From contig CAJNOJ010000133.1 in assembly GCA_905250025.1 (NCBI GenBank), positions 1 to 64,000 on the forward strand: a DNA stretch of 64,000 bases, written 5' to 3'. Of the stretch, positions 1 to 64,000 are shown in pieces; the stretch's first letter is position 1, and each line of letters starts with the position of its first letter. This DNA comes from Adineta ricciae (lineage: Eukaryota > Rotifera > Eurotatoria > Adinetida > Adinetidae). The notes beneath the pieces were generated by a model that saw nothing but the letters and a program-made list of their open reading frames with translations, was not told the DNA's origin and made no database searches. A program made the position numbers and the translations under genes.

Positions 1-369
1 TTGACTAGGTGCAGCAGGTTGCTCTACTACACTCGGTTGTGGTTGACTAGGCGCAGCAGGTTGTTCAACAATACCTTGTTGTGGAACTGTTTGTGCACTA
101 GGTTGTCTGACTTGTGTCACTGTGACTGCTGTTTCTTCTGCTACTTCTTCTTGTCCTATAACTGAACTGGTCTTAACGATGGTGCCTGCGGATGGTTGTG
201 GTTGACTACGTGCAGCAGGTTGTTCTACTACACTCGGTTGTGGTTGACTAGGTGCAGCAGGTTGCTCTACTACACTGGGTTGTTGTTGACTGGGTGCAGC
301 AGGTTGCTCTACCACACTCAGTTGTGGTCGACTAGGTGCAGCAGGTTGGTCTACTACACTCGTTTGCGG
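1..369 (-). repeat. 42-bp coding tandem repeats inside a larger duplicated block
   Basis: 42-bp units start at 1 and 43 and again at 202, 244, 286 and 328, with a degraded copy at 370. Each encodes an imperfect 14-residue unit like SQPQPSVVEQPAAP on the minus strand. The spacer around 60-140 resembles 390-465, so repeats and spacer were duplicated together, about 330 bp apart. The array is part of the Ig-protein tail and runs off the window. Confidence 0.9.
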
Positions 370-3300
370 TTCAGTAGGTGCAGGATGACGTTCAAGGATA
401 CCTTGTTTTGGAACTGCCTGTGTGGTAGGTTGGCTGACTTGTGTCACTGTGACTGAGGGTGAAGGTGATAGTGCTACGGCGCCTAAGTCGGAATTCATGT
501 GAAGAAGTATCTTTGTAGATGTGTTCTGTGTACTATCTGCGTAGCTCGCTTGCTTTTCGGTGGTGGTGAGGTCATTGGGTGAACTGGTTCGTGGCTCGTT
601 TTGGTTATCTGTACCTTTTTGTTGTTTTGTTTGGTTGAGCGGTTGGATTACGTTAGTTAGATTTATAGGCGTTTCGTAGGAGATTTCTTCTTGCCCGGTA
701 GCTGAGGATTGTAGGAAAATATTGGCATCGAGGGATGGAATAGTAGGGGTAGCTGTTGTAGATTGTATCGCTTGAGGAAGATTGGTACGCTGAATTTGAC
801 CGGGATGAATGGATTGTTCGGATAGAAGCGGATAGTCAGTAGAAATTGTGGGTTGCATAACTTGTTTTGCTTTTCGTTCTTGTAGTTCGGTTATTGATTG
901 CTGTTGATTCGTGCGAGTTGATGTTTCGGGCATGGATTCTCCTGGTTCGGATGTGAAGGTTGAAGTAATTGTTGTTGTAGTGTATTGAGTGGTTTGCTGT
1001 CCACGTGGAAGTGGTACTTGAGCAAGATTAATGGATGCTTCATCGAACGTTGGTGTCTCGATAGCAAGGGATGGTTGTGCATGCTGTTGCTGTATTTGAT
1101 GAAGACGAATTCCTACTTCGTGGGGTAATTCTTCTTGACTTAGTGCTGAAGCTGTTCGAAGTATAGTACCAACTGTCGGTAAAATGTCGATAGGTGCAAT
1201 ATATTGGACAGTGTCGGTGGCGCTCGGTCGATGAACTCGATCAAGATGTATCGCTGTTTCATCGAAGAGAGGAAGATCTGTAGTGATGCGAGGCTGCGAA
1301 ATGGACGAAGCCATTTGTCTTACAGCTCCGGACTGTTGTTGCACCGAATGAATAGTAGGTGCACTAACAGATGTTTCAGCCGAATCGAACGCTAAACGTT
1401 GATATTGTTCGCTTCCGTAGGTTTGGGAAGCGAGGTCGGGCGTTAACGATGTTGTTCGAGAAATATTATCATCCGAAAAAAATTGTGACCATTGTGTAAC
1501 ATCGCTCAGGGATTGCGGAATGTCCGCGCGAGTAATTTCCTCGATAGTTTCAGTGATTGTCGAGGTGGTTGGTAACTGTAATGTTGTCTGATCATATCTC
1601 TTGAGAACAAATCGAATATTTAAGACAAGTGAAACTCAAATGCTGTGGAACTTACAGTCTGTTGTTGTTTGTTCAGCGTAACTGTCACATTCGTATCTTC
1701 GATTTCGATTTTGTCACCAGGTTGAAGCTGTAATCTTCGTTCATTTGATAATTCTTGTATAATCTATACGAACAACAACAATCCAATGAAAATCGAATGT
1801 ACTAGAACCTTACAGGTAATTGTGCAAATAAATTCGGTTGTTGTGGAGTAAGTTCAGTAGAAAGAATAACATTTTCCGTCTCTCCACCAGGAATATGAAC
1901 TTTAAGATGACTATCGTCATCAACATGCGGCTTCTTCAGTGGCGGTTCTTCAGGTACTTCTTGGTATTCTAAATTGATATTCGATAGAGGAGATGATTTA
2001 CGTCATTATACATATAGTGTTCTCTCGTGCGACTTTACCTAGTTCGTCATCGCTTGAATCCTTATCGACAATAACATGTGTTTGTGTTTTTGCATTTCCA
2101 TAGATATTTTCCACATGAAATGAGTATGTACCTTGTAAATCAGTGGTGATTGAATTAATTGTTAATGTTGAGGAATAATTTGTATTGATGATTGAACCAT
2201 TGAGTATTGGTCCTGGCGTTGGATCGTTTAAATATTGTACATGCCATGTGCAATGGCATTGTACAGATGGAGAAAAGAATTCGACTTGAAGTTGTAGCTT
2301 CGTTCTTGGTTGGCATCGGTAAGTCGATAGAAGAGGTCGTGTGATTGTCGGTGGAATAAAACGATCAAGCGATGTAGCAGAAAACCATGCGTCATCGGCA
2401 GTTAATCCTTGTTGGCTTAATTGATCAGGTTGCTCCTCCTTTTCAGTAATAAAGCCTAAATGAGAAGAAAAAAAAATAGGACACATGTATTACAAATAGG
2501 TAGATGGTAACATTTTCCAAAAGAAAAAACCAAACATAATGGATAAACAATTGCTAATTCGCATTAAAAAGCAATTAATTAACAACAGATAAATCTATCA
2601 ACTCACTATCAACAAAGAGATAAGCGCTCGATTCATCGCGAAATTTCCCGTGATCATAACTAATACAGATCGTATAAACTCCTTCGTCTTCTTGTTCACA
2701 CTGCCGAACATCCATCCAGTAGAGATTTTCGCCTGGTATCGAACCACGGTGATATCGTGAGTGTTCGTCATGTGCCAACGGTTCATCATTCAAACGCCAT
2801 TCAACGGTTAATAATGAACGATCAATTTGAACAGTCGATAACATTGAAATTAAACGTATTTTTGCTTCGAATCGTGCTGAGTCTCCATGACGTACGGTAA
2901 TTGACTTTAATTCTTGTTCGAAGCCGAATAGAATCGGCTCGTTGCCTTGTAATTGACTTTCATCACCAACATGAACAAATTTCGGTACGCGTTCGTCATT
3001 GGATGCCATTCGAGTTGAAAAGCGACACTCCGGTGAATAAGCAAAGCAAATATCGAGACTGTATCGCTAAATATGATGTTGATGATGAATATAGAACGCA
3101 GCAAGAAACACGGAGAGAGAGATGGAGAAAAAAAAGAAAATGTTGTCTATTATCTTGCAATACCACAAATGTTGCTTGAAAAACAGACAGACAAACTTCG
3201 TGTTTACTTGGTCATTGGTAGGCAACTGTACAGATGATATAATCGCAGGAAGACAAATCAACAACGACGAGAATTTTGGAGAAAGAAACAGAATGATATC

Positions 3301-6300
3301 CTTCCGAGAAGTATTGCAGAGTCAGAAGTTGAAGAAAAGATTCTTTCTTTTTTCCTCTTCTTTTCCTTTTTTTTTTGTTAATGTTGATATCATATAGCTG
3401 CGAAGGATGATGTTGATGATGATGATGACGATGACCGATATGTACACGTACACATAGAAGGAAAGTAGGCGCGGAAACAAAGGAATCTGTATGCGAAGAA
3501 ATTCCCTCTCCGAGAGAATAATAAGTGCAGATTTTGTTGATAGATATCAACATTTTATAAGTCAATAAGGGCAAATTTATATGAAAATACGAATTACTGA
3601 CGAGATCTAATTTGTATAGTAACATTCAGGAGAAATTTCAATTGAAAGAATAGTAGTGTTAGCTTTCATGTCACAACAACAACATCATCCGGATGAAGGA
3701 TAGATTTATGAAACTATACATTACCATGTCGGGATTGATCTGCCGTTGTCGTTAAATTTCCACGAGACAAATCAGCAATACGAGCGTCTAAATCTTCGAC
3801 GAGACGACGAGATTCATCGTAGATAGCTTGATCCTGCGTCAATTGTAATTCACCAGCATCTTCAGGTTCACTCGGTGGACCAGATATATATGATGCCGAA
3901 GATCGATCACTGTCACCTTCATATTGATAATCTACACGAACAAACCAAAACTGCAATAAATAGAAAAGAAGAAATCACCTACGTATAACGTCAACTGTTG
4001 TACTTGTACTTTCACGTTCTCGATCATTCGTTGCTTCACATCGATACACTCCACTATCAGTGGGATACATATCATGAATCGTTAACGTTGATTTGCCAGT
4101 TAAAGCATCGAAATAAATTTGACGAGTGTGTTGTTGTTTCTCATTAATGATGACTTGCCGTTCATCTTTAAACCATCGAATATAGATCGGTCGTCGTCCA
4201 TGAACAACACATGTTAATTGAATGCTATCGCCATCACGACATGTAATGGGTGTTGATGGCAATGGCTTAACAAAGTATAGACGTGTTGAAAGATCGTCTT
4301 CAGGCATTGGTGGTAATTGACGAACAAAAATACGAACATGACAGGTTGATTGAGCTTGACCATATCGATTCGAAATAATTAAACAATAAGTGCCTGAATC
4401 CGATGTAGTCGTCGGATCGATTATAATAAAGCAAATGCCTGTATCCGGATTGTAATGTCGTCGCGTACGGAATGCTGTTTCCGAAATCATACTTCCGTTG
4501 AGTGACCATTGAATTTGACATTGTGTACCAGCCATGATCTGGCACGAGAGTAGTAAACGTTCGCCTTCTTCGCATTCAAGATTCGATGGAAGTAATTGAA
4601 AGAACACTGGGGCCATGCCTGCCAATTCATTACCAGTTTCTGAACTACTACTAGTATCGATTGTTTTCGCTGATGTTTGAGTTGTTAGCAATGAATGCGA
4701 ACGGAGAAGTTGTTGAAGATCACCTGCAGACAAACTACTTTCATCCGATGACGTCGATGTTAAACGTTCGGGTATTGGAGGAAGTAATCGGTCAGGTTCA
4801 TACGGTGCATCCTGCTAAATAGAAGAAAGGCAATCGTTGAACATATTAAATCGAACGGGAGATTTACTCGAAGGATGGGGGGATCTTTTTTCGGTTCAGT
4901 TGCTGGTACACGTTGATCACCAAGAATGCGAAATGGTGATTCAACGGGACTGATTGATATTGGCAATTGACTTTGTATTATTTGACGACTAGCAGTTGAT
5001 TCGTCCAATCGAAGACGTTTACGATCGATCGGTGGTGTCTGTTCTTGTCGATCTCCTTCCAATCGTTTTCGTATTTCGAAGATTGGATGAGGAGACACTT
5101 TCTGAATTCATATATACAGATAATGAGAAATGAGGTCAATCTTTTCCTTTCTTACTTCATCCGTTGTAGACCGAGGTGAGTCGACTTCATTGATAATAAC
5201 ATTACATGTTGACGAAACACGATAATGAGCATTCGATGCTTGACATTCATATGTACCTTCATGACGATGCTTCGTTGCTCGATCAACAGTTAATATCGGA
5301 ATAAAATGTGCTGGTAAGGTGTCATACGACGTATAGAATAATCCATGATCAACATCCGTAGTTGTTAATTCCGTTGGGGTTTCAAACGATGATGACGGAC
5401 TGTCATTGGATATCGAAATCAATTCACCGTTTCGATACCATTCGAATTTATCGATATGAAGTCCGGCGACACGACATGAAAGTTGTAATGGACTGTTTTC
5501 GTTGACGATCGTCGGATCAGTCAAAGGTCGATCGATACGGAGTTCATACCAATGAATTGGAAACATGCTTTCTTCTGTATTCGATTTTTGATGAGGAGTT
5601 ACAAAGATCGCGCTGGATTCTTCTTCTTCTAGCAAAAAGAGAAAAATATGTATAATTCTTCCGCTCTCTCTCACACTCTCTCGATGTTTCTTCCTCCTCC
5701 TCCTCCCTCTTCTTCTAGTCGATTAGTTAATTAGTTATCAATCGGCAAATATGCTCAGTGCATTGTCGCGGAGAAAAATATTTGCTCTTCTTTTCTCGAT
5801 TTTTGCAGAATCGTTTTTTGTTGTTCTTTCACAGCATGTTCTAATATACAATTTATGCGACGTTGCATGGATAACATACGGCTGCGTATATGGTCAGACC
5901 GTAACACGTTACCATTATCGTCGAAAAGAAGAAGAAGAAGAAGGGGAAGGGGAAGAAACGAGAAAGACGCCAAGAGGGCTGGTTGTTAACAATATGTATT
6001 AGCAATAAAGCATACGATGCCAGAAAAGTCTTCGCGAGGAAAAGAAGGACGAAGATAGAAAATGCAGAAATCAATGTACCACGAAGCACGCTTCTGTTAA
6101 CGTTTTAGAAAAAAAAAGCCGATTGCTTCTGAATGTCATCGAGGTCGCAAAATCTATATAGACTTATTTATTAAACATAGATATATTTACCTTCTCCTGC
6201 GATACAGCCAGCCATATGTAATATTGGAATTTTTGTCCATGACTTATCATCTGAGAGAAAGAATGCTAAATATGAAAAGAAAGAAAAGAAAAGAAAAACC

Positions 6301-6623
6301 TTACGATTATCAATTTCCAATCGAAGTTGTAAAATTTCGGTCGCATCATCCAAACCTGTTGCTATACAACAATATGAACCTTCATCTGAGTAGAGTACTG
6401 AACGTATGTAGAGTGAACATTGACCTGTGGTCGGTTGGTAACGGTACCATAAACGGAAACCTTTCTGTTCAACTAATTCACCATTGGCGTACCAAGCGAT
6501 CGATTTCACGTGTTGATGACGAACATAACATTCAAGAAGTACATTATCACCAGGACGACACGTATAAACCTCCGAGAGACGACTTAGAAAGAGTTCACCA
6601 GTATCGGTTTTAAGTTTTGCCAT
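1..6623 (-). CDS. Multi-Ig-domain protein, titin/obscurin-like, 5' part (3' end outside window)
   Basis: Eleven phase-consistent exons: 6305-6623, 6191-6250, 5156-5628, 4868-5101, 3983-4814, 3720-3931, 2607-3066, 2039-2455, 1814-1968, 1656-1763 and 1-1599 (open at the edge), about 1,620 residues so far. The first four Ig I-set domains are clear: Cys, then Trp in WYANG, WYRNG, IQWSLNG or IRWFKD, then the Asp/Glu-x-Gly-x-Tyr-x-Cys type motif (DEGSYCC, EGTYEC, DSGTYC, DSGVYRC). Two later domains (exons 2607-3066 and 2039-2455) are degenerate, keeping EDEGVYTI and LQGTYSF without the second Cys. The last 530 residues are low-complexity Gln/Pro/Thr/Ser and end in 14-residue repeats. The ATG at 6623 (MAKLKTDTG) is the first in frame; upstream exons are possible. 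The 653-bp intron 3067-3719 is unusually long, so a second gene starting at the ATG at 3009 cannot be excluded. Family members are cytoskeletal or sarcomeric scaffolds; the exact orthologue is not recognised. Confidence 0.8.
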
Positions 6624-9439
6624 TACATCAATTTTACACAATAGTATACGCACTGATAAAGATGGATCGACTGACTATACTCTTGTGATCTAAGCGAGAG
6701 AGAGAGAGCAAGATAAAAAAAAGTGTGAATATAATAACGCTAACAACAACAACAACAGCAGATCGCAGCAAATGTCATTGTGTATACAATGGCGAAGAAA
6801 AAAATCACACGCTCGTATAGATCTCTCCAAAGCAATAATCACTTGTTGTCTAACATGATCGTATACATAGATGTATAGAGAAAGACAGAGAAATGAAGAG
6901 AGAGAAAAGAAAGCAGAGGAGATGATTGATATGTCAAGAGTTATCTAACAAGAAAGAAAGTGAACAGTCATTGTCTGTATGATCTCACACTATCAAATGC
7001 TTAATCGAGTCTAAGTGTGAATTCGTCCTTGGAATTGATGTCATCGCTCTCGTTCTGATTTGCTTGAAGAAAAAGCACAGTATCATTTTTCCGTTTTTCC
7101 CCCTCTCTCATCTTCTCCCTCTTTCTTATTCGTACGAACGCCAACGTCTAATGTTAAGCGGCAGGTGATTTGTCCCTTATGGATATATTTGATGGATAGA
7201 TTGATTGCATGCGAGATATATTGGTAGAAAAAACGGTTTCGCACTAATATTTGCAATGAAGCTCTTCCTTGTCGTAATCATCATTCAATCATCGCACCGA
7301 TAATACCAACAATTTCAATATTTATTTGAAAGCAAAACCAACGATAGACATATGTTCTTTTTTTTTCGAGAAAAAAAATGCGACAATTCTTACTCGACGA
7401 ATAGGACCCACATCAATGATATTAACAGATCCTTTAGTAACTATAGCTTTTCTTTCAACTGTATAAAAAAAAACAAATATCGTCTCAATGGTAGAGATGA
7501 CACTGAAATAAACAAATATCGGGTCGAAAGATACTTAACCTTCTTCTAGTCAATCTTAAAACCTACTCGAAATCTTTTCGTTCCGTCGTTTGTTTATATC
7601 GCTATCGTCCTAATGATAACACGATTCATTCCTTTGTCATAGAATACATTGTTTCTCGATGAGATCTATGCTTTCTATAACATCATTTACACTCACGTCT
7701 GATGGATAATCATCGGGTAATGTTATGATACTTGAGTCGTATTCATTTTTCCTTCGATTAAGTATACGAGAAACGTATCTATCATAATATCCGATGACGA
7801 CTTGTCAGTCTTTTATATATCTAAATAACTGATGTTTCGTTGACACTACAAGACTAGAAAAGGAAGTTGCGTATCGTTAAATAGTTTCGAAGTCCTCTCA
7901 ACTTATCCTTCAACAGAGAAAAATCCATCCTCGCTTCGTTTCGTCGTTGTCTTCAACTAATTTTCAATAGAGTCAACGTTTGACGAGTACACACAGAACG
8001 TTAGGCCGACGGACCTTCACTGATATTTACAGAATGCCTGAATATTTGTTATTCTAGCGTTTCTCGACAAAGATTAATTATTCCAGAATAGAGATAAAAA
8101 CATCTAATATTACTAGCTTCAATTATATCCTTGATTTAGCACGGAAATCACGATTTTCTAAGATAATGCATCTGTCTAATCGACTGGAACGTTCGAAAAA
8201 ACCTCTCTATCAATCGATGATCAGTAAGTATGACGAAAATTAGTCGTGTGTATCTTTAGACGGTGGATTTCCTCGAATCGCAGTGTCTGTTTGACATTTA
8301 TCCGAAAGTTTATATCATATTTTGGCCAGATATTGAATAATAATTTGATTATTTTATCATTAAAACTCCAAATATCAGTCGAAACTAATAACAGGCCTTT
8401 GCCTTCTGTCTAATGACGCCAATCTATTCTGTACGTGTCGCGAGTCCTTACAACAGTTTCGAAGGTCAATATGACTCAATATTCTTTCCACTATCGCAAA
8501 AAAAAAAGAAACCGAGAAGATCTCCTTGACAAAACAATATACATTCGAGTTTGACGATTCGCTATTGTTAACTCTCCGAGTAGATTGAAATGTTAAGGTA
8601 CAACAACTGTTCTTCAACTGACGTCTACCGAATTCACACGATCTGATAACTAGCATACAATCTCGCAATGATATGTTATTTACTCCCACTACTCTTCGAA
8701 GATAAACGATTCGTCGCCATAATTTATTGCTTGGCTTGTTGATGATCTTATTATGGATAAAGTATCGATCATTGAAGTAAGGAGCTGTTTACCATATTGT
8801 TTCTTTTGACAACATGCTTTGCTACGGATATTAGACAGAAATTTCAAACATGAAACATCGAACGATCTGGAAATCATTTACTCATCCTAATTTGAATCGT
8901 TCGCTTCAAATCAGAACTGTCAGGAATAATCAACCCTAGTCTATCAGAGAGATTTCTCTTATCATTATAGACATTCGTAGTAACACAAATGACATAAGTG
9001 CAGATGTTCGCCTAATTGTATTTTACACAGACATTGATGCCTAAGATAAAACTTGATCTTTACTTGAATAGGCATGTCCGAAATGTTCAGTTTACTTCAA
9101 TAATAAATGACTAAAGTCAAGTAAAACATGAACTAAAATGTCTTTTTTTTCGTAAATAAAAACGTCACTTCTTCAGTTTCTTTTGCTTTTTCGTCACCAA
9201 TCCTTGGAACACCCACACATAGGCACCGACAAGTGCACAGAAAGAGAATGAAAGAAAGAAAGGAAAAAACAATGACATAGATACAAACAGAAAGATATGA
9301 GAAAGAGAGAAGACTACAATTGCGATTGTATAGAAAGAAAAAGACGAGAGAGAGAGATGATCGACAGTTAACAACAACGAGCAACAAGAATATGTATATA
9401 TATATGTAAAAAAGAAACCAACAACAACAACAACAAATA
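6624..9439. other. Intergenic/5' region without a supported gene
   Basis: AT-rich sequence with polypurine and polypyrimidine runs. Short open frames around 8375-8877 on the minus strand lack conserved motifs or splice logic. The region probably holds the promoter and untranslated exons of the Ig gene and the 3' UTR of the FAM199X homologue; TTTATT (AATAAA on the minus strand) lies near 8721. I see no RNA gene. Confidence 0.6.
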
Positions 9440-10513
9440 CTACGATAAGATATCCACTTCAATATCTTCATCGCATTTGGTCAATTCGAGAACTTGATGA
9501 TGTTGAGCGTTGAATAAACCTGATCGATGTTCTTTGGCTGCTTGTCGTTGTTCTTTGCGCTGACGTAATTTTAGCGCTTTTTCAATCCGTTGAGATAGAG
9601 GATCACTCTTATTCGACGACAAGGACGAATAACCATCACTTTCATCATTCAATGAGCCACCACCACCGATTAAATTAAATTTAATTATGTTTCGAATGCG
9701 TCGGTGTTTTTCATCATTCATACCAGAAAAGTCGAGAACGAATTCTGTTTGATGTGGTAGTAGTTGTGGACCATCCGGCTGAAGAATTCGAATGATTTCT
9801 AGTTGTTCTCGTCGTCCGAGTTGTTCGTTAATAATACGTGTCAGATCTTCGGTTGCTAACGTTTGTTCATAACTGGTCATTTTTGACCACAATTTTGTTG
9901 GTAATTGTTTTCCGTTGTTCGTCGTCCGATGTTTAGCTTGTGGCTTTGGTGACGAAGGAGCACTACGTTGCGGTGGAGGTATTTGTGATGGACTAGAAGG
10001 ATTGGCAAATTGCTGGAATAATGAACGTGTATCGTCTAATTCGGAAAAGTAGTCATTCTCGAAGAAATCTGATAGATCGGATGTACCGATGAAATCCGCC
10101 TCGATTCCAAGAAATAAGTCGTCAACAACACTTGAATTGTTACAACCAGCTATGTCCATATAAAGATCATCGGAACAAACGGACATGGACTTTGATGATG
10201 TCAATTGATTGACTGATGATGGTACTGTATTCAATGTTGCAGTTAGATCTGGCTGAGAATTGCTTCGTGACATAGATGCAAGCATATCAGAATTGAGAAA
10301 TTGTTGTATGGATGTTGGTCCATTGTTCAACGTCAATGGTGGCGGTGGTGGAGTTTGTAAGGTTGGAGGATGTGACCAGAAGATTGGTGATGATGATGAT
10401 TGATACGCGTTGGTAAACGGTGTTGTTGAGTAGGAATTATTCCGCATACGAAACGAGGACGGATGGATAGTACTATTTCCATCTTTTGAATTACCTAACG
10501 ACGATTGCATCAT
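9440..10513 (-). CDS. FAM199X: FAM199X family protein
   Basis: Single-exon frame of 357 residues starting at 10513 (MMQSSLG), directly after a splice-acceptor-like TTTTTAG, so an untranslated exon or trans-spliced leader probably lies upstream. The N-terminal half is Ser/Asn/Pro-rich and disordered with an acidic patch (DDLFLGIEADF). The C-terminal half matches vertebrate FAM199X from memory: LWSKMTSYEQ (compare LPWSAMTNDEQ), GRREQLEIIRIL, TEFVLDF, MNDEKHRRIRNIIKF, then KEQRQAAKEHRSGLF and the extreme C-terminus EVDILS (compare DVDVLM). Human FAM199X is about 388 residues. The family is conserved in animals but its molecular function is poorly known. Confidence 0.85.
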   Translation of the reverse strand: MMQSSLGNSKDGNSTIHPSSFRMRNNSYSTTPFTNAYQSSSSPIFWSHPPTLQTPPPPPLTLNNGPTSIQQFLNSDMLASMSRSNSQPDLTATLNTVPSSVNQLTSSKSMSVCSDDLYMDIAGCNNSSVVDDLFLGIEADFIGTSDLSDFFENDYFSELDDTRSLFQQFANPSSPSQIPPPQRSAPSSPKPQAKHRTTNNGKQLPTKLWSKMTSYEQTLATEDLTRIINEQLGRREQLEIIRILQPDGPQLLPHQTEFVLDFSGMNDEKHRRIRNIIKFNLIGGGGSLNDESDGYSSLSSNKSDPLSQRIEKALKLRQRKEQRQAAKEHRSGLFNAQHHQVLELTKCDEDIEVDILS

Positions 10514-13500
10514 CTAAAAATAGAAGAATGACGATGTGAAAATTAATAGCGCACATTTATTTTACGTCATCTGATATGTTTCACGTGTTTTCACCTGATG
10601 ATCATTCTCTCGTATGAAAAGGGGGAAAAATAAGAGAGATTATTTTCAAAACATCAAAACCTTGCCTCAAGATATAACCATACTTGATATTATTCAATTA
10701 ATTCGAAACGTTTTTCTTCGAGATGAAAAGAAAACAAACTTACAAGTGTATTGTTACTTTTTCTTTAACAATGACGCGAAGGAAATTTCTTAGTTACCAC
10801 AAATAAAATTCGTCTGGAGTGTTATCTTTTTTCTTTGAAATTAGAGACTCACGCATCATCAGTAATGAATTGACCTAGCGAGAAAAAGAAACTATAGCGA
10901 ATACCAATATTCGACTAGCAAGTCAATAAGTTATGTCATTATTAATCACTAATCATATAAATAAATAATTTCAATTCAATCGTGTTTGTATAAGGAACGT
11001 TGAGAAAAGAAGTAATGAGATGTTCATGTCAAGAATTTCTCGTTTTTCTTTGTTCTATTTAAATATCAGAATAATATTAACGTCGACGAAAAGAAAAGGA
11101 AATTGCTGTCATGGAAAACAATAACGGAGAAAGATCGAGGAGATGAAAAATTCTTTTCTTCTTCTTCTTCTTCGTGTTTAATTGTTTGTTGTTTTTTGTT
11201 TTGGATTTTTTCATTGGTTCGCTCGAAGAACTTATCCTTTCATTATCCGAGCATAGGGCTCTGTTGACATAGATGTCGTATGTTGTCGCACGACAAATGA
11301 ATCCAATTTTAGTTTCGGACGTCGTTTGTAATCATCGACACAACAAACGCTTGTTGGTAGTGAGTTTTTCTTGACTAATAGGATGACAAAAGTTAATTGT
11401 ATTTACTCGACGTGTTATACGCATCCTACGCAAGTAGAAAAGAACACGTAGGTGGTATTACAAGTGGATTGAAGAGAATTAATCATGGATGTTCGACAGT
11501 TGTTGGAAATCTTTCACATCGGGTGGAGTAAAGGGATCGATCGTTCTTGTTCTCGTTTCGTAACTGGCCGAATTTCAATCCAGATGTAACTGATGATTTG
11601 TTGGACAGGCGAAGAAATCATTCATTGTCTATTTTCTTCGTGAAAAGAAAAAGATCCTTTGTTTAAAATATTCGACAGATAATTAAAATTAAGCCTTGAC
11701 AATGAAAATGTGAATGTCTTATTGTGCCCCTACACATTAAATCTTCATGGTTAATGTGTGAAGTACGAAAGGTGTTCAAGGCGACTGACAACAATATTTG
11801 AAAAGAAAGGGCTTCGAAAAAGAAAAAGATTCGACATTTTGGAAACGAAAGTCAAAGATGATGGAAAGTTGCGCATTTTGATCAAGTGACGGAATTTGAA
11901 TAAGCTCATAGATATGATTAACAAAACATATATTCAGATTATTGAAAGATTAATCCCTGGATTGAAATTTTGTTTGAAATGAACTGAGCCATATTGAATA
12001 TTGAAGTGGTTTTACTTGGTGCAAAGCTTCTTTTAGCAAAATTTTCGTCTTGTACTATTGAAAGATATTCCCATTGAAAGAAAAACAATGTTTTACCTCT
12101 ATTGTTACGAAATATCCGTGTAAACATTTCTATTACTGACATCTAATTAGCGGCAGACAATACAAAACTAGTCTCGAGTGATATTTTCTATTCAATGATT
12201 GATTTTATCAATATATATCAAGTTTCAAAGTCTGTCTGTCTTCAGTCTATAAATGAGGCAACGATTGTTTCATTGCATTTGTTGTTGATCGCAGTCGTTT
12301 TTGTTCGCCAGTTACTTCGTTTGGTTCATATCTGTTGCGGTATACGTGCGATTGTCTTTTTTTCGTAAGAGTGAGTACGTGATTCCAGTAGAGTTTGAAA
12401 CCGAAATCGAACATACAAGGTTGTGTTCGTTATAGATACTGTTATACACGTTCGCTTGATTTATCTTCCTATTCTGTTCGTTTTTTAACAGCTTTTTTTC
12501 TTTCTTGTTCTTCTTTTTTTTGATGTTCAGTCACTTGTACCATCCGCTCATATTATCACAGGGGAGGATGTATTCTACCTATCGATCTGTCTCTTTCTTT
12601 TTCATATTCATATCTACATTTAGAACGTATGAACGCGGCTTGATTCGGAACGAAGACTCACATATACATATATACAAATTATTCTCAAACGATCACACGC
12701 GTACATATACCATTATTATATCTCTTCTCAATTAGACCTCATTAGGACAACTATAGTATACATTTAAATAATAGCAATCGACAGCCTGTTCAATCATACT
12801 GTACAAGTGAACACCGTATTCATTCAAATTGTAAAGGTACATTTATGACGAATTTGTTCCTTTCCAGAGAGAACGATTTCTTATAGTATCAAATTAAGTC
12901 ATATGAGTTTCATTCGACAATTTCTTCTGCTCAAAGCAACTTACCGATTTGCTTCACTTTTTCAAAACGAGGAAAAAACGCACAGGAAGAAGGTCATCCA
13001 CATGTATGATATGTACATATGTGTATGTATACGTATACACACACACACACGAGCTCGATACAAAAAAAACACACGTACGCGTATATATTTATATATACTT
13101 ATAAGAAACATTGATCTTATTGAGGTGATGAGGTAGTCTCGACTGACTTTTACCCGTGCGTCGCCTTTCTTTGTCATTTATCATGTTGATAAAAAAAAGG
13201 CGAAATATCTTCAAAAGAAAATGTACGTATTACAAATTAAAATCGATCGCCCTATAAAAAGACAATGATTATGACAAATAGCTGGCTTTCATATCATTAT
13301 TAGAACATTCTATGAGTGATATAGCTGTAGGGTATCGTTTCACGACATTGATGTCTACCGACAAAGAATATATAAAAAAAAAAAGAGGAGGGGAGAGAGA
13401 GAGGAGGAGGAAGAAGAAGGAACAAAGTATCATCATTTAGCGAAATGCACATCGAAAATCATTGAGAAAAGAGAACAAGGTCTTTGTTTCTAACTACCTT

Positions 13501-14201
13501 GATTGTCACTGTATGTGTATATGCACTAACATATGTCTTCTGCTATAAATTAGACTACCGTCAGTTTCTTTCTCTCTTTCTTCATGAACTATGACGACTG
13601 TCTTCAATATACTAGTTAGTTTATTGTTGAATAGTAAGTACAGTTATAGCAGCAACCTTGTCGAAAAGAGCATTGAAGAAATCAACGAAATTTCCTATGA
13701 GGAAATAGAATAAGATATAGAAGAGAAAAGTGGCTACTCTCCATCGATCTTTTCTCTTTCTCTCTTTCTTTCTCTTTTCATCTAAGTATCAAATTTTCGA
13801 TTACATCATTTCTTTAAATTTTATATATACGTATGTATGAATTAGTGGTCAATCGGTAGGATACGAATGTACAATGAACTTAGTATACATTCTCTACTAG
13901 ATATATGTGAATTCTCACCTTAGACTAATCTTATTCAAATAACTTTCTTTCTTCATCCAATGTCTATGGATGTCATTTCGCTTCTTCTCCCCTTCTTAAT
14001 CATAAATGTGTGTGTGTGTGTGTGTATAGATATACAACACATATATACATATTCTTTCTTACATATGAGCGTCAGTGACATGTTGACATACGACTGTTAA
14101 ACCAGGGTCAAACATAATCTTGTACATTCTAGTCTGTATTATATATCATATTTAGATAGTAAAATCTCATTCCTAATCACAATCGAATTAGAACAACGAC
14201 G
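10514..14201. other. Intergenic region with candidate promoter and simple repeats
   Basis: About 3.7 kb with no convincing coding sequence. A TATA-like TATAAAT at 12248-12254, followed by a G-rich donor-like stretch near 12365, could be the core promoter and leader exon of the plus-strand CAMSAP-like gene. A (CA)n tract lies at about 13036-13050, a purine-rich run at 13378-13425 and a (TG)n tract at about 14006-14026. No tRNA-like B box was seen. Confidence 0.5.
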
Positions 14202-17200
14202 ATGAGAATGACGACTGTTCTTAATACTTCGACTGCTGAAGTAACAGCACCAACCAGTTACGTCTCACGTTGGATAGCTCAAAGTCATAATGCTTATCAA
14301 AACAAAACCAATGAATTATTTTCACCATTATCATCGTCTTTATGTGATTTTCGAACACCAACAGCATCATGTCGAACTCTCCCGACAATATTTGCACCGA
14401 TAAAGTCACCTGCCATGAGCAAACCACAAACAACTACATGGCAAGCACAGGCAAAATCGCGTTTAGATGCAAATACAAGCGCTCTATCAGATCCATCGAT
14501 GTCAAATGTTCAACCAGATAATAATGTTCTTCAAGAAAAATTACATCATGTTCGGTAAGATTATTCGTCTATTGAGTTCTCTATGATGCAACATTTCGTT
14601 TTAATTAACTGATGCACATGTATATACAATGACGACGCTCAGAAGTAGTTGTAGCACATGTCTCATTGATTCTCGAGTAGAATTTGTTATAAAAAACAAT
14701 AACATAACGTCGAGCAATTGGACAAAAGAACGATTGTAAGAGTTTTGTCAACACGAATCCATCATAGTGTAGACATTGCATGACTATTGATATGCACGGG
14801 CATAAATTAAAACTTAAGACAGTAAATGACACGAAATCAAAATGAAGAACTAACGATAGACTGTAGATGTATATTCAAATCGATTGAGTATATGATTTTG
14901 AACATATTCATGCGAAATGACATACATAAAAAAGATCAATATCGCAAATCAGATGAGTCTTTTTCAAATTGAGCAATATGAAGAATCTCTTATGCGTACA
15001 TTCGTCTTTCTAGAGCTCTACTTGATGCTAAAAAACAACGTTTATGTCGTCAGTTATCATCATCACCAGTATCATCGTCCTCTTCTGGCTCAGATCAAGT
15101 GCAATCTTCCACTGCAGTAGGAGATCAATCATGGCCTCCTCCTCCACCGTGTTTAGAAAGTCCAGCACTTGAGGTAAACACTCTTGTTGTTCTTGTTTTT
15201 TATCAAACGAACTTCACAAACTATTCGATACTAGAATGTCTATCTTCCACACGATGAACCAACACCATCATCATCAGGATATGTCTATCATTCTCCATCG
15301 ATATTACCATGTTTAATGGAAGAATCACCAAGTGATTCGGGTCTGAGTGACAATACGAAAACGACACACAATGATGACATGATCGAGTCGACTACGACGA
15401 AAAGTGCAGCCATGATCGATTTAAGTAAACCACTATCGAAAGAAGAAATGTTAGCCATCATTCAAGTCGTACGAGAATTATGGAAGAAACAGTTTGGAAG
15501 CGAAATCTTGGATGTGCATATCAAAGCTGCTGTGCCACCCGCAAATATCACCGTTAGTCGACGTACTGGTAACGGAGAACGATCATCGTATTTATCAAAT
15601 AATAATAAAAATCAATATCATTCAACGCCGGCATTGAACAAATTGAGTGCTGAATTAAGTGATATTAAAGATAAATTACAAAAATTCTCCAATGGACGTG
15701 TTCAGATCGACCCACCGAAAATCGTTATAACCGAAGAGAAAGAAAACGGTAACGCCTATAAAATAGATAATGAGAATGTTGAACCATGAATTGAATACGT
15801 ATGTCTCTCACCATCTCAATGTATATAGGTACTCTCTGGGTCAACCATAGAGTAATCAATCTTGATGCAAGCGAAATTTGTCATGCGTTCTCATCGTTTC
15901 TTCCTTACCTGTATATGCTTATACTGAGTTGGTTTTTCCTTTATAGAACCTGAAGACATTCCAATTTTTGGTGAAAGTCTCGTATTCATACCACTTGGTG
16001 ACCCTCTAACCGTAAGCATACGAAATTCTAATCTCGTTAATCGTATTTGTTGTGTTCTTAATTTTAGCCGCATGATCTCGAGCGAATGCAAGCCAAAAAG
16101 GAGGCACTTATTCGTCGGCAAATTCTGCGACGTGAAGCACAACTAATTCGTAAAAATGAACGATTGACATCTGCTTATGAACGTCAGAATGAATATCGAC
16201 TTTACGAAGAGTATACTGCTCACCGTCGACAGGAAACGGATCTTCGTCGTAATACGATTCTACAAGCACATAAAGAGCAAAAACGCTTAGAAGCTGATCC
16301 TCCGTCGTCAAGTGATTATTACTTTGCTGCGGCTCGAAGTCGAAATCGGTTGAAACGTAAAACGTCGATGACATCGTTTGTTTCATTCGATGATGTTAGT
16401 TTCGGTGATTCAACATTCGATTTGATAAGTATTGCGAGTGGGAAAAAATCGAGTAAGTCTCAAGTTTTCATGTTCATCTTCTGATCATTCATATGACATT
16501 TTCAGATCAAGCACCAAAACGAACCATGACGAAATTTGATATCATGTCTCCAACTATCTTAGCGTCGACGAATTCTTCTCGATCGAAAATGAATCGCGCA
16601 GCTAGCATTTGTAATCTAAATGAACATTATCAATCGTTCACATCATTACATTCCAAAGCGACAGGCCCATTGAGATCTGCGCCTAAACCCGCATCAGCAT
16701 TTGGTGGAAGTCTGATGAATCTCTCCATGTTAAATAATAAAAAATGTACACAACAACATACGCATGCCTTCGGTTTTCTCGATGATCCGTTTGATTTAAC
16801 CATTGATTCCCCATTGACTGGTTCAGTTTCATCGTTAGCTTTATCCATACCATTAGGTGAGTTTCTTTTTGTCGATTAGGAAATAATCCCCTACATTTTT
16901 TTTTGCTTTTTTCCAGGTTCACATCTCGCACGGAGTCAATCACACATCTTGACAAAAACCAACAAACAAGCCATACTGAATTCCCTTAAACAAGTCGCTC
17001 TAGCTGGACCCGCTAACGAACGACAACGTGAACTAATCTCCCGAGTAAGATTTTTTGACACAATTGAAAACATAAAATCATCTCTCGTTGGTTTCGTTTT
17101 TTGTCCACTAGGAAATTGAATTATCCGAAGCCCGACATTTTGTTCTCCTCTTTCGCGACCATCGTCTTCAATTCCGTGCTGTTTATGTGTATATACCCGA

Positions 17201-17462
17201 AACAGATATTATCGAAAAATTGTATGGAATCGGGCCTAATATAATCACTGAAGTCATGGTAGAAAAATGGTTCAAGTAAGTCTCGTTGTTTTGCTTCAAA
17301 CAACGATCTGATATTGTTTTTCGTTTGAACAGATACAATTCTGGTGGTAAACGTTTCACAAACATTCCTATCAGACATTTCTCTATTCAATGTGATGGCA
17401 TTACTATTCACAATGACTTCTGGCAGAAAAAACTACTCATGCATCTCAATCGATTACATTAA
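14202..17462 (+). CDS. CAMSAP: CAMSAP/Patronin-like microtubule minus-end protein (CKK domain)
   Basis: Nine exons: 14202-14554, 15014-15173, 15235-15748, 15947-16011, 16068-16452, 16506-16856, 16917-17044, 17112-17275 and 17333-17462, 749 residues. The last three exons encode a CKK domain: HFVLLFRDHRLQFRAVYVY, then YGIGPNIITEVMVEKWFKYN, GGKRFTNIP and the CDGITIHNDFW motif close to the C-terminus. CKK binds microtubule minus ends. Upstream is a basic coiled coil (MQAKKEALIRRQILRREAQ) preceded by a short FIPLGDP segment, as in the family. The calponin-homology domain normally at the N-terminus is not visible; the first 350 residues are Ser/Thr-rich and unrecognised. Exon 3 read without splicing stops at 15789; the donor at 15749 restores frame into exon 4. 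Two separate genes, or a truncated isoform, remain possible. Confidence 0.82.
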
Positions 17463-18494
17463 TTGCAAAATTATTGTTGATTGTATATGAATTTATTAAT
17501 TTTTTTTTCAGTCTTTTTTCCTTTTTGGATCAGTATACATTAAAACACAATAGAACGAAGAATTCCAGCATGATTGAGAATATATTTCAAATCGAATCTC
17601 TTCATATCGTATTTCCATATATCTTAATTGATGTTGATATTGAGCTGAATTAATATTTATTCATGCTATTCAAGTCAGACACAGAAGGAAACGAAAAGAT
17701 TGAAAATTGCCATGCCCAACCTTTTCTGGTCATGACTTTGACATTCGTAATTGATGGCCACGATCTACGATCGTTTGATTTTGTTTGCCGCGACTTTTTT
17801 CGAATTATAGATCTACTTATCTTATGAATTTGAAACTCGATTTTACGATCGTAAAGATGAATATTTTCGTCAAATAGAAAGAAATTTCCAAATATCTAAA
17901 GTCACTTAATAATATTCTCATGTTTCTTTCCAACCCCTTCCACTTCGTCAATCGCATTGATTATTAATTTGCGCAGCAAAGGTACATTGATTGACTGCTG
18001 AAATTTTTTTTCTTCTTCTCTTACTCTGTGATTTATATCCAACGAAAACGAGAGAGAGAGAGCAAACTGGAATCACGAAAGAAAAGAAATACATTCGAAC
18101 CGAAAGAAATAAGGACAATCGACTGGTTGTCGATTATAATGAAAAAAAGTTAATCTTATTGTACGAATGTGAGAGGAAAAAACGAAAAGAAAAGAACGGT
18201 GGTAGGTGAAAGAAGAAGATTCATTGATTCGCGCCTCGCTGCACGCATGTGTGTTTCTTCTATGAAATAGTCATATTTCGTTTTGTCGAAGACAAGAAAA
18301 AAAGTACCATTGACTGATTATGTCATCAAACGTGAGTGCGTACACCCATTTAAAAATCGACTGGCAATTTTTCGACAAAATTACAAAAGTCATGCGGAGA
18401 GTTAATCATACATTCACTTGAATAGAATCTCATGTAGAGTTCAGTGGATGTGACTACGAAATTGAACTGATATATTTCATTGAAATTCTTTCAG
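17463..18494. other. Intergenic region
   Basis: AT-rich sequence between two plus-strand genes. It contains a poly-T tract just after the CAMSAP stop, a (GA)n tract at about 18049-18062 and a splice-acceptor-like TTCTTTCAG ending at 18494, immediately before the next start codon. No gene is supported. Confidence 0.6.
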
Positions 18495-19545
18495 ATGTTG
18501 ACACGTGCTCGATCGTTATTTTCGCGTGTGTTCTCATCGGAGAGTTCGACGTCATCTGCCCGTCAAGACGAACCAATGAAACAAGTAAATGATGAACTAG
18601 AGAATATGAATCGAACACGTGCAAACCTTCGGTATTTGCATCCTCATGAAAAAAGTAAACAAGATCGGTTGATTCATTCGATGCAAATTGCGATATCACG
18701 TGGAAATCTCGACACTATCAAACGTCTGTTGAATAGCTCAGATATTAATATCAACCACCGGGATCAATACGGCATGAGCTACATCGAACATGCTATTCTG
18801 ATGGGCCGATTGGACATGGTTGATTTATTCATCCGTTATGGTTGTGATCTTTTTCAAGGTTATTTGTTCAATTTTCATTAGGAGATAAACATCAACCATG
18901 ATTTTAGGTAATTCAAATGGACATTCGTGTTTGTATGACGCAATTGAAACGACAACGAATAAATCAACTGCGATCGTTCGTCTTTTACTCGAATCCAATT
19001 GTGCATGTTTACGTACATTAGATGTAGTTACATTAACATCATTAACGCAAATCGCCTATATCAATTGTGATGATTATCTTCTTCTTAACGAACATTTACT
19101 CCTTATCTTCAAATATCATATGCGTCGAATGGCTTTAGATGTACTTTTAAATCTTCTAAGTTACTTCATTCAAACGAATTTGTTTCTATGTAAAAACGAT
19201 GAATATTATGGACTCGATTCAACGAAGAAAACCATCTTTCTGGATTTCAATCACGATTACATATCACTGTTCTTGAAGGAACTTCAATTGAGACATTTAG
19301 CAAAGTTTAAAACCAAAATTCAATGTTTACCAACTGTATCTTCACCGTCGTTAATTTCGCTAACAAATAATGATATTCAACCATGTTTAACACAAGTCGA
19401 TAACTCAGTAAAACATGTCGTTGAGTTGAAACATCTGTGTCGATTCTTCATTCGACAAAATGTGAAAAATCTCAAACTATCAACGATAGCTAAGATCGTT
19501 CCAACTGTTAAACTTCAAGATTATTTATTGTACACCCCAATTTGA
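18495..19545 (+). CDS. Ankyrin repeat and SOCS box protein (ASB-like)
   Basis: Two exons, 18495-18858 and 18908-19545, 333 residues. The start ATG (MLTRARSLF) follows TTTCAG directly; an in-frame ATG at 18480 would lie inside the presumed leader intron. Ankyrin-type segments are visible (AISRGNLDTIKRLLNSS, DQYGMSYIEHAILMGRLDM, AIVRLLLESN). The C-terminus has a SOCS box: VELKHLCRFFIRQNV, a hydrophobic TIAKIVPTV stretch and the terminal KLQDYLLY that matches the family pattern LKDYLLY. ASB proteins recruit elongin B/C and cullin-5 to ubiquitinate a target bound by the ankyrin repeats; the target here is unknown. The middle of the protein is divergent. Confidence 0.78.
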
Positions 19546-20032
19546 ATTTATTCGTTTAATGTAAATAATAACACGAGTCTCTAATTCATCAGCTAAATTG
19601 TTTTCGTTTCGATGAATATGAGACATTACGTCATTTCCGATAGGTTAACATGAATGGTTTACTAACTAACTTCCCGAAGCCTTTTCTGTTATCACAACCT
19701 CGGGAATACTTACAGTGACGCATTGTTCTTTCAAGTTCATAACTCGCCGTAAGACATTTTTTTTTCGCATTTCTGCTGAGCAATGAGTTACTTTGAAATG
19801 TTTCACCATTAACATAATAACCATCGAAACAATCTCTCTCAAGAAATGTTGGAGTACACGCGAAACGCATAAACATGTCAAGATCAATTTATTCCTTCTT
19901 CACTGTATTCTCTCTGCGAAAAAAATATAGTACAATACAGATGATTGTCCGTAAAAAAATACTAAGATGAATATTTTCGAGAAAAAAATACGATGCTTAA
20001 GGATTGGGTGCCCGTGTCGTTTTGCGAATTAA
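19546..20032. other. Convergent 3' intergenic region
   Basis: Shared 3' flank of the ASB-like gene and the PACRG homologue. TTTATT near 19888 is a minus-strand AATAAA about 140 bp beyond the PACRG stop. Minus-strand open frames at 19631-19887 show no conserved features. Confidence 0.6.
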
Positions 20033-21038
20033 TCAGTTAAGCATGCAGGATTCATAAGTTGGAATCATATATCTAAACAGCGAGATTGTTTTTTTTTCTC
20101 TAGTAGGAAAATTGAAAATTTACTTGATATTAATAAAGGCATCTTCACCGCCGTGCCGTTCGAAGGCTTCAAGTGTTTCGCTAATCAAATCTCCTAAATT
20201 TTCACGACGTTGTTGACCGTATTCAATATGATCGCCTAAGTTCGCTGAAAGGAAACAAAATCGAGTTAGTGCACTCTTCAAGCAACAACAACATGTCTAT
20301 TTACAATTCCAATTCTTGAAGAGATTGAAGATTGGTAAAATTTGACGGTAGTAAGGAACAAGTGCTTCTCCAATCATGTCACCAGAAGTAACCAACTGTT
20401 GAAGGATCTTCAACGTAGTACAAATAACTTTATGATTTCGGGTGTTCAAAGCATCTATGCGAGAATTTCAATGAGACGGGTTCGTTAAGAGGTGTACTTC
20501 GTCTACTTTTAATTGGCACGATCAATTGTGGAATAACAGGAAGAATCTTATTACCACCATGTTCAAGCATATCATGAATACCTTGTCGAGCGAAGAAATC
20601 CCAAGGATGGTCGATTTCACATAGACCATCAAAGAACAGTGGTAGATAATGATGATAATCAAGTTTTTCAATTTCGACCTAAATGGAGCTTTCCAGTCAA
20701 ACTTTGATCTTCAGTACAAACAAGTGTCACTACCTTCCAAGCGATTTTATTGCCTTTTGTGTCGTGTTCCAGTGCTATGGGAAAATCACCACGTTCATAA
20801 AACTTACGGAACGCGGTTGGCTTGCTGTTACGAATACGCGTTGCATCAGCTCGAGGCGGTGCGTTTACCTGTTCGTATAGATATTTGCTCATCAAAATAT
20901 CAAATTTCGTGACGTTTAGAAAAGATTTACTTTAGCATTTTTCAGGAGAGATTTAACAGTGAATCCATCTGTTTCTAACGGTCCACTTTGCCGTAATCGA
21001 GCATTTGTTTCACGACGAGGCGATGTCACTGTAGCCAT
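20033..21038 (-). CDS. PACRG: PACRG, parkin co-regulated protein homologue
   Basis: Six exons: 20931-21038, 20734-20868, 20507-20678, 20305-20454, 20124-20244 and 20033-20072, 241 residues. Signature segments match human PACRG strongly: [79 protein letters not shown] and [10 protein letters not shown]. The last exon is only 40 bp and encodes [12 protein letters not shown]; without it the frame would stop right after FINIK. PACRG is an inner-junction protein of axonemal doublet microtubules, binding tubulin with FAP20 and MEIG1 in other animals. The N-terminal extension is shorter than in mammals but keeps [10 protein letters not shown]. Introns are 51-62 bp. The assignment is very secure. Confidence 0.96.
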
Positions 21039-21610
21039 GATTTATTGTTGAGCTCTTGAAAGTGTTGCGATTTCACACAAGTGGTATACTCTTTCTTTTC
21101 TTCTATTGTTTGTTGACGACAACCATTAGGAGAACTCATTGCTACGAAACCATCCTCCGTTACCATTCTTTTTCCTGCAAGACGACATCTTTCATCATAA
21201 ACAGGTATTCCAGAGAATTGCACTGGTATGAATACTCTTCATTGATTGAGATGAGAGATAGAACAGAAGGTTTCGCGAATAGAATACATGACGAATGATT
21301 TGATTTTATTGAAAAGAAGAAACAACGGTTGACTAAAATCTACTGTTCCCAAGCGCTAAAACGAACTATTTCTGTTGTCTGGTATACGGATTAGTAACAT
21401 ATCACAAATCTACTGTAAGCAATATAAAAGAAAAACATGAATTCACGCACGACGAGCAAATGAAACGATGAGAATGCGCGTGCTAAGAATAATGAGAAGC
21501 AGATGTACGCAAAAACAAAAACTAAGAATCAAACGGTCATACAAAATTAGGTGAAAACGTTAAAAAATACACGCAAATGAAGAGAGTTTCAAATTAGTTG
21601 TCACTCTTGG
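21039..21610. other. Short intergenic region between PACRG and MDM1 homologues
   Basis: Contains the upstream flank of PACRG and the 3' flank of MDM1, with TTTATT at 21305-21310 as a candidate minus-strand polyadenylation signal. A minus-strand open stretch at 21026-21223 overlaps the PACRG start in another frame; it lacks an ATG at its head and is not recognised. Confidence 0.5.
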
Positions 21611-24555
21611 TTAACGCTTAGCATTGAATGATTTCTTTGGTGAAGAGGGTGACGCCGGAGATCTGTCATTCCAATACTTATTCAGATTTTTATTAGCACG
21701 TTCAAGAGTTTGTGATGCCAAACTACAACTTGACGATAATGAGCGAACTGATTGGACGGAAAGACCATCATCTTCTATATTCAAGAGAAAATAGATAAGA
21801 GAGCTGAAAGAAAATCAGTTTCACCTTTATTTTGAGGGTTGTATGTGCGATCGTAACGTTCATCAGGTAATTGAGCATAATTTTGATAGGAAGGTTTCGG
21901 TGTTGGTGCATATGGATGATGCTGTTGTTGCTTATCATCAAGTCCACCATAATAATAATCAGTTACTTCATCTTTGAATCGACTGCCTGGATATGAGCAA
22001 TCTATTTAGAAGAGGAATATTTCAAGGCCAAAATGGACTAGTTCGCAAGATTTACATTCATTGGCGCTTGTGTAAGGTCGTCTATCGTACAAATGAGAAT
22101 CGTAACTAGATCCACCTGTTGCATTACAAGTATCGTGAGAGCTTGTTGCTGGACGGTAACCGTTTGTGTTGCTCCCATTTTGCTAAACAATATAAGACGA
22201 GATTTGTTAGAAGTCGGAGAGGGTCAGAAGGAATTTTCATACGTGAGTTGCACGATCATGCACATGTGGTGAAACGATTGTTCTTTGTGGTCGATCATTT
22301 GGTAGAGGTGAATGAGTTCCTGTTCCTCGAGATTTATGTTTTTTTGGTGACGTACGACGAATAATATTCGTTTGATGTTTGGAATTATCAGTTCTATTAT
22401 GATGACGATCATAATCTCTAAACTCATAAGAAATCGACATAGATGATAGTTTTGCGAATCAGAAACGAACATATCTGAATTGGATCGTTGGCTATAAAGG
22501 CTTTCCGAATCCCATGACATGTGTTGTTGAACGGATGAAGAGCCGAGATTACGAACAAAGGCTCTAGTAGCAATACTTGGTTGCTTTGGTAAGGGTTCAT
22601 CGATATAGACAACGCGATCGACTTGATGATCGGTTTGCACGACCTGATCAGTTTGATGTTTAGTTGACTTCTCATGGTGTTGTTTTGGTCTACAACAAAA
22701 CAATCTTCAAACGTACATGATTTACTCTGTGGTCATACTTTTCGTAACGAATTCGCTCATCTTCCTTTCGTTGAGCGTCTTTTTCACGACGTCGTTGACC
22801 TTCAATACGTTCTCGTTCAAGATCTCTACACGAAATCAATCACGTCAAACGATACTTGATCATTATTCTTAACGACTATCTTACCGATCGATTGAGATAA
22901 CACTGTCACTATCTTCATCTTCGTCATCGTGCACATCCCATGCTTGATAATTACTTGCACCATAACCTGCTTTTAGTTGAAGAGTATGATCAGGATTAAA
23001 GTGATCGGTTTCTGCTTTGGAGCGAAATTCATCGGCACGTTTTCGTGTTGACATCAATTCTTGGTACCAAAATAGATTCGGATTAAAGCCTTTTTCATCC
23101 TTGAGAAACCAAATAATTCAATCGTATCTGTGCGAGGTCAGTTAACTTACTACAGATGAATCTTTGTACCATTTACCATCTTTGTAATCAAAACGCCAGA
23201 ACGGCTTATACGTGGATTGATATTCTGACTTCCAACGTCTGTCAAATACAATTGTTTTCGCAAATTGAAGAAAAGCAATATATTACCTTAGTTTTCCATG
23301 AGGATATTTTTCTCGAAACTCCTGACCTAAGTCGACAGTTCCACCGGCAACTTCGTCGTCGGAACGTGAATGCTCTGCTTTTGGGACCTGTTGTTCTCGT
23401 CTTCGTTCATCTATTTGTTCGGCTTCGAGTGCCTTTTGCGGCCGAGGTTGTTTTGGTTCGACGACCAGTGGTTTATAACGCGTTCGATACTCGGTTGTAT
23501 CATCTCGTTTAGGGCGAAATGGTTTAGTTGAATGAGTTACGGTCCGACGTGTTGGTTTGGAAACTTTGTTCACATCGATTTTCACCCGCGCTGGAGTGTT
23601 GACCCCTACAGACGTTTTCTCAGGTCGTTCAATAGCCGATGCAGCTACTCTTGAATTTGGTTGTTGTTCTCGCTTAAAATAACTTCGTGGTTTTCTCTTT
23701 CAATTAAAGATGAAAGATCAATTACTTTAGCACCTTCACTGGTTGCTGGTCTTTTCCAATCGTACTGTTGTTTATATTCACTTAAGGGCGTATTTCGTTT
23801 CTATTGGAACAGATACAATTTCGAAACTGTTTTCATATATGCAAGAAGAAATGCAGCTTACTCGTTGAGAAGCCTCATCGCCTTTATGTCGAGAATCAAA
23901 CGAAGCGCCTTTTGTTCTTTTCAAATTCTAAAGTTTCCAATATAACAGCAGATCACGCCCCGTCATTAATTGTACTTACAGTTTGGATGCCGCACGAATG
24001 ATTTTTACTGTTTCGTCGCCGTACGACCACCTATACATAGCTTTCACCTAGGATTTAGCTCTACTAACAACACGTACTCGAGGTGAATCACTTTGAACAG
24101 GCTTTCGTAATGGATATACAACATTATTTTCAAATTTTGAATTTTTTCCCAGTAATGCAAATTCTTGCGATTTGGCCACGCGTGGATGGTCTTTAACTGG
24201 CTCCTTCATACGATAGAGTTGGGATTGAGAAAACTTTTCATTCGGACCGATGAGAGCGAAATCGCCATTGTTTCGATCAGGTGATGCTGGCACTGATCGA
24301 CCACGACGACGTGATGGTGAAGATGCCGAACGTCGAATAGGTGCTAAGAATAGAAAGCAAGCAATTACATATCGAGAGAATGTATGAGAAAGAACCTTCG
24401 CTTAGTTTTCTTTCTTCCACTGGAAGCTCATGAAACGCTCTTGGTGTTCGTTTCTGATAGTTTCTTTGGTATTCAGTCTAAATTCGATAGAAAGAGTTTC
24501 ATTGAAACAGTTCGCTTTCTCTCTTCTGTATTGAACATCTTACCTGATACTTCAT
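21611..24555 (-). CDS. MDM1: MDM1 homologue, centriolar microtubule-binding protein
   Basis: Fifteen exons: 24544-24555, 24396-24477, 24078-24343, 23980-24030, 23862-23927, 23726-23800, 23287-23672, 23151-23238, 22885-23099, 22739-22825, 22689-22471, 22243-22417, 22056-22182, 21825-22001 and 21611-21774, giving 729 residues (human MDM1 714). The defining repeated motif Ser/Thr-Glu-Tyr-x(3)-aromatic appears as TEYQRNYQKR at the N-terminus, LSEYKQQYDWKRP, TTEYRTRYKP and WKSEYQSTYKPF. The C-terminus, LSVQSVRSLSSSCSLASQTLERA followed by NKYW, parallels the human end. MDM1 binds microtubules and limits centriole duplication. Exon 1 is only 12 bp (MKYQ). The exon ends at 24396 and 22471 use weaker GTTC donors and are the least certain. 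Confidence 0.85.
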
Positions 24556-24912
24556 TTTGCGGTTTGTAACGGATGCGAACGATCAGAAAGCACCATCATG
24601 TCTTTGCACGGATCATTCTGTCGCCATATCAACATAATTAATCCAAGAAGAGTTTTTTTTTTAATTTTCATTAAATACTCAAATTTAAAATATTTTTACG
24701 AGAACAATTGTTTGTTGTTCGCGACATCAACAACAAATTGCACTGACATCTATCGGTAAATATCAAACAAAGGTATTTGTTGACGTTGAAATTCAGTTAA
24801 TTTGGAATAAAAATTTTGTCATGGGAAAACAGTCGAGTCCAAAACGGTTGACTTCGATGGCTCTATCAGGTTGCGTATTATACCGGATTAGGTCGATTTC
24901 TTATAGATTTCT
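24556..24912. promoter_or_regulatory. Candidate bidirectional promoter
   Basis: 357 bp separate the MDM1 start (minus) from the start of the next plus-strand gene, so the two promoters must share or abut here. Contents: AT-rich, with a T/A-rich core around 24650-24690. TTATAG just before 24906 could be a leader-intron or trans-splice acceptor for the plus-strand gene. The promoter role is inferred from arrangement only. Confidence 0.4.
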
Positions 24913-26624
24913 ATGTCTTTAGCTTCGAAATCAATCGATGTGAAAGCCCGTAAGCGTATTGAAGAACTGTATGAGTTAACTGATGAAATTATCAATGCGT
25001 ACAACGAAATTGATGAGAAATACATCAATCAAATCTATGGAAAATATAAACGACTGCAAGATGTGAACAAGAAGTTGAAAGAACAACTGAAGCAACACCA
25101 TTGCGCGGGTTGTAAATGTTCGTTTCGAGCGGAAAGTAACGCGGAAGTAGTAGACGGTGATGATGAAAGTGAAGAATCGAATGATAATGACGAATACCGA
25201 CCAAGAAAAAAATACAGTTCAGCTGCAGCAACAACAGATTCTACTATCACACGAAGTAAAAAAGCAAATAATCGTTAGTTTTGATTTCATTCGGCCGATT
25301 CACTTTTTTTTCTAATCGATTCTTCTCTTGTTCTATAGCTTTCATCATATCCGATATTGAAGATACACAAAACTTCGATGGGAACGATAGTCGATTCGCC
25401 AGTAAGTTTCGAATGAACCCATAACATGTAACCTCCATGAATATATTTGTAACAGAAAATGTATCTAATGACGAAGAAGGTGATATATCTATGGATACAG
25501 CTGAAAATCAAGCTAAATCAACACCCACACAAAATAACGAAGCCGAAGATGCAAGTGAAGAAGGTAAGAAGTTTGTGCACATGTTTGTGTGTTTTCGACT
25601 ATTAGTGAAAAAGCCTCGTATGCGCATATCGTGCTCCTATGGTGGATTGTTGATTAAAGAATAGTTTGAAATTCATTTAGATATGGCGGTGCTGTGGTCA
25701 TGGGCCGCTCAAAGTGAGTTTTTACTACGTTGCAAAGAAATCAAGGTGTTGGGCTATTCTATACTGATATTAATATCGTTTCCGTAATTAGAATTCGAAG
25801 CATGTAATTGAACGCATGTTAAAATAGCGATACTTGGAACCGAAGTATATTTCACTCAAAGTTGTTCTTGTTGGGAGTATATCATGTGACATTCATAAAT
25901 ACTTGATGGCAGTTAAAATCACTTATCCTATTGAGCTTACGAACTGTGGGTGTCTGAAGGCAACTTTTAATCAGTGTCTTTCTGTAGGCGTACTTGAAAG
26001 TAAAGAAATTTAATTTATCGTTTTTGTTATTTACCCGCATGAATACGACATAATTATCTAGTACGCAATATCTGATAATCATGACTTGAAATACACACTG
26101 AGTACCTTTTGCAATTTTTCCAGACGATTACTTTTATCTATTTCTTCTATGCAACGGTGTATGACCGAACAATAGTTGATAATATCCGGCGAATGTTTCT
26201 TTGTGTTCTACAAATGGTTCTTTGAATATTTTTAGTTGATGAGAATAATGATGGTGAAAACGGGATGTCTGGTTTGCCGCGAGCATTACAAGAAGTTATT
26301 CGACGAAAAGCTGAACGAAATATAAAAGATAAGTCTTATCTCTTACAGATTCCACGTTATCCAGCTTTATGTGAATTTCTTCGTGATAAATCTCGCACGT
26401 CATTTGATCATCGGCCAACCGAAGCACAAGTTCGTCCATTAATTGCCAGTTGTTTCAGTCACCATTTTGCTAGTGATGCGAAGGCACGTATGCGCGTTCG
26501 CGATGACTTACGCGAAGTGCATCGATCATATATGCGAACATTCATGCAAGACCCACGTGTTGTAGGAGCGAAATCATCTGCTCAGAAGGCGAAACACCTC
26601 GTTGTGAAGAAAAGTCCCACTTAG
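24913..26624 (+). CDS. Uncharacterised acidic coiled-coil protein
   Basis: Five exons: 24913-25273, 25339-25401, 25456-25563, 25681-25713 and 26236-26624, 317 residues, with all splice phases agreeing. Residues 1-65 form a charged coiled coil (RIEELYELTDEIINAYNEID) followed by a CAGCKC pair-of-cysteines motif. The middle is strongly acidic and Ser/Asn-rich (DGDDESEESNDNDE) with basic patches, suggesting a nuclear protein. The last exon holds a compact basic helical region (LQEVIRRKAERNIKDKSYLL, RYPALCEFLRDKSRTSF, DDLREVHRSYMRTFM). A 33-bp exon encodes DMAVLWSWAAQ. I do not recognise the family. The 522-bp last intron is long for this window. Confidence 0.7.
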
Positions 26625-27312
26625 ATTGATATATTCCTCTATTTTTTTTATATTAATTTTTCCCTTTTGATCAGCTAATCGGTTATCTGTACATAATAAT
26701 AAATGACTTTTCGATGTAGCTTTTCACATACGCAAATTCTTAGACGGCTGATTGATTGATTGATTGTTTGTTTTCTTTTAATATTGTGAATCCCTATAAC
26801 CATGTGTACACTAACTATCGAATAAATACGAATTGTGTGAACCCTGTTCTGTTTCAACTCTTGAAGAAGGTGCTTTCCTATTGTGAAATTAATATTACTT
26901 CTTCGACTCGTGCTTTCTTGATTTGACAAATAAACAACTGATGAATACAATTTATTTGAGCATTTTATTTTATTTTACCACCAAGTAAAATAATAAATAG
27001 ATAAAGAACGCTTGAGTCTGTCTGAGAGAACAGTTTCAATAAATGTACTGTTCCTAGAAATGAAAGGTAGATTACAATAACAACAAGAGAAGAAGATCGC
27101 AATCGATCTGTTTAATAAAATCGAAAAAGTATTTGATTATACATTTCTTACGGATACGTAGGTATTGTGTATGTATATATGCTCATGTTATGTATGAATG
27201 GATGCTTGACATAACTCATTTTGTTTTGGTTGTATACGAATAACTGACGAAATGCGCGTGATTTGATAGAAAATTAGATTAAAATGCAGTAGAAATTGAA
27301 GATAAGATCTGT
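26625..27312. other. Convergent 3' intergenic region
   Basis: AT-rich 3' flanks of the preceding plus-strand gene (AATAAA-like motifs near 26696 and 26820) and of the minus-strand RING gene (TTTATT at 26951-26956). A short TGAT repeat lies at about 26750-26765. No gene is supported. Confidence 0.6.
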
Positions 27313-27806
27313 CTAAAGCATATCGGGTAATTGACATGAGCCAGATATCTCTGGCTTGATACACATATTACACATCGGACATGTACAGTTTTGTTGTAGC
27401 CATGGTGATAGACAACGTTTATGAAATGCATGTTCACATGGACAAACGGCAATTTCTTCGTCCTCATAGAAATCATCAAAGCAAATCACGCAACTCTAAA
27501 GAAAATGATTTCCATTAGAATATTTTATTTCCACATGATTCTGCAGAATAATGACACATACGGAATTCTTCACTTTGCATCGTGTATATTGATCTTTTCG
27601 GTAGCCTTTTTCACGAAATGTATCTCTTCTCAGTCTACAAATATGTCAAAACAAATGAATGAGATTCTCCTACAAGAGAGTACGATCACTTACCGCCATA
27701 AATAACAACAGAAGCATAAACTTAAACAAAGCGTTGTCAAACCAACACCAAAGATTGGTAATGAAACAGCATTTGGTATCGATGTCAATGTTAACGTGTT
27801 ACCCAT
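27313..27806 (-). CDS. Membrane RING-H2 E3 ligase, RNF24/RNF122-like
   Basis: Three exons: 27694-27806, 27562-27634 and 27313-27495, 122 residues. The first exon encodes a hydrophobic membrane segment (LPIFGVGLTTLCLSLCFCCY); exon 2 is a basic linker (LRRDTFREKGYRKDQYTR); exon 3 carries a RING-H2 finger: CVICFDDF, then CPCEHAFHKRCLSPWL and CTCPMC, with all eight zinc ligands in the C3H2C3 order. The order membrane helix, basic linker, RING and the residues flanking each part resemble vertebrate RNF24 and RNF122, which act as E3 ubiquitin ligases on ER/Golgi membranes. The tail IKPEISGSC is also reminiscent of them. Which paralogue is ancestral cannot be told. Confidence 0.85.
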
Positions 27807-30091
27807 CTTTGTTTTGTTGTCACACACAAAATTCAACTACATGGTTTTCCTTCGCGTAGATTATTAATAACTGTCGAAAATTACATTGACATTCCACTCT
27901 CACTTACGTATATGTAATTATGGTTATTATTTATCGTGTTTATCTCTTCTCCTTCTCTTTTTTTTCTTTTTCTTATTCTTCCTTCCTGCCTGCTGACGAG
28001 AGGAATTTGGATTGGCTTGATTATCAACCAGGAAAATCAGATGTTTGAATAGATCAACTTAAAGCACGTTTTACTCGCGTTTTTCCACCGAATTTCACTC
28101 GCCTTCGATAGTAATTATCACAAAAGCGGTTCGTTGAAGTTTCTAAAACAGCATGTGAGTACGAGTGACATCTATGTCGGAGACACATGGGTTTTCGTAA
28201 TTTTCTATCATTATATAATTGTTTCATTCCTCTTCCTGTTGAAAATAATTTTCCATCATATCGTAGCTAAATTCGGATTGCTTGACAAGAAGACGTCATC
28301 AAACGATAATATATTTGCTTGATCACTGGAATCACCCGATGATAGAAGTCTATACTCAATAGTACTTCGATTTCATCATTTCATCGTGGGTACTAGACGT
28401 TGTTATCGATATGAATGGCGTAGAGTGCTATTCATGACAAAATGAACTGTCAAAATCAGACATGAAATTTAATCTTCTTTCATATTTCGTTACCACAGAC
28501 AGATCTTTGACATGGACTATGCTACTTCAATTCTATCTGTTTCAATCTAAAATACCTGTGGAGAAGCAATGCTTACCGACTTAGAAGAGATGTTACCTCA
28601 CATTACACACAAATGGACTGAATGAATAAACAGCGAGGTCGGAAGTACTTTCAATCTTTATCCAGTCATTTCGCTCTACTGGATCGTTCTGGTCTACCTG
28701 GATCGATAATTAGCTTTACTATTTATTACTGACATTATCAAAAGTTGTGGATAACTCTTTCCATGCGAATTCATCAGCCGGAATGAATATGTAGGATATT
28801 GTAAATACATCATTACCTAATTATACTCTTGTCATCATAAGCCATTTGTATTCTTTTCGACATGAAATATTTTGTTGTGCTGTTTAGAAATGTATTTGCC
28901 CTATGTCTGATCATCTATTTGTTGAGCTCTCAAATATCAAAGCAAATAGCGTTATTTATAGTATCGACACTGTCTATGATTCAGTAGCTTTTGAATAATC
29001 TTTGTCGTGTAATGACCACATAATGCACTCAACAAACAAGCCCGAAGCATTCTTCAGCTTCCAAACAGTTTTATCGAACAGTAGGTGTAACCATTGTTAA
29101 ATTTGAAGAAGTTTGGAGCGAGGGAGAACTACCTCTGAGGCAAGTCAGTATGTTCATCTGTCTACGTCAATTCTTTTGCTGAGAAAATAACGCTTTGTTG
29201 TTTGTTAAACATTAATAAAAATGAAATCTTAGCTTTATGCAAATATATTGATGATTCGCGATCAAATGTCTTCGAAAGAAATGTTACTTATTGTTCTACT
29301 TTTTTTTGTCGAAAAGATATATTAAACCCTGATTATATATGCTGATGCATATGTTTTTGCTCGTATTAAATTGTTGATCGTTTCTTATCAGCAAGAATTG
29401 ATCGATTTCGCGAAGAAATCTGTCCGACAGGAAAACGTGAGTGAATGCCAATACAAACAGTTACAACACTGTCTCATTTGCTATTCTTCTCTTAGAAACC
29501 TTCTTCTTCTTGTCAATATTATTTTTTTATTGATTTCCATCAATAAAAGGAACAGAAGTAGGAGTTTCCTTCATCTTTTGTACTTTTTCTTTGCCCAATG
29601 TCAAAGATTTGATTGGGAAGTACATGTTCACACATATTATTTTGCATATTTGAAGCGAGAATGTTTTCATGAACAAGGTGCATACAAAATGGTTGTTATG
29701 TTTCTTGGTTCCATCTACAACTCATCATTCAAGTAGGCTGAACTATATTTTCTGCAAATTTGTACTTATTAAAGCCGAGACAAATTGTGTGTTTCGCGCA
29801 GAAATCTTCCTCGCCCCCCAAGCAGATCCTGGCTGGTGAAGGAGAGCATTTTTGATTGAAAATCCAAGCTTTTGGTAGGACACATTGAGTCAGCGCGATA
29901 AGTTCTATCTGATTTTGAACTGATCGTCAGACACTATGTTTAAAATGTAGTAAGCGATCATTTCTCTCTCTATCATTAGAAGAAATGTGAAATCTACTCG
30001 TCAGTTACTCAAAATAGTAAATAGCAGTGTGCTTTATGAAAAAACAATGCAAAGTAGCTTATTTTCTTTTTATAAGCATTTCATTATTTAG
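27807..30091. other. Intergenic region, possibly holding 5' exons of the next gene
   Basis: About 2.3 kb, AT-rich. A segment 29392-29436, bounded by TTATCAG and GTGAGT, looks like an exon (QELIDFAKKSVRQEN in one frame, RIDRFREEICPTGK in another). Only the second frame is phase-compatible with the following exon at 30092, so its role is unresolved. Nothing else is supported. Confidence 0.4.
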
Positions 30092-32082
30092 AAAAACAAA
30101 CGTCAACGAGAGAAGCAAAAATCGCCGAAGCACGTACAAATTTTGTAACACTGAATTTAGTTGAAGAACAAATGACCCGCACAGCTAATTATGAAAATCT
30201 CATTTGGACTAGTACTGTCTATACTCCGTTAGTTGAATGGCAAAAAGTACTTTCCAAACTAACAAAAAGAGAAGTTTACAAAGGGTTATTTTTCGAATTG
30301 ATGTACTTGAAATAGTTTGTACCTATGTTGATTTTTCATAGACTTTCATCAAAATCTGATCAGCAACGACCAATCACATATCACCATTCTTCATCAATAA
30401 AAAGATCTGAGCGATTGGTATTACCGAAAAATCATCTGATCGATAATTCATTTGTATCGCCATCAAATATGGCTCATTCATCAATAGATATTTCTCGACA
30501 AAGTATGTGAAGAAATAAAACTAAGGATTTGATTCCGTTTCCTTTCAATGCTTTGTATTACTCGTTTTCCATCCGTTCATCATAGTTAACTCGTCTACAA
30601 AACGTTACCACTCATCATTTAAAACGATCTCCTATCCGTTCAATAACAGACAAGTACAACGAACAAATTCATCAAATGATAAAATTGTTATTTTTAAATT
30701 AACGAATGAAAGTAGGCAAATAAAAAGTTCATTAAAGTCAAATTTTCTCATTTGTAAAAATAACAGACGCAGAAGAAAGCAACGATAGTGGTCCACACCT
30801 ATCCATGAAACATTCTTCTCTTTCAATGGGAACATCATCAACAATAACAACGCGTAGTTCAACACCACCTCCTAAACAATCGTCAAATCCAACTTCAACA
30901 TGGAAATCGAGTCCTGCTTATAGAACAGATGGTCTAAGTATGTCAACATGCGATATTTCTATTAATAACTTTTGCGTTCAATATTTTATCGAATCAAACT
31001 ATACATTCAAGTCTCTTTCTTTTCTAAACTTTTGTTCTTTGTATTTTGATTACAATACGTTTCTATCCAGGAAAAGGAGACAGAAAAAATAGGTTGGTTA
31101 CTGTTGAAAAAAGAAAAAGAACGACTTGACGAAGAGTAATCAAATGCAAACGAGTAGAAAAGAAGAAGAAGAAGAAGAAGAGAATTGACAACATCAAATG
31201 TTGAAATAAAACACGCCCAACATGGCAAGCAAACAGCAACAGAAGAAAAATTCTTTTTTTTTTCTTACTTTTTCACATTAAGTGCTGTTTGCGTATCTAT
31301 TTATACACATAGATTGTTTATTCTTTTAGAACGTCGTGCAACTCGTTATGATTCGCCTGTAACTGTACCAGGCCACAACAATCTATCGACTTCTTCGAAC
31401 TCAATTTCTACTATGGCGACTAGTACGTCGAGCCATCCGACATCGAATTCATCTCTGTTTGCTTATGGAAGTACAATAACAGGCGGCAATACTGTTCGAC
31501 AGAGAGCATTAGCCGAACCAGCAACAAATAGTCTACTCATTACAAGTGAAAGATTTAAATCACATACACCTTCGACCATGCGACCAGCAAGACAATCATC
31601 AACAACAACAATGCCATCGGCATATATGACATCTCATCAATTACAACGAAATGCTAGTCAAGGCATGAGGTCGCGTAATCACCAAGACAAATCAACGAAT
31701 TCAAGAGGTAGGAAAATATCTTTTAGTTCTTTCAGAAGCCAAATATTCATCGAGACTATTTATAGAAATCTTTCGATGTCTAAATCATACGCCCTTTTTG
31801 ATTTCATCGATAGTCAATGTGAAAGAAATTAATAAAATCATTGCATACATCATTTCGGGAGCAAATCTAATCATACAAAAAAGTACATCAATGACTTGAT
31901 TTTTATCTTTAGACGTTTTTGATTATCCGGATCCATTTACTAATTGTCCTCCAGAACTGTTAAGTAAACTAGCACAATTAACGAAACTCCAAATGGAAAC
32001 AGTCGAGTGGGAAAGAAAACGACGGTTTACAAAGAAGAAATCAGGAGCCAACGGCACCACACAAGGAAAAGACAGTCCTTAA
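30092..32082 (+). CDS. Uncharacterised Ser/Thr-rich protein (5' end uncertain)
   Basis: Five linked exons: 30092-30227, 30342-30502, 30767-30937, 31330-31707 and 31913-32082, about 338 codons, ending at TAA. The N-terminal piece is helical (REAKIAEARTNFVTLNLVEE), the middle 240 residues are Ser/Thr/Pro/Gln-rich and disordered, and the last exon has a distinct conserved-looking block: DYPDPFTNCPPELLSKLAQL followed by METVEWERKRRFTKKK. AATAAA at 32361-32366 is a good polyadenylation signal. No start codon is assigned; a further 5' exon is needed. I do not recognise the family. The first donor (at 30228, GTTAGT) is chosen because it restores phase. Confidence 0.6.
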
Positions 32083-35000
32083 GCGATACTTGTAAAAATT
32101 TCTTTCTTATTTCTTTTGTTGGTTTTTTTCTGTACTCATCTTACTAGAAAATGTCATGCTCGCTTTCGAAAATGTCCGTTTTCATGTTCTTAGTGCACAA
32201 TGTGAATATTGCTCATTTTGTATGAATATTTCAAAGCACATGATTGTTATTTGAAGGCGTGTACGAAACTATTGTTTTCATATTCTTATGAATACAACGC
32301 CTTAAGTAGTTTCAATAATTGATTTACGTTGATAAGTATGAGGTAGAAATGATTTTTCTCAATAAAATATTGAACAAAACCATGACACATTTGTTTTATT
32401 TAATGAACTTTACTACTTATTCGACAAAAGCTTATGTAAATCTAAATCTGCATATGCACTAATCAAATAATTCACAACAAAGTTCCAAGCGTCTTGAGTA
32501 TAATAACTGCTTTATTGAACTTTAACATTACAGAAGCACGTTCGTTGCATAAAATTGCATCTGTCAAATATTTCGTCCTCAAGTCTATTTCCTTCCGTTG
32601 TCTAGTGTTAAATAGTAATTTTTTTCACTAAGTGAAGACTCTATTGATGCGTTTGCACTCTTTCATAGATCATTCACTGATTGAATTCATGCCTACTGTA
32701 TCTGTCAATCATAGAACTTGAGCAGATATATCATTAAAAAGATGAACACGATGTCTGTTTAGGAGCATACTGTCTTTTGAAATTGACTTTGCACCGCAGA
32801 ATAGGAAGATATTTTATTTGCGTTTACCAATGTCTATATATACATATATTTCTGCCTTATAGTGCAATTATGGAGCGTGCTAAGTCATACTAGTACAATT
32901 AATATGAAATCGTGTCTACATCGTACAATATTCGAAGGAAATGTACTGCACGATTACATGTGTGTAAACATGTAGAATTGCAAAAGAAGAACATTCGTTT
33001 GATCATACGAACATAAGTCGTGATATTCTATGACAAAGATAAATCTAGGTGTAGTTGTATTAAAGTAGAGCAATATGTCAAGTAAGAACTTGAACGAAGA
33101 ATTGATTTCATTTCCGTTTCGCCTGATTCGGAATTATGTTCTTCATTGTAAAAATGCAAGTAAATATGTCATTCCAATAATAAAATATATGTCCGAATCT
33201 ATTGTCCAAGTTAAATTATCTTTAAGCCACTTTTGTTGGCATCGAATAAGAAGGAGATCATAGCAATCAATACTCAATTGTTACCGAAAGCTTTCGTCTA
33301 TTCCAATATGCAAAAAACACAATACATGGTTTTTATTGAATATATTGATGTTTCACAAAACGCGTTCACCTTTTCTACTCATCGACGAGTAATAATCGTT
33401 TATTTGAAACATAATGCACACCTTGTTCTATTATACATCGACTTGTCAGCTAATTGATATTTCCAAGGATTCTATCACCAAAGATCACAAAGATGCAACT
33501 CTATAAATATCGCACGTATAGATATCTCAGATAATGAACCGTATAGGATCAAGAAATCAAAACGTAATATCATGCTGTTTACATTGACACATGATGAAGA
33601 AAGAAGAAGCAATTGTTTAAAGATAAACTCTATACCAATTTAACAACAGATCACACCATATGTTTCATTATATTTTCAGTTCTTTTAATTTTCAACCTTT
33701 TTTTATTGTCAGTATCTAATTTCATTTAAAAACTATGATCAAGCACACGAATAGAAAGTGAATAAAGTTCTTTCTAAAATTCAAAAATCATCTTGTTCAG
33801 ACCAATCGTACCAATTTTATCATTGTAAATCATACGATATGCTTTTTGTTTCAACATTAATCTACGCTGTATTGATCCCATGCATTCAACTTCTACAGTT
33901 TTTGTGTTTTTGTTTACACTGTCATTGTTTTTCCTATCAGATTTTATGAAATGAAATTTTTTACTAGGATTTAATACACTTCCTTCAGATAAGCACACTG
34001 CAAAAATTCGCACTATGCCATCGAGCGGCAAATTAGGTTATAATCTATCAGCTTTAAATGCTGTACAGTGTTCTCGAATTTTCCATTTTCTATTCATAAA
34101 CATTTAATTGAATACCAATAGTCATGAGTACAATGAAACCCCGCAACCGGTCGAGATAAGCTCCTTTCACCCGGCAAAGTATTTTTGTTTAATTTAGAAA
34201 ATTACTGTTACAGGTTCTATGTGACACGTACGTGGGTCATTACCTATTTTTGTTAATATAGTTAGAATTGAAGTATTGTAAAGTTGTTTCGTTTTAATGG
34301 CAATGAAAAATCATAACTATTCGTTTTTCTAGTGTAATTAGGACAATAATCGGTTATGATCGGCTTGAGAAAAAGAAAGATTGTACGAGTCTAATTTGTC
34401 TAGCTAGTCATTGTTAATAATTTATATCAAATTGAAACGCAACCATGGATTATTTTGTTTCTATTTTGACATAAATCGGACTAGTCTCATGATCGAGGGT
34501 GCATAGAATGCAATTATCAAACGGTTATTAAGAGAGTCAATTAGTACTTGAGATAGAATATCATGATTGTTGTGCTAAATAAAGTGTTCTTTTCCTATTT
34601 TGTTTTTTGACAAAATACCAATTGCGAAAGTAACATAAATAAATATAATTGAGCAACTTCTATGATTGTTATGCAAATCATTATGTCGAGATCGGATGGC
34701 TGTTACAGTTATTTCATTATTTGCAGTCGTTCAACATAATAGGCCATTATTTCTTTGCTAAAAGCAGTCATTAGAGGACACTCTTATTTTGAAATAACTC
34801 TACTATTTAAACTCGTGCTACATAGGCGTATACATCGTTTGGATGCTTGAATGCAAAATTGAAACTTACGGAACAAACAACGACAATATTAATAGTAGTA
34901 ACAATTATAAAAATAATTGTAGCGAAATAGAATCGCTATGTTATGAAACAAATGATTTGTAGGCTACATTGAAAGCAAGAGCCGGTGAAAATTTAGTCAT

Positions 35001-35312
35001 CATCGATATTAGTCGGTAGTATTATAAACCAAACTCGAAGATCGGATATGTAAAATGAAACCCACTGTTGTCATTCGTTTTGCTTTTCCGTAAAATGACT
35101 CTTCAAGAAATGTAAATGCCAAATATATATATATATGTTTATTTCTCTGCACATACTTTTGTCTAGGACACGAATGACATTTATATACATTCACCGAAGG
35201 GACAACTTAGAAGAAATTTCACGAGAAGCATTGAGTTCAACATGCGAAAAATTGAAAATCCCATGAAACACCATTGAACGTGATCATGTAAACACGTTTG
35301 TGTTAGTTTTAT
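32083..35312. other. Intergenic region without a supported gene
   Basis: About 3.2 kb of very AT-rich sequence between convergent genes. It holds the 3' UTR and AATAAA (32361) of the preceding gene and TTTATT at 35138-35143 for the kinase gene. Scattered open frames of 60-85 codons have no motif. No tRNA, rRNA or transposon feature was recognised. Confidence 0.6.
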
Positions 35313-37211
35313 TCAAAAATCTTTGAATAGTTGCACTTCATATCTTGCTGCTTGTGGCATTTGTTTCATGTCACATTCATCATATGAATCGAAGTTTGTT
35401 GCATCACCTGGTGATGTAATGATGGGCTTGATTGGTGGTTCCACTTTTCGTTGAATTACATCGGTCCATGAGATGACAACAAACCATTGTTCGCGTTTTA
35501 TTTCATCACCACCATTTTTCGCCGAACCGATTCGTTGGGCTTGATCTATATTTAATAATTTACGAAGAAGTTGTTTAGCAGCGTGATCAAAATGACGCGG
35601 AAATGTTATTTTTCCGGAAAGAATCTTTTGATATGTTACAAATTGATCGTTGTCGTAGAAGGGTGGGTATCCTAGATACAAAAGAGTTTATTTTGACGTA
35701 TCTATTTTCTCCTTTAATTACAAAATACTTACCAGCAAGCATCTCAAATATTAATATACCGAATGCCCACCNTTTAATAATTTACGAAGAAGTTGTTTAG
35801 CAGCGTGATCAAAATGACGCGGAAATGTTATTTTTCCGGAAAGAATCTTTTGATATGTTACAAATTGATCGTTGTCGTAGAAGGGTGGGTATCCTAGATA
35901 CAAAAGAGTTTATTTTGACGTATCTATTTTCTCCTTTAATTACAAAATACTTACCAGCAAGCATCTCAAATATTAATATACCGAATGCCCACCAATCGGA
36001 TGCTTTATGATGGCCACGGTTTTGAATGACTTCTATGTAAATAGAAAAAAAAACAGAAGAATATCATCAAACGATGAATGATATATGTGGGACAAACCTG
36101 GAGCAAGATAGTCCACTGTGCCACATAGAGTGAATGTTCGTTCTTTGGTTTCTTTGGCAAAGCCAAAATCGACTAGACGAATATGACCTTCACTATCCAG
36201 TAGAATATTTTCCTATAAATTAGTGTTATAGATATGTTACTGAAAGATCAAACAGGTCGTCTCATTGAAAACATACTGGTTTTAAGTCACGATAGAGTAT
36301 ATCTAAATGATGTAGGTAATCAAGTGCAAGTAGAACTTCACTTGCATAGAAAATCGCTGTTTGTGGATCGAACTTTTCACGTTTTCTCATCATTTGAAAG
36401 AGTTCACCGCCTGGTAAATATTCGAACAGCAGGTAAAGGAGACTATTTGTGTGTGTTGTCCATAGTAAACGTACAAGAAACGGATGTTCAGTCATTGAGA
36501 GAATTTTTTTCTCATTACGAACATGTTCGACTTGTTTCGATTCGACAACTTGTTTGATACACATTATTTTAAGTGCATAGAATGTATGTGTGGCTCGATG
36601 ACAAACAAGTTGCACTCGACCGAATGTTCCTAAATGCATAATAAATTTGCAATTCAAAGTCAGTTTCCGAGTAAAAAGTGCCTACCAGTGCCAACTGTTC
36701 GAATCGTCTCGAAAGAATCAATTGCAAATTGAATATCCTGTGTGGAAGACTTTCTTGAAGATGATGTTGATGTGACAGTTTCATTTAGGTAAGCTGAAGC
36801 ACCTAGATCATATTGAGACTCTTCACTTTGTTTATTATCTAATAGAGTACTATCTGATTCGAAGATATTTGATGCTGTTGAAGTCGTATTGTACAATTCG
36901 GAGAATGTGGGACTAGGAATTTCATTCAGTGTCGCTGATGCCATTTGACCGACTAATTCGTTTGAATCAGGAATACTCGTCGAGGGATGTAATAACACGC
37001 CGAGTCGGGCGGGTGATGTTTTCGATGTGTGTAGACTTTTTTTCGTCGACATTCGAGAAGATTTTCTTCGTTTTACTGTTGCAACAGCAATAGGAGTTGT
37101 TTTCGTTAGACTTAGCTTTTTCGGGGACAGAGGTGCAACAGAAGATAATGTTCGCGTAGTTAATAAACGTTCAGTTGGCTTAGCTGAGTTAATCGAACGG
37201 ACTGAAGCCAT
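35313..37211 (-). CDS. PRKX/PKA catalytic-like AGC kinase (locus contains an assembly duplication)
   Basis: Exons 36686-37211, 36277-36629, 36098-36212, 35955-36032 and 35313-35671, 476 residues. The kinase core is complete: glycine loop GTGTFGRV, Lys in FYALKI, YRDLKPEN catalytic loop, DFGFAKE, activation segment [14 protein letters not shown], then [21 protein letters not shown]. It ends with an AGC-type tail whose last residues LFKDF fit the hydrophobic Phe-x-x-Phe motif that folds back on the N-lobe in PKA and PRKX. The C-terminal lobe ([16 protein letters not shown]) favours PRKX. The first exon adds about 165 Ser/Thr-rich residues before the kinase domain, unlike short vertebrate PRKX. 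A 221-bp stretch carrying part of the last exon and the preceding intron is duplicated around the N at 35772; I use one copy of each. Confidence 0.85.
35551..35993. repeat. Exact 221-bp direct repeat flanking a single N (assembly artefact)
   Basis: 35551-35771 is repeated identically at 35773-35993, with one N at 35772 between them. The copy includes kinase exon and intron sequence that the gene needs only once. This is what results when two contigs with an unresolved terminal overlap are joined by a placeholder base. Confidence 0.95.
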
Positions 37212-39858
37212 GGTGAAAGATCGATAAATGAATTGAACACCACTAGAATAACAGAGAAGAGAAAATGTGAGCAATTAAAAAAGAAATGACGTCGGAAGCA
37301 TCTGACAGTTAGTGCCACTTGAATTAACATATTCAAGAAGCACAAAGTGAAATTTTGTCACGCAAGAAGTATCGGATGTCAAATTTCAAAGTGGTTTATA
37401 TCTTGAGGATTTGGTGAAGGTGAGCATGAACTGAGAAAGTGAAAAAAAGAGAGAGAGAACGAAGTATCAATGAATACTTTCACTCAAGATTTGAGTATGT
37501 TTTTCTTTCGTATATCTATTCAAAATTCTTATTATTTCGACATATGCAAATATATGTACTGAAACCTTTAAAATATATCGAATTTGTCAAGATAAAATAA
37601 TATTGAAAGTGTGAGTACGAGAGAATATGCAAGAGTTCAGAGAAAGGAAAAAAATCTCTTCAGTCATTCGTTTATCGATCAGAAAAGAAAATGGAACGGA
37701 CAGAAATCTCTCCTTCTCGTTTCTTCTTAGTGTGTTTATTAAATANATTCTTATTATTTCGACATATGCAAATATATGTACTGAAACCTTTAAAATATAT
37801 CGAATTTGTCAAGATAAAATAATATTGAAAGTGTGAGTACGAGAGAATATGCAAGAGTTCAGAGAAAGGAAAAAAATCTCTTCAGTCATTCGTTTATCGA
37901 TCAGAAAAGAAAATGGAACGGACAGAAATCTCTCCTTCTCGTTTCTTCTTAGTGTGTTTATTAAATATTAACACGCTATTTCCCGTTGATAATTAATAAA
38001 TAACTTACTCTTGTCTCTTGTTTTCAAATTAAACGACCAGTATTACAATTGACACGATGACGATACACTAAATGTCGAATTTTTGCCTTATAGACGATCA
38101 ACTCTCTTCAATAAGAGTACATTATTTGTTTATAAATGTCCTTTATATACCACAACTAAACTCTTTTTTCTCTTATTTTCTTTTTTTCTTTACTTCAATC
38201 GTCAACTGCAGCAGCAGCATCATCATCATCATGAGTCTGCCAATCTGTAATGCACACAGTACTCAAATGTATAAACGATGGAAACGATGACGACAAAAAT
38301 ATTTCTTCGCCTTTCTATACGTTTCTACTGAACGCACACGTTTATACTTTTCTATTGTTATTCTTTTCACGAGATCAGAGCAGAGAAAAGCAAACGCATG
38401 TGTTGTTTAATGAGTCGAATAAAAAGAAGACAGAAATAGGGAATGAGGTAAATCGAAGCGAAGAAAGTGAGCATGATCTTCTTATGTTTTGCAGAAAAAT
38501 ATTTGTGTCTGAGCTTTTTTTTTGTTGTTATTTTTATTATGCCTATTATGAGGACACACTCGTTATGTGTTTGCGCTCTCATGGGTGAATAAAGGAACAG
38601 AGAGAGAGAGAGAGACAGAGAAAAGAAAAACATACGCGGAAAAAAACAGTAAGGTCAGAAGCAACAGACTCGGTGTCACTTTTTTAATTTCTTTGTTATT
38701 ATTGTATATGTGTAGCATATGCGTGATAATCACACAATGCTCAGTCTTCCTTAATTCAATCAAAACAATATCGTCTGCTGGCTTATTCAAAAGAATTCTT
38801 CGTAATGAAACGAAACACTTCTTTGTCATCGTAACATTTCGTCATGATATGATCTTCTTACATAACTATGTCGAAAACAAAACAAGCGAAAAGAAAAATA
38901 ATACGATACTCAGAAATTTTGTTTGGTAGAAATCGAGACGATAAGAGTTGGGATGAGAAACAACCATAAGGTCGAAGTCGAACGAAACTACTCCTATAGT
39001 ACCATAAAGTGAAATCGCAATATGACTTTACCAACAGTATCTGTTCTTTTCAAAAGAGAAAAACAGCCTTTTTGATTGAATACAGACTTATCATGGATGA
39101 TGAATGCAAGTATTTTCTAGATTAAATATAGATATTATGCTGTTCTGAGCTCGTTAATAGATCAAAACAGAAAAGCACTCGACACAACGAAAACAAAGCG
39201 AACTGAAATGACTGAAAGATGATTGGATTTATTTTGATTTCTTCATTCTGCACTTAGATTACATCAAGAAAGAAAGATTTGATGAATGAGAAAGACTTTT
39301 ATATTGACATTCGAGATGAAGTAATATGAATCTATACAACAACGCACATACATGTTGTTCGCATGGACTTAGCTGATAAAGATTGACAAGAAATGTAACG
39401 ATGTTTCATGTTAATCCAGATCTTCTTGAAGATTGAATTGTTAAAGAAGAAAATTCATCATCACTTTGAATATGACAAAAACAAATGAGATAAAGATTAA
39501 AGTGTCGAAAATGTATATCCGGTCAATAAACAATCTTCAGCGAACAAAATATACTATCGATAAAATAAAAGATTCCTGTTTCTCATGATTGATTCTCGTG
39601 GGAAATCATACATTGAAACAGATATGACATATCAATCAATCCGAACAGACACAGAATTCTTCGATAGATAAAAGAGAATAAATCTAATTATAACTTGTCT
39701 TTCTCTTCATTTTACACGAAGACAGACAAAACGAGAGAGGGCGTGAGAATCCTCAATAATTTCGTTACTGAAAATACGTCTTTTTATTTCTTTATGTATA
39801 AACGATGCAAAAAAAAAGATGAAACACAAGTAGAAAACTATATGTATAGGTGAAACAT
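37212..39858. other. Intergenic region containing a second assembly duplication
   Basis: AT-rich sequence between two minus-strand genes, upstream of the kinase. It contains the duplicated block at 37525-37967, a short CAT/AGC triplet run near 38210-38232, a (GA)n tract at about 38600-38615 and TTTATT at 39783-39788, a likely minus-strand polyadenylation signal for the LRRIQ3 homologue. No gene is supported. Confidence 0.6.
37525..37967. repeat. Second exact 221-bp direct repeat flanking a single N (assembly artefact)
   Basis: 37525-37745 is identical to 37747-37967 with one N at 37746. The repeat length is exactly the same (221 bp) as at the other N, although the sequences are unrelated; that points to a fixed overlap parameter in the assembly rather than biology. 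Confidence 0.95.
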
Positions 39859-42166
39859 CTATTGAACTGTTTGTTGAGCAGCCATATGATCAGTAATGAT
39901 ATCGAAGAGAGACTCACGTTCAGCCATGGATTCTGCTAAACTTTGCGTCTTCGGTTGTCGGGTATCGTCCGTATGTGGTGTCATTCTCAGCACTCCGAAT
40001 TGACGAATGTTCGAGTCTCTCGCACGTATATGTGCAACACGTTGCTGAGCTTGTAAAAGTCGATCACTGGCATCTTGCATAGTTTGAATATCTAAATGTT
40101 TTCGTTCGATGTTGGATAGAGCTCGGCGGGCATGCTTTCGTTGTGTTAAGTATTTTTCGATAACTCTCGCTTGTTCTTCGGCATTTTGTTTCTTTCGAGT
40201 CACTGACTCTCGTGCCTGCCGTGCTTTTCGTTGATTTCGAATGTTATTTTCATGATGTTTCAAGGCATTCGAAATCGATATATGCTGAGCATTAAAACCT
40301 TGAGAGAATGCAATCTGAGCGCGACGTTTTTCTTGTTGTTCAAGAAGTTGAAGGCGATGTTCTTGAACAGTATCGTGCAACTCATTTTGAGCATGATCAA
40401 GACGATGACGATTGTACACTTGTTTCTTACGATCTTGATCTTTAGCACGATGAATTGCCGCAAGACGTTCATCATTTATGTGCTAGACATAAATGAACAA
40501 TTATAATTGTACACGTAATGTCTTTTTTTTTCTTTTTCTCGTATTCATTATTACCTGTATGTATGCGTTATTCAAGCTGTGGTCCTGTCTGATTTGTTCG
40601 ACATCTTGTACGAGATATTTCCGTCGTTCGATCTTTGCTCGATCATCGTAGGCTTTATCAATGGCTACTAAACATCCTAATGCCATACTGCCGTGAATGG
40701 TTCTCAACAGTCGATCATCGGCTGTTTGATATTTAACCGGTTGTCGGTCGGCAGTATTGTTTTCTTTGATTTCGTCGATGCGTTTACGTTGTTTGAGATG
40801 TGATTCATCTTTTATGGCTTGTACGTATTGTCTAGCTGCGCGTATTTCGTCATTTAGTTCTTCGACCGGTTCACAGACTACAAGTTCAGATTTCTTTCCA
40901 CGAACGATTGAAGTGGTTTCATCGGCATTGGAAGATTTCGAGACACCTTTTTTCGTTGATGGTTGTTTGGCACTGCTAACTCGATCAGTTTGACTGTTGA
41001 TGATCTGGTTCATTTGAATCCGAATATGACGTTTATTTTGGACTGGTTCAACAGGTTTATTGAACTGAAAGAAAGGTCTACAATGAAAATCGATGATCCT
41101 GAATCGTCTTACTTCCGTCTGAGAGGTTGGATCGGTGAACAATGACACTCGGGATTGTTTGGGATATAGCGAGACTCTGCTAGACGAAGCAGCTCCCGGT
41201 GAATATATTCTTCGACGTAGAAATCCTGGAATAGGTCTAAAGGACATGAGATGCAAGAGAGTTGTCGCTGGTCTTGTAATATTACTTTTGTTTAGATAAA
41301 GCCAACTTTTTCAATCGCAAGTGTACGAGCCACATTCGAAAGTTCTTCTGTAGGATGAGCACCGGACAACAGTGTGATTGAATTCGATTGATTTGTTTAT
41401 AGAGTTGATTAATCGCTTGACGTTCCGTTTTGGAAGTTCCATCCTTACGAAAGAAAAAAAAGTGGATAAAAAGTTTTCTCCATTGATTCATTCACTTACT
41501 TTACCAGTTGGAATGTAGAGATTTAATTTAAACGTGTTCGTACATGCAGTGAACGGTTCACGAAAATGAGTTTTCTCAATGATTTCATCATCCGCAACCA
41601 CGTATGCATCTAGAGCCTAATCAATTCATAAGAGGCAAATCTTATGAAACAAAACCCAGTTTACCTTTAGTGTCCAGATGCTATTAACAACATGATGTCT
41701 ATAATTTTTCTTCAGACTCAACGGCGAATCGTACAAAGTCAAAATATCCAAAGTTGGAGCATAGGAAAGACATCTAATATCATCATAAGATGACATAAGA
41801 TTGTCGTGTAGGTAAAGAATTTTCAATTTTAACATTTCTTGCCATAACTGTCCGTCAGGTAATTTGCTAATCTAAAATCAAAGAGAAACCTCCTAATGTT
41901 AAGGCAATTTTTCTTACCCGGTTAGAATGCAAATCAAGTTTAATCAGTTGTCGACAATTGAGAAGTAAACTCTCGATAGACTCGATGAAATTCGAACTTA
42001 AATCGCAGATTTGTAGATGATTGAACTGACCAATATCACCAATGGAACTGAGTTTTAGTTTCGATAGTGATAAAACATAGATTTCTGTTGCAGATGAGGC
42101 ACGTAAATGATTTTGATGAGATTCAAGAAAAGCGAGCGTTGGTTCTTGCAAAAATTGTTCATCCAT
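39859..42166 (-). CDS. LRRIQ3: LRRIQ3-like leucine-rich repeat and IQ protein
   Basis: Seven exons: 41918-42166, 41665-41871, 41500-41616, 41286-41443, 41113-41236, 40555-41064 and 39859-40482, 662 residues (human LRRIQ3 about 624). Leucine-rich repeats: LKLSSIGDIGQFNHLQICDL, LIKLDLHSNRISKLP, LKLKILYLHDN. The block after them, SLKKNYRHHVVNSIWTLKAL followed by VVADDEIIEK, matches human LRRIQ3 almost residue for residue. Next comes an IQ-like helix (PVLILQKNFRMWLVHLRL) that would bind calmodulin, then a long Arg/Lys/Gln/Glu-rich coiled coil. A 48-bp intron at 41065-41112 can be read through in frame. Family function is little studied; axonemal or ciliary expression is reported for relatives. 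Confidence 0.88.
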
Positions 42167-43051
42167 TTTTCGATGTGACTCTATTCGAATTGGTTTATAC
42201 ACATTTTTAGAAGTGAATTAGATTCTATTCGCCAATTGACATTCAGAACAGAACGAAGAGAAAAAAGAATTCTCTTGCTGCCATTTGCATTGTTACTTCG
42301 ATTGGAGTTGCAGTGCAACAAACGAACAGAAAAAAGAAATCAGTCGATAAACAAACAAAAGATGCCGCAGAAGACCAAGAGGAAAACTGATTTCCTTTTT
42401 ATTTTAATTTACATCTGCGTAGAGCGTAAAATTAAATTTCTGCTAGTCTAATTGTTGTTTAGGAGATTAGACTTCAAGGTAAAAGAACAGCAAACGTGAC
42501 CTTAGTGAAAAATATTTTCGTTATTTGACAGATGTCTTAAATAAAATATCAACCATCGGTTAATCGATAATTATCGTAAACCTAGTCAACTTTTCTCAGA
42601 CTAATCTAGATAAATATAACAAAACAAAAATCCTGTTTATTGTTTTGAATCGGCTGGATTAGACATAGGATTTTACCATGTTTGTCTACGTTTCTTGCGG
42701 TTTTCATCTTCCACATTTAATCGTAAGAGAGAATGTTTGCATTTGAATACGAACAAAGCCCGGTTTGAACTTGTATTAAGAGAAAACCTAAGATGCTAAC
42801 CTTCTATCGGATCATTTGATGATTGTGTATCTAAGTACCTAAAAATGTCATTGAATAAGTAGACGTCAAGGTTATATTGTTTTTTGTTCTTTTGTATATA
42901 ATTCTATGCACGGATATTTATCTATGGATTAAAGATTTATTTAAGCGTACGGGAAAAGTAAAAGCTCGTGCATTTTCGTATCAATAAGTATCATCTTCAT
43001 TTTACGTTCGAACTACATACATCGAAACAAATCATTTCTGTAGACATTGTC
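42167..43051. other. Divergent intergenic region
   Basis: About 0.9 kb between the LRRIQ3 start (minus) and the hevein/DPBB gene (plus). AT-rich; TTTCTGTAG ending at 43043 looks like a splice acceptor 8 bp before the plus-strand ATG. No coding feature is supported. Confidence 0.5.
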
Positions 43052-44233
43052 ATGGTTGCCGTTGCTTGTGTTGGTCTTGTTCTATTGTCACTTGTCAATA
43101 GTGTTGGTATGTACATGTATATGGAAGACGATGTAATTATCTGCGTAAATTGTTTTCTAGCGAGTAATTGCTTGGTTGCTGGTGGTTGTGGTGTAGGCAG
43201 TTGCTGTTCAGCATTTGGTGTTTGTGGTTCTGGTGCGCAGTATTGTGGTTCAACAGCTGTTGTATATCCTGGATGGTCAGGCGCACCGTATGTTGGTGGC
43301 GATTGTCGTGTTATAGGTTGTGGAGCTGGTTACTGCTGTTCACCTTATGGATAGTGAGTATTTTATAGAAGTAAGACGATGTTCTAATATCTCCATATTA
43401 GCTGTGGAAATACAGCTGATTATTGTGGTACACCTGTTGTTGTTGTTGCACCAGCACCAGCTCCAGCACCTGCAGTAGGTCAATGCCGCCTAACTGGCTG
43501 TCCAGCGGGTTCATGCTGTTCACAATACGGATAGTAAGTTTTATTAGGGTTTTTGAATGTCTAAATAATCTATTTTCTCGATATAGTTGTGGAACTACAG
43601 CTGCTCATTGTGGTGTATCGTCATACGGTAACTGTGGTGCCACAGCATGTGGTTCTAATCTCTGCTGTACACGATATGGATAGTACGTAGATATAGTCGT
43701 ATTTGATCGAGCCTCAACAATCTTGAAAATATTTGTTCATATTAGTTGTGGATCAGTTAGTGTTTATTGTGCATTTCAACGATCTTCAAACGACAATCAA
43801 GCAGCTTCGCTTGAAGGTGAATTCCAAGGTCAAGCTACCTACTACAATGAAACTCGACTTGGCTCACAATATTCAACCTGTGGTATTGAACGAGGTCGAT
43901 CATTGAACGAAGATAATGAAGCAGTCTATGTTGCTGCTATTAATCCAGCTCAATTTGATCCTTACACAGCCAATGGCATTCCAAGCACCAATCCAATCTG
44001 TCAAAAGAAAGCTGTAGTTAAAGGTGCCAAAGGTGAAATTAAAGTTCGTTTCGTGGATCGATGCTTCGACTGTAAACAAGGTATGACAAATTTCTTGTTA
44101 AACAATATTATTTTCTCATCTACGTTCTCTTTTTGATACAATAGGTGATATTGCATTGACACAAGATGCTTTCATCGCTGTTGCTGGCGAACTTGGTACT
44201 GGACATACTAATGTTGAATGGCATTTCATTTAA
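43052..44233 (+). CDS. Secreted multi-hevein (chitin-binding) and double-psi beta-barrel (RlpA/barwin-like) protein
   Basis: Six exons: 43052-43106, 43161-43353, 43402-43533, 43587-43682, 43746-44080 and 44145-44233, 299 residues. Exon 1 encodes a signal peptide (MVAVACVGLVLLSLVNSVG, cut near A-S). Then come Cys-rich chitin-binding type 1 (hevein) modules: GSCCSAFGVCG, GYCCSPYGYCGNTADYCG, GSCCSQYGYCGTTAAHCG and NLCCTRYGYCG. A Pro/Ala linker (APAPAPAPAVG) follows the second. The C-terminal 130 residues form a double-psi beta-barrel like expansin, barwin or RlpA: GQATYYNE, STCGIERGRS, VRFVDRCFDCKQGDIALTQ, where the barrel's catalytic-type Asp occurs in VDRC. Probably secreted to bind chitin or another wall polysaccharide. 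AATAAA at 44364-44369. The domain mix is typical of fungi and plants. Confidence 0.88.
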
Positions 44234-44632
44234 ACTGATGTCACCATGACATATCAACAGACGATCAAAGGAAAAACACTCGATATAAACAAAATTTTCT
44301 TTTTCATTTTAATCATATCTATGCGTAGATATACATATTCATTTACATTTTCTATCTTACACAAATAAAATCATTCTATTCTTTACACTCATATTCACAT
44401 AACATTGCTCTTTTATGAAAGGCATTGAATCTGCTAATTTTTCATCTTCCCAATTCATATATTAACACGAGTGGAAACTGATTGCTTATCAAAACATAAT
44501 AAATAAAACCTCGCTCACCGGAAATCAATCTATGGCTTTCGAAGCCGACGTCCGCAATCATTTTTTCATGTACATTTACCTATATAAGTACGTTGACAAA
44601 TTCAAATGGAGCACGATCTTTAATAAAGCAAA
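44234..44632. promoter_or_regulatory. Intergenic region with polyadenylation signal and TATA box
   Basis: 399 bp. AATAAA at 44364-44369 serves the preceding gene. TATATAA at 44581-44587, about 45 bp before the next ATG (44633), is a plausible core promoter for the guanylate cyclase gene. Confidence 0.5.
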
Positions 44633-47476
44633 ATGATCTATGGAATATTACTTGAGAGTTGTCGAGACGGTGTCTGTGAAACCTATGGGCCCGCCACATG
44701 GAAACGAATCGTTCAAGATTTAAATTTCGAACATGAATCATTCACAACGCTTGGTCGTTACGAAGCAAACATCATCGAGCGAGTGGCTGAATGTAAGACA
44801 TAGTTGATCTTCGAATACCTAACATTTGTTTTACGTAGGTCTCGCAGAAGTTCTTCATGAAGGTACACCAGATTTATACATGCAGTTTTTTGGTGAATGT
44901 TTTGTGAGGTTTTTTACTAATTATGGCTATGATAAAATCTTACGCGTCGCTGGTCGACATTTTCGAGATTTTCTTCTATCGATTGACCAACTTCATGATT
45001 CCAATCGATTCAGTTTTCCAAAAATGAAATCACCTTTGTTTCATGTAACAGACGAAGATGAAAACGGAGCAGTTTTACATTATAAGTACATCATTTGTCT
45101 TCATATTGCCTCCGATTTTCTCCTTTCTTTTTCCAGATCAAAACGGCGAGGTTTTCAACGGTACATCATCGGACAGTTGAAAGAGTGTGCTGCAAGATTT
45201 TTCAAAGAAGAAATCTCCATTCGTATTCAAGACGATGTTTCATCGAACGAATGTAAGCTCGAACGAAATTTCTCAGCAATAATTATCTTCGTTCACTTAG
45301 ATACACATATTGTTTTTCGTGTGGATTTTCATAATTATCAAATGAAAACCATTGGCAAACGTTTTATTCAAAATCCCACATTGCCCGATGTGACTAGTGC
45401 AACATTTTTCAAAGTAGGTTTGTTATGACTGATAAATAACAATCGTAAGTAAATATCATGAAGTTATTTGGTAAAGATTATTTTCAAAATATGTCTATTC
45501 ACTTAATCCGTGTGTATGAAAACAAACTCGGTTTGAACTTAGGTTTTTCCGTTCGCGATCATCCTTGATCCTCAAATGCGAATCTTTCATATTGGAGACT
45601 CAGTGAAAAATGTTTTTCCACCTAAAACTCAACTAATTGGTCGACATCTTGATGATGTTTTTTGTCTCCTACGGCCGGATATTTTACTGGAATGGAATCG
45701 AGTTTGTTTAATGAAAATTTCGAGAGAAAAAAGCTGAAGATTTTCTTTAGGTTCTCTCGTACGGTCGGCATATCGTCTTTGTCATCGAAAGTCGCATTGC
45801 GCTACAACCGGCTTCATCTATTATTGTAAAACAATTAGGAACGGCACATGCTACTTCTCATCTTCGACTTAAAGGTCAAATGAAGTTAATTAGTGCTTGG
45901 AATATGATCGCCTTTCTTTGCCACCCGGAGTAAGTTTTTTTTTGTGCGCAATTTCAATGTGAAATGGATTGTTAAATGTGCATCTAGATTAACAACAGCA
46001 GAAGAAATGCTTTCCGTCGGTTTGTTTCTCCACGACATAAACTTCTACGATGGTAGCAGCGAGATTCTCATTGCTGGTATGCAACATGCTCGGACATTAC
46101 AAGCAGCTATTGATAAACAACAAGCATGGATAACTAAATTACAAGGCTCAAAGCATGAATTAATGGAATGGCGTCGTAAAGGAAAACGTCTTCTATATAA
46201 TATTATGCCACGACATATTGCACAAATGTTGCAAGAAGGTGTACTGGCGAATTCTATTTGTGAAGTAAAAGATTGAATGAGAAAGGAGGAGATCCTTATG
46301 GCATGTTTTAGTCTCACAAATTGATAACGGTTCTGTTTGCTTATTCGATTGATTTTAAAGATGTGGTGCAAAAACTTGCTCCGCAACAAATCGTCGAGTC
46401 AATCAATGCAATTGTCAATGCATTTGATCAATGTTCAGAGCATTTCGATGTGTTTAAAGTGGAAACCAAAGCGGATTCGTCTTACATGGTCGTGTCTGGT
46501 ATACAAGATCGTGGTCCGACGAACCAGCGACGTGCATCAACTGCAGTATGTTTCCTCTCTTTCATTTTTCTTGCCTTAGAATGTGGCTTTATTTACATTT
46601 TAACAGAGTGGATCTTCAATAACTAGTGTGGCATTCTCAGAAGAACTCAATGGTGACTTGAAAAATCCGTTGGGTCTCAATCAAGCAGAAGTTATTGCTG
46701 GTCTAGCGCTTGAGATGCTGGCAAGTTCGAAAAAAGTCATTAATCCTGTAACAGGACAACCGTTTCGGCTAAAAACTGGTAAGAAAATAACGATTTTGAG
46801 GTTCTTCCAGGAAATTTATGTATGTCATAGGTTTCCATTCCGGTTCAGCTGTCGGTGGTATCGTCGGTGCGAAAAATGTGCAATACTGTTTATTTGGTGA
46901 TACAGTCAATACGGTAAGAGAATAATTGAAAATTCTCCTTCAATGTTTTCTGATCTTTTAGGCTAGCCGAATAACCACGACTGGAGAGGTAAATATAGAT
47001 CGTTCTTTGTCTAAATACAATATTTTTGTGATACTGTCTAGCCGGGACGGATTCACATAAGCGACACGGCTTATCTACTTCTCAAAGGATCACCTTATTT
47101 CGAAGTTGAAAATAAAGGTCCAACCGAGTTAAAAGTAAAATTGATGACACTGACTTCTAAAATAATGCTCTCTTCAAATTATTATTCAACATCATAGGGT
47201 AAAGGCATTGTTGAAACATACTGGTTAGTTGGCCCGAAATCCACATATACCACAGCCATTGAACTAGATCCATTGCTTCTTGTTGAAGAACGTCACTCTG
47301 TATCTGGACACAGTCACCATCATCATGGAAGTCCTCGTCATCATCATACAGGTTCGCATGATTCTCATAATAGGAATGTAGCTGATGGTCGTGGAAGTCA
47401 AGCATCCCAACGATTATCAACTACTATCAATAAAGCATCGCATCCGACTGGTGGTTGTCCATTTAGTGGTCACTGA
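44633..47476 (+). CDS. Soluble guanylate cyclase, beta-type subunit with haem (HNOB) domain
   Basis: Thirteen exons: 44633-44792, 44839-45085, 45137-45252, 45301-45413, 45543-45701, 45751-45929, 45988-46264, 46312-46545, 46607-46778, 46831-46913, 46962-46988, 47042-47134 and 47198-47476, 712 residues. HNOB domain: starts MIYGILLES; the proximal haem His is present in IDQLHDS and the haem-propionate motif YxSxR is present as [33 protein letters not shown] and [10 protein letters not shown]. Cyclase domain: base-recognising Glu (KVET) and Cys ([13 protein letters not shown]) indicate GTP. The first metal Asp is replaced (LFAYSIDF), as in beta subunits, and the second-metal loop reads [13 protein letters not shown] with one extra residue. 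Such enzymes need a partner subunit to make cGMP in response to NO or O2. The tail is His-rich. AATAAA at 47557-47562. Confidence 0.9.
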
Positions 47477-47633
47477 AGTTTCATGAAGGTATTCTCAAGA
47501 GAAAAACTACGAAGAATCTCATCTATTTTTCATGTTGTATCATGTCTGTATCAAATAATAAATTTACGCTTTAACAAACTGATTGGAAATTTTCAATATG
47601 GCATCCTAATAAAAAAATCATTAATAAAATCAA

Positions 47634-48541
47634 CTAATTAGCAACATGCATAAAAAAACATACTTCAAGATCAGTTAATTTACCGAACATATTTGATATA
47701 AACATCGGTTGAGTACATTCGACGGACGGTTTGATGACAGTCACAGCCGTGGGTAACGGAAGTTCATTGTTATTGTTGACTGGTTTTGTTATCAAGCCAT
47801 TATCGTTAACTAATTGATAGGAAGAGCAAGGTGTTGAAATACAATCTGACTGAGGTAGGGTGTTCGGAGGTGTGATCATTATTGTAATAACTCGATCGAT
47901 TATTTCATTGATACATAAAGACGGCTAGATGAAAAAACGATCGAAACGGGAGAAAAAATATTCAGCAATCATCATTAAATTACTTCCTTAATGAGAATTT
48001 CACTTGTAAGCATTTGTGCACATTGTACAACATCATGATATTCGTTTGGATTGATGAGATATTGTAATTTATGCATGATTTTCTTTGCGATATACTCAAT
48101 TATCTATAGAGACGAATAGACGGTTGACATTTGTATTCGAAAGAATAGACTGCTCACTAGTCCATCTTCACTTCGACCTTCGTCGTTCTCACATTTCGAG
48201 CTGAATCGTTTTCGATGTGTTACACGAACAGTTTGATTATTGTTATTATTAGCAGAGAAATTTGCCGTCATCGGCGAAAGAACATTACGACATTTCGTTT
48301 GATATAACATCCAGTCTTGAAAACGATTATGTCGTCGGTGAATATTCGCTTTGAGATTATCCGGCATGCAAAATTGAGACGTGTCACGATAGTAAAACGC
48401 TCCGTAATCTTGGTTTGTTGTTCGCCATAGATCTGAACAATCAGCTGTTAACGCAAAACGTGTTAACAAAGTCGATTGCACTGGTCGATAGTCATCAGTA
48501 TCAGTACAGTAATTAACGAGTTCGCATGCATTGTCATCCAT
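47634..48541 (-). CDS. Uncharacterised protein
   Basis: Three phase-0 exons: 48158-48541, 47984-48103 and 47634-47924, 264 residues, starting at ATG 48541 (MDDNACELVNY). The N-terminal exon has a compact aromatic-rich block (LWRTTNQDYGAFYYRD, RRHNRFQDWMLYQTKCR); the second exon encodes one helical module (IEYIAKKIMHKLQYLINPNE, VVQCAQMLTSEILIK) and the third continues with INEIIDRVITIM before a Pro/Asn-rich tail. The gene is convergent with the guanylate cyclase; the two stops are 157 bp apart. Not recognised; the short aromatic motifs recall ciliary microtubule inner proteins, but that is only an impression. Confidence 0.65.
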
Positions 48542-49292
48542 CAAGGTTCATATACATTGAAATTAACCTCGAGTGTAATTGACCATCTTGTTCAAACAAA
48601 AAAAAATGGATAGAAAAGTTAATAATGCGCTCTTTTCCATTACTTCGAGTAAATTAATTGAATTGATGGCGATCGAGAGCACATAGGTGTGCGAATAGAG
48701 TTCTATGTTGTTATTACCACACGTTCGTACTTTATGGGTGTTACTACTTTCAGATATATTTACCGTGTAACTCGATGAATTAAGTATTCGAATGGAAGAA
48801 AAACACTAATTCATCGACTTAAGTTTTCATAACTGTGTAATGAGGTCATTTAATTTGATGTTGTTGATGTTTATAGCTATCAATGGTAATAACAACAACA
48901 ACACTGATGTCCTCGTAGAGATATGTAAGCCAATCAATTAATATAGATTCGTCATTGAAGAGCTGTGTTTTTACGTTTTGATTATGGATAGGCAAAACGA
49001 GAGGTAACGCATAGAAATATTCATTGATCAATTATATTTCATCGTGTTTATCAAACGGATTGGCAAGGCTAAAAGGATTAATGAACCTTGATGTCTATTT
49101 CTACCTTCTTATGATTTCCAGGTGATTATAAGTTATTTATACTACGATTAAGTGACAACGGTCCACCTATGTGACGTCTATTCTTTTGTTTAGCACGCTT
49201 CATCAGTCACCCTCGATTATTATTTCTTGCTCTTTTCGTTTCTTCTTCTCTTTCTAGACAAGACCGTGTCTCTTCTACATTCGCATATTTTG
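48542..49292. other. Divergent intergenic region
   Basis: About 750 bp between an orphan minus-strand gene and the first histidine phosphatase. AT-rich. A pyrimidine tract ending CTTTCTAG at 49258 looks like the acceptor of a leader intron for the phosphatase gene. No other feature was seen. Confidence 0.5.
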
Positions 49293-50192
49293 ATGTTTGT
49301 GATCAAACCTCCTGCATATCTCAATGATAATGTCAATTATCATCGCAAGAAGAAGTTTTTTAAGAGATTTGATAAACGTGTGAATAATAATCAAACTTAC
49401 GATCTTCGCTTGATTATTCTTCGACATGCGGAACGAGTTGATCTAGTCTTAGGTGAAAGCTGGTATGATCATGTTTTCGGTGGTGTACCATCAGCACCAC
49501 CTCAGAGCTATCAACATGCGCTTCTACCACAAGCATTACCGCATCGTATAAATACGTTACTCTATGTATTTGATCCGCCGATAACACGATCTGGTGAACA
49601 GAAATCTTATGCGAAAGGACAAGAATTAGGCAGATATGGCATTAACGTTGACCATTGTTATTCATCACCTGCTTGTCGGAGTGTTCTTACGGCAAGTGCA
49701 GTTTTAGAAGGTATGAATCGACCTTCTGTTCCAATTCGACTCGAACCTTATTTATTCGAACCAATGGCTTGGAATCAGCCATTACAAATGTTAGACACGA
49801 TTTCACCGTTCATGTCCACACGCGACTGGTTACAAGCTGGCTATAACATTGACCGTCATTATCAACGTCTCAATGATTATTTGAATCCCACAGAAAATGA
49901 ATACGACTTTTACAATCGAAGTCAGTACTTTTTTCAATCAATTGAACGGCGTCATGGTGGTGCGGCAGCTGGAGCGGGTCGTGGATTTGGCCGATCACGA
50001 CGTTCGAATGTACTTATTGTTGGTCATGCAGCAACACCACTAGTCTTTCAACATATGGCTTTTCGGCAGCCGTTCAATGCTGAAGCTTTCGGACAGCAAT
50101 GCGGCAACATTGGTTTTCTTCATACACTTGTTCTTGAACGTAATGCAGCAAATCGCACGTGGTTTGTGCGACCTATTATGGCCTCTTCTTGA
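49293..50192 (+). CDS. Histidine phosphatase superfamily protein (UBASH3/Sts-like PGAM domain), copy 1
   Basis: One open exon of 299 residues from ATG 49293 (MFVIKPPAYL); the frame is open back to an acceptor at 49258, so an upstream coding exon is possible. Histidine phosphatase fold: ILRHAERVDLVLGESW (catalytic His and Arg present, but the usual RHG is RHA), FDPPITRSGEQKS, CYSSPACRSVLTA with the second conserved Arg, and the late VLIVGHAATP with the second catalytic His. Arrangement and spacing match the PGAM-like phosphatase domain of UBASH3/Sts proteins and ecdysteroid-phosphate phosphatase; the UBA and SH3 domains of those proteins are absent. Substrate unknown. Adjacent to a second copy on the same strand. 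Confidence 0.85.
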   Translation: MFVIKPPAYLNDNVNYHRKKKFFKRFDKRVNNNQTYDLRLIILRHAERVDLVLGESWYDHVFGGVPSAPPQSYQHALLPQALPHRINTLLYVFDPPITRSGEQKSYAKGQELGRYGINVDHCYSSPACRSVLTASAVLEGMNRPSVPIRLEPYLFEPMAWNQPLQMLDTISPFMSTRDWLQAGYNIDRHYQRLNDYLNPTENEYDFYNRSQYFFQSIERRHGGAAAGAGRGFGRSRRSNVLIVGHAATPLVFQHMAFRQPFNAEAFGQQCGNIGFLHTLVLERNAANRTWFVRPIMASS

Positions 50193-50484
50193 AAAAGAAG
50201 AAGAAACTTGTAGACATTCATATAAAAAAAAAGAAAGAGGGGAATATACTATAAACTATATCTATTGTATCTGACCATGAAATAGTAATAGAGACAACCT
50301 TCGGTCTTATTCAAACCTGTCTGCTTTATCGAAGTCAGAAAAAGAAGAGAAGCCATGCTTGACGTAGATATAGGTGTTTTGATGTGTATGTAGTAATAAA
50401 CGAACGGGAGAAGAACAAGAGCAATCAAGGCGTAAAGCTTTATACAAATATTTGATCTGTTCGAAGAAGAAAACGAAAGTAATA

Positions 50485-51621
50485 ATGACCAAGACAAGCG
50501 ATGATACAGATTCACTTCATATAGAAGAAGATTTGGATACGGCTTTTGGAACAATTAGACGACCTCCGACATGTATGAAATCACCTTCGGCAACAATTCG
50601 AATACCAGTTAGATCAAATGAATGCCTGAATTGTACTGTTCGATCAAAACATAAGTCCAAAACTCTATCGAGAAAAAAACCATTAACACGATATATTTAT
50701 CCAAGGATCCCATCACGTAGTGAATCATTAATACAACAACCAGCAGATTATTATGAACGAGACAGTTACCATCATCATTATCGTCACCATCATCATCATC
50801 ATCATTACTCGCATGAACAACTATTTTCTCAAGGTCAGCCGCCACCATCTGATGGTTGTGATATGCGTTTTTTTATTATACGACATGGTGAACGTGTTGA
50901 TCGTTATTTTGGTTCAAATTGGTTTATGTTAGCTTTTGATCATTTGGGTCAATATCGTCCTTATCATATAAATTATCCACCGGATTTACCAGCACGGCCG
51001 AACAAATATTTTTGGGCACTTGACACGCCATTAACACGTGATGGTTTAAATGCTGCACAAAATGTTGGCCGAGTTCTTGGATTGAATCAATTCGAGCCGT
51101 CTTACGTGTATTCTTCGCCAGCGATGCGATGTATTTTCACGACATATCAGATATTGAAAGGTCTCGGTTTAGAAAACAAACTATCCATACGTATCGAACC
51201 TGGCCTGTTAGAATTAGGTGCCGCACGATTTGGCATGAGTTTTTTTCTCAAGCCAATCGACTGGTATAACTATGGTATTAATGTTGATCTATCTTATCAA
51301 CCGATCATACAAAATATTGACCCATTAGAACGTGAAAGTGCCTATTATCTTCGTTCGAAATTTATCATCCGTCAAATAGAACAAACACATTGTACTGCAT
51401 CGTCACCTTCAACACTGAACATTCTCATTGTTGGTCATGCAACTTCACCTGAAACGTTAACATGGGATTTAGTCGGACGTCAACCTAATGTGTATGACTT
51501 ATTCACTCTATCGTTAAATATTGGCTATTTACAAATGGTCATAACTGAACGACAAAAAAGTTCCAAGTCTTGGTCGTTGACAGAAATGCCATTACAATCA
51601 ACCACACTCAAATGGGTTTGA
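50485..51621 (+). CDS. Histidine phosphatase superfamily protein (UBASH3/Sts-like PGAM domain), copy 2
   Basis: Single exon, 378 residues from ATG 50485 (MTKTSDDTDSLHIEEDLD). Residues 1-130 are basic and Ser-rich with a poly-His stretch near residues 92-107. The phosphatase domain has the canonical FFIIRHGERVDRYFGSNWF, LDTPLTRDGLNAA, YVYSSPAMRCIFTTYQIL, IRIEPGLLEL and ILIVGHATSPE, so both catalytic His and the two Arg are present. It starts 292 bp after copy 1 ends and shares its layout, so it is a tandem paralogue with an added N-terminal region. No signal peptide is seen. Confidence 0.87.
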   Translation: MTKTSDDTDSLHIEEDLDTAFGTIRRPPTCMKSPSATIRIPVRSNECLNCTVRSKHKSKTLSRKKPLTRYIYPRIPSRSESLIQQPADYYERDSYHHHYRHHHHHHHYSHEQLFSQGQPPPSDGCDMRFFIIRHGERVDRYFGSNWFMLAFDHLGQYRPYHINYPPDLPARPNKYFWALDTPLTRDGLNAAQNVGRVLGLNQFEPSYVYSSPAMRCIFTTYQILKGLGLENKLSIRIEPGLLELGAARFGMSFFLKPIDWYNYGINVDLSYQPIIQNIDPLERESAYYLRSKFIIRQIEQTHCTASSPSTLNILIVGHATSPETLTWDLVGRQPNVYDLFTLSLNIGYLQMVITERQKSSKSWSLTEMPLQSTTLKWV

Positions 51622-51911
51622 ATTTCGACAACGATCGAAGGAAATTTAATTAATGAAACTTTTCTTTTTTCATACTCATTTTTTACAGCAACGAAATCAT
51701 TTTTTCTTTCTGTAAAATACAAATTATGCAGAATTAAAACCGGAACTTTAAGAGTACAAATTCTATTCAGCTCTGTTTCGAAACCAATGAATCCGCTTTA
51801 TTTTATACTGTGTGTATCCTTAAAAAAAACACATACACACTTTAAAATTGGATAAAAAAGACAGTTTCAAGGTAAAAATATTTAGCCGAATGCATCTATC
51901 AGTGGAAAGTT

Positions 51912-53375
51912 TTATTGCCAAATACCAGCTGTTTCGTTATGAACATCATTCCAGTAGAATTGCGAAGAACTGGAATATTGTTCTTTTGATGAATTATTAG
52001 TAGTCACGTTGTAAGGTGGATAATATGAATATACTCGGTCAGTAGTAGCTGATTGTCCATAGGTTTGGTGATAATACGGGTAAGATGTCACTGATTGTAG
52101 ATCAGCATGATTTGCTTTGCTGCGTTTAATTGATGTTGGATAAGAAGTCGCAGTCGATGGCTTTTGTTTCGGTTCAGCTAATCCAACGGTAACATTTCGA
52201 CCTTGAACAGAAAGATTGTACTATTTCAAGAGGATGAATGAAGAAGGTTAGTTACCATTGATGATATGACTGCCGAATAACGTTCGGACGATATTAGAAT
52301 CATGAAATGTGACAAAACCGAAAGAACGTGGCGGTTTGGGAATGTAAACATCTTGGATCGAGCCATATTTCGAAAAATATTGTCTCAAATCATCTTCTGT
52401 GGTGTTATCAGTTAGACGTGTAACAAAAATTTTTCGCGCACATTCTGGTTCATGAATGCTTATCTAAAATAATATATATATATAAGATAGGAAATAGAGA
52501 TCAGATATTACTTTTGAATCAGGCAATTTAACGTCTACGTATCTACCATCAATAAAATGTCGTTTATTCATCACAGCTAATTGGGATTCATAATTTTTGT
52601 ACCGGATAAAACCGAAACCTCGTGATTGTCCGTTGCTATCGCGTTTGATCTAGGAAAAGATTTTGTAGAACAGAAGAAAGACAGATTCGTCGAATATATT
52701 TACTTCACAAAGTTCTAATTCTCCAAAGATTTCGAAACATTTCCGAACATCAGCTTCTACACTTTGATAACTTATTCCCAAAACAATCAAATCCACACAA
52801 CGACGACTTGCATCACGATCTTGTTCATTTATATCTGATCTGTTTTCAAGTTTCTGTGTTTTATATTGTCCTGCGTATGTAGTCGTACTATCATCTTGTT
52901 CATCAAAACCTTTTCTTTTAACATCTACTGAATTAGCTAATTGAAGAAAAGTCGATAACTCTGCTACACTCGAAAATTCAACACTCACGCTTTGAATAAA
53001 CAGCGACATAAACTGTATCTAAATCCCACACACCATCTGGATGATAAAGTTTGCCGTCTACTACACGCACGCTGAGACAGAGAGAAAAATAACGATTTAG
53101 TTTGTAAAAGAAAACCTTGGATTGAATGAGCGCAAAATGAGGAGGTATGAAAACCACCACACGTGTCACTCCGCATACATTGAATTGAAAACAACAAACA
53201 CATTCACTCACCCTCTCCACACACTCGTCTCAGAATGGCGATATTTCAATGCACTCACACCATGAAATTGAGCGGCAAGTGTACTCAACGAAACTGATCC
53301 ATCAGCATCTCCATCGATTGGAATTTCAATACTATCTTCATAGTGTTTAGGATCGTCAGTTACGCGTATGAACAT
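51912..53375 (-). CDS. TARDBP: TDP-43 (TARDBP) homologue
   Basis: Six exons: 53212-53375, 52989-53071, 52704-52936, 52512-52649, 52256-52463 and 51912-52201, 371 residues. N-terminal oligomerisation domain: MFIRVTDD, EIPIDGD, SVSLSTLAAQF, LKYRH, VRVVDGKLYHPDG, VYVAVYSK, followed by a KRKGFDE nuclear signal matching human KRKMDE. RRM1: DLIVLGISYQSVEADVRKCF, RNP1 SRGFGFIRY, KRHFIDGRYVDVKLPDSK. RRM2: RKIFVTRLTDNTTEDDLRQYF, DVYIPKPPRSFGFVTF. The C-terminus is Tyr/Ser/Asn/Gln-rich (SYPYYHQTYGQ, YSYYPPYNVTTNN) and lacks the long Gly-rich stretch of vertebrate TDP-43. TTTATT at 51797-51802 is the polyadenylation signal. It binds UG-rich RNA and regulates splicing in other animals. Confidence 0.95.
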
Positions 53376-54161
53376 TGTTAGATTGCCAAAAAGAAAGTCT
53401 AGTTATTGAACTCGTGCTTTACGGTACACGATAGTAATATAATACCAACAAAAAATAAAATTGTTACGCTCGTTTTGAGTAATTACGCAAGCATAAAAAG
53501 CAAGAAAGACGAAGGAAGAATGAATCTTTTCTAATCGATGAGTAGACGACTCAATACTCAACCTATTCAAAAGAGGTCTCTATCAGTCATAGTCGAAAAT
53601 ATTGGCTCTTCTGTCGTACCATTTTTCGTTTACTATATAGATGTCTGTTCAGAACAATTCATATATGAGTCATAGTGGGAGACATATGTAATTCTTGATG
53701 ATTAGAATATTTTCTTGCCCTTTGTTTACTTTAGATTGCGAATAATAAATACAATAACTCTCCCTCTCTTTCATAAGCAGTAACGACGCGAACGCGAAAA
53801 CATCGTTTTTTCTTCTTCCTACTGTTAACAGTAAAGAGGTCAAATCTACCGGATGAAGCAGCTTTTTTTGCAGAATATTTCATCAGATGTAGGAAAAATT
53901 CAGATGAGAGAATGGAAGCGAATTATGGTTCATTCAATTTTACTCATACTTCACAAAAGCTGTTCGATGTGTTTCTGATATACTCTTCGAAGCACAGGTC
54001 AGTTAAATATATTTTGCTTCCTTTTTTTATGCACTCCACTGTACAAAATACGAAATCATGCATGGAGTCTTCTATTCTAGTTCGACCTGATATTCATTTT
54101 TTGGCTTTTGTCATCATTCAAATGTTTCTTTCAGATCATAATTTTATCTGCGTTTACAAAG
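53376..54161. other. Divergent intergenic region
   Basis: About 790 bp between TDP-43 (minus) and the B-box gene (plus). AT-rich; TTTCAG ending at 54134 may be the acceptor of a leader intron. A short plus-strand open frame at 53912-54193 overlaps the B-box start in another frame and is not supported. Confidence 0.5.
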
Positions 54162-54770
54162 ATGGCAACCACAAACAAATGCTCTTTCTGTAAGAAAGAA
54201 TCAGGGCCAATGTTTTGCACAGGCTGTGAAAACTATTTCTGTTGGAAAGATTTCAAAATACATCGAGAACAAATGTTTGCTGAAATCGATCAAATTATCG
54301 AGGAACGAAATTGTTTACAAGAACAAATCAGTGCTATGGGACAACAAAGAACTCCGAGTCCTCTAATCAAGCAAATTGAACAGTGGCGTGACAGCACTGT
54401 CGAGAAAGTAAGACAAGTCGCTGCTGATGCTTGTCAACAGGTTAACCATTTGTTAAACTTGGAAAAAACGAAACTGGGTGGTGAATTCAAAGACTTTTCG
54501 AGAGAATTAGCTCATCTGAAAGAAAGTGAAAATTTCGCTGAAAAGGATTTAGCACGGTTAAATCAAAAGATAGCGGATTTCAAAAAAGCGCTCAGACAAG
54601 CAACCGAATCACCTTCGATCGTACTTCAAATCGAGCGGAGCAATGGCATTGATTGGCAGAGTCTTATCTATGTAGAAGGTATGTTAATTAGTATCTCTTT
54701 TGAAATAGATAAACTTTGTGAACAGGCTATATATTTAAAATCTCGATATTCAAAAGATATCCTTCCATGA
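54162..54770 (+). CDS. Short B-box zinc finger and coiled-coil (TRIM-like) protein
   Basis: 202 residues from ATG 54162. Residues 5-36 carry a B-box-like zinc finger (CSFCKKESGPMFCTGCENYF with CWKDFKIH following); residues 45-165 form a coiled coil (FAEIDQIIEERNCLQEQIS, LARLNQKIADFKKALRQ). A donor-like GTATGT at 54680 would allow an intron of 47 bp ending AG at 54727 and another C-terminus of about 25 residues; both forms are short. Related proteins often continue into NHL or other repeats, absent here: the next 3.5 kb is satellite DNA. Could be a truncated copy. Confidence 0.6.
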   Translation: MATTNKCSFCKKESGPMFCTGCENYFCWKDFKIHREQMFAEIDQIIEERNCLQEQISAMGQQRTPSPLIKQIEQWRDSTVEKVRQVAADACQQVNHLLNLEKTKLGGEFKDFSRELAHLKESENFAEKDLARLNQKIADFKKALRQATESPSIVLQIERSNGIDWQSLIYVEGMLISISFEIDKLCEQAIYLKSRYSKDILP

Positions 54771-56046
54771 GCATACATTTTCGACTGAGAAAGCGATGTT
54801 GAAATACACAAGGAACATATTTTGAGGCCCTTTCGATTATAATTGGTTCTAAAATATCAATCAGATACCTTATAGCTATGTATTTCATCGCATATTTACT
54901 TCGCTATATCAGACAAAATGATAATAATTCAACTATATCCATGAATACAACGAGGCTTTTGCATGCACTAAATGATTCTAAATCAGTAACAAAATTCAAT
55001 CTCTTTTGATTGCTAAAGTGGTATCCCCAAAAGTTCCTGTGTAGGTTTCTTCAAAGTTCCACTCTCACTGAGAATCTAGAGTAGCTAAATTTAGAACCCG
55101 GTTTTCATATTCCAAATTAAAACATTGATTTCGGTTGTAATTTAGATATCTCAACAAAACTGGATTGTATGGTTAATCGTTTGTTATCTAATGCTCCTTG
55201 TTGAAAAAATGAAAAGCGTTAACAACAATTCATTCACGAATATGTGGACAAAACTATGGAGGCCGAGCTTCCAACAACTGTGAAAATCGTCCATTTTATA
55301 CGATCTCTTTCGCTTCGTCAAATTGCATTCCCCACTATATTGTGCACAAGCAATCATGGAATAAGGCTTTGATCGACGTCGCTAAAACAGTCCCTCTTAC
55401 ATCCACAACCATCATGTTATCTATTGAGCTAATACTTACATGCAAATGAGCAAAATACCTGAATAGAAGTTAATGTCACGCGTTCATCTATCACATAATC
55501 GTTAGGATATCATATCATCTCAAATAATGCGCTGAAAGCCATCGAATTCAATGGATCAACATTTGCAAAAATTCACATTCACTGTTTACGTGTTGACTAA
55601 ATATGCCTCCACTTTCCAACTAATTTTTCGAATACTACTTTCGTGAGGAACAAACCTATTCTGATGCGTATTCTTTTACTTTATTCGTTACGATCATCTT
55701 GTATATTCCAGCCCTTACAACGTACTAATTCTTATACCTGAACAAAACTGTAACAAGACTTATGTTCATACATCAAAAACATAATACCGACTAGTCATCA
55801 GCACTGCGTCACCAACCTCGAGTAGCACAATATACTTAAACATCTGTATTCGAAAGAAATCATTTCAAAACCTAGTAGTTCACCAAACTCCACTCCCGCA
55901 CCATCTTGCAATCATCCTGTCACCAAAATGCAAATGAACTTTTTCTTGGTACTGTTCACTTTTGACCAGGGCGCAAACTTCAAACTCAATGTCCCCACAC
56001 CGCTCAAATTAAACGAAATAATGACACCCCATCCTTCTCTTTGAAC
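54771..56046. repeat. Degenerate flank of the 94-bp satellite
   Basis: Non-coding. From roughly 55500 on, traces of the satellite consensus recur at the 94-bp spacing (for example a diverged TGTTC at 55953), fading to the left. The transition from B-box gene to satellite is gradual and no element ends are visible. Confidence 0.5.
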
Positions 56047-57483
56047 ATGTTCCCACCCGATGGCACTTTGCCCTGTCTGAAGCACCGCTCACCCTCACAT
56101 CAACGTACCAGAAAATAATTCGACACAACTTTCCTCAGAAATGTTCAGTTATGATGGAATCGTGGCTAACCTCACGCGCTATAGAGACTCACATCATCAG
56201 GCTCTGCAATACTAGAACACCACTTTTCTGAGAAATGTTCAGTTATGATGGCATTATGGCTACTCTCACCCGCTATTCAGACTCACATCGTCCGGCTCTG
56301 CAATGCTAGAACACAACTTTTCTGAGAAATGTTCGCGTATGATGGAATTGTGGCTACTCTCACGCATCATTCAGACTCACATCACCCTGCTCTATAATAG
56401 TTGAACACAACTTTGATGAGAAATGTTCGCGGCTGACGGCATTCCGGCTAGTCTCAGTCGCCAGTCACACTCACACCATCACCCGCAGTACTACTTGAAC
56501 ACAACTATATTCAGAAATGTTCAGTTATGATGGAATCGTGGCGAACCTCACGCGCTATTCAGACTCACATCATCCGGCTCTGCAATACTAGAACACAACA
56601 TTGATGAGAAATGTTCGCGTATGATGGAATTGTGGCTACTCTCACGCATCATTCAAACTCACACCACCCTGCTCTGTAATACTAGAACACGACTTTTTTG
56701 AGAAATGTTCGCGTATGATGGAATCGTGGCTACTCTCACGCATCATTCAAACTCACACCACCCTGGTCTTTAATAGTTGAACACAACTTTTCTGAGAAAT
56801 GTTCGCGGCTGACGGCATTCCGGCTAGTCTCAGTCGCCAGTCACACTCACACCATCAGCCGCAGTACTACTTGAACACAACTATATTCAGAAATGTTCAG
56901 TTATGATGGAATCGTGGCTACTCTCACGCATCATTCAGACTCACATCATCCGGCTCTGCAATACTAGAACACCACTTTTTTGAGAAATGTTCAGTTATGA
57001 TGGCATTATGGCTACTCTCACCCGCTATTCAGACTCACATCATCCGGCTCTGCAATGCTAGAACACAACTTTTCTGAGAAATGTTCGCGTATGATGGAAT
57101 TGTGGCTACTCTCACGCATCATTCAGACTCACATCACCCTGCTCTATAATAGTTGAACACAACTTTGATGAGAAATGTTCGCGGCTGACGGCATTCCGGC
57201 TAGTCTCAGTCGCCAGTCACACTCACACCATCACCCGCAGTACTACTTGAACACAACTATATTCAGAAATGTTCAGTTATGATGGAATCGTGGCGAACCT
57301 CACGCGCTATTCAGACTCACATCATCCGGCTCTGCAATACTAGAACACAACATTGATGAGAAATGTTCGCGTATGATGGAATTGTGGCTACTCTCACGCA
57401 TCATTCAAACTCACACCACCCTGCTCTGTAATACTTGAACACCACTTTCGTCAGAAATCTTCGTTTCTGATGGAATTGTGGCT
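56047..57483 (+). repeat. 94-bp tandem satellite with 752-bp (8-unit) higher-order repeat
   Basis: The anchor ATGTTC recurs every 94 bp exactly at 56047, 56141, 56235, 56329, 56423, 56517, 56611, 56705, 56799, 56893, 56987, 57081, 57175, 57269 and 57363, with a degraded copy at 57457. Neighbours differ, but units eight apart are nearly identical: 56235/56987, 56329/57081, 56423/57175, 56517/57269 and 56611/57363. Units with the GGCTGACGGCATTCCGG variant also recur four apart (56423, 56799, 57175). That is a true higher-order repeat. Confidence 0.95.
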
Positions 57484-58012
57484 GGGTCGCAATCACTTTG
57501 CCGACAATCATTTCATCGACAATCACTTTGCCGACGCCGTTTTGCCGACGATCATTTTGCCGACAGGTACGTTTTGCCGACAGATACACTTTGCCGACAA
57601 ACACATTTTAATCTGAACTTGTGTGGTCAACATTACTTTGACGATCAGAATTCAGATGAGAGTGCAAAGTAAGTCTAGATGAGGGTGTAGGGGAAAGTCT
57701 AGATGAGGGTGTAAGGGAAGGTCTAGATGAGGGTGTAGAGGAAGGTCTAGATGAGGGTGTAGGAGAAGAATTAAGGAAGAATATTGTAGCTATGGTAGAA
57801 ATATGGTTAAAAGTGAATGTTGCATCGGATATTCTCGGGATTTCGTTTTAAATGGAATTTTATGTTTTGAAATTTTTGGCAAAAAGATCTGTCGGCAAAG
57901 TGGTTGTCGGTAAAATGATTGTCGGCAAAGTGTACCTGTCGGCAAAAACGGCGTCGGCAAAGTGATTGTCGGTAAAATGATTGTCGGCAAAGTGTACTGG
58001 ACCCTTGTGGCT
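57476..58012. mobile_element. 521-bp MITE-like element with terminal inverted repeats and 8-bp target duplication
   Basis: The element is 57484-58004. It is flanked by direct repeats TTGTGGCT at 57476-57483 and 58005-58012, both belonging to the interrupted satellite unit, so it is an insertion with an 8-bp target duplication. Ends are inverted repeats of about 70 bp or more: both begin GGGTC and share CACTTTGCCGACAATCATTT from about position 11. The 9-bp motif TTTGCCGAC (and close variants) recurs about six times in each end, about 16-20 bp apart, as subterminal repeats of the sort bound by transposases. The middle has four 24-bp tandem units. There is no transposase, so it is non-autonomous. 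The 8-bp duplication fits hAT- or P-like elements; the superfamily is uncertain. Confidence 0.9.
57673..57768 (+). repeat. Four 24-bp tandem repeats inside the mobile element
   Basis: Units starting GTCTAGATGAGGGTGTA lie at 57673, 57697, 57721 and 57745, differing only in the last few bases. They sit between the two inverted repeats. Confidence 0.95.
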
Positions 58013-58410
58013 AGTTTCACGCGTCATTCATACTGACACCATTGTCCTGTGTAATACTTGAGGACCACTTTAATCGGAAATGTTCGCGCATGATATCATT
58101 GTGGCGAGTCTCACGCGCCATTCACAGACAAAGCACCTTGCTCTGCCATACTGGAACACAACTTTAGTCAGAAAAAGTAGGGTACGATGGAATTTGTGTA
58201 GTCTCACACGCGATTCATACTCACCCCATCGTCCTCTTTACTACTTGAACACAACTTTGATAATCAGTAATGTTCGCATATGATGGTATTCTAGTTAGTC
58301 TGACGCACGATTGGCGCTCAGATGACCCTGCTCTGCTGTAGTAGAATATTGTTTTTATATGATATGTTCGTATATGATGCTGTTATGCGTTTTGTCATTT
58401 CGTATTGATA
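58005..58410 (+). repeat. Diverged continuation of the 94-bp satellite
   Basis: Anchors at 58079, about 58173, 58270 and 58364 keep a spacing of 94-97 bp, but with many substitutions. This is the same array continued after the inserted element and decaying towards its edge. Confidence 0.8.
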
Positions 58411-59704
58411 CTGAGAGCATTGTGCTGTATAGTGCGTGGAGATGGTTTTTCTTAGAGTGAGAAATGCTGGCATATTGAGATTTTTTTGGCGAATAAATGT
58501 GATTGAAATAGACATTTTGTATGACGGATATATATGAGGTGAGTTTCTCGGATTTCCAAAAATGAATTTGGAATGGTGAAGGCTGTGATATGACTGTTGC
58601 GATTCCATTGTTATCGGGCTTTTCATCAGCCGGATAAAGGGAGAGTGATATACGTAGGATTATGTTTGCATATTTGAAAAATTCCTGTGTAGAAAGCAGT
58701 ATATCGATGGTTAGCGTACAGATTGCACGGATGATTACTTACAGTCAAGTACGGCTGGGCCTCGGACCACAGGTGGTTGAAGAGAATGTAGAAGTGGCTT
58801 TGAAAGTGATGCTGTATTGATATGAAATTATGTGTTTAGTGGCGATTGAATGGTAAGGCGGATATGAATATGAAGTATCTTTAGGATGGTCTTAAAAGTG
58901 GTTGGAGAGGAAACATTTTAGTAAAATGTGTGGTTGAAAGTGTATGAAGTCCTCAGTGATTTTCATGCGTTATATCTACGCAGGATGCTTCGCCATTGAG
59001 AAGGCGGAATACTAGTGAGGGTGAAACAGGGAAACTCTAACGTGCCAAATAGAAAAAAATATTGTCATGAAACCTAATCGGTAAGTTGTGATGCGGTTTT
59101 CACTATGTGAGAGTTATGCTACAAGAAATAACTGAGAGAAGGATCTAGAAAAATACTGATCAACTTGCTATGTTTACTTAATAATTTACATATTTTATGA
59201 TATTCTCAGCGAGACGAAAGTCAATCTTCATTTTTCGATGACGTGATATATAAAACAGAATGTTTCAAAAAAGGCATCTGATTAAAGGAGTATAAAAACG
59301 TATGCAGGGGATGCATATGGTCACCACAGACGCTGGCAAATTGCTCACCTTATAATCACATTTTCGGGGGTATAATATTCTATGAGAGCATCGTTCGTTC
59401 ATAAGAAAAAGTATCCACATAAGTTCTTTGCTTAAAAATGTATACAACACAAGCTATACTGCAGCGACTGAATCATGTCAACAGTACATATACTACCAAT
59501 CAGTTTCCGAGAGTTGCATCAAGGTGATTTGAGACATTCATACTGAGTCCGCATCAGTAGATACCCATAAATACACTAACTTATTAACGATTGCTGTATC
59601 TTGGAATAGTTATGCGAAGAAAACTAACATTTTCTTCAATAGAAAATCGAACAACTGAAAACATTCATGCATAACACCACATTTAACAAATCAAAACAAA
59701 AGTA
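58411..59704. other. Intergenic region
   Basis: AT-rich sequence without recognisable coding or repeat structure; short open frames on both strands have no motifs. It separates the decaying satellite from the ZNF593 homologue. Confidence 0.5.
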
Positions 59705-60189
59705 TTATTTATTTTCTGACGAAACAATCTTCTCAGCAGAATCCATTTCCATTTGATAAAGACTGTTTTGATCATCAGGCACATGAACAGGCTTTGGTGG
59801 TCGATACTGTCCTTTTCCAGCTGCTCGTTCAGCTTCTTCCAATGTGTATGCTTCTGTTTTTAAATCCTTCACACGTCGTTTATGCACTTTACTTTTCAAA
59901 TGATGTTGTAAATTGTGATCATCGATAAAATATCGTCTACGATTAAAAAAAAGTTCAGGTTGCTTCTCGTGAACATCACCTTTTCTTACGCGCAATAGAG
60001 ACAAAAATGTTGTCCAGCGCCTGGCACATCATAATCAATCGGCTGATTTAATAGTTGACGAGCTGTATCAGCAGCCATAGTTGCTTGAATTTCATCGAGA
60101 TCCTTGGTTTTCCGTTTGGTTTTTAGAATCTTACCCTTCTTATCCACGCCACTATGGCTCTTATTTTTCGAGCGAGTCTTTTTCGGCAT
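59705..60189 (-). CDS. ZNF593: ZNF593/Bud20 homologue, ribosome-biogenesis zinc finger protein
   Basis: Two exons, 59990-60189 and 59705-59936, 143 residues (human ZNF593 134). Basic N-terminus ([12 protein letters not shown]) then [10 protein letters not shown], matching the family's RRPDLDEIH. One C2H2 finger: [20 protein letters not shown] with HKRRVKDL following, split by the intron inside the Ala-Arg after the second Cys. Then [15 protein letters not shown], a family signature. Bud20/ZNF593 is a shuttling factor for pre-60S ribosome export in yeast. The AATAAA polyadenylation signal overlaps the end of the coding sequence (Asn-Lys-stop). Confidence 0.93.
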
Positions 60190-60606
60190 TATTACGAAAT
60201 AAAAAAGCTTGTCTTGCCGTCGTCGTCGTCGTACTCGATTTCGAACTATTCGATGGTGATCTAAACCAATCAAGAAACAATCATTCAACGCTGACCTCTA
60301 TTCAAAAATAAAAATAATGTTCGGTCGGAAAAAAGCCTTTTATCTAGTGATCAACGTTCGATGAATATGTGTGGAAATGAAATTTTTATAGATGTCGCTG
60401 GTTTTCAAGTAGATGTCATTGTTATGTTTGTTTCATTTCTTTTCTCTAGTTGTGCGTTTTGTTTATTTATTTCCTAGTGGTAGTTGATTTGATCGATCAG
60501 TTTGCCAATTAGTCTGTACAATTCGTATACTTGTGGTTAAACGTGACAAGTAGTTTTTTTTTCTTTTTTCTTTTTTTTCTTTATTTAAAAAGAGAAAAAA
60601 AGACAC
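60190..60606. promoter_or_regulatory. Candidate bidirectional promoter
   Basis: 417 bp between the ZNF593 start (minus) and the B-box/zinc-finger start (plus). It contains a long T-rich tract at about 60545-60590 and no gene. The promoter role is inferred from the head-to-head arrangement. Confidence 0.4.
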
Positions 60607-62504
60607 ATGGCTACAACATTATCATCTCCTTCATTATGTCAACATTCACAATGCGATGCATATCAATTTACTATTTGTCGGCATTGTCAGTTATTTCTTT
60701 GTATACGACACTTAGCTGAACATCAACAGCAATTTCCTAGCGATTTCCAACGCTTATTAGACGATGCACGAAGACAGCAAGCACAATTGACATCGTTTGA
60801 TAAACGTTTGACCGAACAACGACTGAAATTGAATCAAGTATTGGATAATGAAATGGAACATTATCGACAATTGAATGCGTATGTACAATCAAAAGCAACG
60901 GCAACGACCAATATCGGACCAGATGACTTTGTAAATATGCGATCGTGTTTAGCGCGATTACAACAATCAGCGGCGTTTTTACCTGTTATTGATAAAATTG
61001 GACAATTGATTGGTGAACATGAATCAGCAACAGGTTTGTGTGAAAATTGTTGAAATAGAAAAGATTATGTTTGATTCTTGATTGTAGCAACAAACTCGAG
61101 TAATGCACCATTCAATGATGAGAGTGTCTATGGAACATTTGGTGGTTGGTATCGAAAACTAAACAAGAAAATCAACGAATTTTTTATGATCTATTTTAGA
61201 TTCAAGATTGTTCTCAACAGCTATTGTCAAACAAGATCAACGTAAGTAAATACCCGAGACTTGTCCGATTGAATGATCAGATATTGGAATAAAATTCCCT
61301 GATCTCGTTTTTTTCTCTTTGTAGAAGTTGCGTTATATACTAATCACGACCTATCATCCTCTTCGAATAGTAAGTGATGTAAAATAAAAGAAAAACACAT
61401 TCGACAATCATTTATTCTAGTTGGCAAATCTACTGAGACTGATGACGAACTTCCGGACACGTAAATACCATATCCTATTAAATTTCTCGAACTAAGTGTT
61501 TCATTTGATTTTTAGTGATACCAATCAACCACTGAGTTCTTTAACAGTAATATCAATCTATCTCCTGACGCTTCACTTTTCTATACGAAATTTTCATATA
61601 GGTTCGAGAATTAAAGACTTACAAATGTGATTATTGTCCATTAACAACAAACACTTATGGTATTGAACGTCGTCATCAAGTCCGTCATATACCTTGCATT
61701 CGTCGATCAAATTCTCAGATATCTCTATTTGAACATTTAAAACAATATCACTATTTAAATTACGCAGCATCCATGCAGATCGTTCGTCTTGTGTCGTCCG
61801 GTGATCTTGACGATCATCCAACGTTATTTTCTTCCGCAACTGAATCCTCAATCGTTTCGATTCTTCCATCGTTCTTTCGTGCACCATGTCCGTTAACTCA
61901 ACATAACGTCTTCGGTCTTGGACCAATGCATGGCATTCGCCTATGCACCCCATCGACTGAACAGCAAGATTTTGCCTTATACGATCATTTTCTCGCATTT
62001 CATCAATTGAATCGAGCCAGTGCGATGAAATTAGTCAAAGCAATGATGAAGAATGAAAATAGTAGTCAACGAATCTTGTTTCGACCGGATGAACAAGTCT
62101 TAAACGAAACAGCGTATGTGTCTTGTCCACTAAGCAATTACAATGCTGTTTTGCCACACCAAGAACGTATTCCACACACGCCATGTCAATCAACGGTTAA
62201 ATTACGATATTTAACTGGACATTTACGTGATGTACATCATTTAAATAAAACAGCTGCGAAACGCATTGCATCTGCCCTACGTAATGAACAAGGGAGCATA
62301 GATGGCCGATCGATTGGATTATTTGAACGCGATGAAAATATTCTTAAATCCAAAAAGAAAAAAGTATATTTTTCTTCCATATTTGATTGTAAGAATTCAT
62401 TCATTTCTTTGCATTTTCAGAATATGGCAAATCGTTTTCGTCCACCTGTCCAATTAGCTAAACAAGTACAACAGAACCAACAACAACCACCACCCTCGTT
62501 ATAG
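60607..62504 (+). CDS. B-box-like and C2H2-type zinc finger protein with multiple tiny exons
   Basis: Eight exons: 60607-61033, 61088-61141, 61200-61241, 61325-61369, 61421-61460, 61516-61546, 61602-62363 and 62421-62504, 494 residues; every junction keeps frame. Exon 1: B-box-like finger (CQHSQCDAYQFTICRHC with FLCIRHLAEH after it) followed by a Gln-rich coiled coil. Exons 2-6 encode 10-18 residues each, Asp/Ser/Thr/Asn-rich. Exon 7 has a zinc-finger-like segment (YKCDYCPLTTNTYGIERRHQ, VRH), then two related repeats each ending in a helix of the same type (LAFHQLNRASAMKLVKAMM and LRDVHHLNKTAAKRIASAL), each preceded by a Cys-Pro-Leu motif. I know no named orthologue. Possibly a lineage-specific regulator. 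Confidence 0.72.
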
Positions 62505-63632
62505 TGATGAAGTTTTAAACAAGTGTATGAATCATTTTCTTACCTTTTTTTTGAATGTATCGAGCATCCTTCAATTTATTCACATATTTCATTTCTTGTG
62601 ACTTGAGATATCAGTAAATTTGCCTCCTGTTTTCGTTTCTCTTCCTCATTTGTTTTGTTGTTTTTTTCTCTTTCATTTTGTATATAAACTTTTCTTTTCT
62701 CAAACTTACACATCATTTCTTGACGTTCATTTCTTGCTTTCCGTTTATTGTCATATTTTCCTTTCTGTACGTGCATGTGTGCGTGTCTATGATTGTCATT
62801 GTTGAGGATAGATCAACGAGGATACAAAGAAAATAATTTAAATTCAATTTCAATGCACATTTCATTTACATTGATAATGATCGATGATCAAGCATTTGTC
62901 CAATGGTTTTTATTGACGCCTTACTCGGATGAATGCAGAATGTTCAATAGATATTGTAGGTCGTGTTTTTCACGCTAGAGATCGACTTGTTCCATTGTAT
63001 GTTTAATCACACATCGTTTATCATTATCAGTGACGCCGATAGATCGATACATAACCAATACTCTTTCGTGATTAATCTTGGCAGTAGATCAATAATAAAG
63101 ACTTTCTTACGCGTGCAGTTTAGGTGAAATCAAAGGAATGATGCACACTAGATTGCATCGTTTCAACTGTCACTACCGGTTTACTATCGAGAGAAGATTG
63201 AGATTTGGTGAAGAACGTACATACAGAGAAATATTCTGAGATTATTCTTCTAGAAAAAAAAACGAAGAATTTGTTTATCTTTGCCTGAGATATGATCACG
63301 TATTAGGACTATGTATCAGTGATTATACATTAGGGCATTGAAAATTTCAAGAAATAGCCATATATATTTCGTTCAAATACTTTCGAAAGTATTTTCTCAT
63401 AAACTACACGTTTGCGCCTACGATAACTAGCCAAATATGTCTCTTATCAGCCTGCTTTTTCATACACTAAACTATTTCTCTTCTTCAGATTATCAATTAT
63501 TACGAATATGATGTGGGCAGAAAACTATTTTAGAAAAGAGAGAAAGAGAGAGAGAAAGATATTCGATATGACTATAAAATACATAATCTTTTTTGCATCC
63601 CGTTACAGTCGAACAATAGTTATTAGCAAGTA
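62505..63632. other. Intergenic region
   Basis: About 1.1 kb, AT-rich, with a (GA)n stretch at about 63537-63558. No coding feature is supported before the ATG at 63633. Confidence 0.55.
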
Positions 63633-63978
63633 ATGTTGTCTCGCAAAGTATGAATCATTTTCTGAGGATGAGATTGTCGATGATTTTTATTTATTATTTA
63701 TAAAGGTATTGCTATTCAGCAGTCTAACTCTGGTCATTTTTATCGCTTCGGTTACACATGCTCAAGAAGAAGGTGAACCACCGGAAGCAGACGAATTTGC
63801 ACCACTGAACAGGGAAGGAACTCGAAGACCTCGACGAACATCGTCTTCTACTGCACACACCCGAGTAACAAGTAAGCATCACTTCTTTCAATGTTCATTC
63901 CATCATTTTCAACTCTCTTCCTATCAGCTGCATCGAAGCCAACAAAAACAACAACTAATTATTACCCACACAAACCAT
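63633..63978 (+). CDS. N-terminal part of a secreted or type I membrane protein (continues beyond window)
   Basis: Exons 63633-63647 (15 bp, MLSRK), 63706-63871 and 63928-63978, with a GT donor at the end and more sequence to the right. The joined start reads MLSRKVLLFSSLTLVIFIAS, then VTHA, a good signal peptide with a cleavage site before QEEGEPPEADEF. The mature start is acidic, then Arg/Thr/Ser-rich (REGTRRPRRTSSST, KPTKTTTNYYP), like a linker or mucin-type stretch. No domain is visible yet, so the function is unknown. The intron between the first exons is 58 bp and phase 0. Confidence 0.65.
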
Positions 63979-64000
63979 GTAAGTTCATAGTGCTTCTCAT

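What the first reader, a model, noticed from the sequence alone, without database searches (positions are those of the whole stretch)
43052..44233. Hevein plus double-psi-barrel gene, candidate horizontal acquisition
Chitin-binding hevein modules joined to an expansin/barwin/RlpA-like barrel are a plant and fungal layout, rare in animals, yet this copy has animal-style short introns and sits between clear metazoan genes (LRRIQ3 and guanylate cyclase). Bdelloid rotifers are known to carry many foreign genes that gained introns. It could act on fungal or own chitinous walls.
Basis: partly seen in the sequence, partly recalled or inferred. Interest (0 to 1): 0.75.

Follow-up and report, generated by a model that had tools for sequence, protein, structure and literature searches.

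The report
Rotifer chitin-binding protein with disarmed expansin
This is a real gene, probably borrowed long ago from a fungus-like microbe and kept by bdelloid rotifers, for a predicted secreted protein with four chitin-gripping modules and a wall-loosening barrel whose key residue has been lost; it may help the animal bind fungal walls or its own chitin.

Summary

Class I relatives occur in Adineta, Rotaria and Didymodactylos. No other named animal was listed in three searches; other named barrel relatives were fungi and one fungus-eating amoeba. Ancient horizontal acquisition is well supported; donor and number of transfers are open. Three paralogue clades each hold Adineta and Rotaria, and the C113 paralogue keeps the same downstream guanylate cyclase.

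The expansin active-site Asp (BsEXLX1 Asp82) is Ala or Gly in 49 of 49 class I barrels counted but Asp in 105 of 107 others. Modules 2-4 are each cut by a phase-2 intron at the same codon, suggesting growth by exon duplication.

Best reading: a disarmed, chitin-anchored loosenin acting by multivalent chitin binding, perhaps antifungal. Function is inferred.

The parts
43052..43162 (+). Exon 1 (43052-43106) and first bases of exon 2: signal peptide, residues 1-19 (MVAVACVGLVLLSLVNSVA)
   Evidence: helix 2-19 in the orthologue model; signal peptide judged by inspection
43161..43353 (+). Exon 2: hevein module 1 (43169-43246), linker, first part of module 2 (43304 onward)
   Evidence: module 2 start counted by hand from the exon table
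43402..43533 (+). Exon 3, symmetric 2-2 (132 nt): end of module 2 (to 43426), Pro/Ala linker, first part of module 3 (43484 onward)
   Evidence: module ends counted by hand from the exon table
43587..43682 (+). Exon 4, symmetric 2-2 (96 nt): end of module 3 (to 43611), first part of module 4 (43633 onward)
   Evidence: module ends counted by hand from the exon table
43746..44080 (+). Exon 5: end of module 4 (to 43770), linker, most of the barrel (starts 43822); Thr12-equivalent T190 43837-43839, Asp71-equivalent D263 44056-44058
44145..44233 (+). Exon 6: end of the barrel; Asp82-equivalent position is Ala274?-numbered 273/274 in the protein at 44153-44155 (Ala of GDIALT); stop codon
   Evidence: one search prints 274 for this codon and the letter A
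43354..43401 (+). Intron 2, phase 2, between Gly-Tyr and Cys of hevein module 2; introns 43534-43586 and 43683-43745 sit at the same codon of modules 3 and 4
   Evidence: same pattern in C113, C140, C143
44081..44144 (+). Intron 5, phase 1, in the Gly codon just before the Asp82 region; class II paralogues have a phase-0 intron one base away
44364..44369 (+). Possible poly(A) signal AATAAA
44627..47473 (+). Neighbouring soluble guanylate cyclase gene (span of exon frames), matched downstream of the C113 paralogue

Best explanation
An old horizontally acquired gene of bdelloid rotifers. Shown here: a gene for a predicted secreted protein with four six-cysteine hevein modules and a loosenin/expansin D1-type barrel; present in three bdelloid genera; low dN/dS between copies; expansin active-site Asp82 replaced throughout the class I clade as sampled; internal introns at equivalent codons of modules 2-4. 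Inferred: a hevein-loosenin gene from a fungus or fungus-like eukaryote entered before the bdelloid genera split; introns were gained or kept; intron-bounded 2-2 exons then multiplied the chitin-binding modules to four; the barrel was disarmed, so the protein now works by multivalent binding of chitin or GlcNAc polymers with the barrel as a second binding face, not as a wall-loosener. The most likely role is binding fungal cell walls (defence or handling of fungal food).
For: Bdelloids are the only named animals listed; fungal and amoebal relatives reach 58% identity to the class II barrel. Class I is one clade (100/99) joined with three named or own bdelloid and four unnamed barrels (96/89). 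Three paralogue clades, each with Adineta and Rotaria (94/93, 95/93, 92/98). C133 against C113: dS 1.19, dN 0.22; C140 against C143: dS 0.092, dN 0.017. Asp82 site: A in 36 and G in 13 of 49 class I barrels, D in 105 of 107 others. The site is residue 78 of Clavibacter expansin, where a D78N mutant was deposited. D82A abolishes BsEXLX1 activity, and loosenins bound chitin more than cellulose (PMC9888185, passages). In 35 four-module proteins, module 2 keeps S, two aromatics and Y or H in 32. All four A. ricciae class I genes share intron phases 1,2,2,2,1. Three Rotaria proteins of 255 aa have one module fewer.
Against: No binding, expression or infection data for this gene. Module 1 of the window protein has Val at the second aromatic position, module 3 has His30, module 4 Thr19. 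The barrel tree has few columns (102) and its bootstrap had not settled, so donor and number of transfers are unresolved (AU p 0.319 for one bdelloid clade). Exon duplication is inferred from position and phase; intron sequences were not compared. The searches are word-limited and could miss divergent animal relatives. Upstream genes of the window found no match in the roughly 4 kb held upstream of the C113 copy, so the shared neighbourhood rests on one gene. The passages read from the A. ricciae fungal-infection paper name no hevein or expansin gene.
Confidence: 0.6

Rival explanations
1. It binds the rotifer's own chitin (egg shell, jaws, gut lining) as a structural or coating protein.
For: Predicted secreted, multivalent, kept in three bdelloid genera and duplicated, as a housekeeping matrix protein might be.
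Against: Monogononts also have chitinous parts (recalled), yet no monogonont was listed.
Confidence: 0.25
2. The barrel is a protein-binding inhibitor (papain-inhibitor or kiwellin type) brought to fungal or gut surfaces by the hevein modules.
Against: The papain inhibitor keeps the Asp, so loss of Asp is not a mark of inhibitors; inhibitory residues could not be mapped.
Confidence: 0.2
3. Active wall-loosening loosenin/expansin.
For: Thr12-equivalent in 39 of 49 and Asp71-equivalent in 49 of 49 class I barrels; same fold.
Against: Asp82 replaced in 49 of 49 counted; D82A abolishes BsEXLX1 activity.
Confidence: 0.08
4. Vertical inheritance from an ancestral eukaryote with loss in other animals.
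For: The tree is unrooted and has few columns; animal-like introns.
Against: No other named animal listed in three searches; needs many independent losses.
Confidence: 0.06
5. Contamination or assembly chimera.
For: None found.
Against: Introns, a C113 paralogue with the same downstream neighbour, orthologues in other bdelloid assemblies.
Confidence: 0.01

Closest known systems
Fungal loosenins / microbial expansin-related proteins (PcaLOOL12, BsEXLX1, Streptomyces Ss_EXLX1)
   Different: Asp82 is Ala or Gly throughout the sampled clade; four N-terminal hevein modules
Plant prohevein / PR-4 class I (hevein plus barwin; recalled)
   Same: N-terminal chitin-binding hevein joined to a double-psi barrel; secreted
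   Different: Barwin family not listed by Pfam at E up to 1; several modules; animal host
Planoprotostelium fungivorum P0164 (and P0185)
   Same: Hevein followed by the same barrel type
   Different: One hevein module in P0164; P0185 has PAN/apple domains listed between or beside them; Asp82 present; another part of the tree
A. ricciae class II paralogues (C374 three copies, C16:491 kb copy)
   Same: Hevein plus barrel in the same genome; barrel intron one base away
   Different: One hevein module; Asp82 kept in C374 a-c (H in the degenerate C16 copy); P0160 (= C374b) is basic, pI 9.1 against 5.6 for the window protein
Wheat germ agglutinin / pokeweed lectin-C
   Same: Hevein modules in a row (sequence matches)
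   Different: No barrel; eight-cysteine modules (recalled), six here

Membership tests
Hevein / Chitin_bind_1 (PF00187, CBM18) | Profile score above cut-off | tested here: met
   79.1 bits, 4 stretches, cut-off 27.8
Hevein / Chitin_bind_1 (PF00187, CBM18) | Ligand residues Ser19, aromatic 21, aromatic 23, Tyr30 (numbering recalled) | tested here: inconclusive
   Window modules read SFVY, SYYY, SYYH, TYYY: only module 2 complete
DPBB_1 (PF03330) | Profile score above cut-off | tested here: not met
   14.4 bits, cut-off 28.8; class II paralogue P0160 scores 44.2
Double-psi beta-barrel fold | Structural match | tested here: met
Loosenin / expansin-related | Asp82-Thr12 active centre | tested here: not met
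   Thr190 present, Asp82 equivalent is Ala
Canonical expansin | C-terminal D2 (CBM63) domain | tested here: not met
   Protein ends with the barrel
Barwin / PR-4 | Barwin (PF00967) match | tested here: inconclusive
Horizontally acquired gene | Not found in other animals, relatives in non-animals | tested here: met
   (120 of 131 hits listed), 16, 17: no other named animal; fungi and an amoeba. Searches are word-limited
Horizontally acquired gene | Nested inside a named donor clade | tested here: inconclusive
   donor and one or two transfers unresolved
Antifungal protein | Binds or inhibits fungi | not testable with these tools
   Needs recombinant protein

The most novel reading that the evidence does not exclude
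Bdelloid rotifers turned a foreign wall-loosening protein into an animal chitin lectin: the expansin active Asp was lost once before the bdelloid genera split, and chitin-binding modules were multiplied inside the animal by duplication of intron-bounded exons, giving a multivalent secreted binder used against fungi.
Probability: 0.4. Interest if true: 0.68.

Novelty: new variant of a known kind. Interest (0 to 1): 0.52.

Why it matters
Foreign genes in bdelloids are well known, but what happens to them after arrival is rarely so readable: introns, exon-wise module growth, loss of the old active site, duplication and long purifying selection. It is also a natural Ala/Gly-82 expansin clade, useful for asking what such a barrel does without the loosening residue. 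A. ricciae and a fungal pathogen are already a laboratory pair (PMC11258130), so an antifungal role is directly testable.

Tried and rejected
Tried without result: a scan of prokaryote genomes with P0160 gave 48 pattern matches, none a relative by tblastn; the same scan with barrel alignment A2 ended in an error because no stretch was conserved enough, and I did not try again. A script failed after its first alignment, on gapped rows, and was corrected; a column filter kept no rows and was corrected. Fungal intron positions could not be checked: no fungal or amoebal genome DNA was available in the collections I could scan. Three fungal-looking frames (P0192, P0199, P0209) run through the bdelloid barrel-intron site and break later, which hints, no more, that this intron is not theirs.

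Considered and rejected: recent acquisition (three genera); contamination; a plain Pfam DPBB_1 assignment (below cut-off). One single acquisition for all bdelloid barrels is neither shown nor excluded (AU p 0.319).

Rows dropped. Barrel set: 242 aligned stretches on 224 sequences; 51 sequences fell out for coverage under 75% and 2 as identical, leaving 171. Ten of these were left out of the tree: P0044, P0144, P0049, P0138, P0149, P0129, P0134 (bdelloid-like frames that appear to run into the last intron; at the Asp82 column they read E, E, gap, gap, D, N, S), P0085, own C16 (degenerate) and P0210; clustering at 88% identity then left 132. One search counts 56 rows with A or G at that site; one search counts 49 of them, and the window genome, after I had left out P0044 and P0046-P0050 as unspliced frames. 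The 107 others are the window genome's class II copies, P0067 and hits P0160 onward. Full-length tree: 21 of 27 named class I hits plus the four window-genome genes; P0013, P0028, P0034, P0040, P0043 and P0052 were left out as odd, partial or duplicate models. Module counts: of 51 proteins the pattern found four modules in 35, three in 8, two in 2, one in 5, six in 1; it misses variant modules and partial models.

Print: ten paper searches listed no paper on a bdelloid hevein-barrel gene; 'rotifer' with 'hevein' and 'bdelloid' with 'CBM18' gave zero papers; two searches listed only 20 of 35 and 15 of 120. Most subscription papers are not held. A 2015 paper on horizontally acquired cellulolytic enzymes of A. 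ricciae (Szydlowski, seen only as a reference) was not read and might touch on related barrels.

Full report

Which genome. A. ricciae: C140 has the length (267,340) of the contig behind named A. ricciae protein P0034 and its gene reads as that protein, and C374b reads as named A. ricciae protein P0160. P0028, a partial A. ricciae protein, is 97% identical to the window protein.

Family in the genome. Class I (four heveins plus barrel, six exons) is present at C133 (window), C113, C140 and C143. C140 and C143 are about 91% identical in DNA over some 8.5 kb and are read as alleles or a recent duplicate. C133 and C113 look like ohnologues: the soluble guanylate cyclase downstream of the window gene is matched downstream of the C113 gene in the same orientation, although no upstream gene was matched in the part held. 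dN/dS is about 0.18-0.19 for both pairs. Class II barrels (C374 three times, C855, C96, C118, a degenerate C16 copy) keep the ordinary barrel; the C374 copies and C16 have one hevein module.

Who else has it. The named class I holders were Adineta ricciae, A. steineri, A. vaga, several Rotaria and Didymodactylos. Other named barrel relatives were fungi and the amoeba Planoprotostelium fungivorum: its P0164 is hevein plus barrel, and P0185 has PAN/apple domains as well. Unnamed metagenome proteins P0067, P0195 and P0163 also join hevein and barrel; their hosts are unknown. Named hits outside bdelloids were hevein matches in fungi, plants and other non-animal eukaryotes. No other named animal was listed; one search listed 120 of 131 hits, and the searches need shared exact words.

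Trees. In a 132-row, 102-column barrel tree, whose bootstrap had not fully settled, class I is one clade (100/99) and joins C96, C118, Rotaria P0170 and four unnamed rows (96/89); the C374 group lies elsewhere. Forcing all bdelloid-like rows together is not rejected (AU p 0.319), so one or two transfers remain open. A 25-row full-length tree shows three paralogue clades, each with Adineta and Rotaria (94/93, 95/93, 92/98), rooted on Didymodactylos. The family therefore predates the split of Adineta and Rotaria, and the class that of all three genera.

The disarmed barrel. Asp82 of BsEXLX1 is described as strictly conserved among microbial expansin-related proteins and its change to Ala as abolishing activity (PMC9888185, passages); a second paper finds it in all 20 of its fungal sequences (PMC12779228, passages). 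In class I the site is Ala in 36 and Gly in 13 of 49; in 107 others it is Asp in 105, the exceptions being the degenerate C16 copy (H) and P0210 (L). Unspliced bdelloid-like frames left out of that count are told under Tried and rejected. The position is anchored by the Clavibacter expansin alignment, where it is residue 78, the residue of the deposited D78N mutant. The Thr12 position has also relaxed (Thr in 39 of 49 against 102 of 107), while Asp71 is kept in all of both sets. Loss of this Asp is not unheard of: a Stigmatella expansin has Leu there (PMC5072189, passages).

Module growth. Module 1 has no intron; modules 2, 3 and 4 each have a phase-2 intron between Gly-Tyr and Cys. Exons 3 and 4 are thus symmetric (2-2) and can be duplicated or lost in frame. 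All four class I genes in the genome share the pattern; three Rotaria proteins of 255 aa have one module fewer and one R. sordida model of 392 aa has six (automatic gene models). Four modules are also found in Didymodactylos P0045. The single hevein module of C374a has no intron. Intron-bounded exon duplication is the simplest reading, but the intron sequences were not compared.

Barrel intron. C374 a-c, C96, C855 and the C16 copy have a phase-0 intron just before the codon that is Gly in most, ahead of the Asp82 region; class I has a phase-1 intron one base further on; the C118 barrel has none. This may be a slid common intron.

How it may work. Signal peptide, four lectin modules and a barrel without its loosening residue point to a secreted multivalent chitin binder. 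Loosenins without hevein modules already bind chitin, though they did not boost chitinase (PMC9888185), and fungal expansin-related proteins with pI under 5 preferred chitin (PMC12779228); the window barrel has pI 5.3, its C113 counterpart 4.5 and the class II P0160 barrel 9.5. A. ricciae up-regulates many foreign genes under fungal attack; of 372 at 24 h, 351 have orthologues in distant genera (PMC11258130, abstract, passages and section 14). Whether this gene is among them is unknown: the supplementary data could not be opened here. A role on the animal's own chitin remains a serious rival.

Verdict. The finding is a new variant of a known kind: an old foreign gene remodelled in the animal.

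Noticed in passing
G000 contigs C343:60403, C438:65527, C16:545124, C322:82731, C616:33361 (L054-L058): Hevein module(s) followed by GH19-like chitinase sequence, the plant class I chitinase layout (PF00182, 80 bits, tested on joined C343 exons only); C616 has a stop at the end of the hevein module in the frame read.
   Followed up: partly
L053 (C144:2563-2955) and L059 (C409): A 193-aa frame with four hevein modules and no barrel; part of it is repeated at C409 beside an ambiguous (X) stretch.
   Followed up: partly
L052 (C2:1004390) and A. vaga P0054: Hevein-like modules on C2 that also seem split just before the module's Cys; A. vaga P0054 joins hevein modules to EGF-like domains.
   Followed up: no
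L046 (C118:301269) and P0184, P0186, P0187: Single barrels of 105-110 aa with no evident signal peptide or hevein module, Asp82 kept; possibly intracellular.
   Followed up: no
L047, L048 (C374:26000-47000): Three copies of a class II hevein-barrel gene on one contig with stretches shared between copies, suggestive of gene conversion.
   Followed up: no
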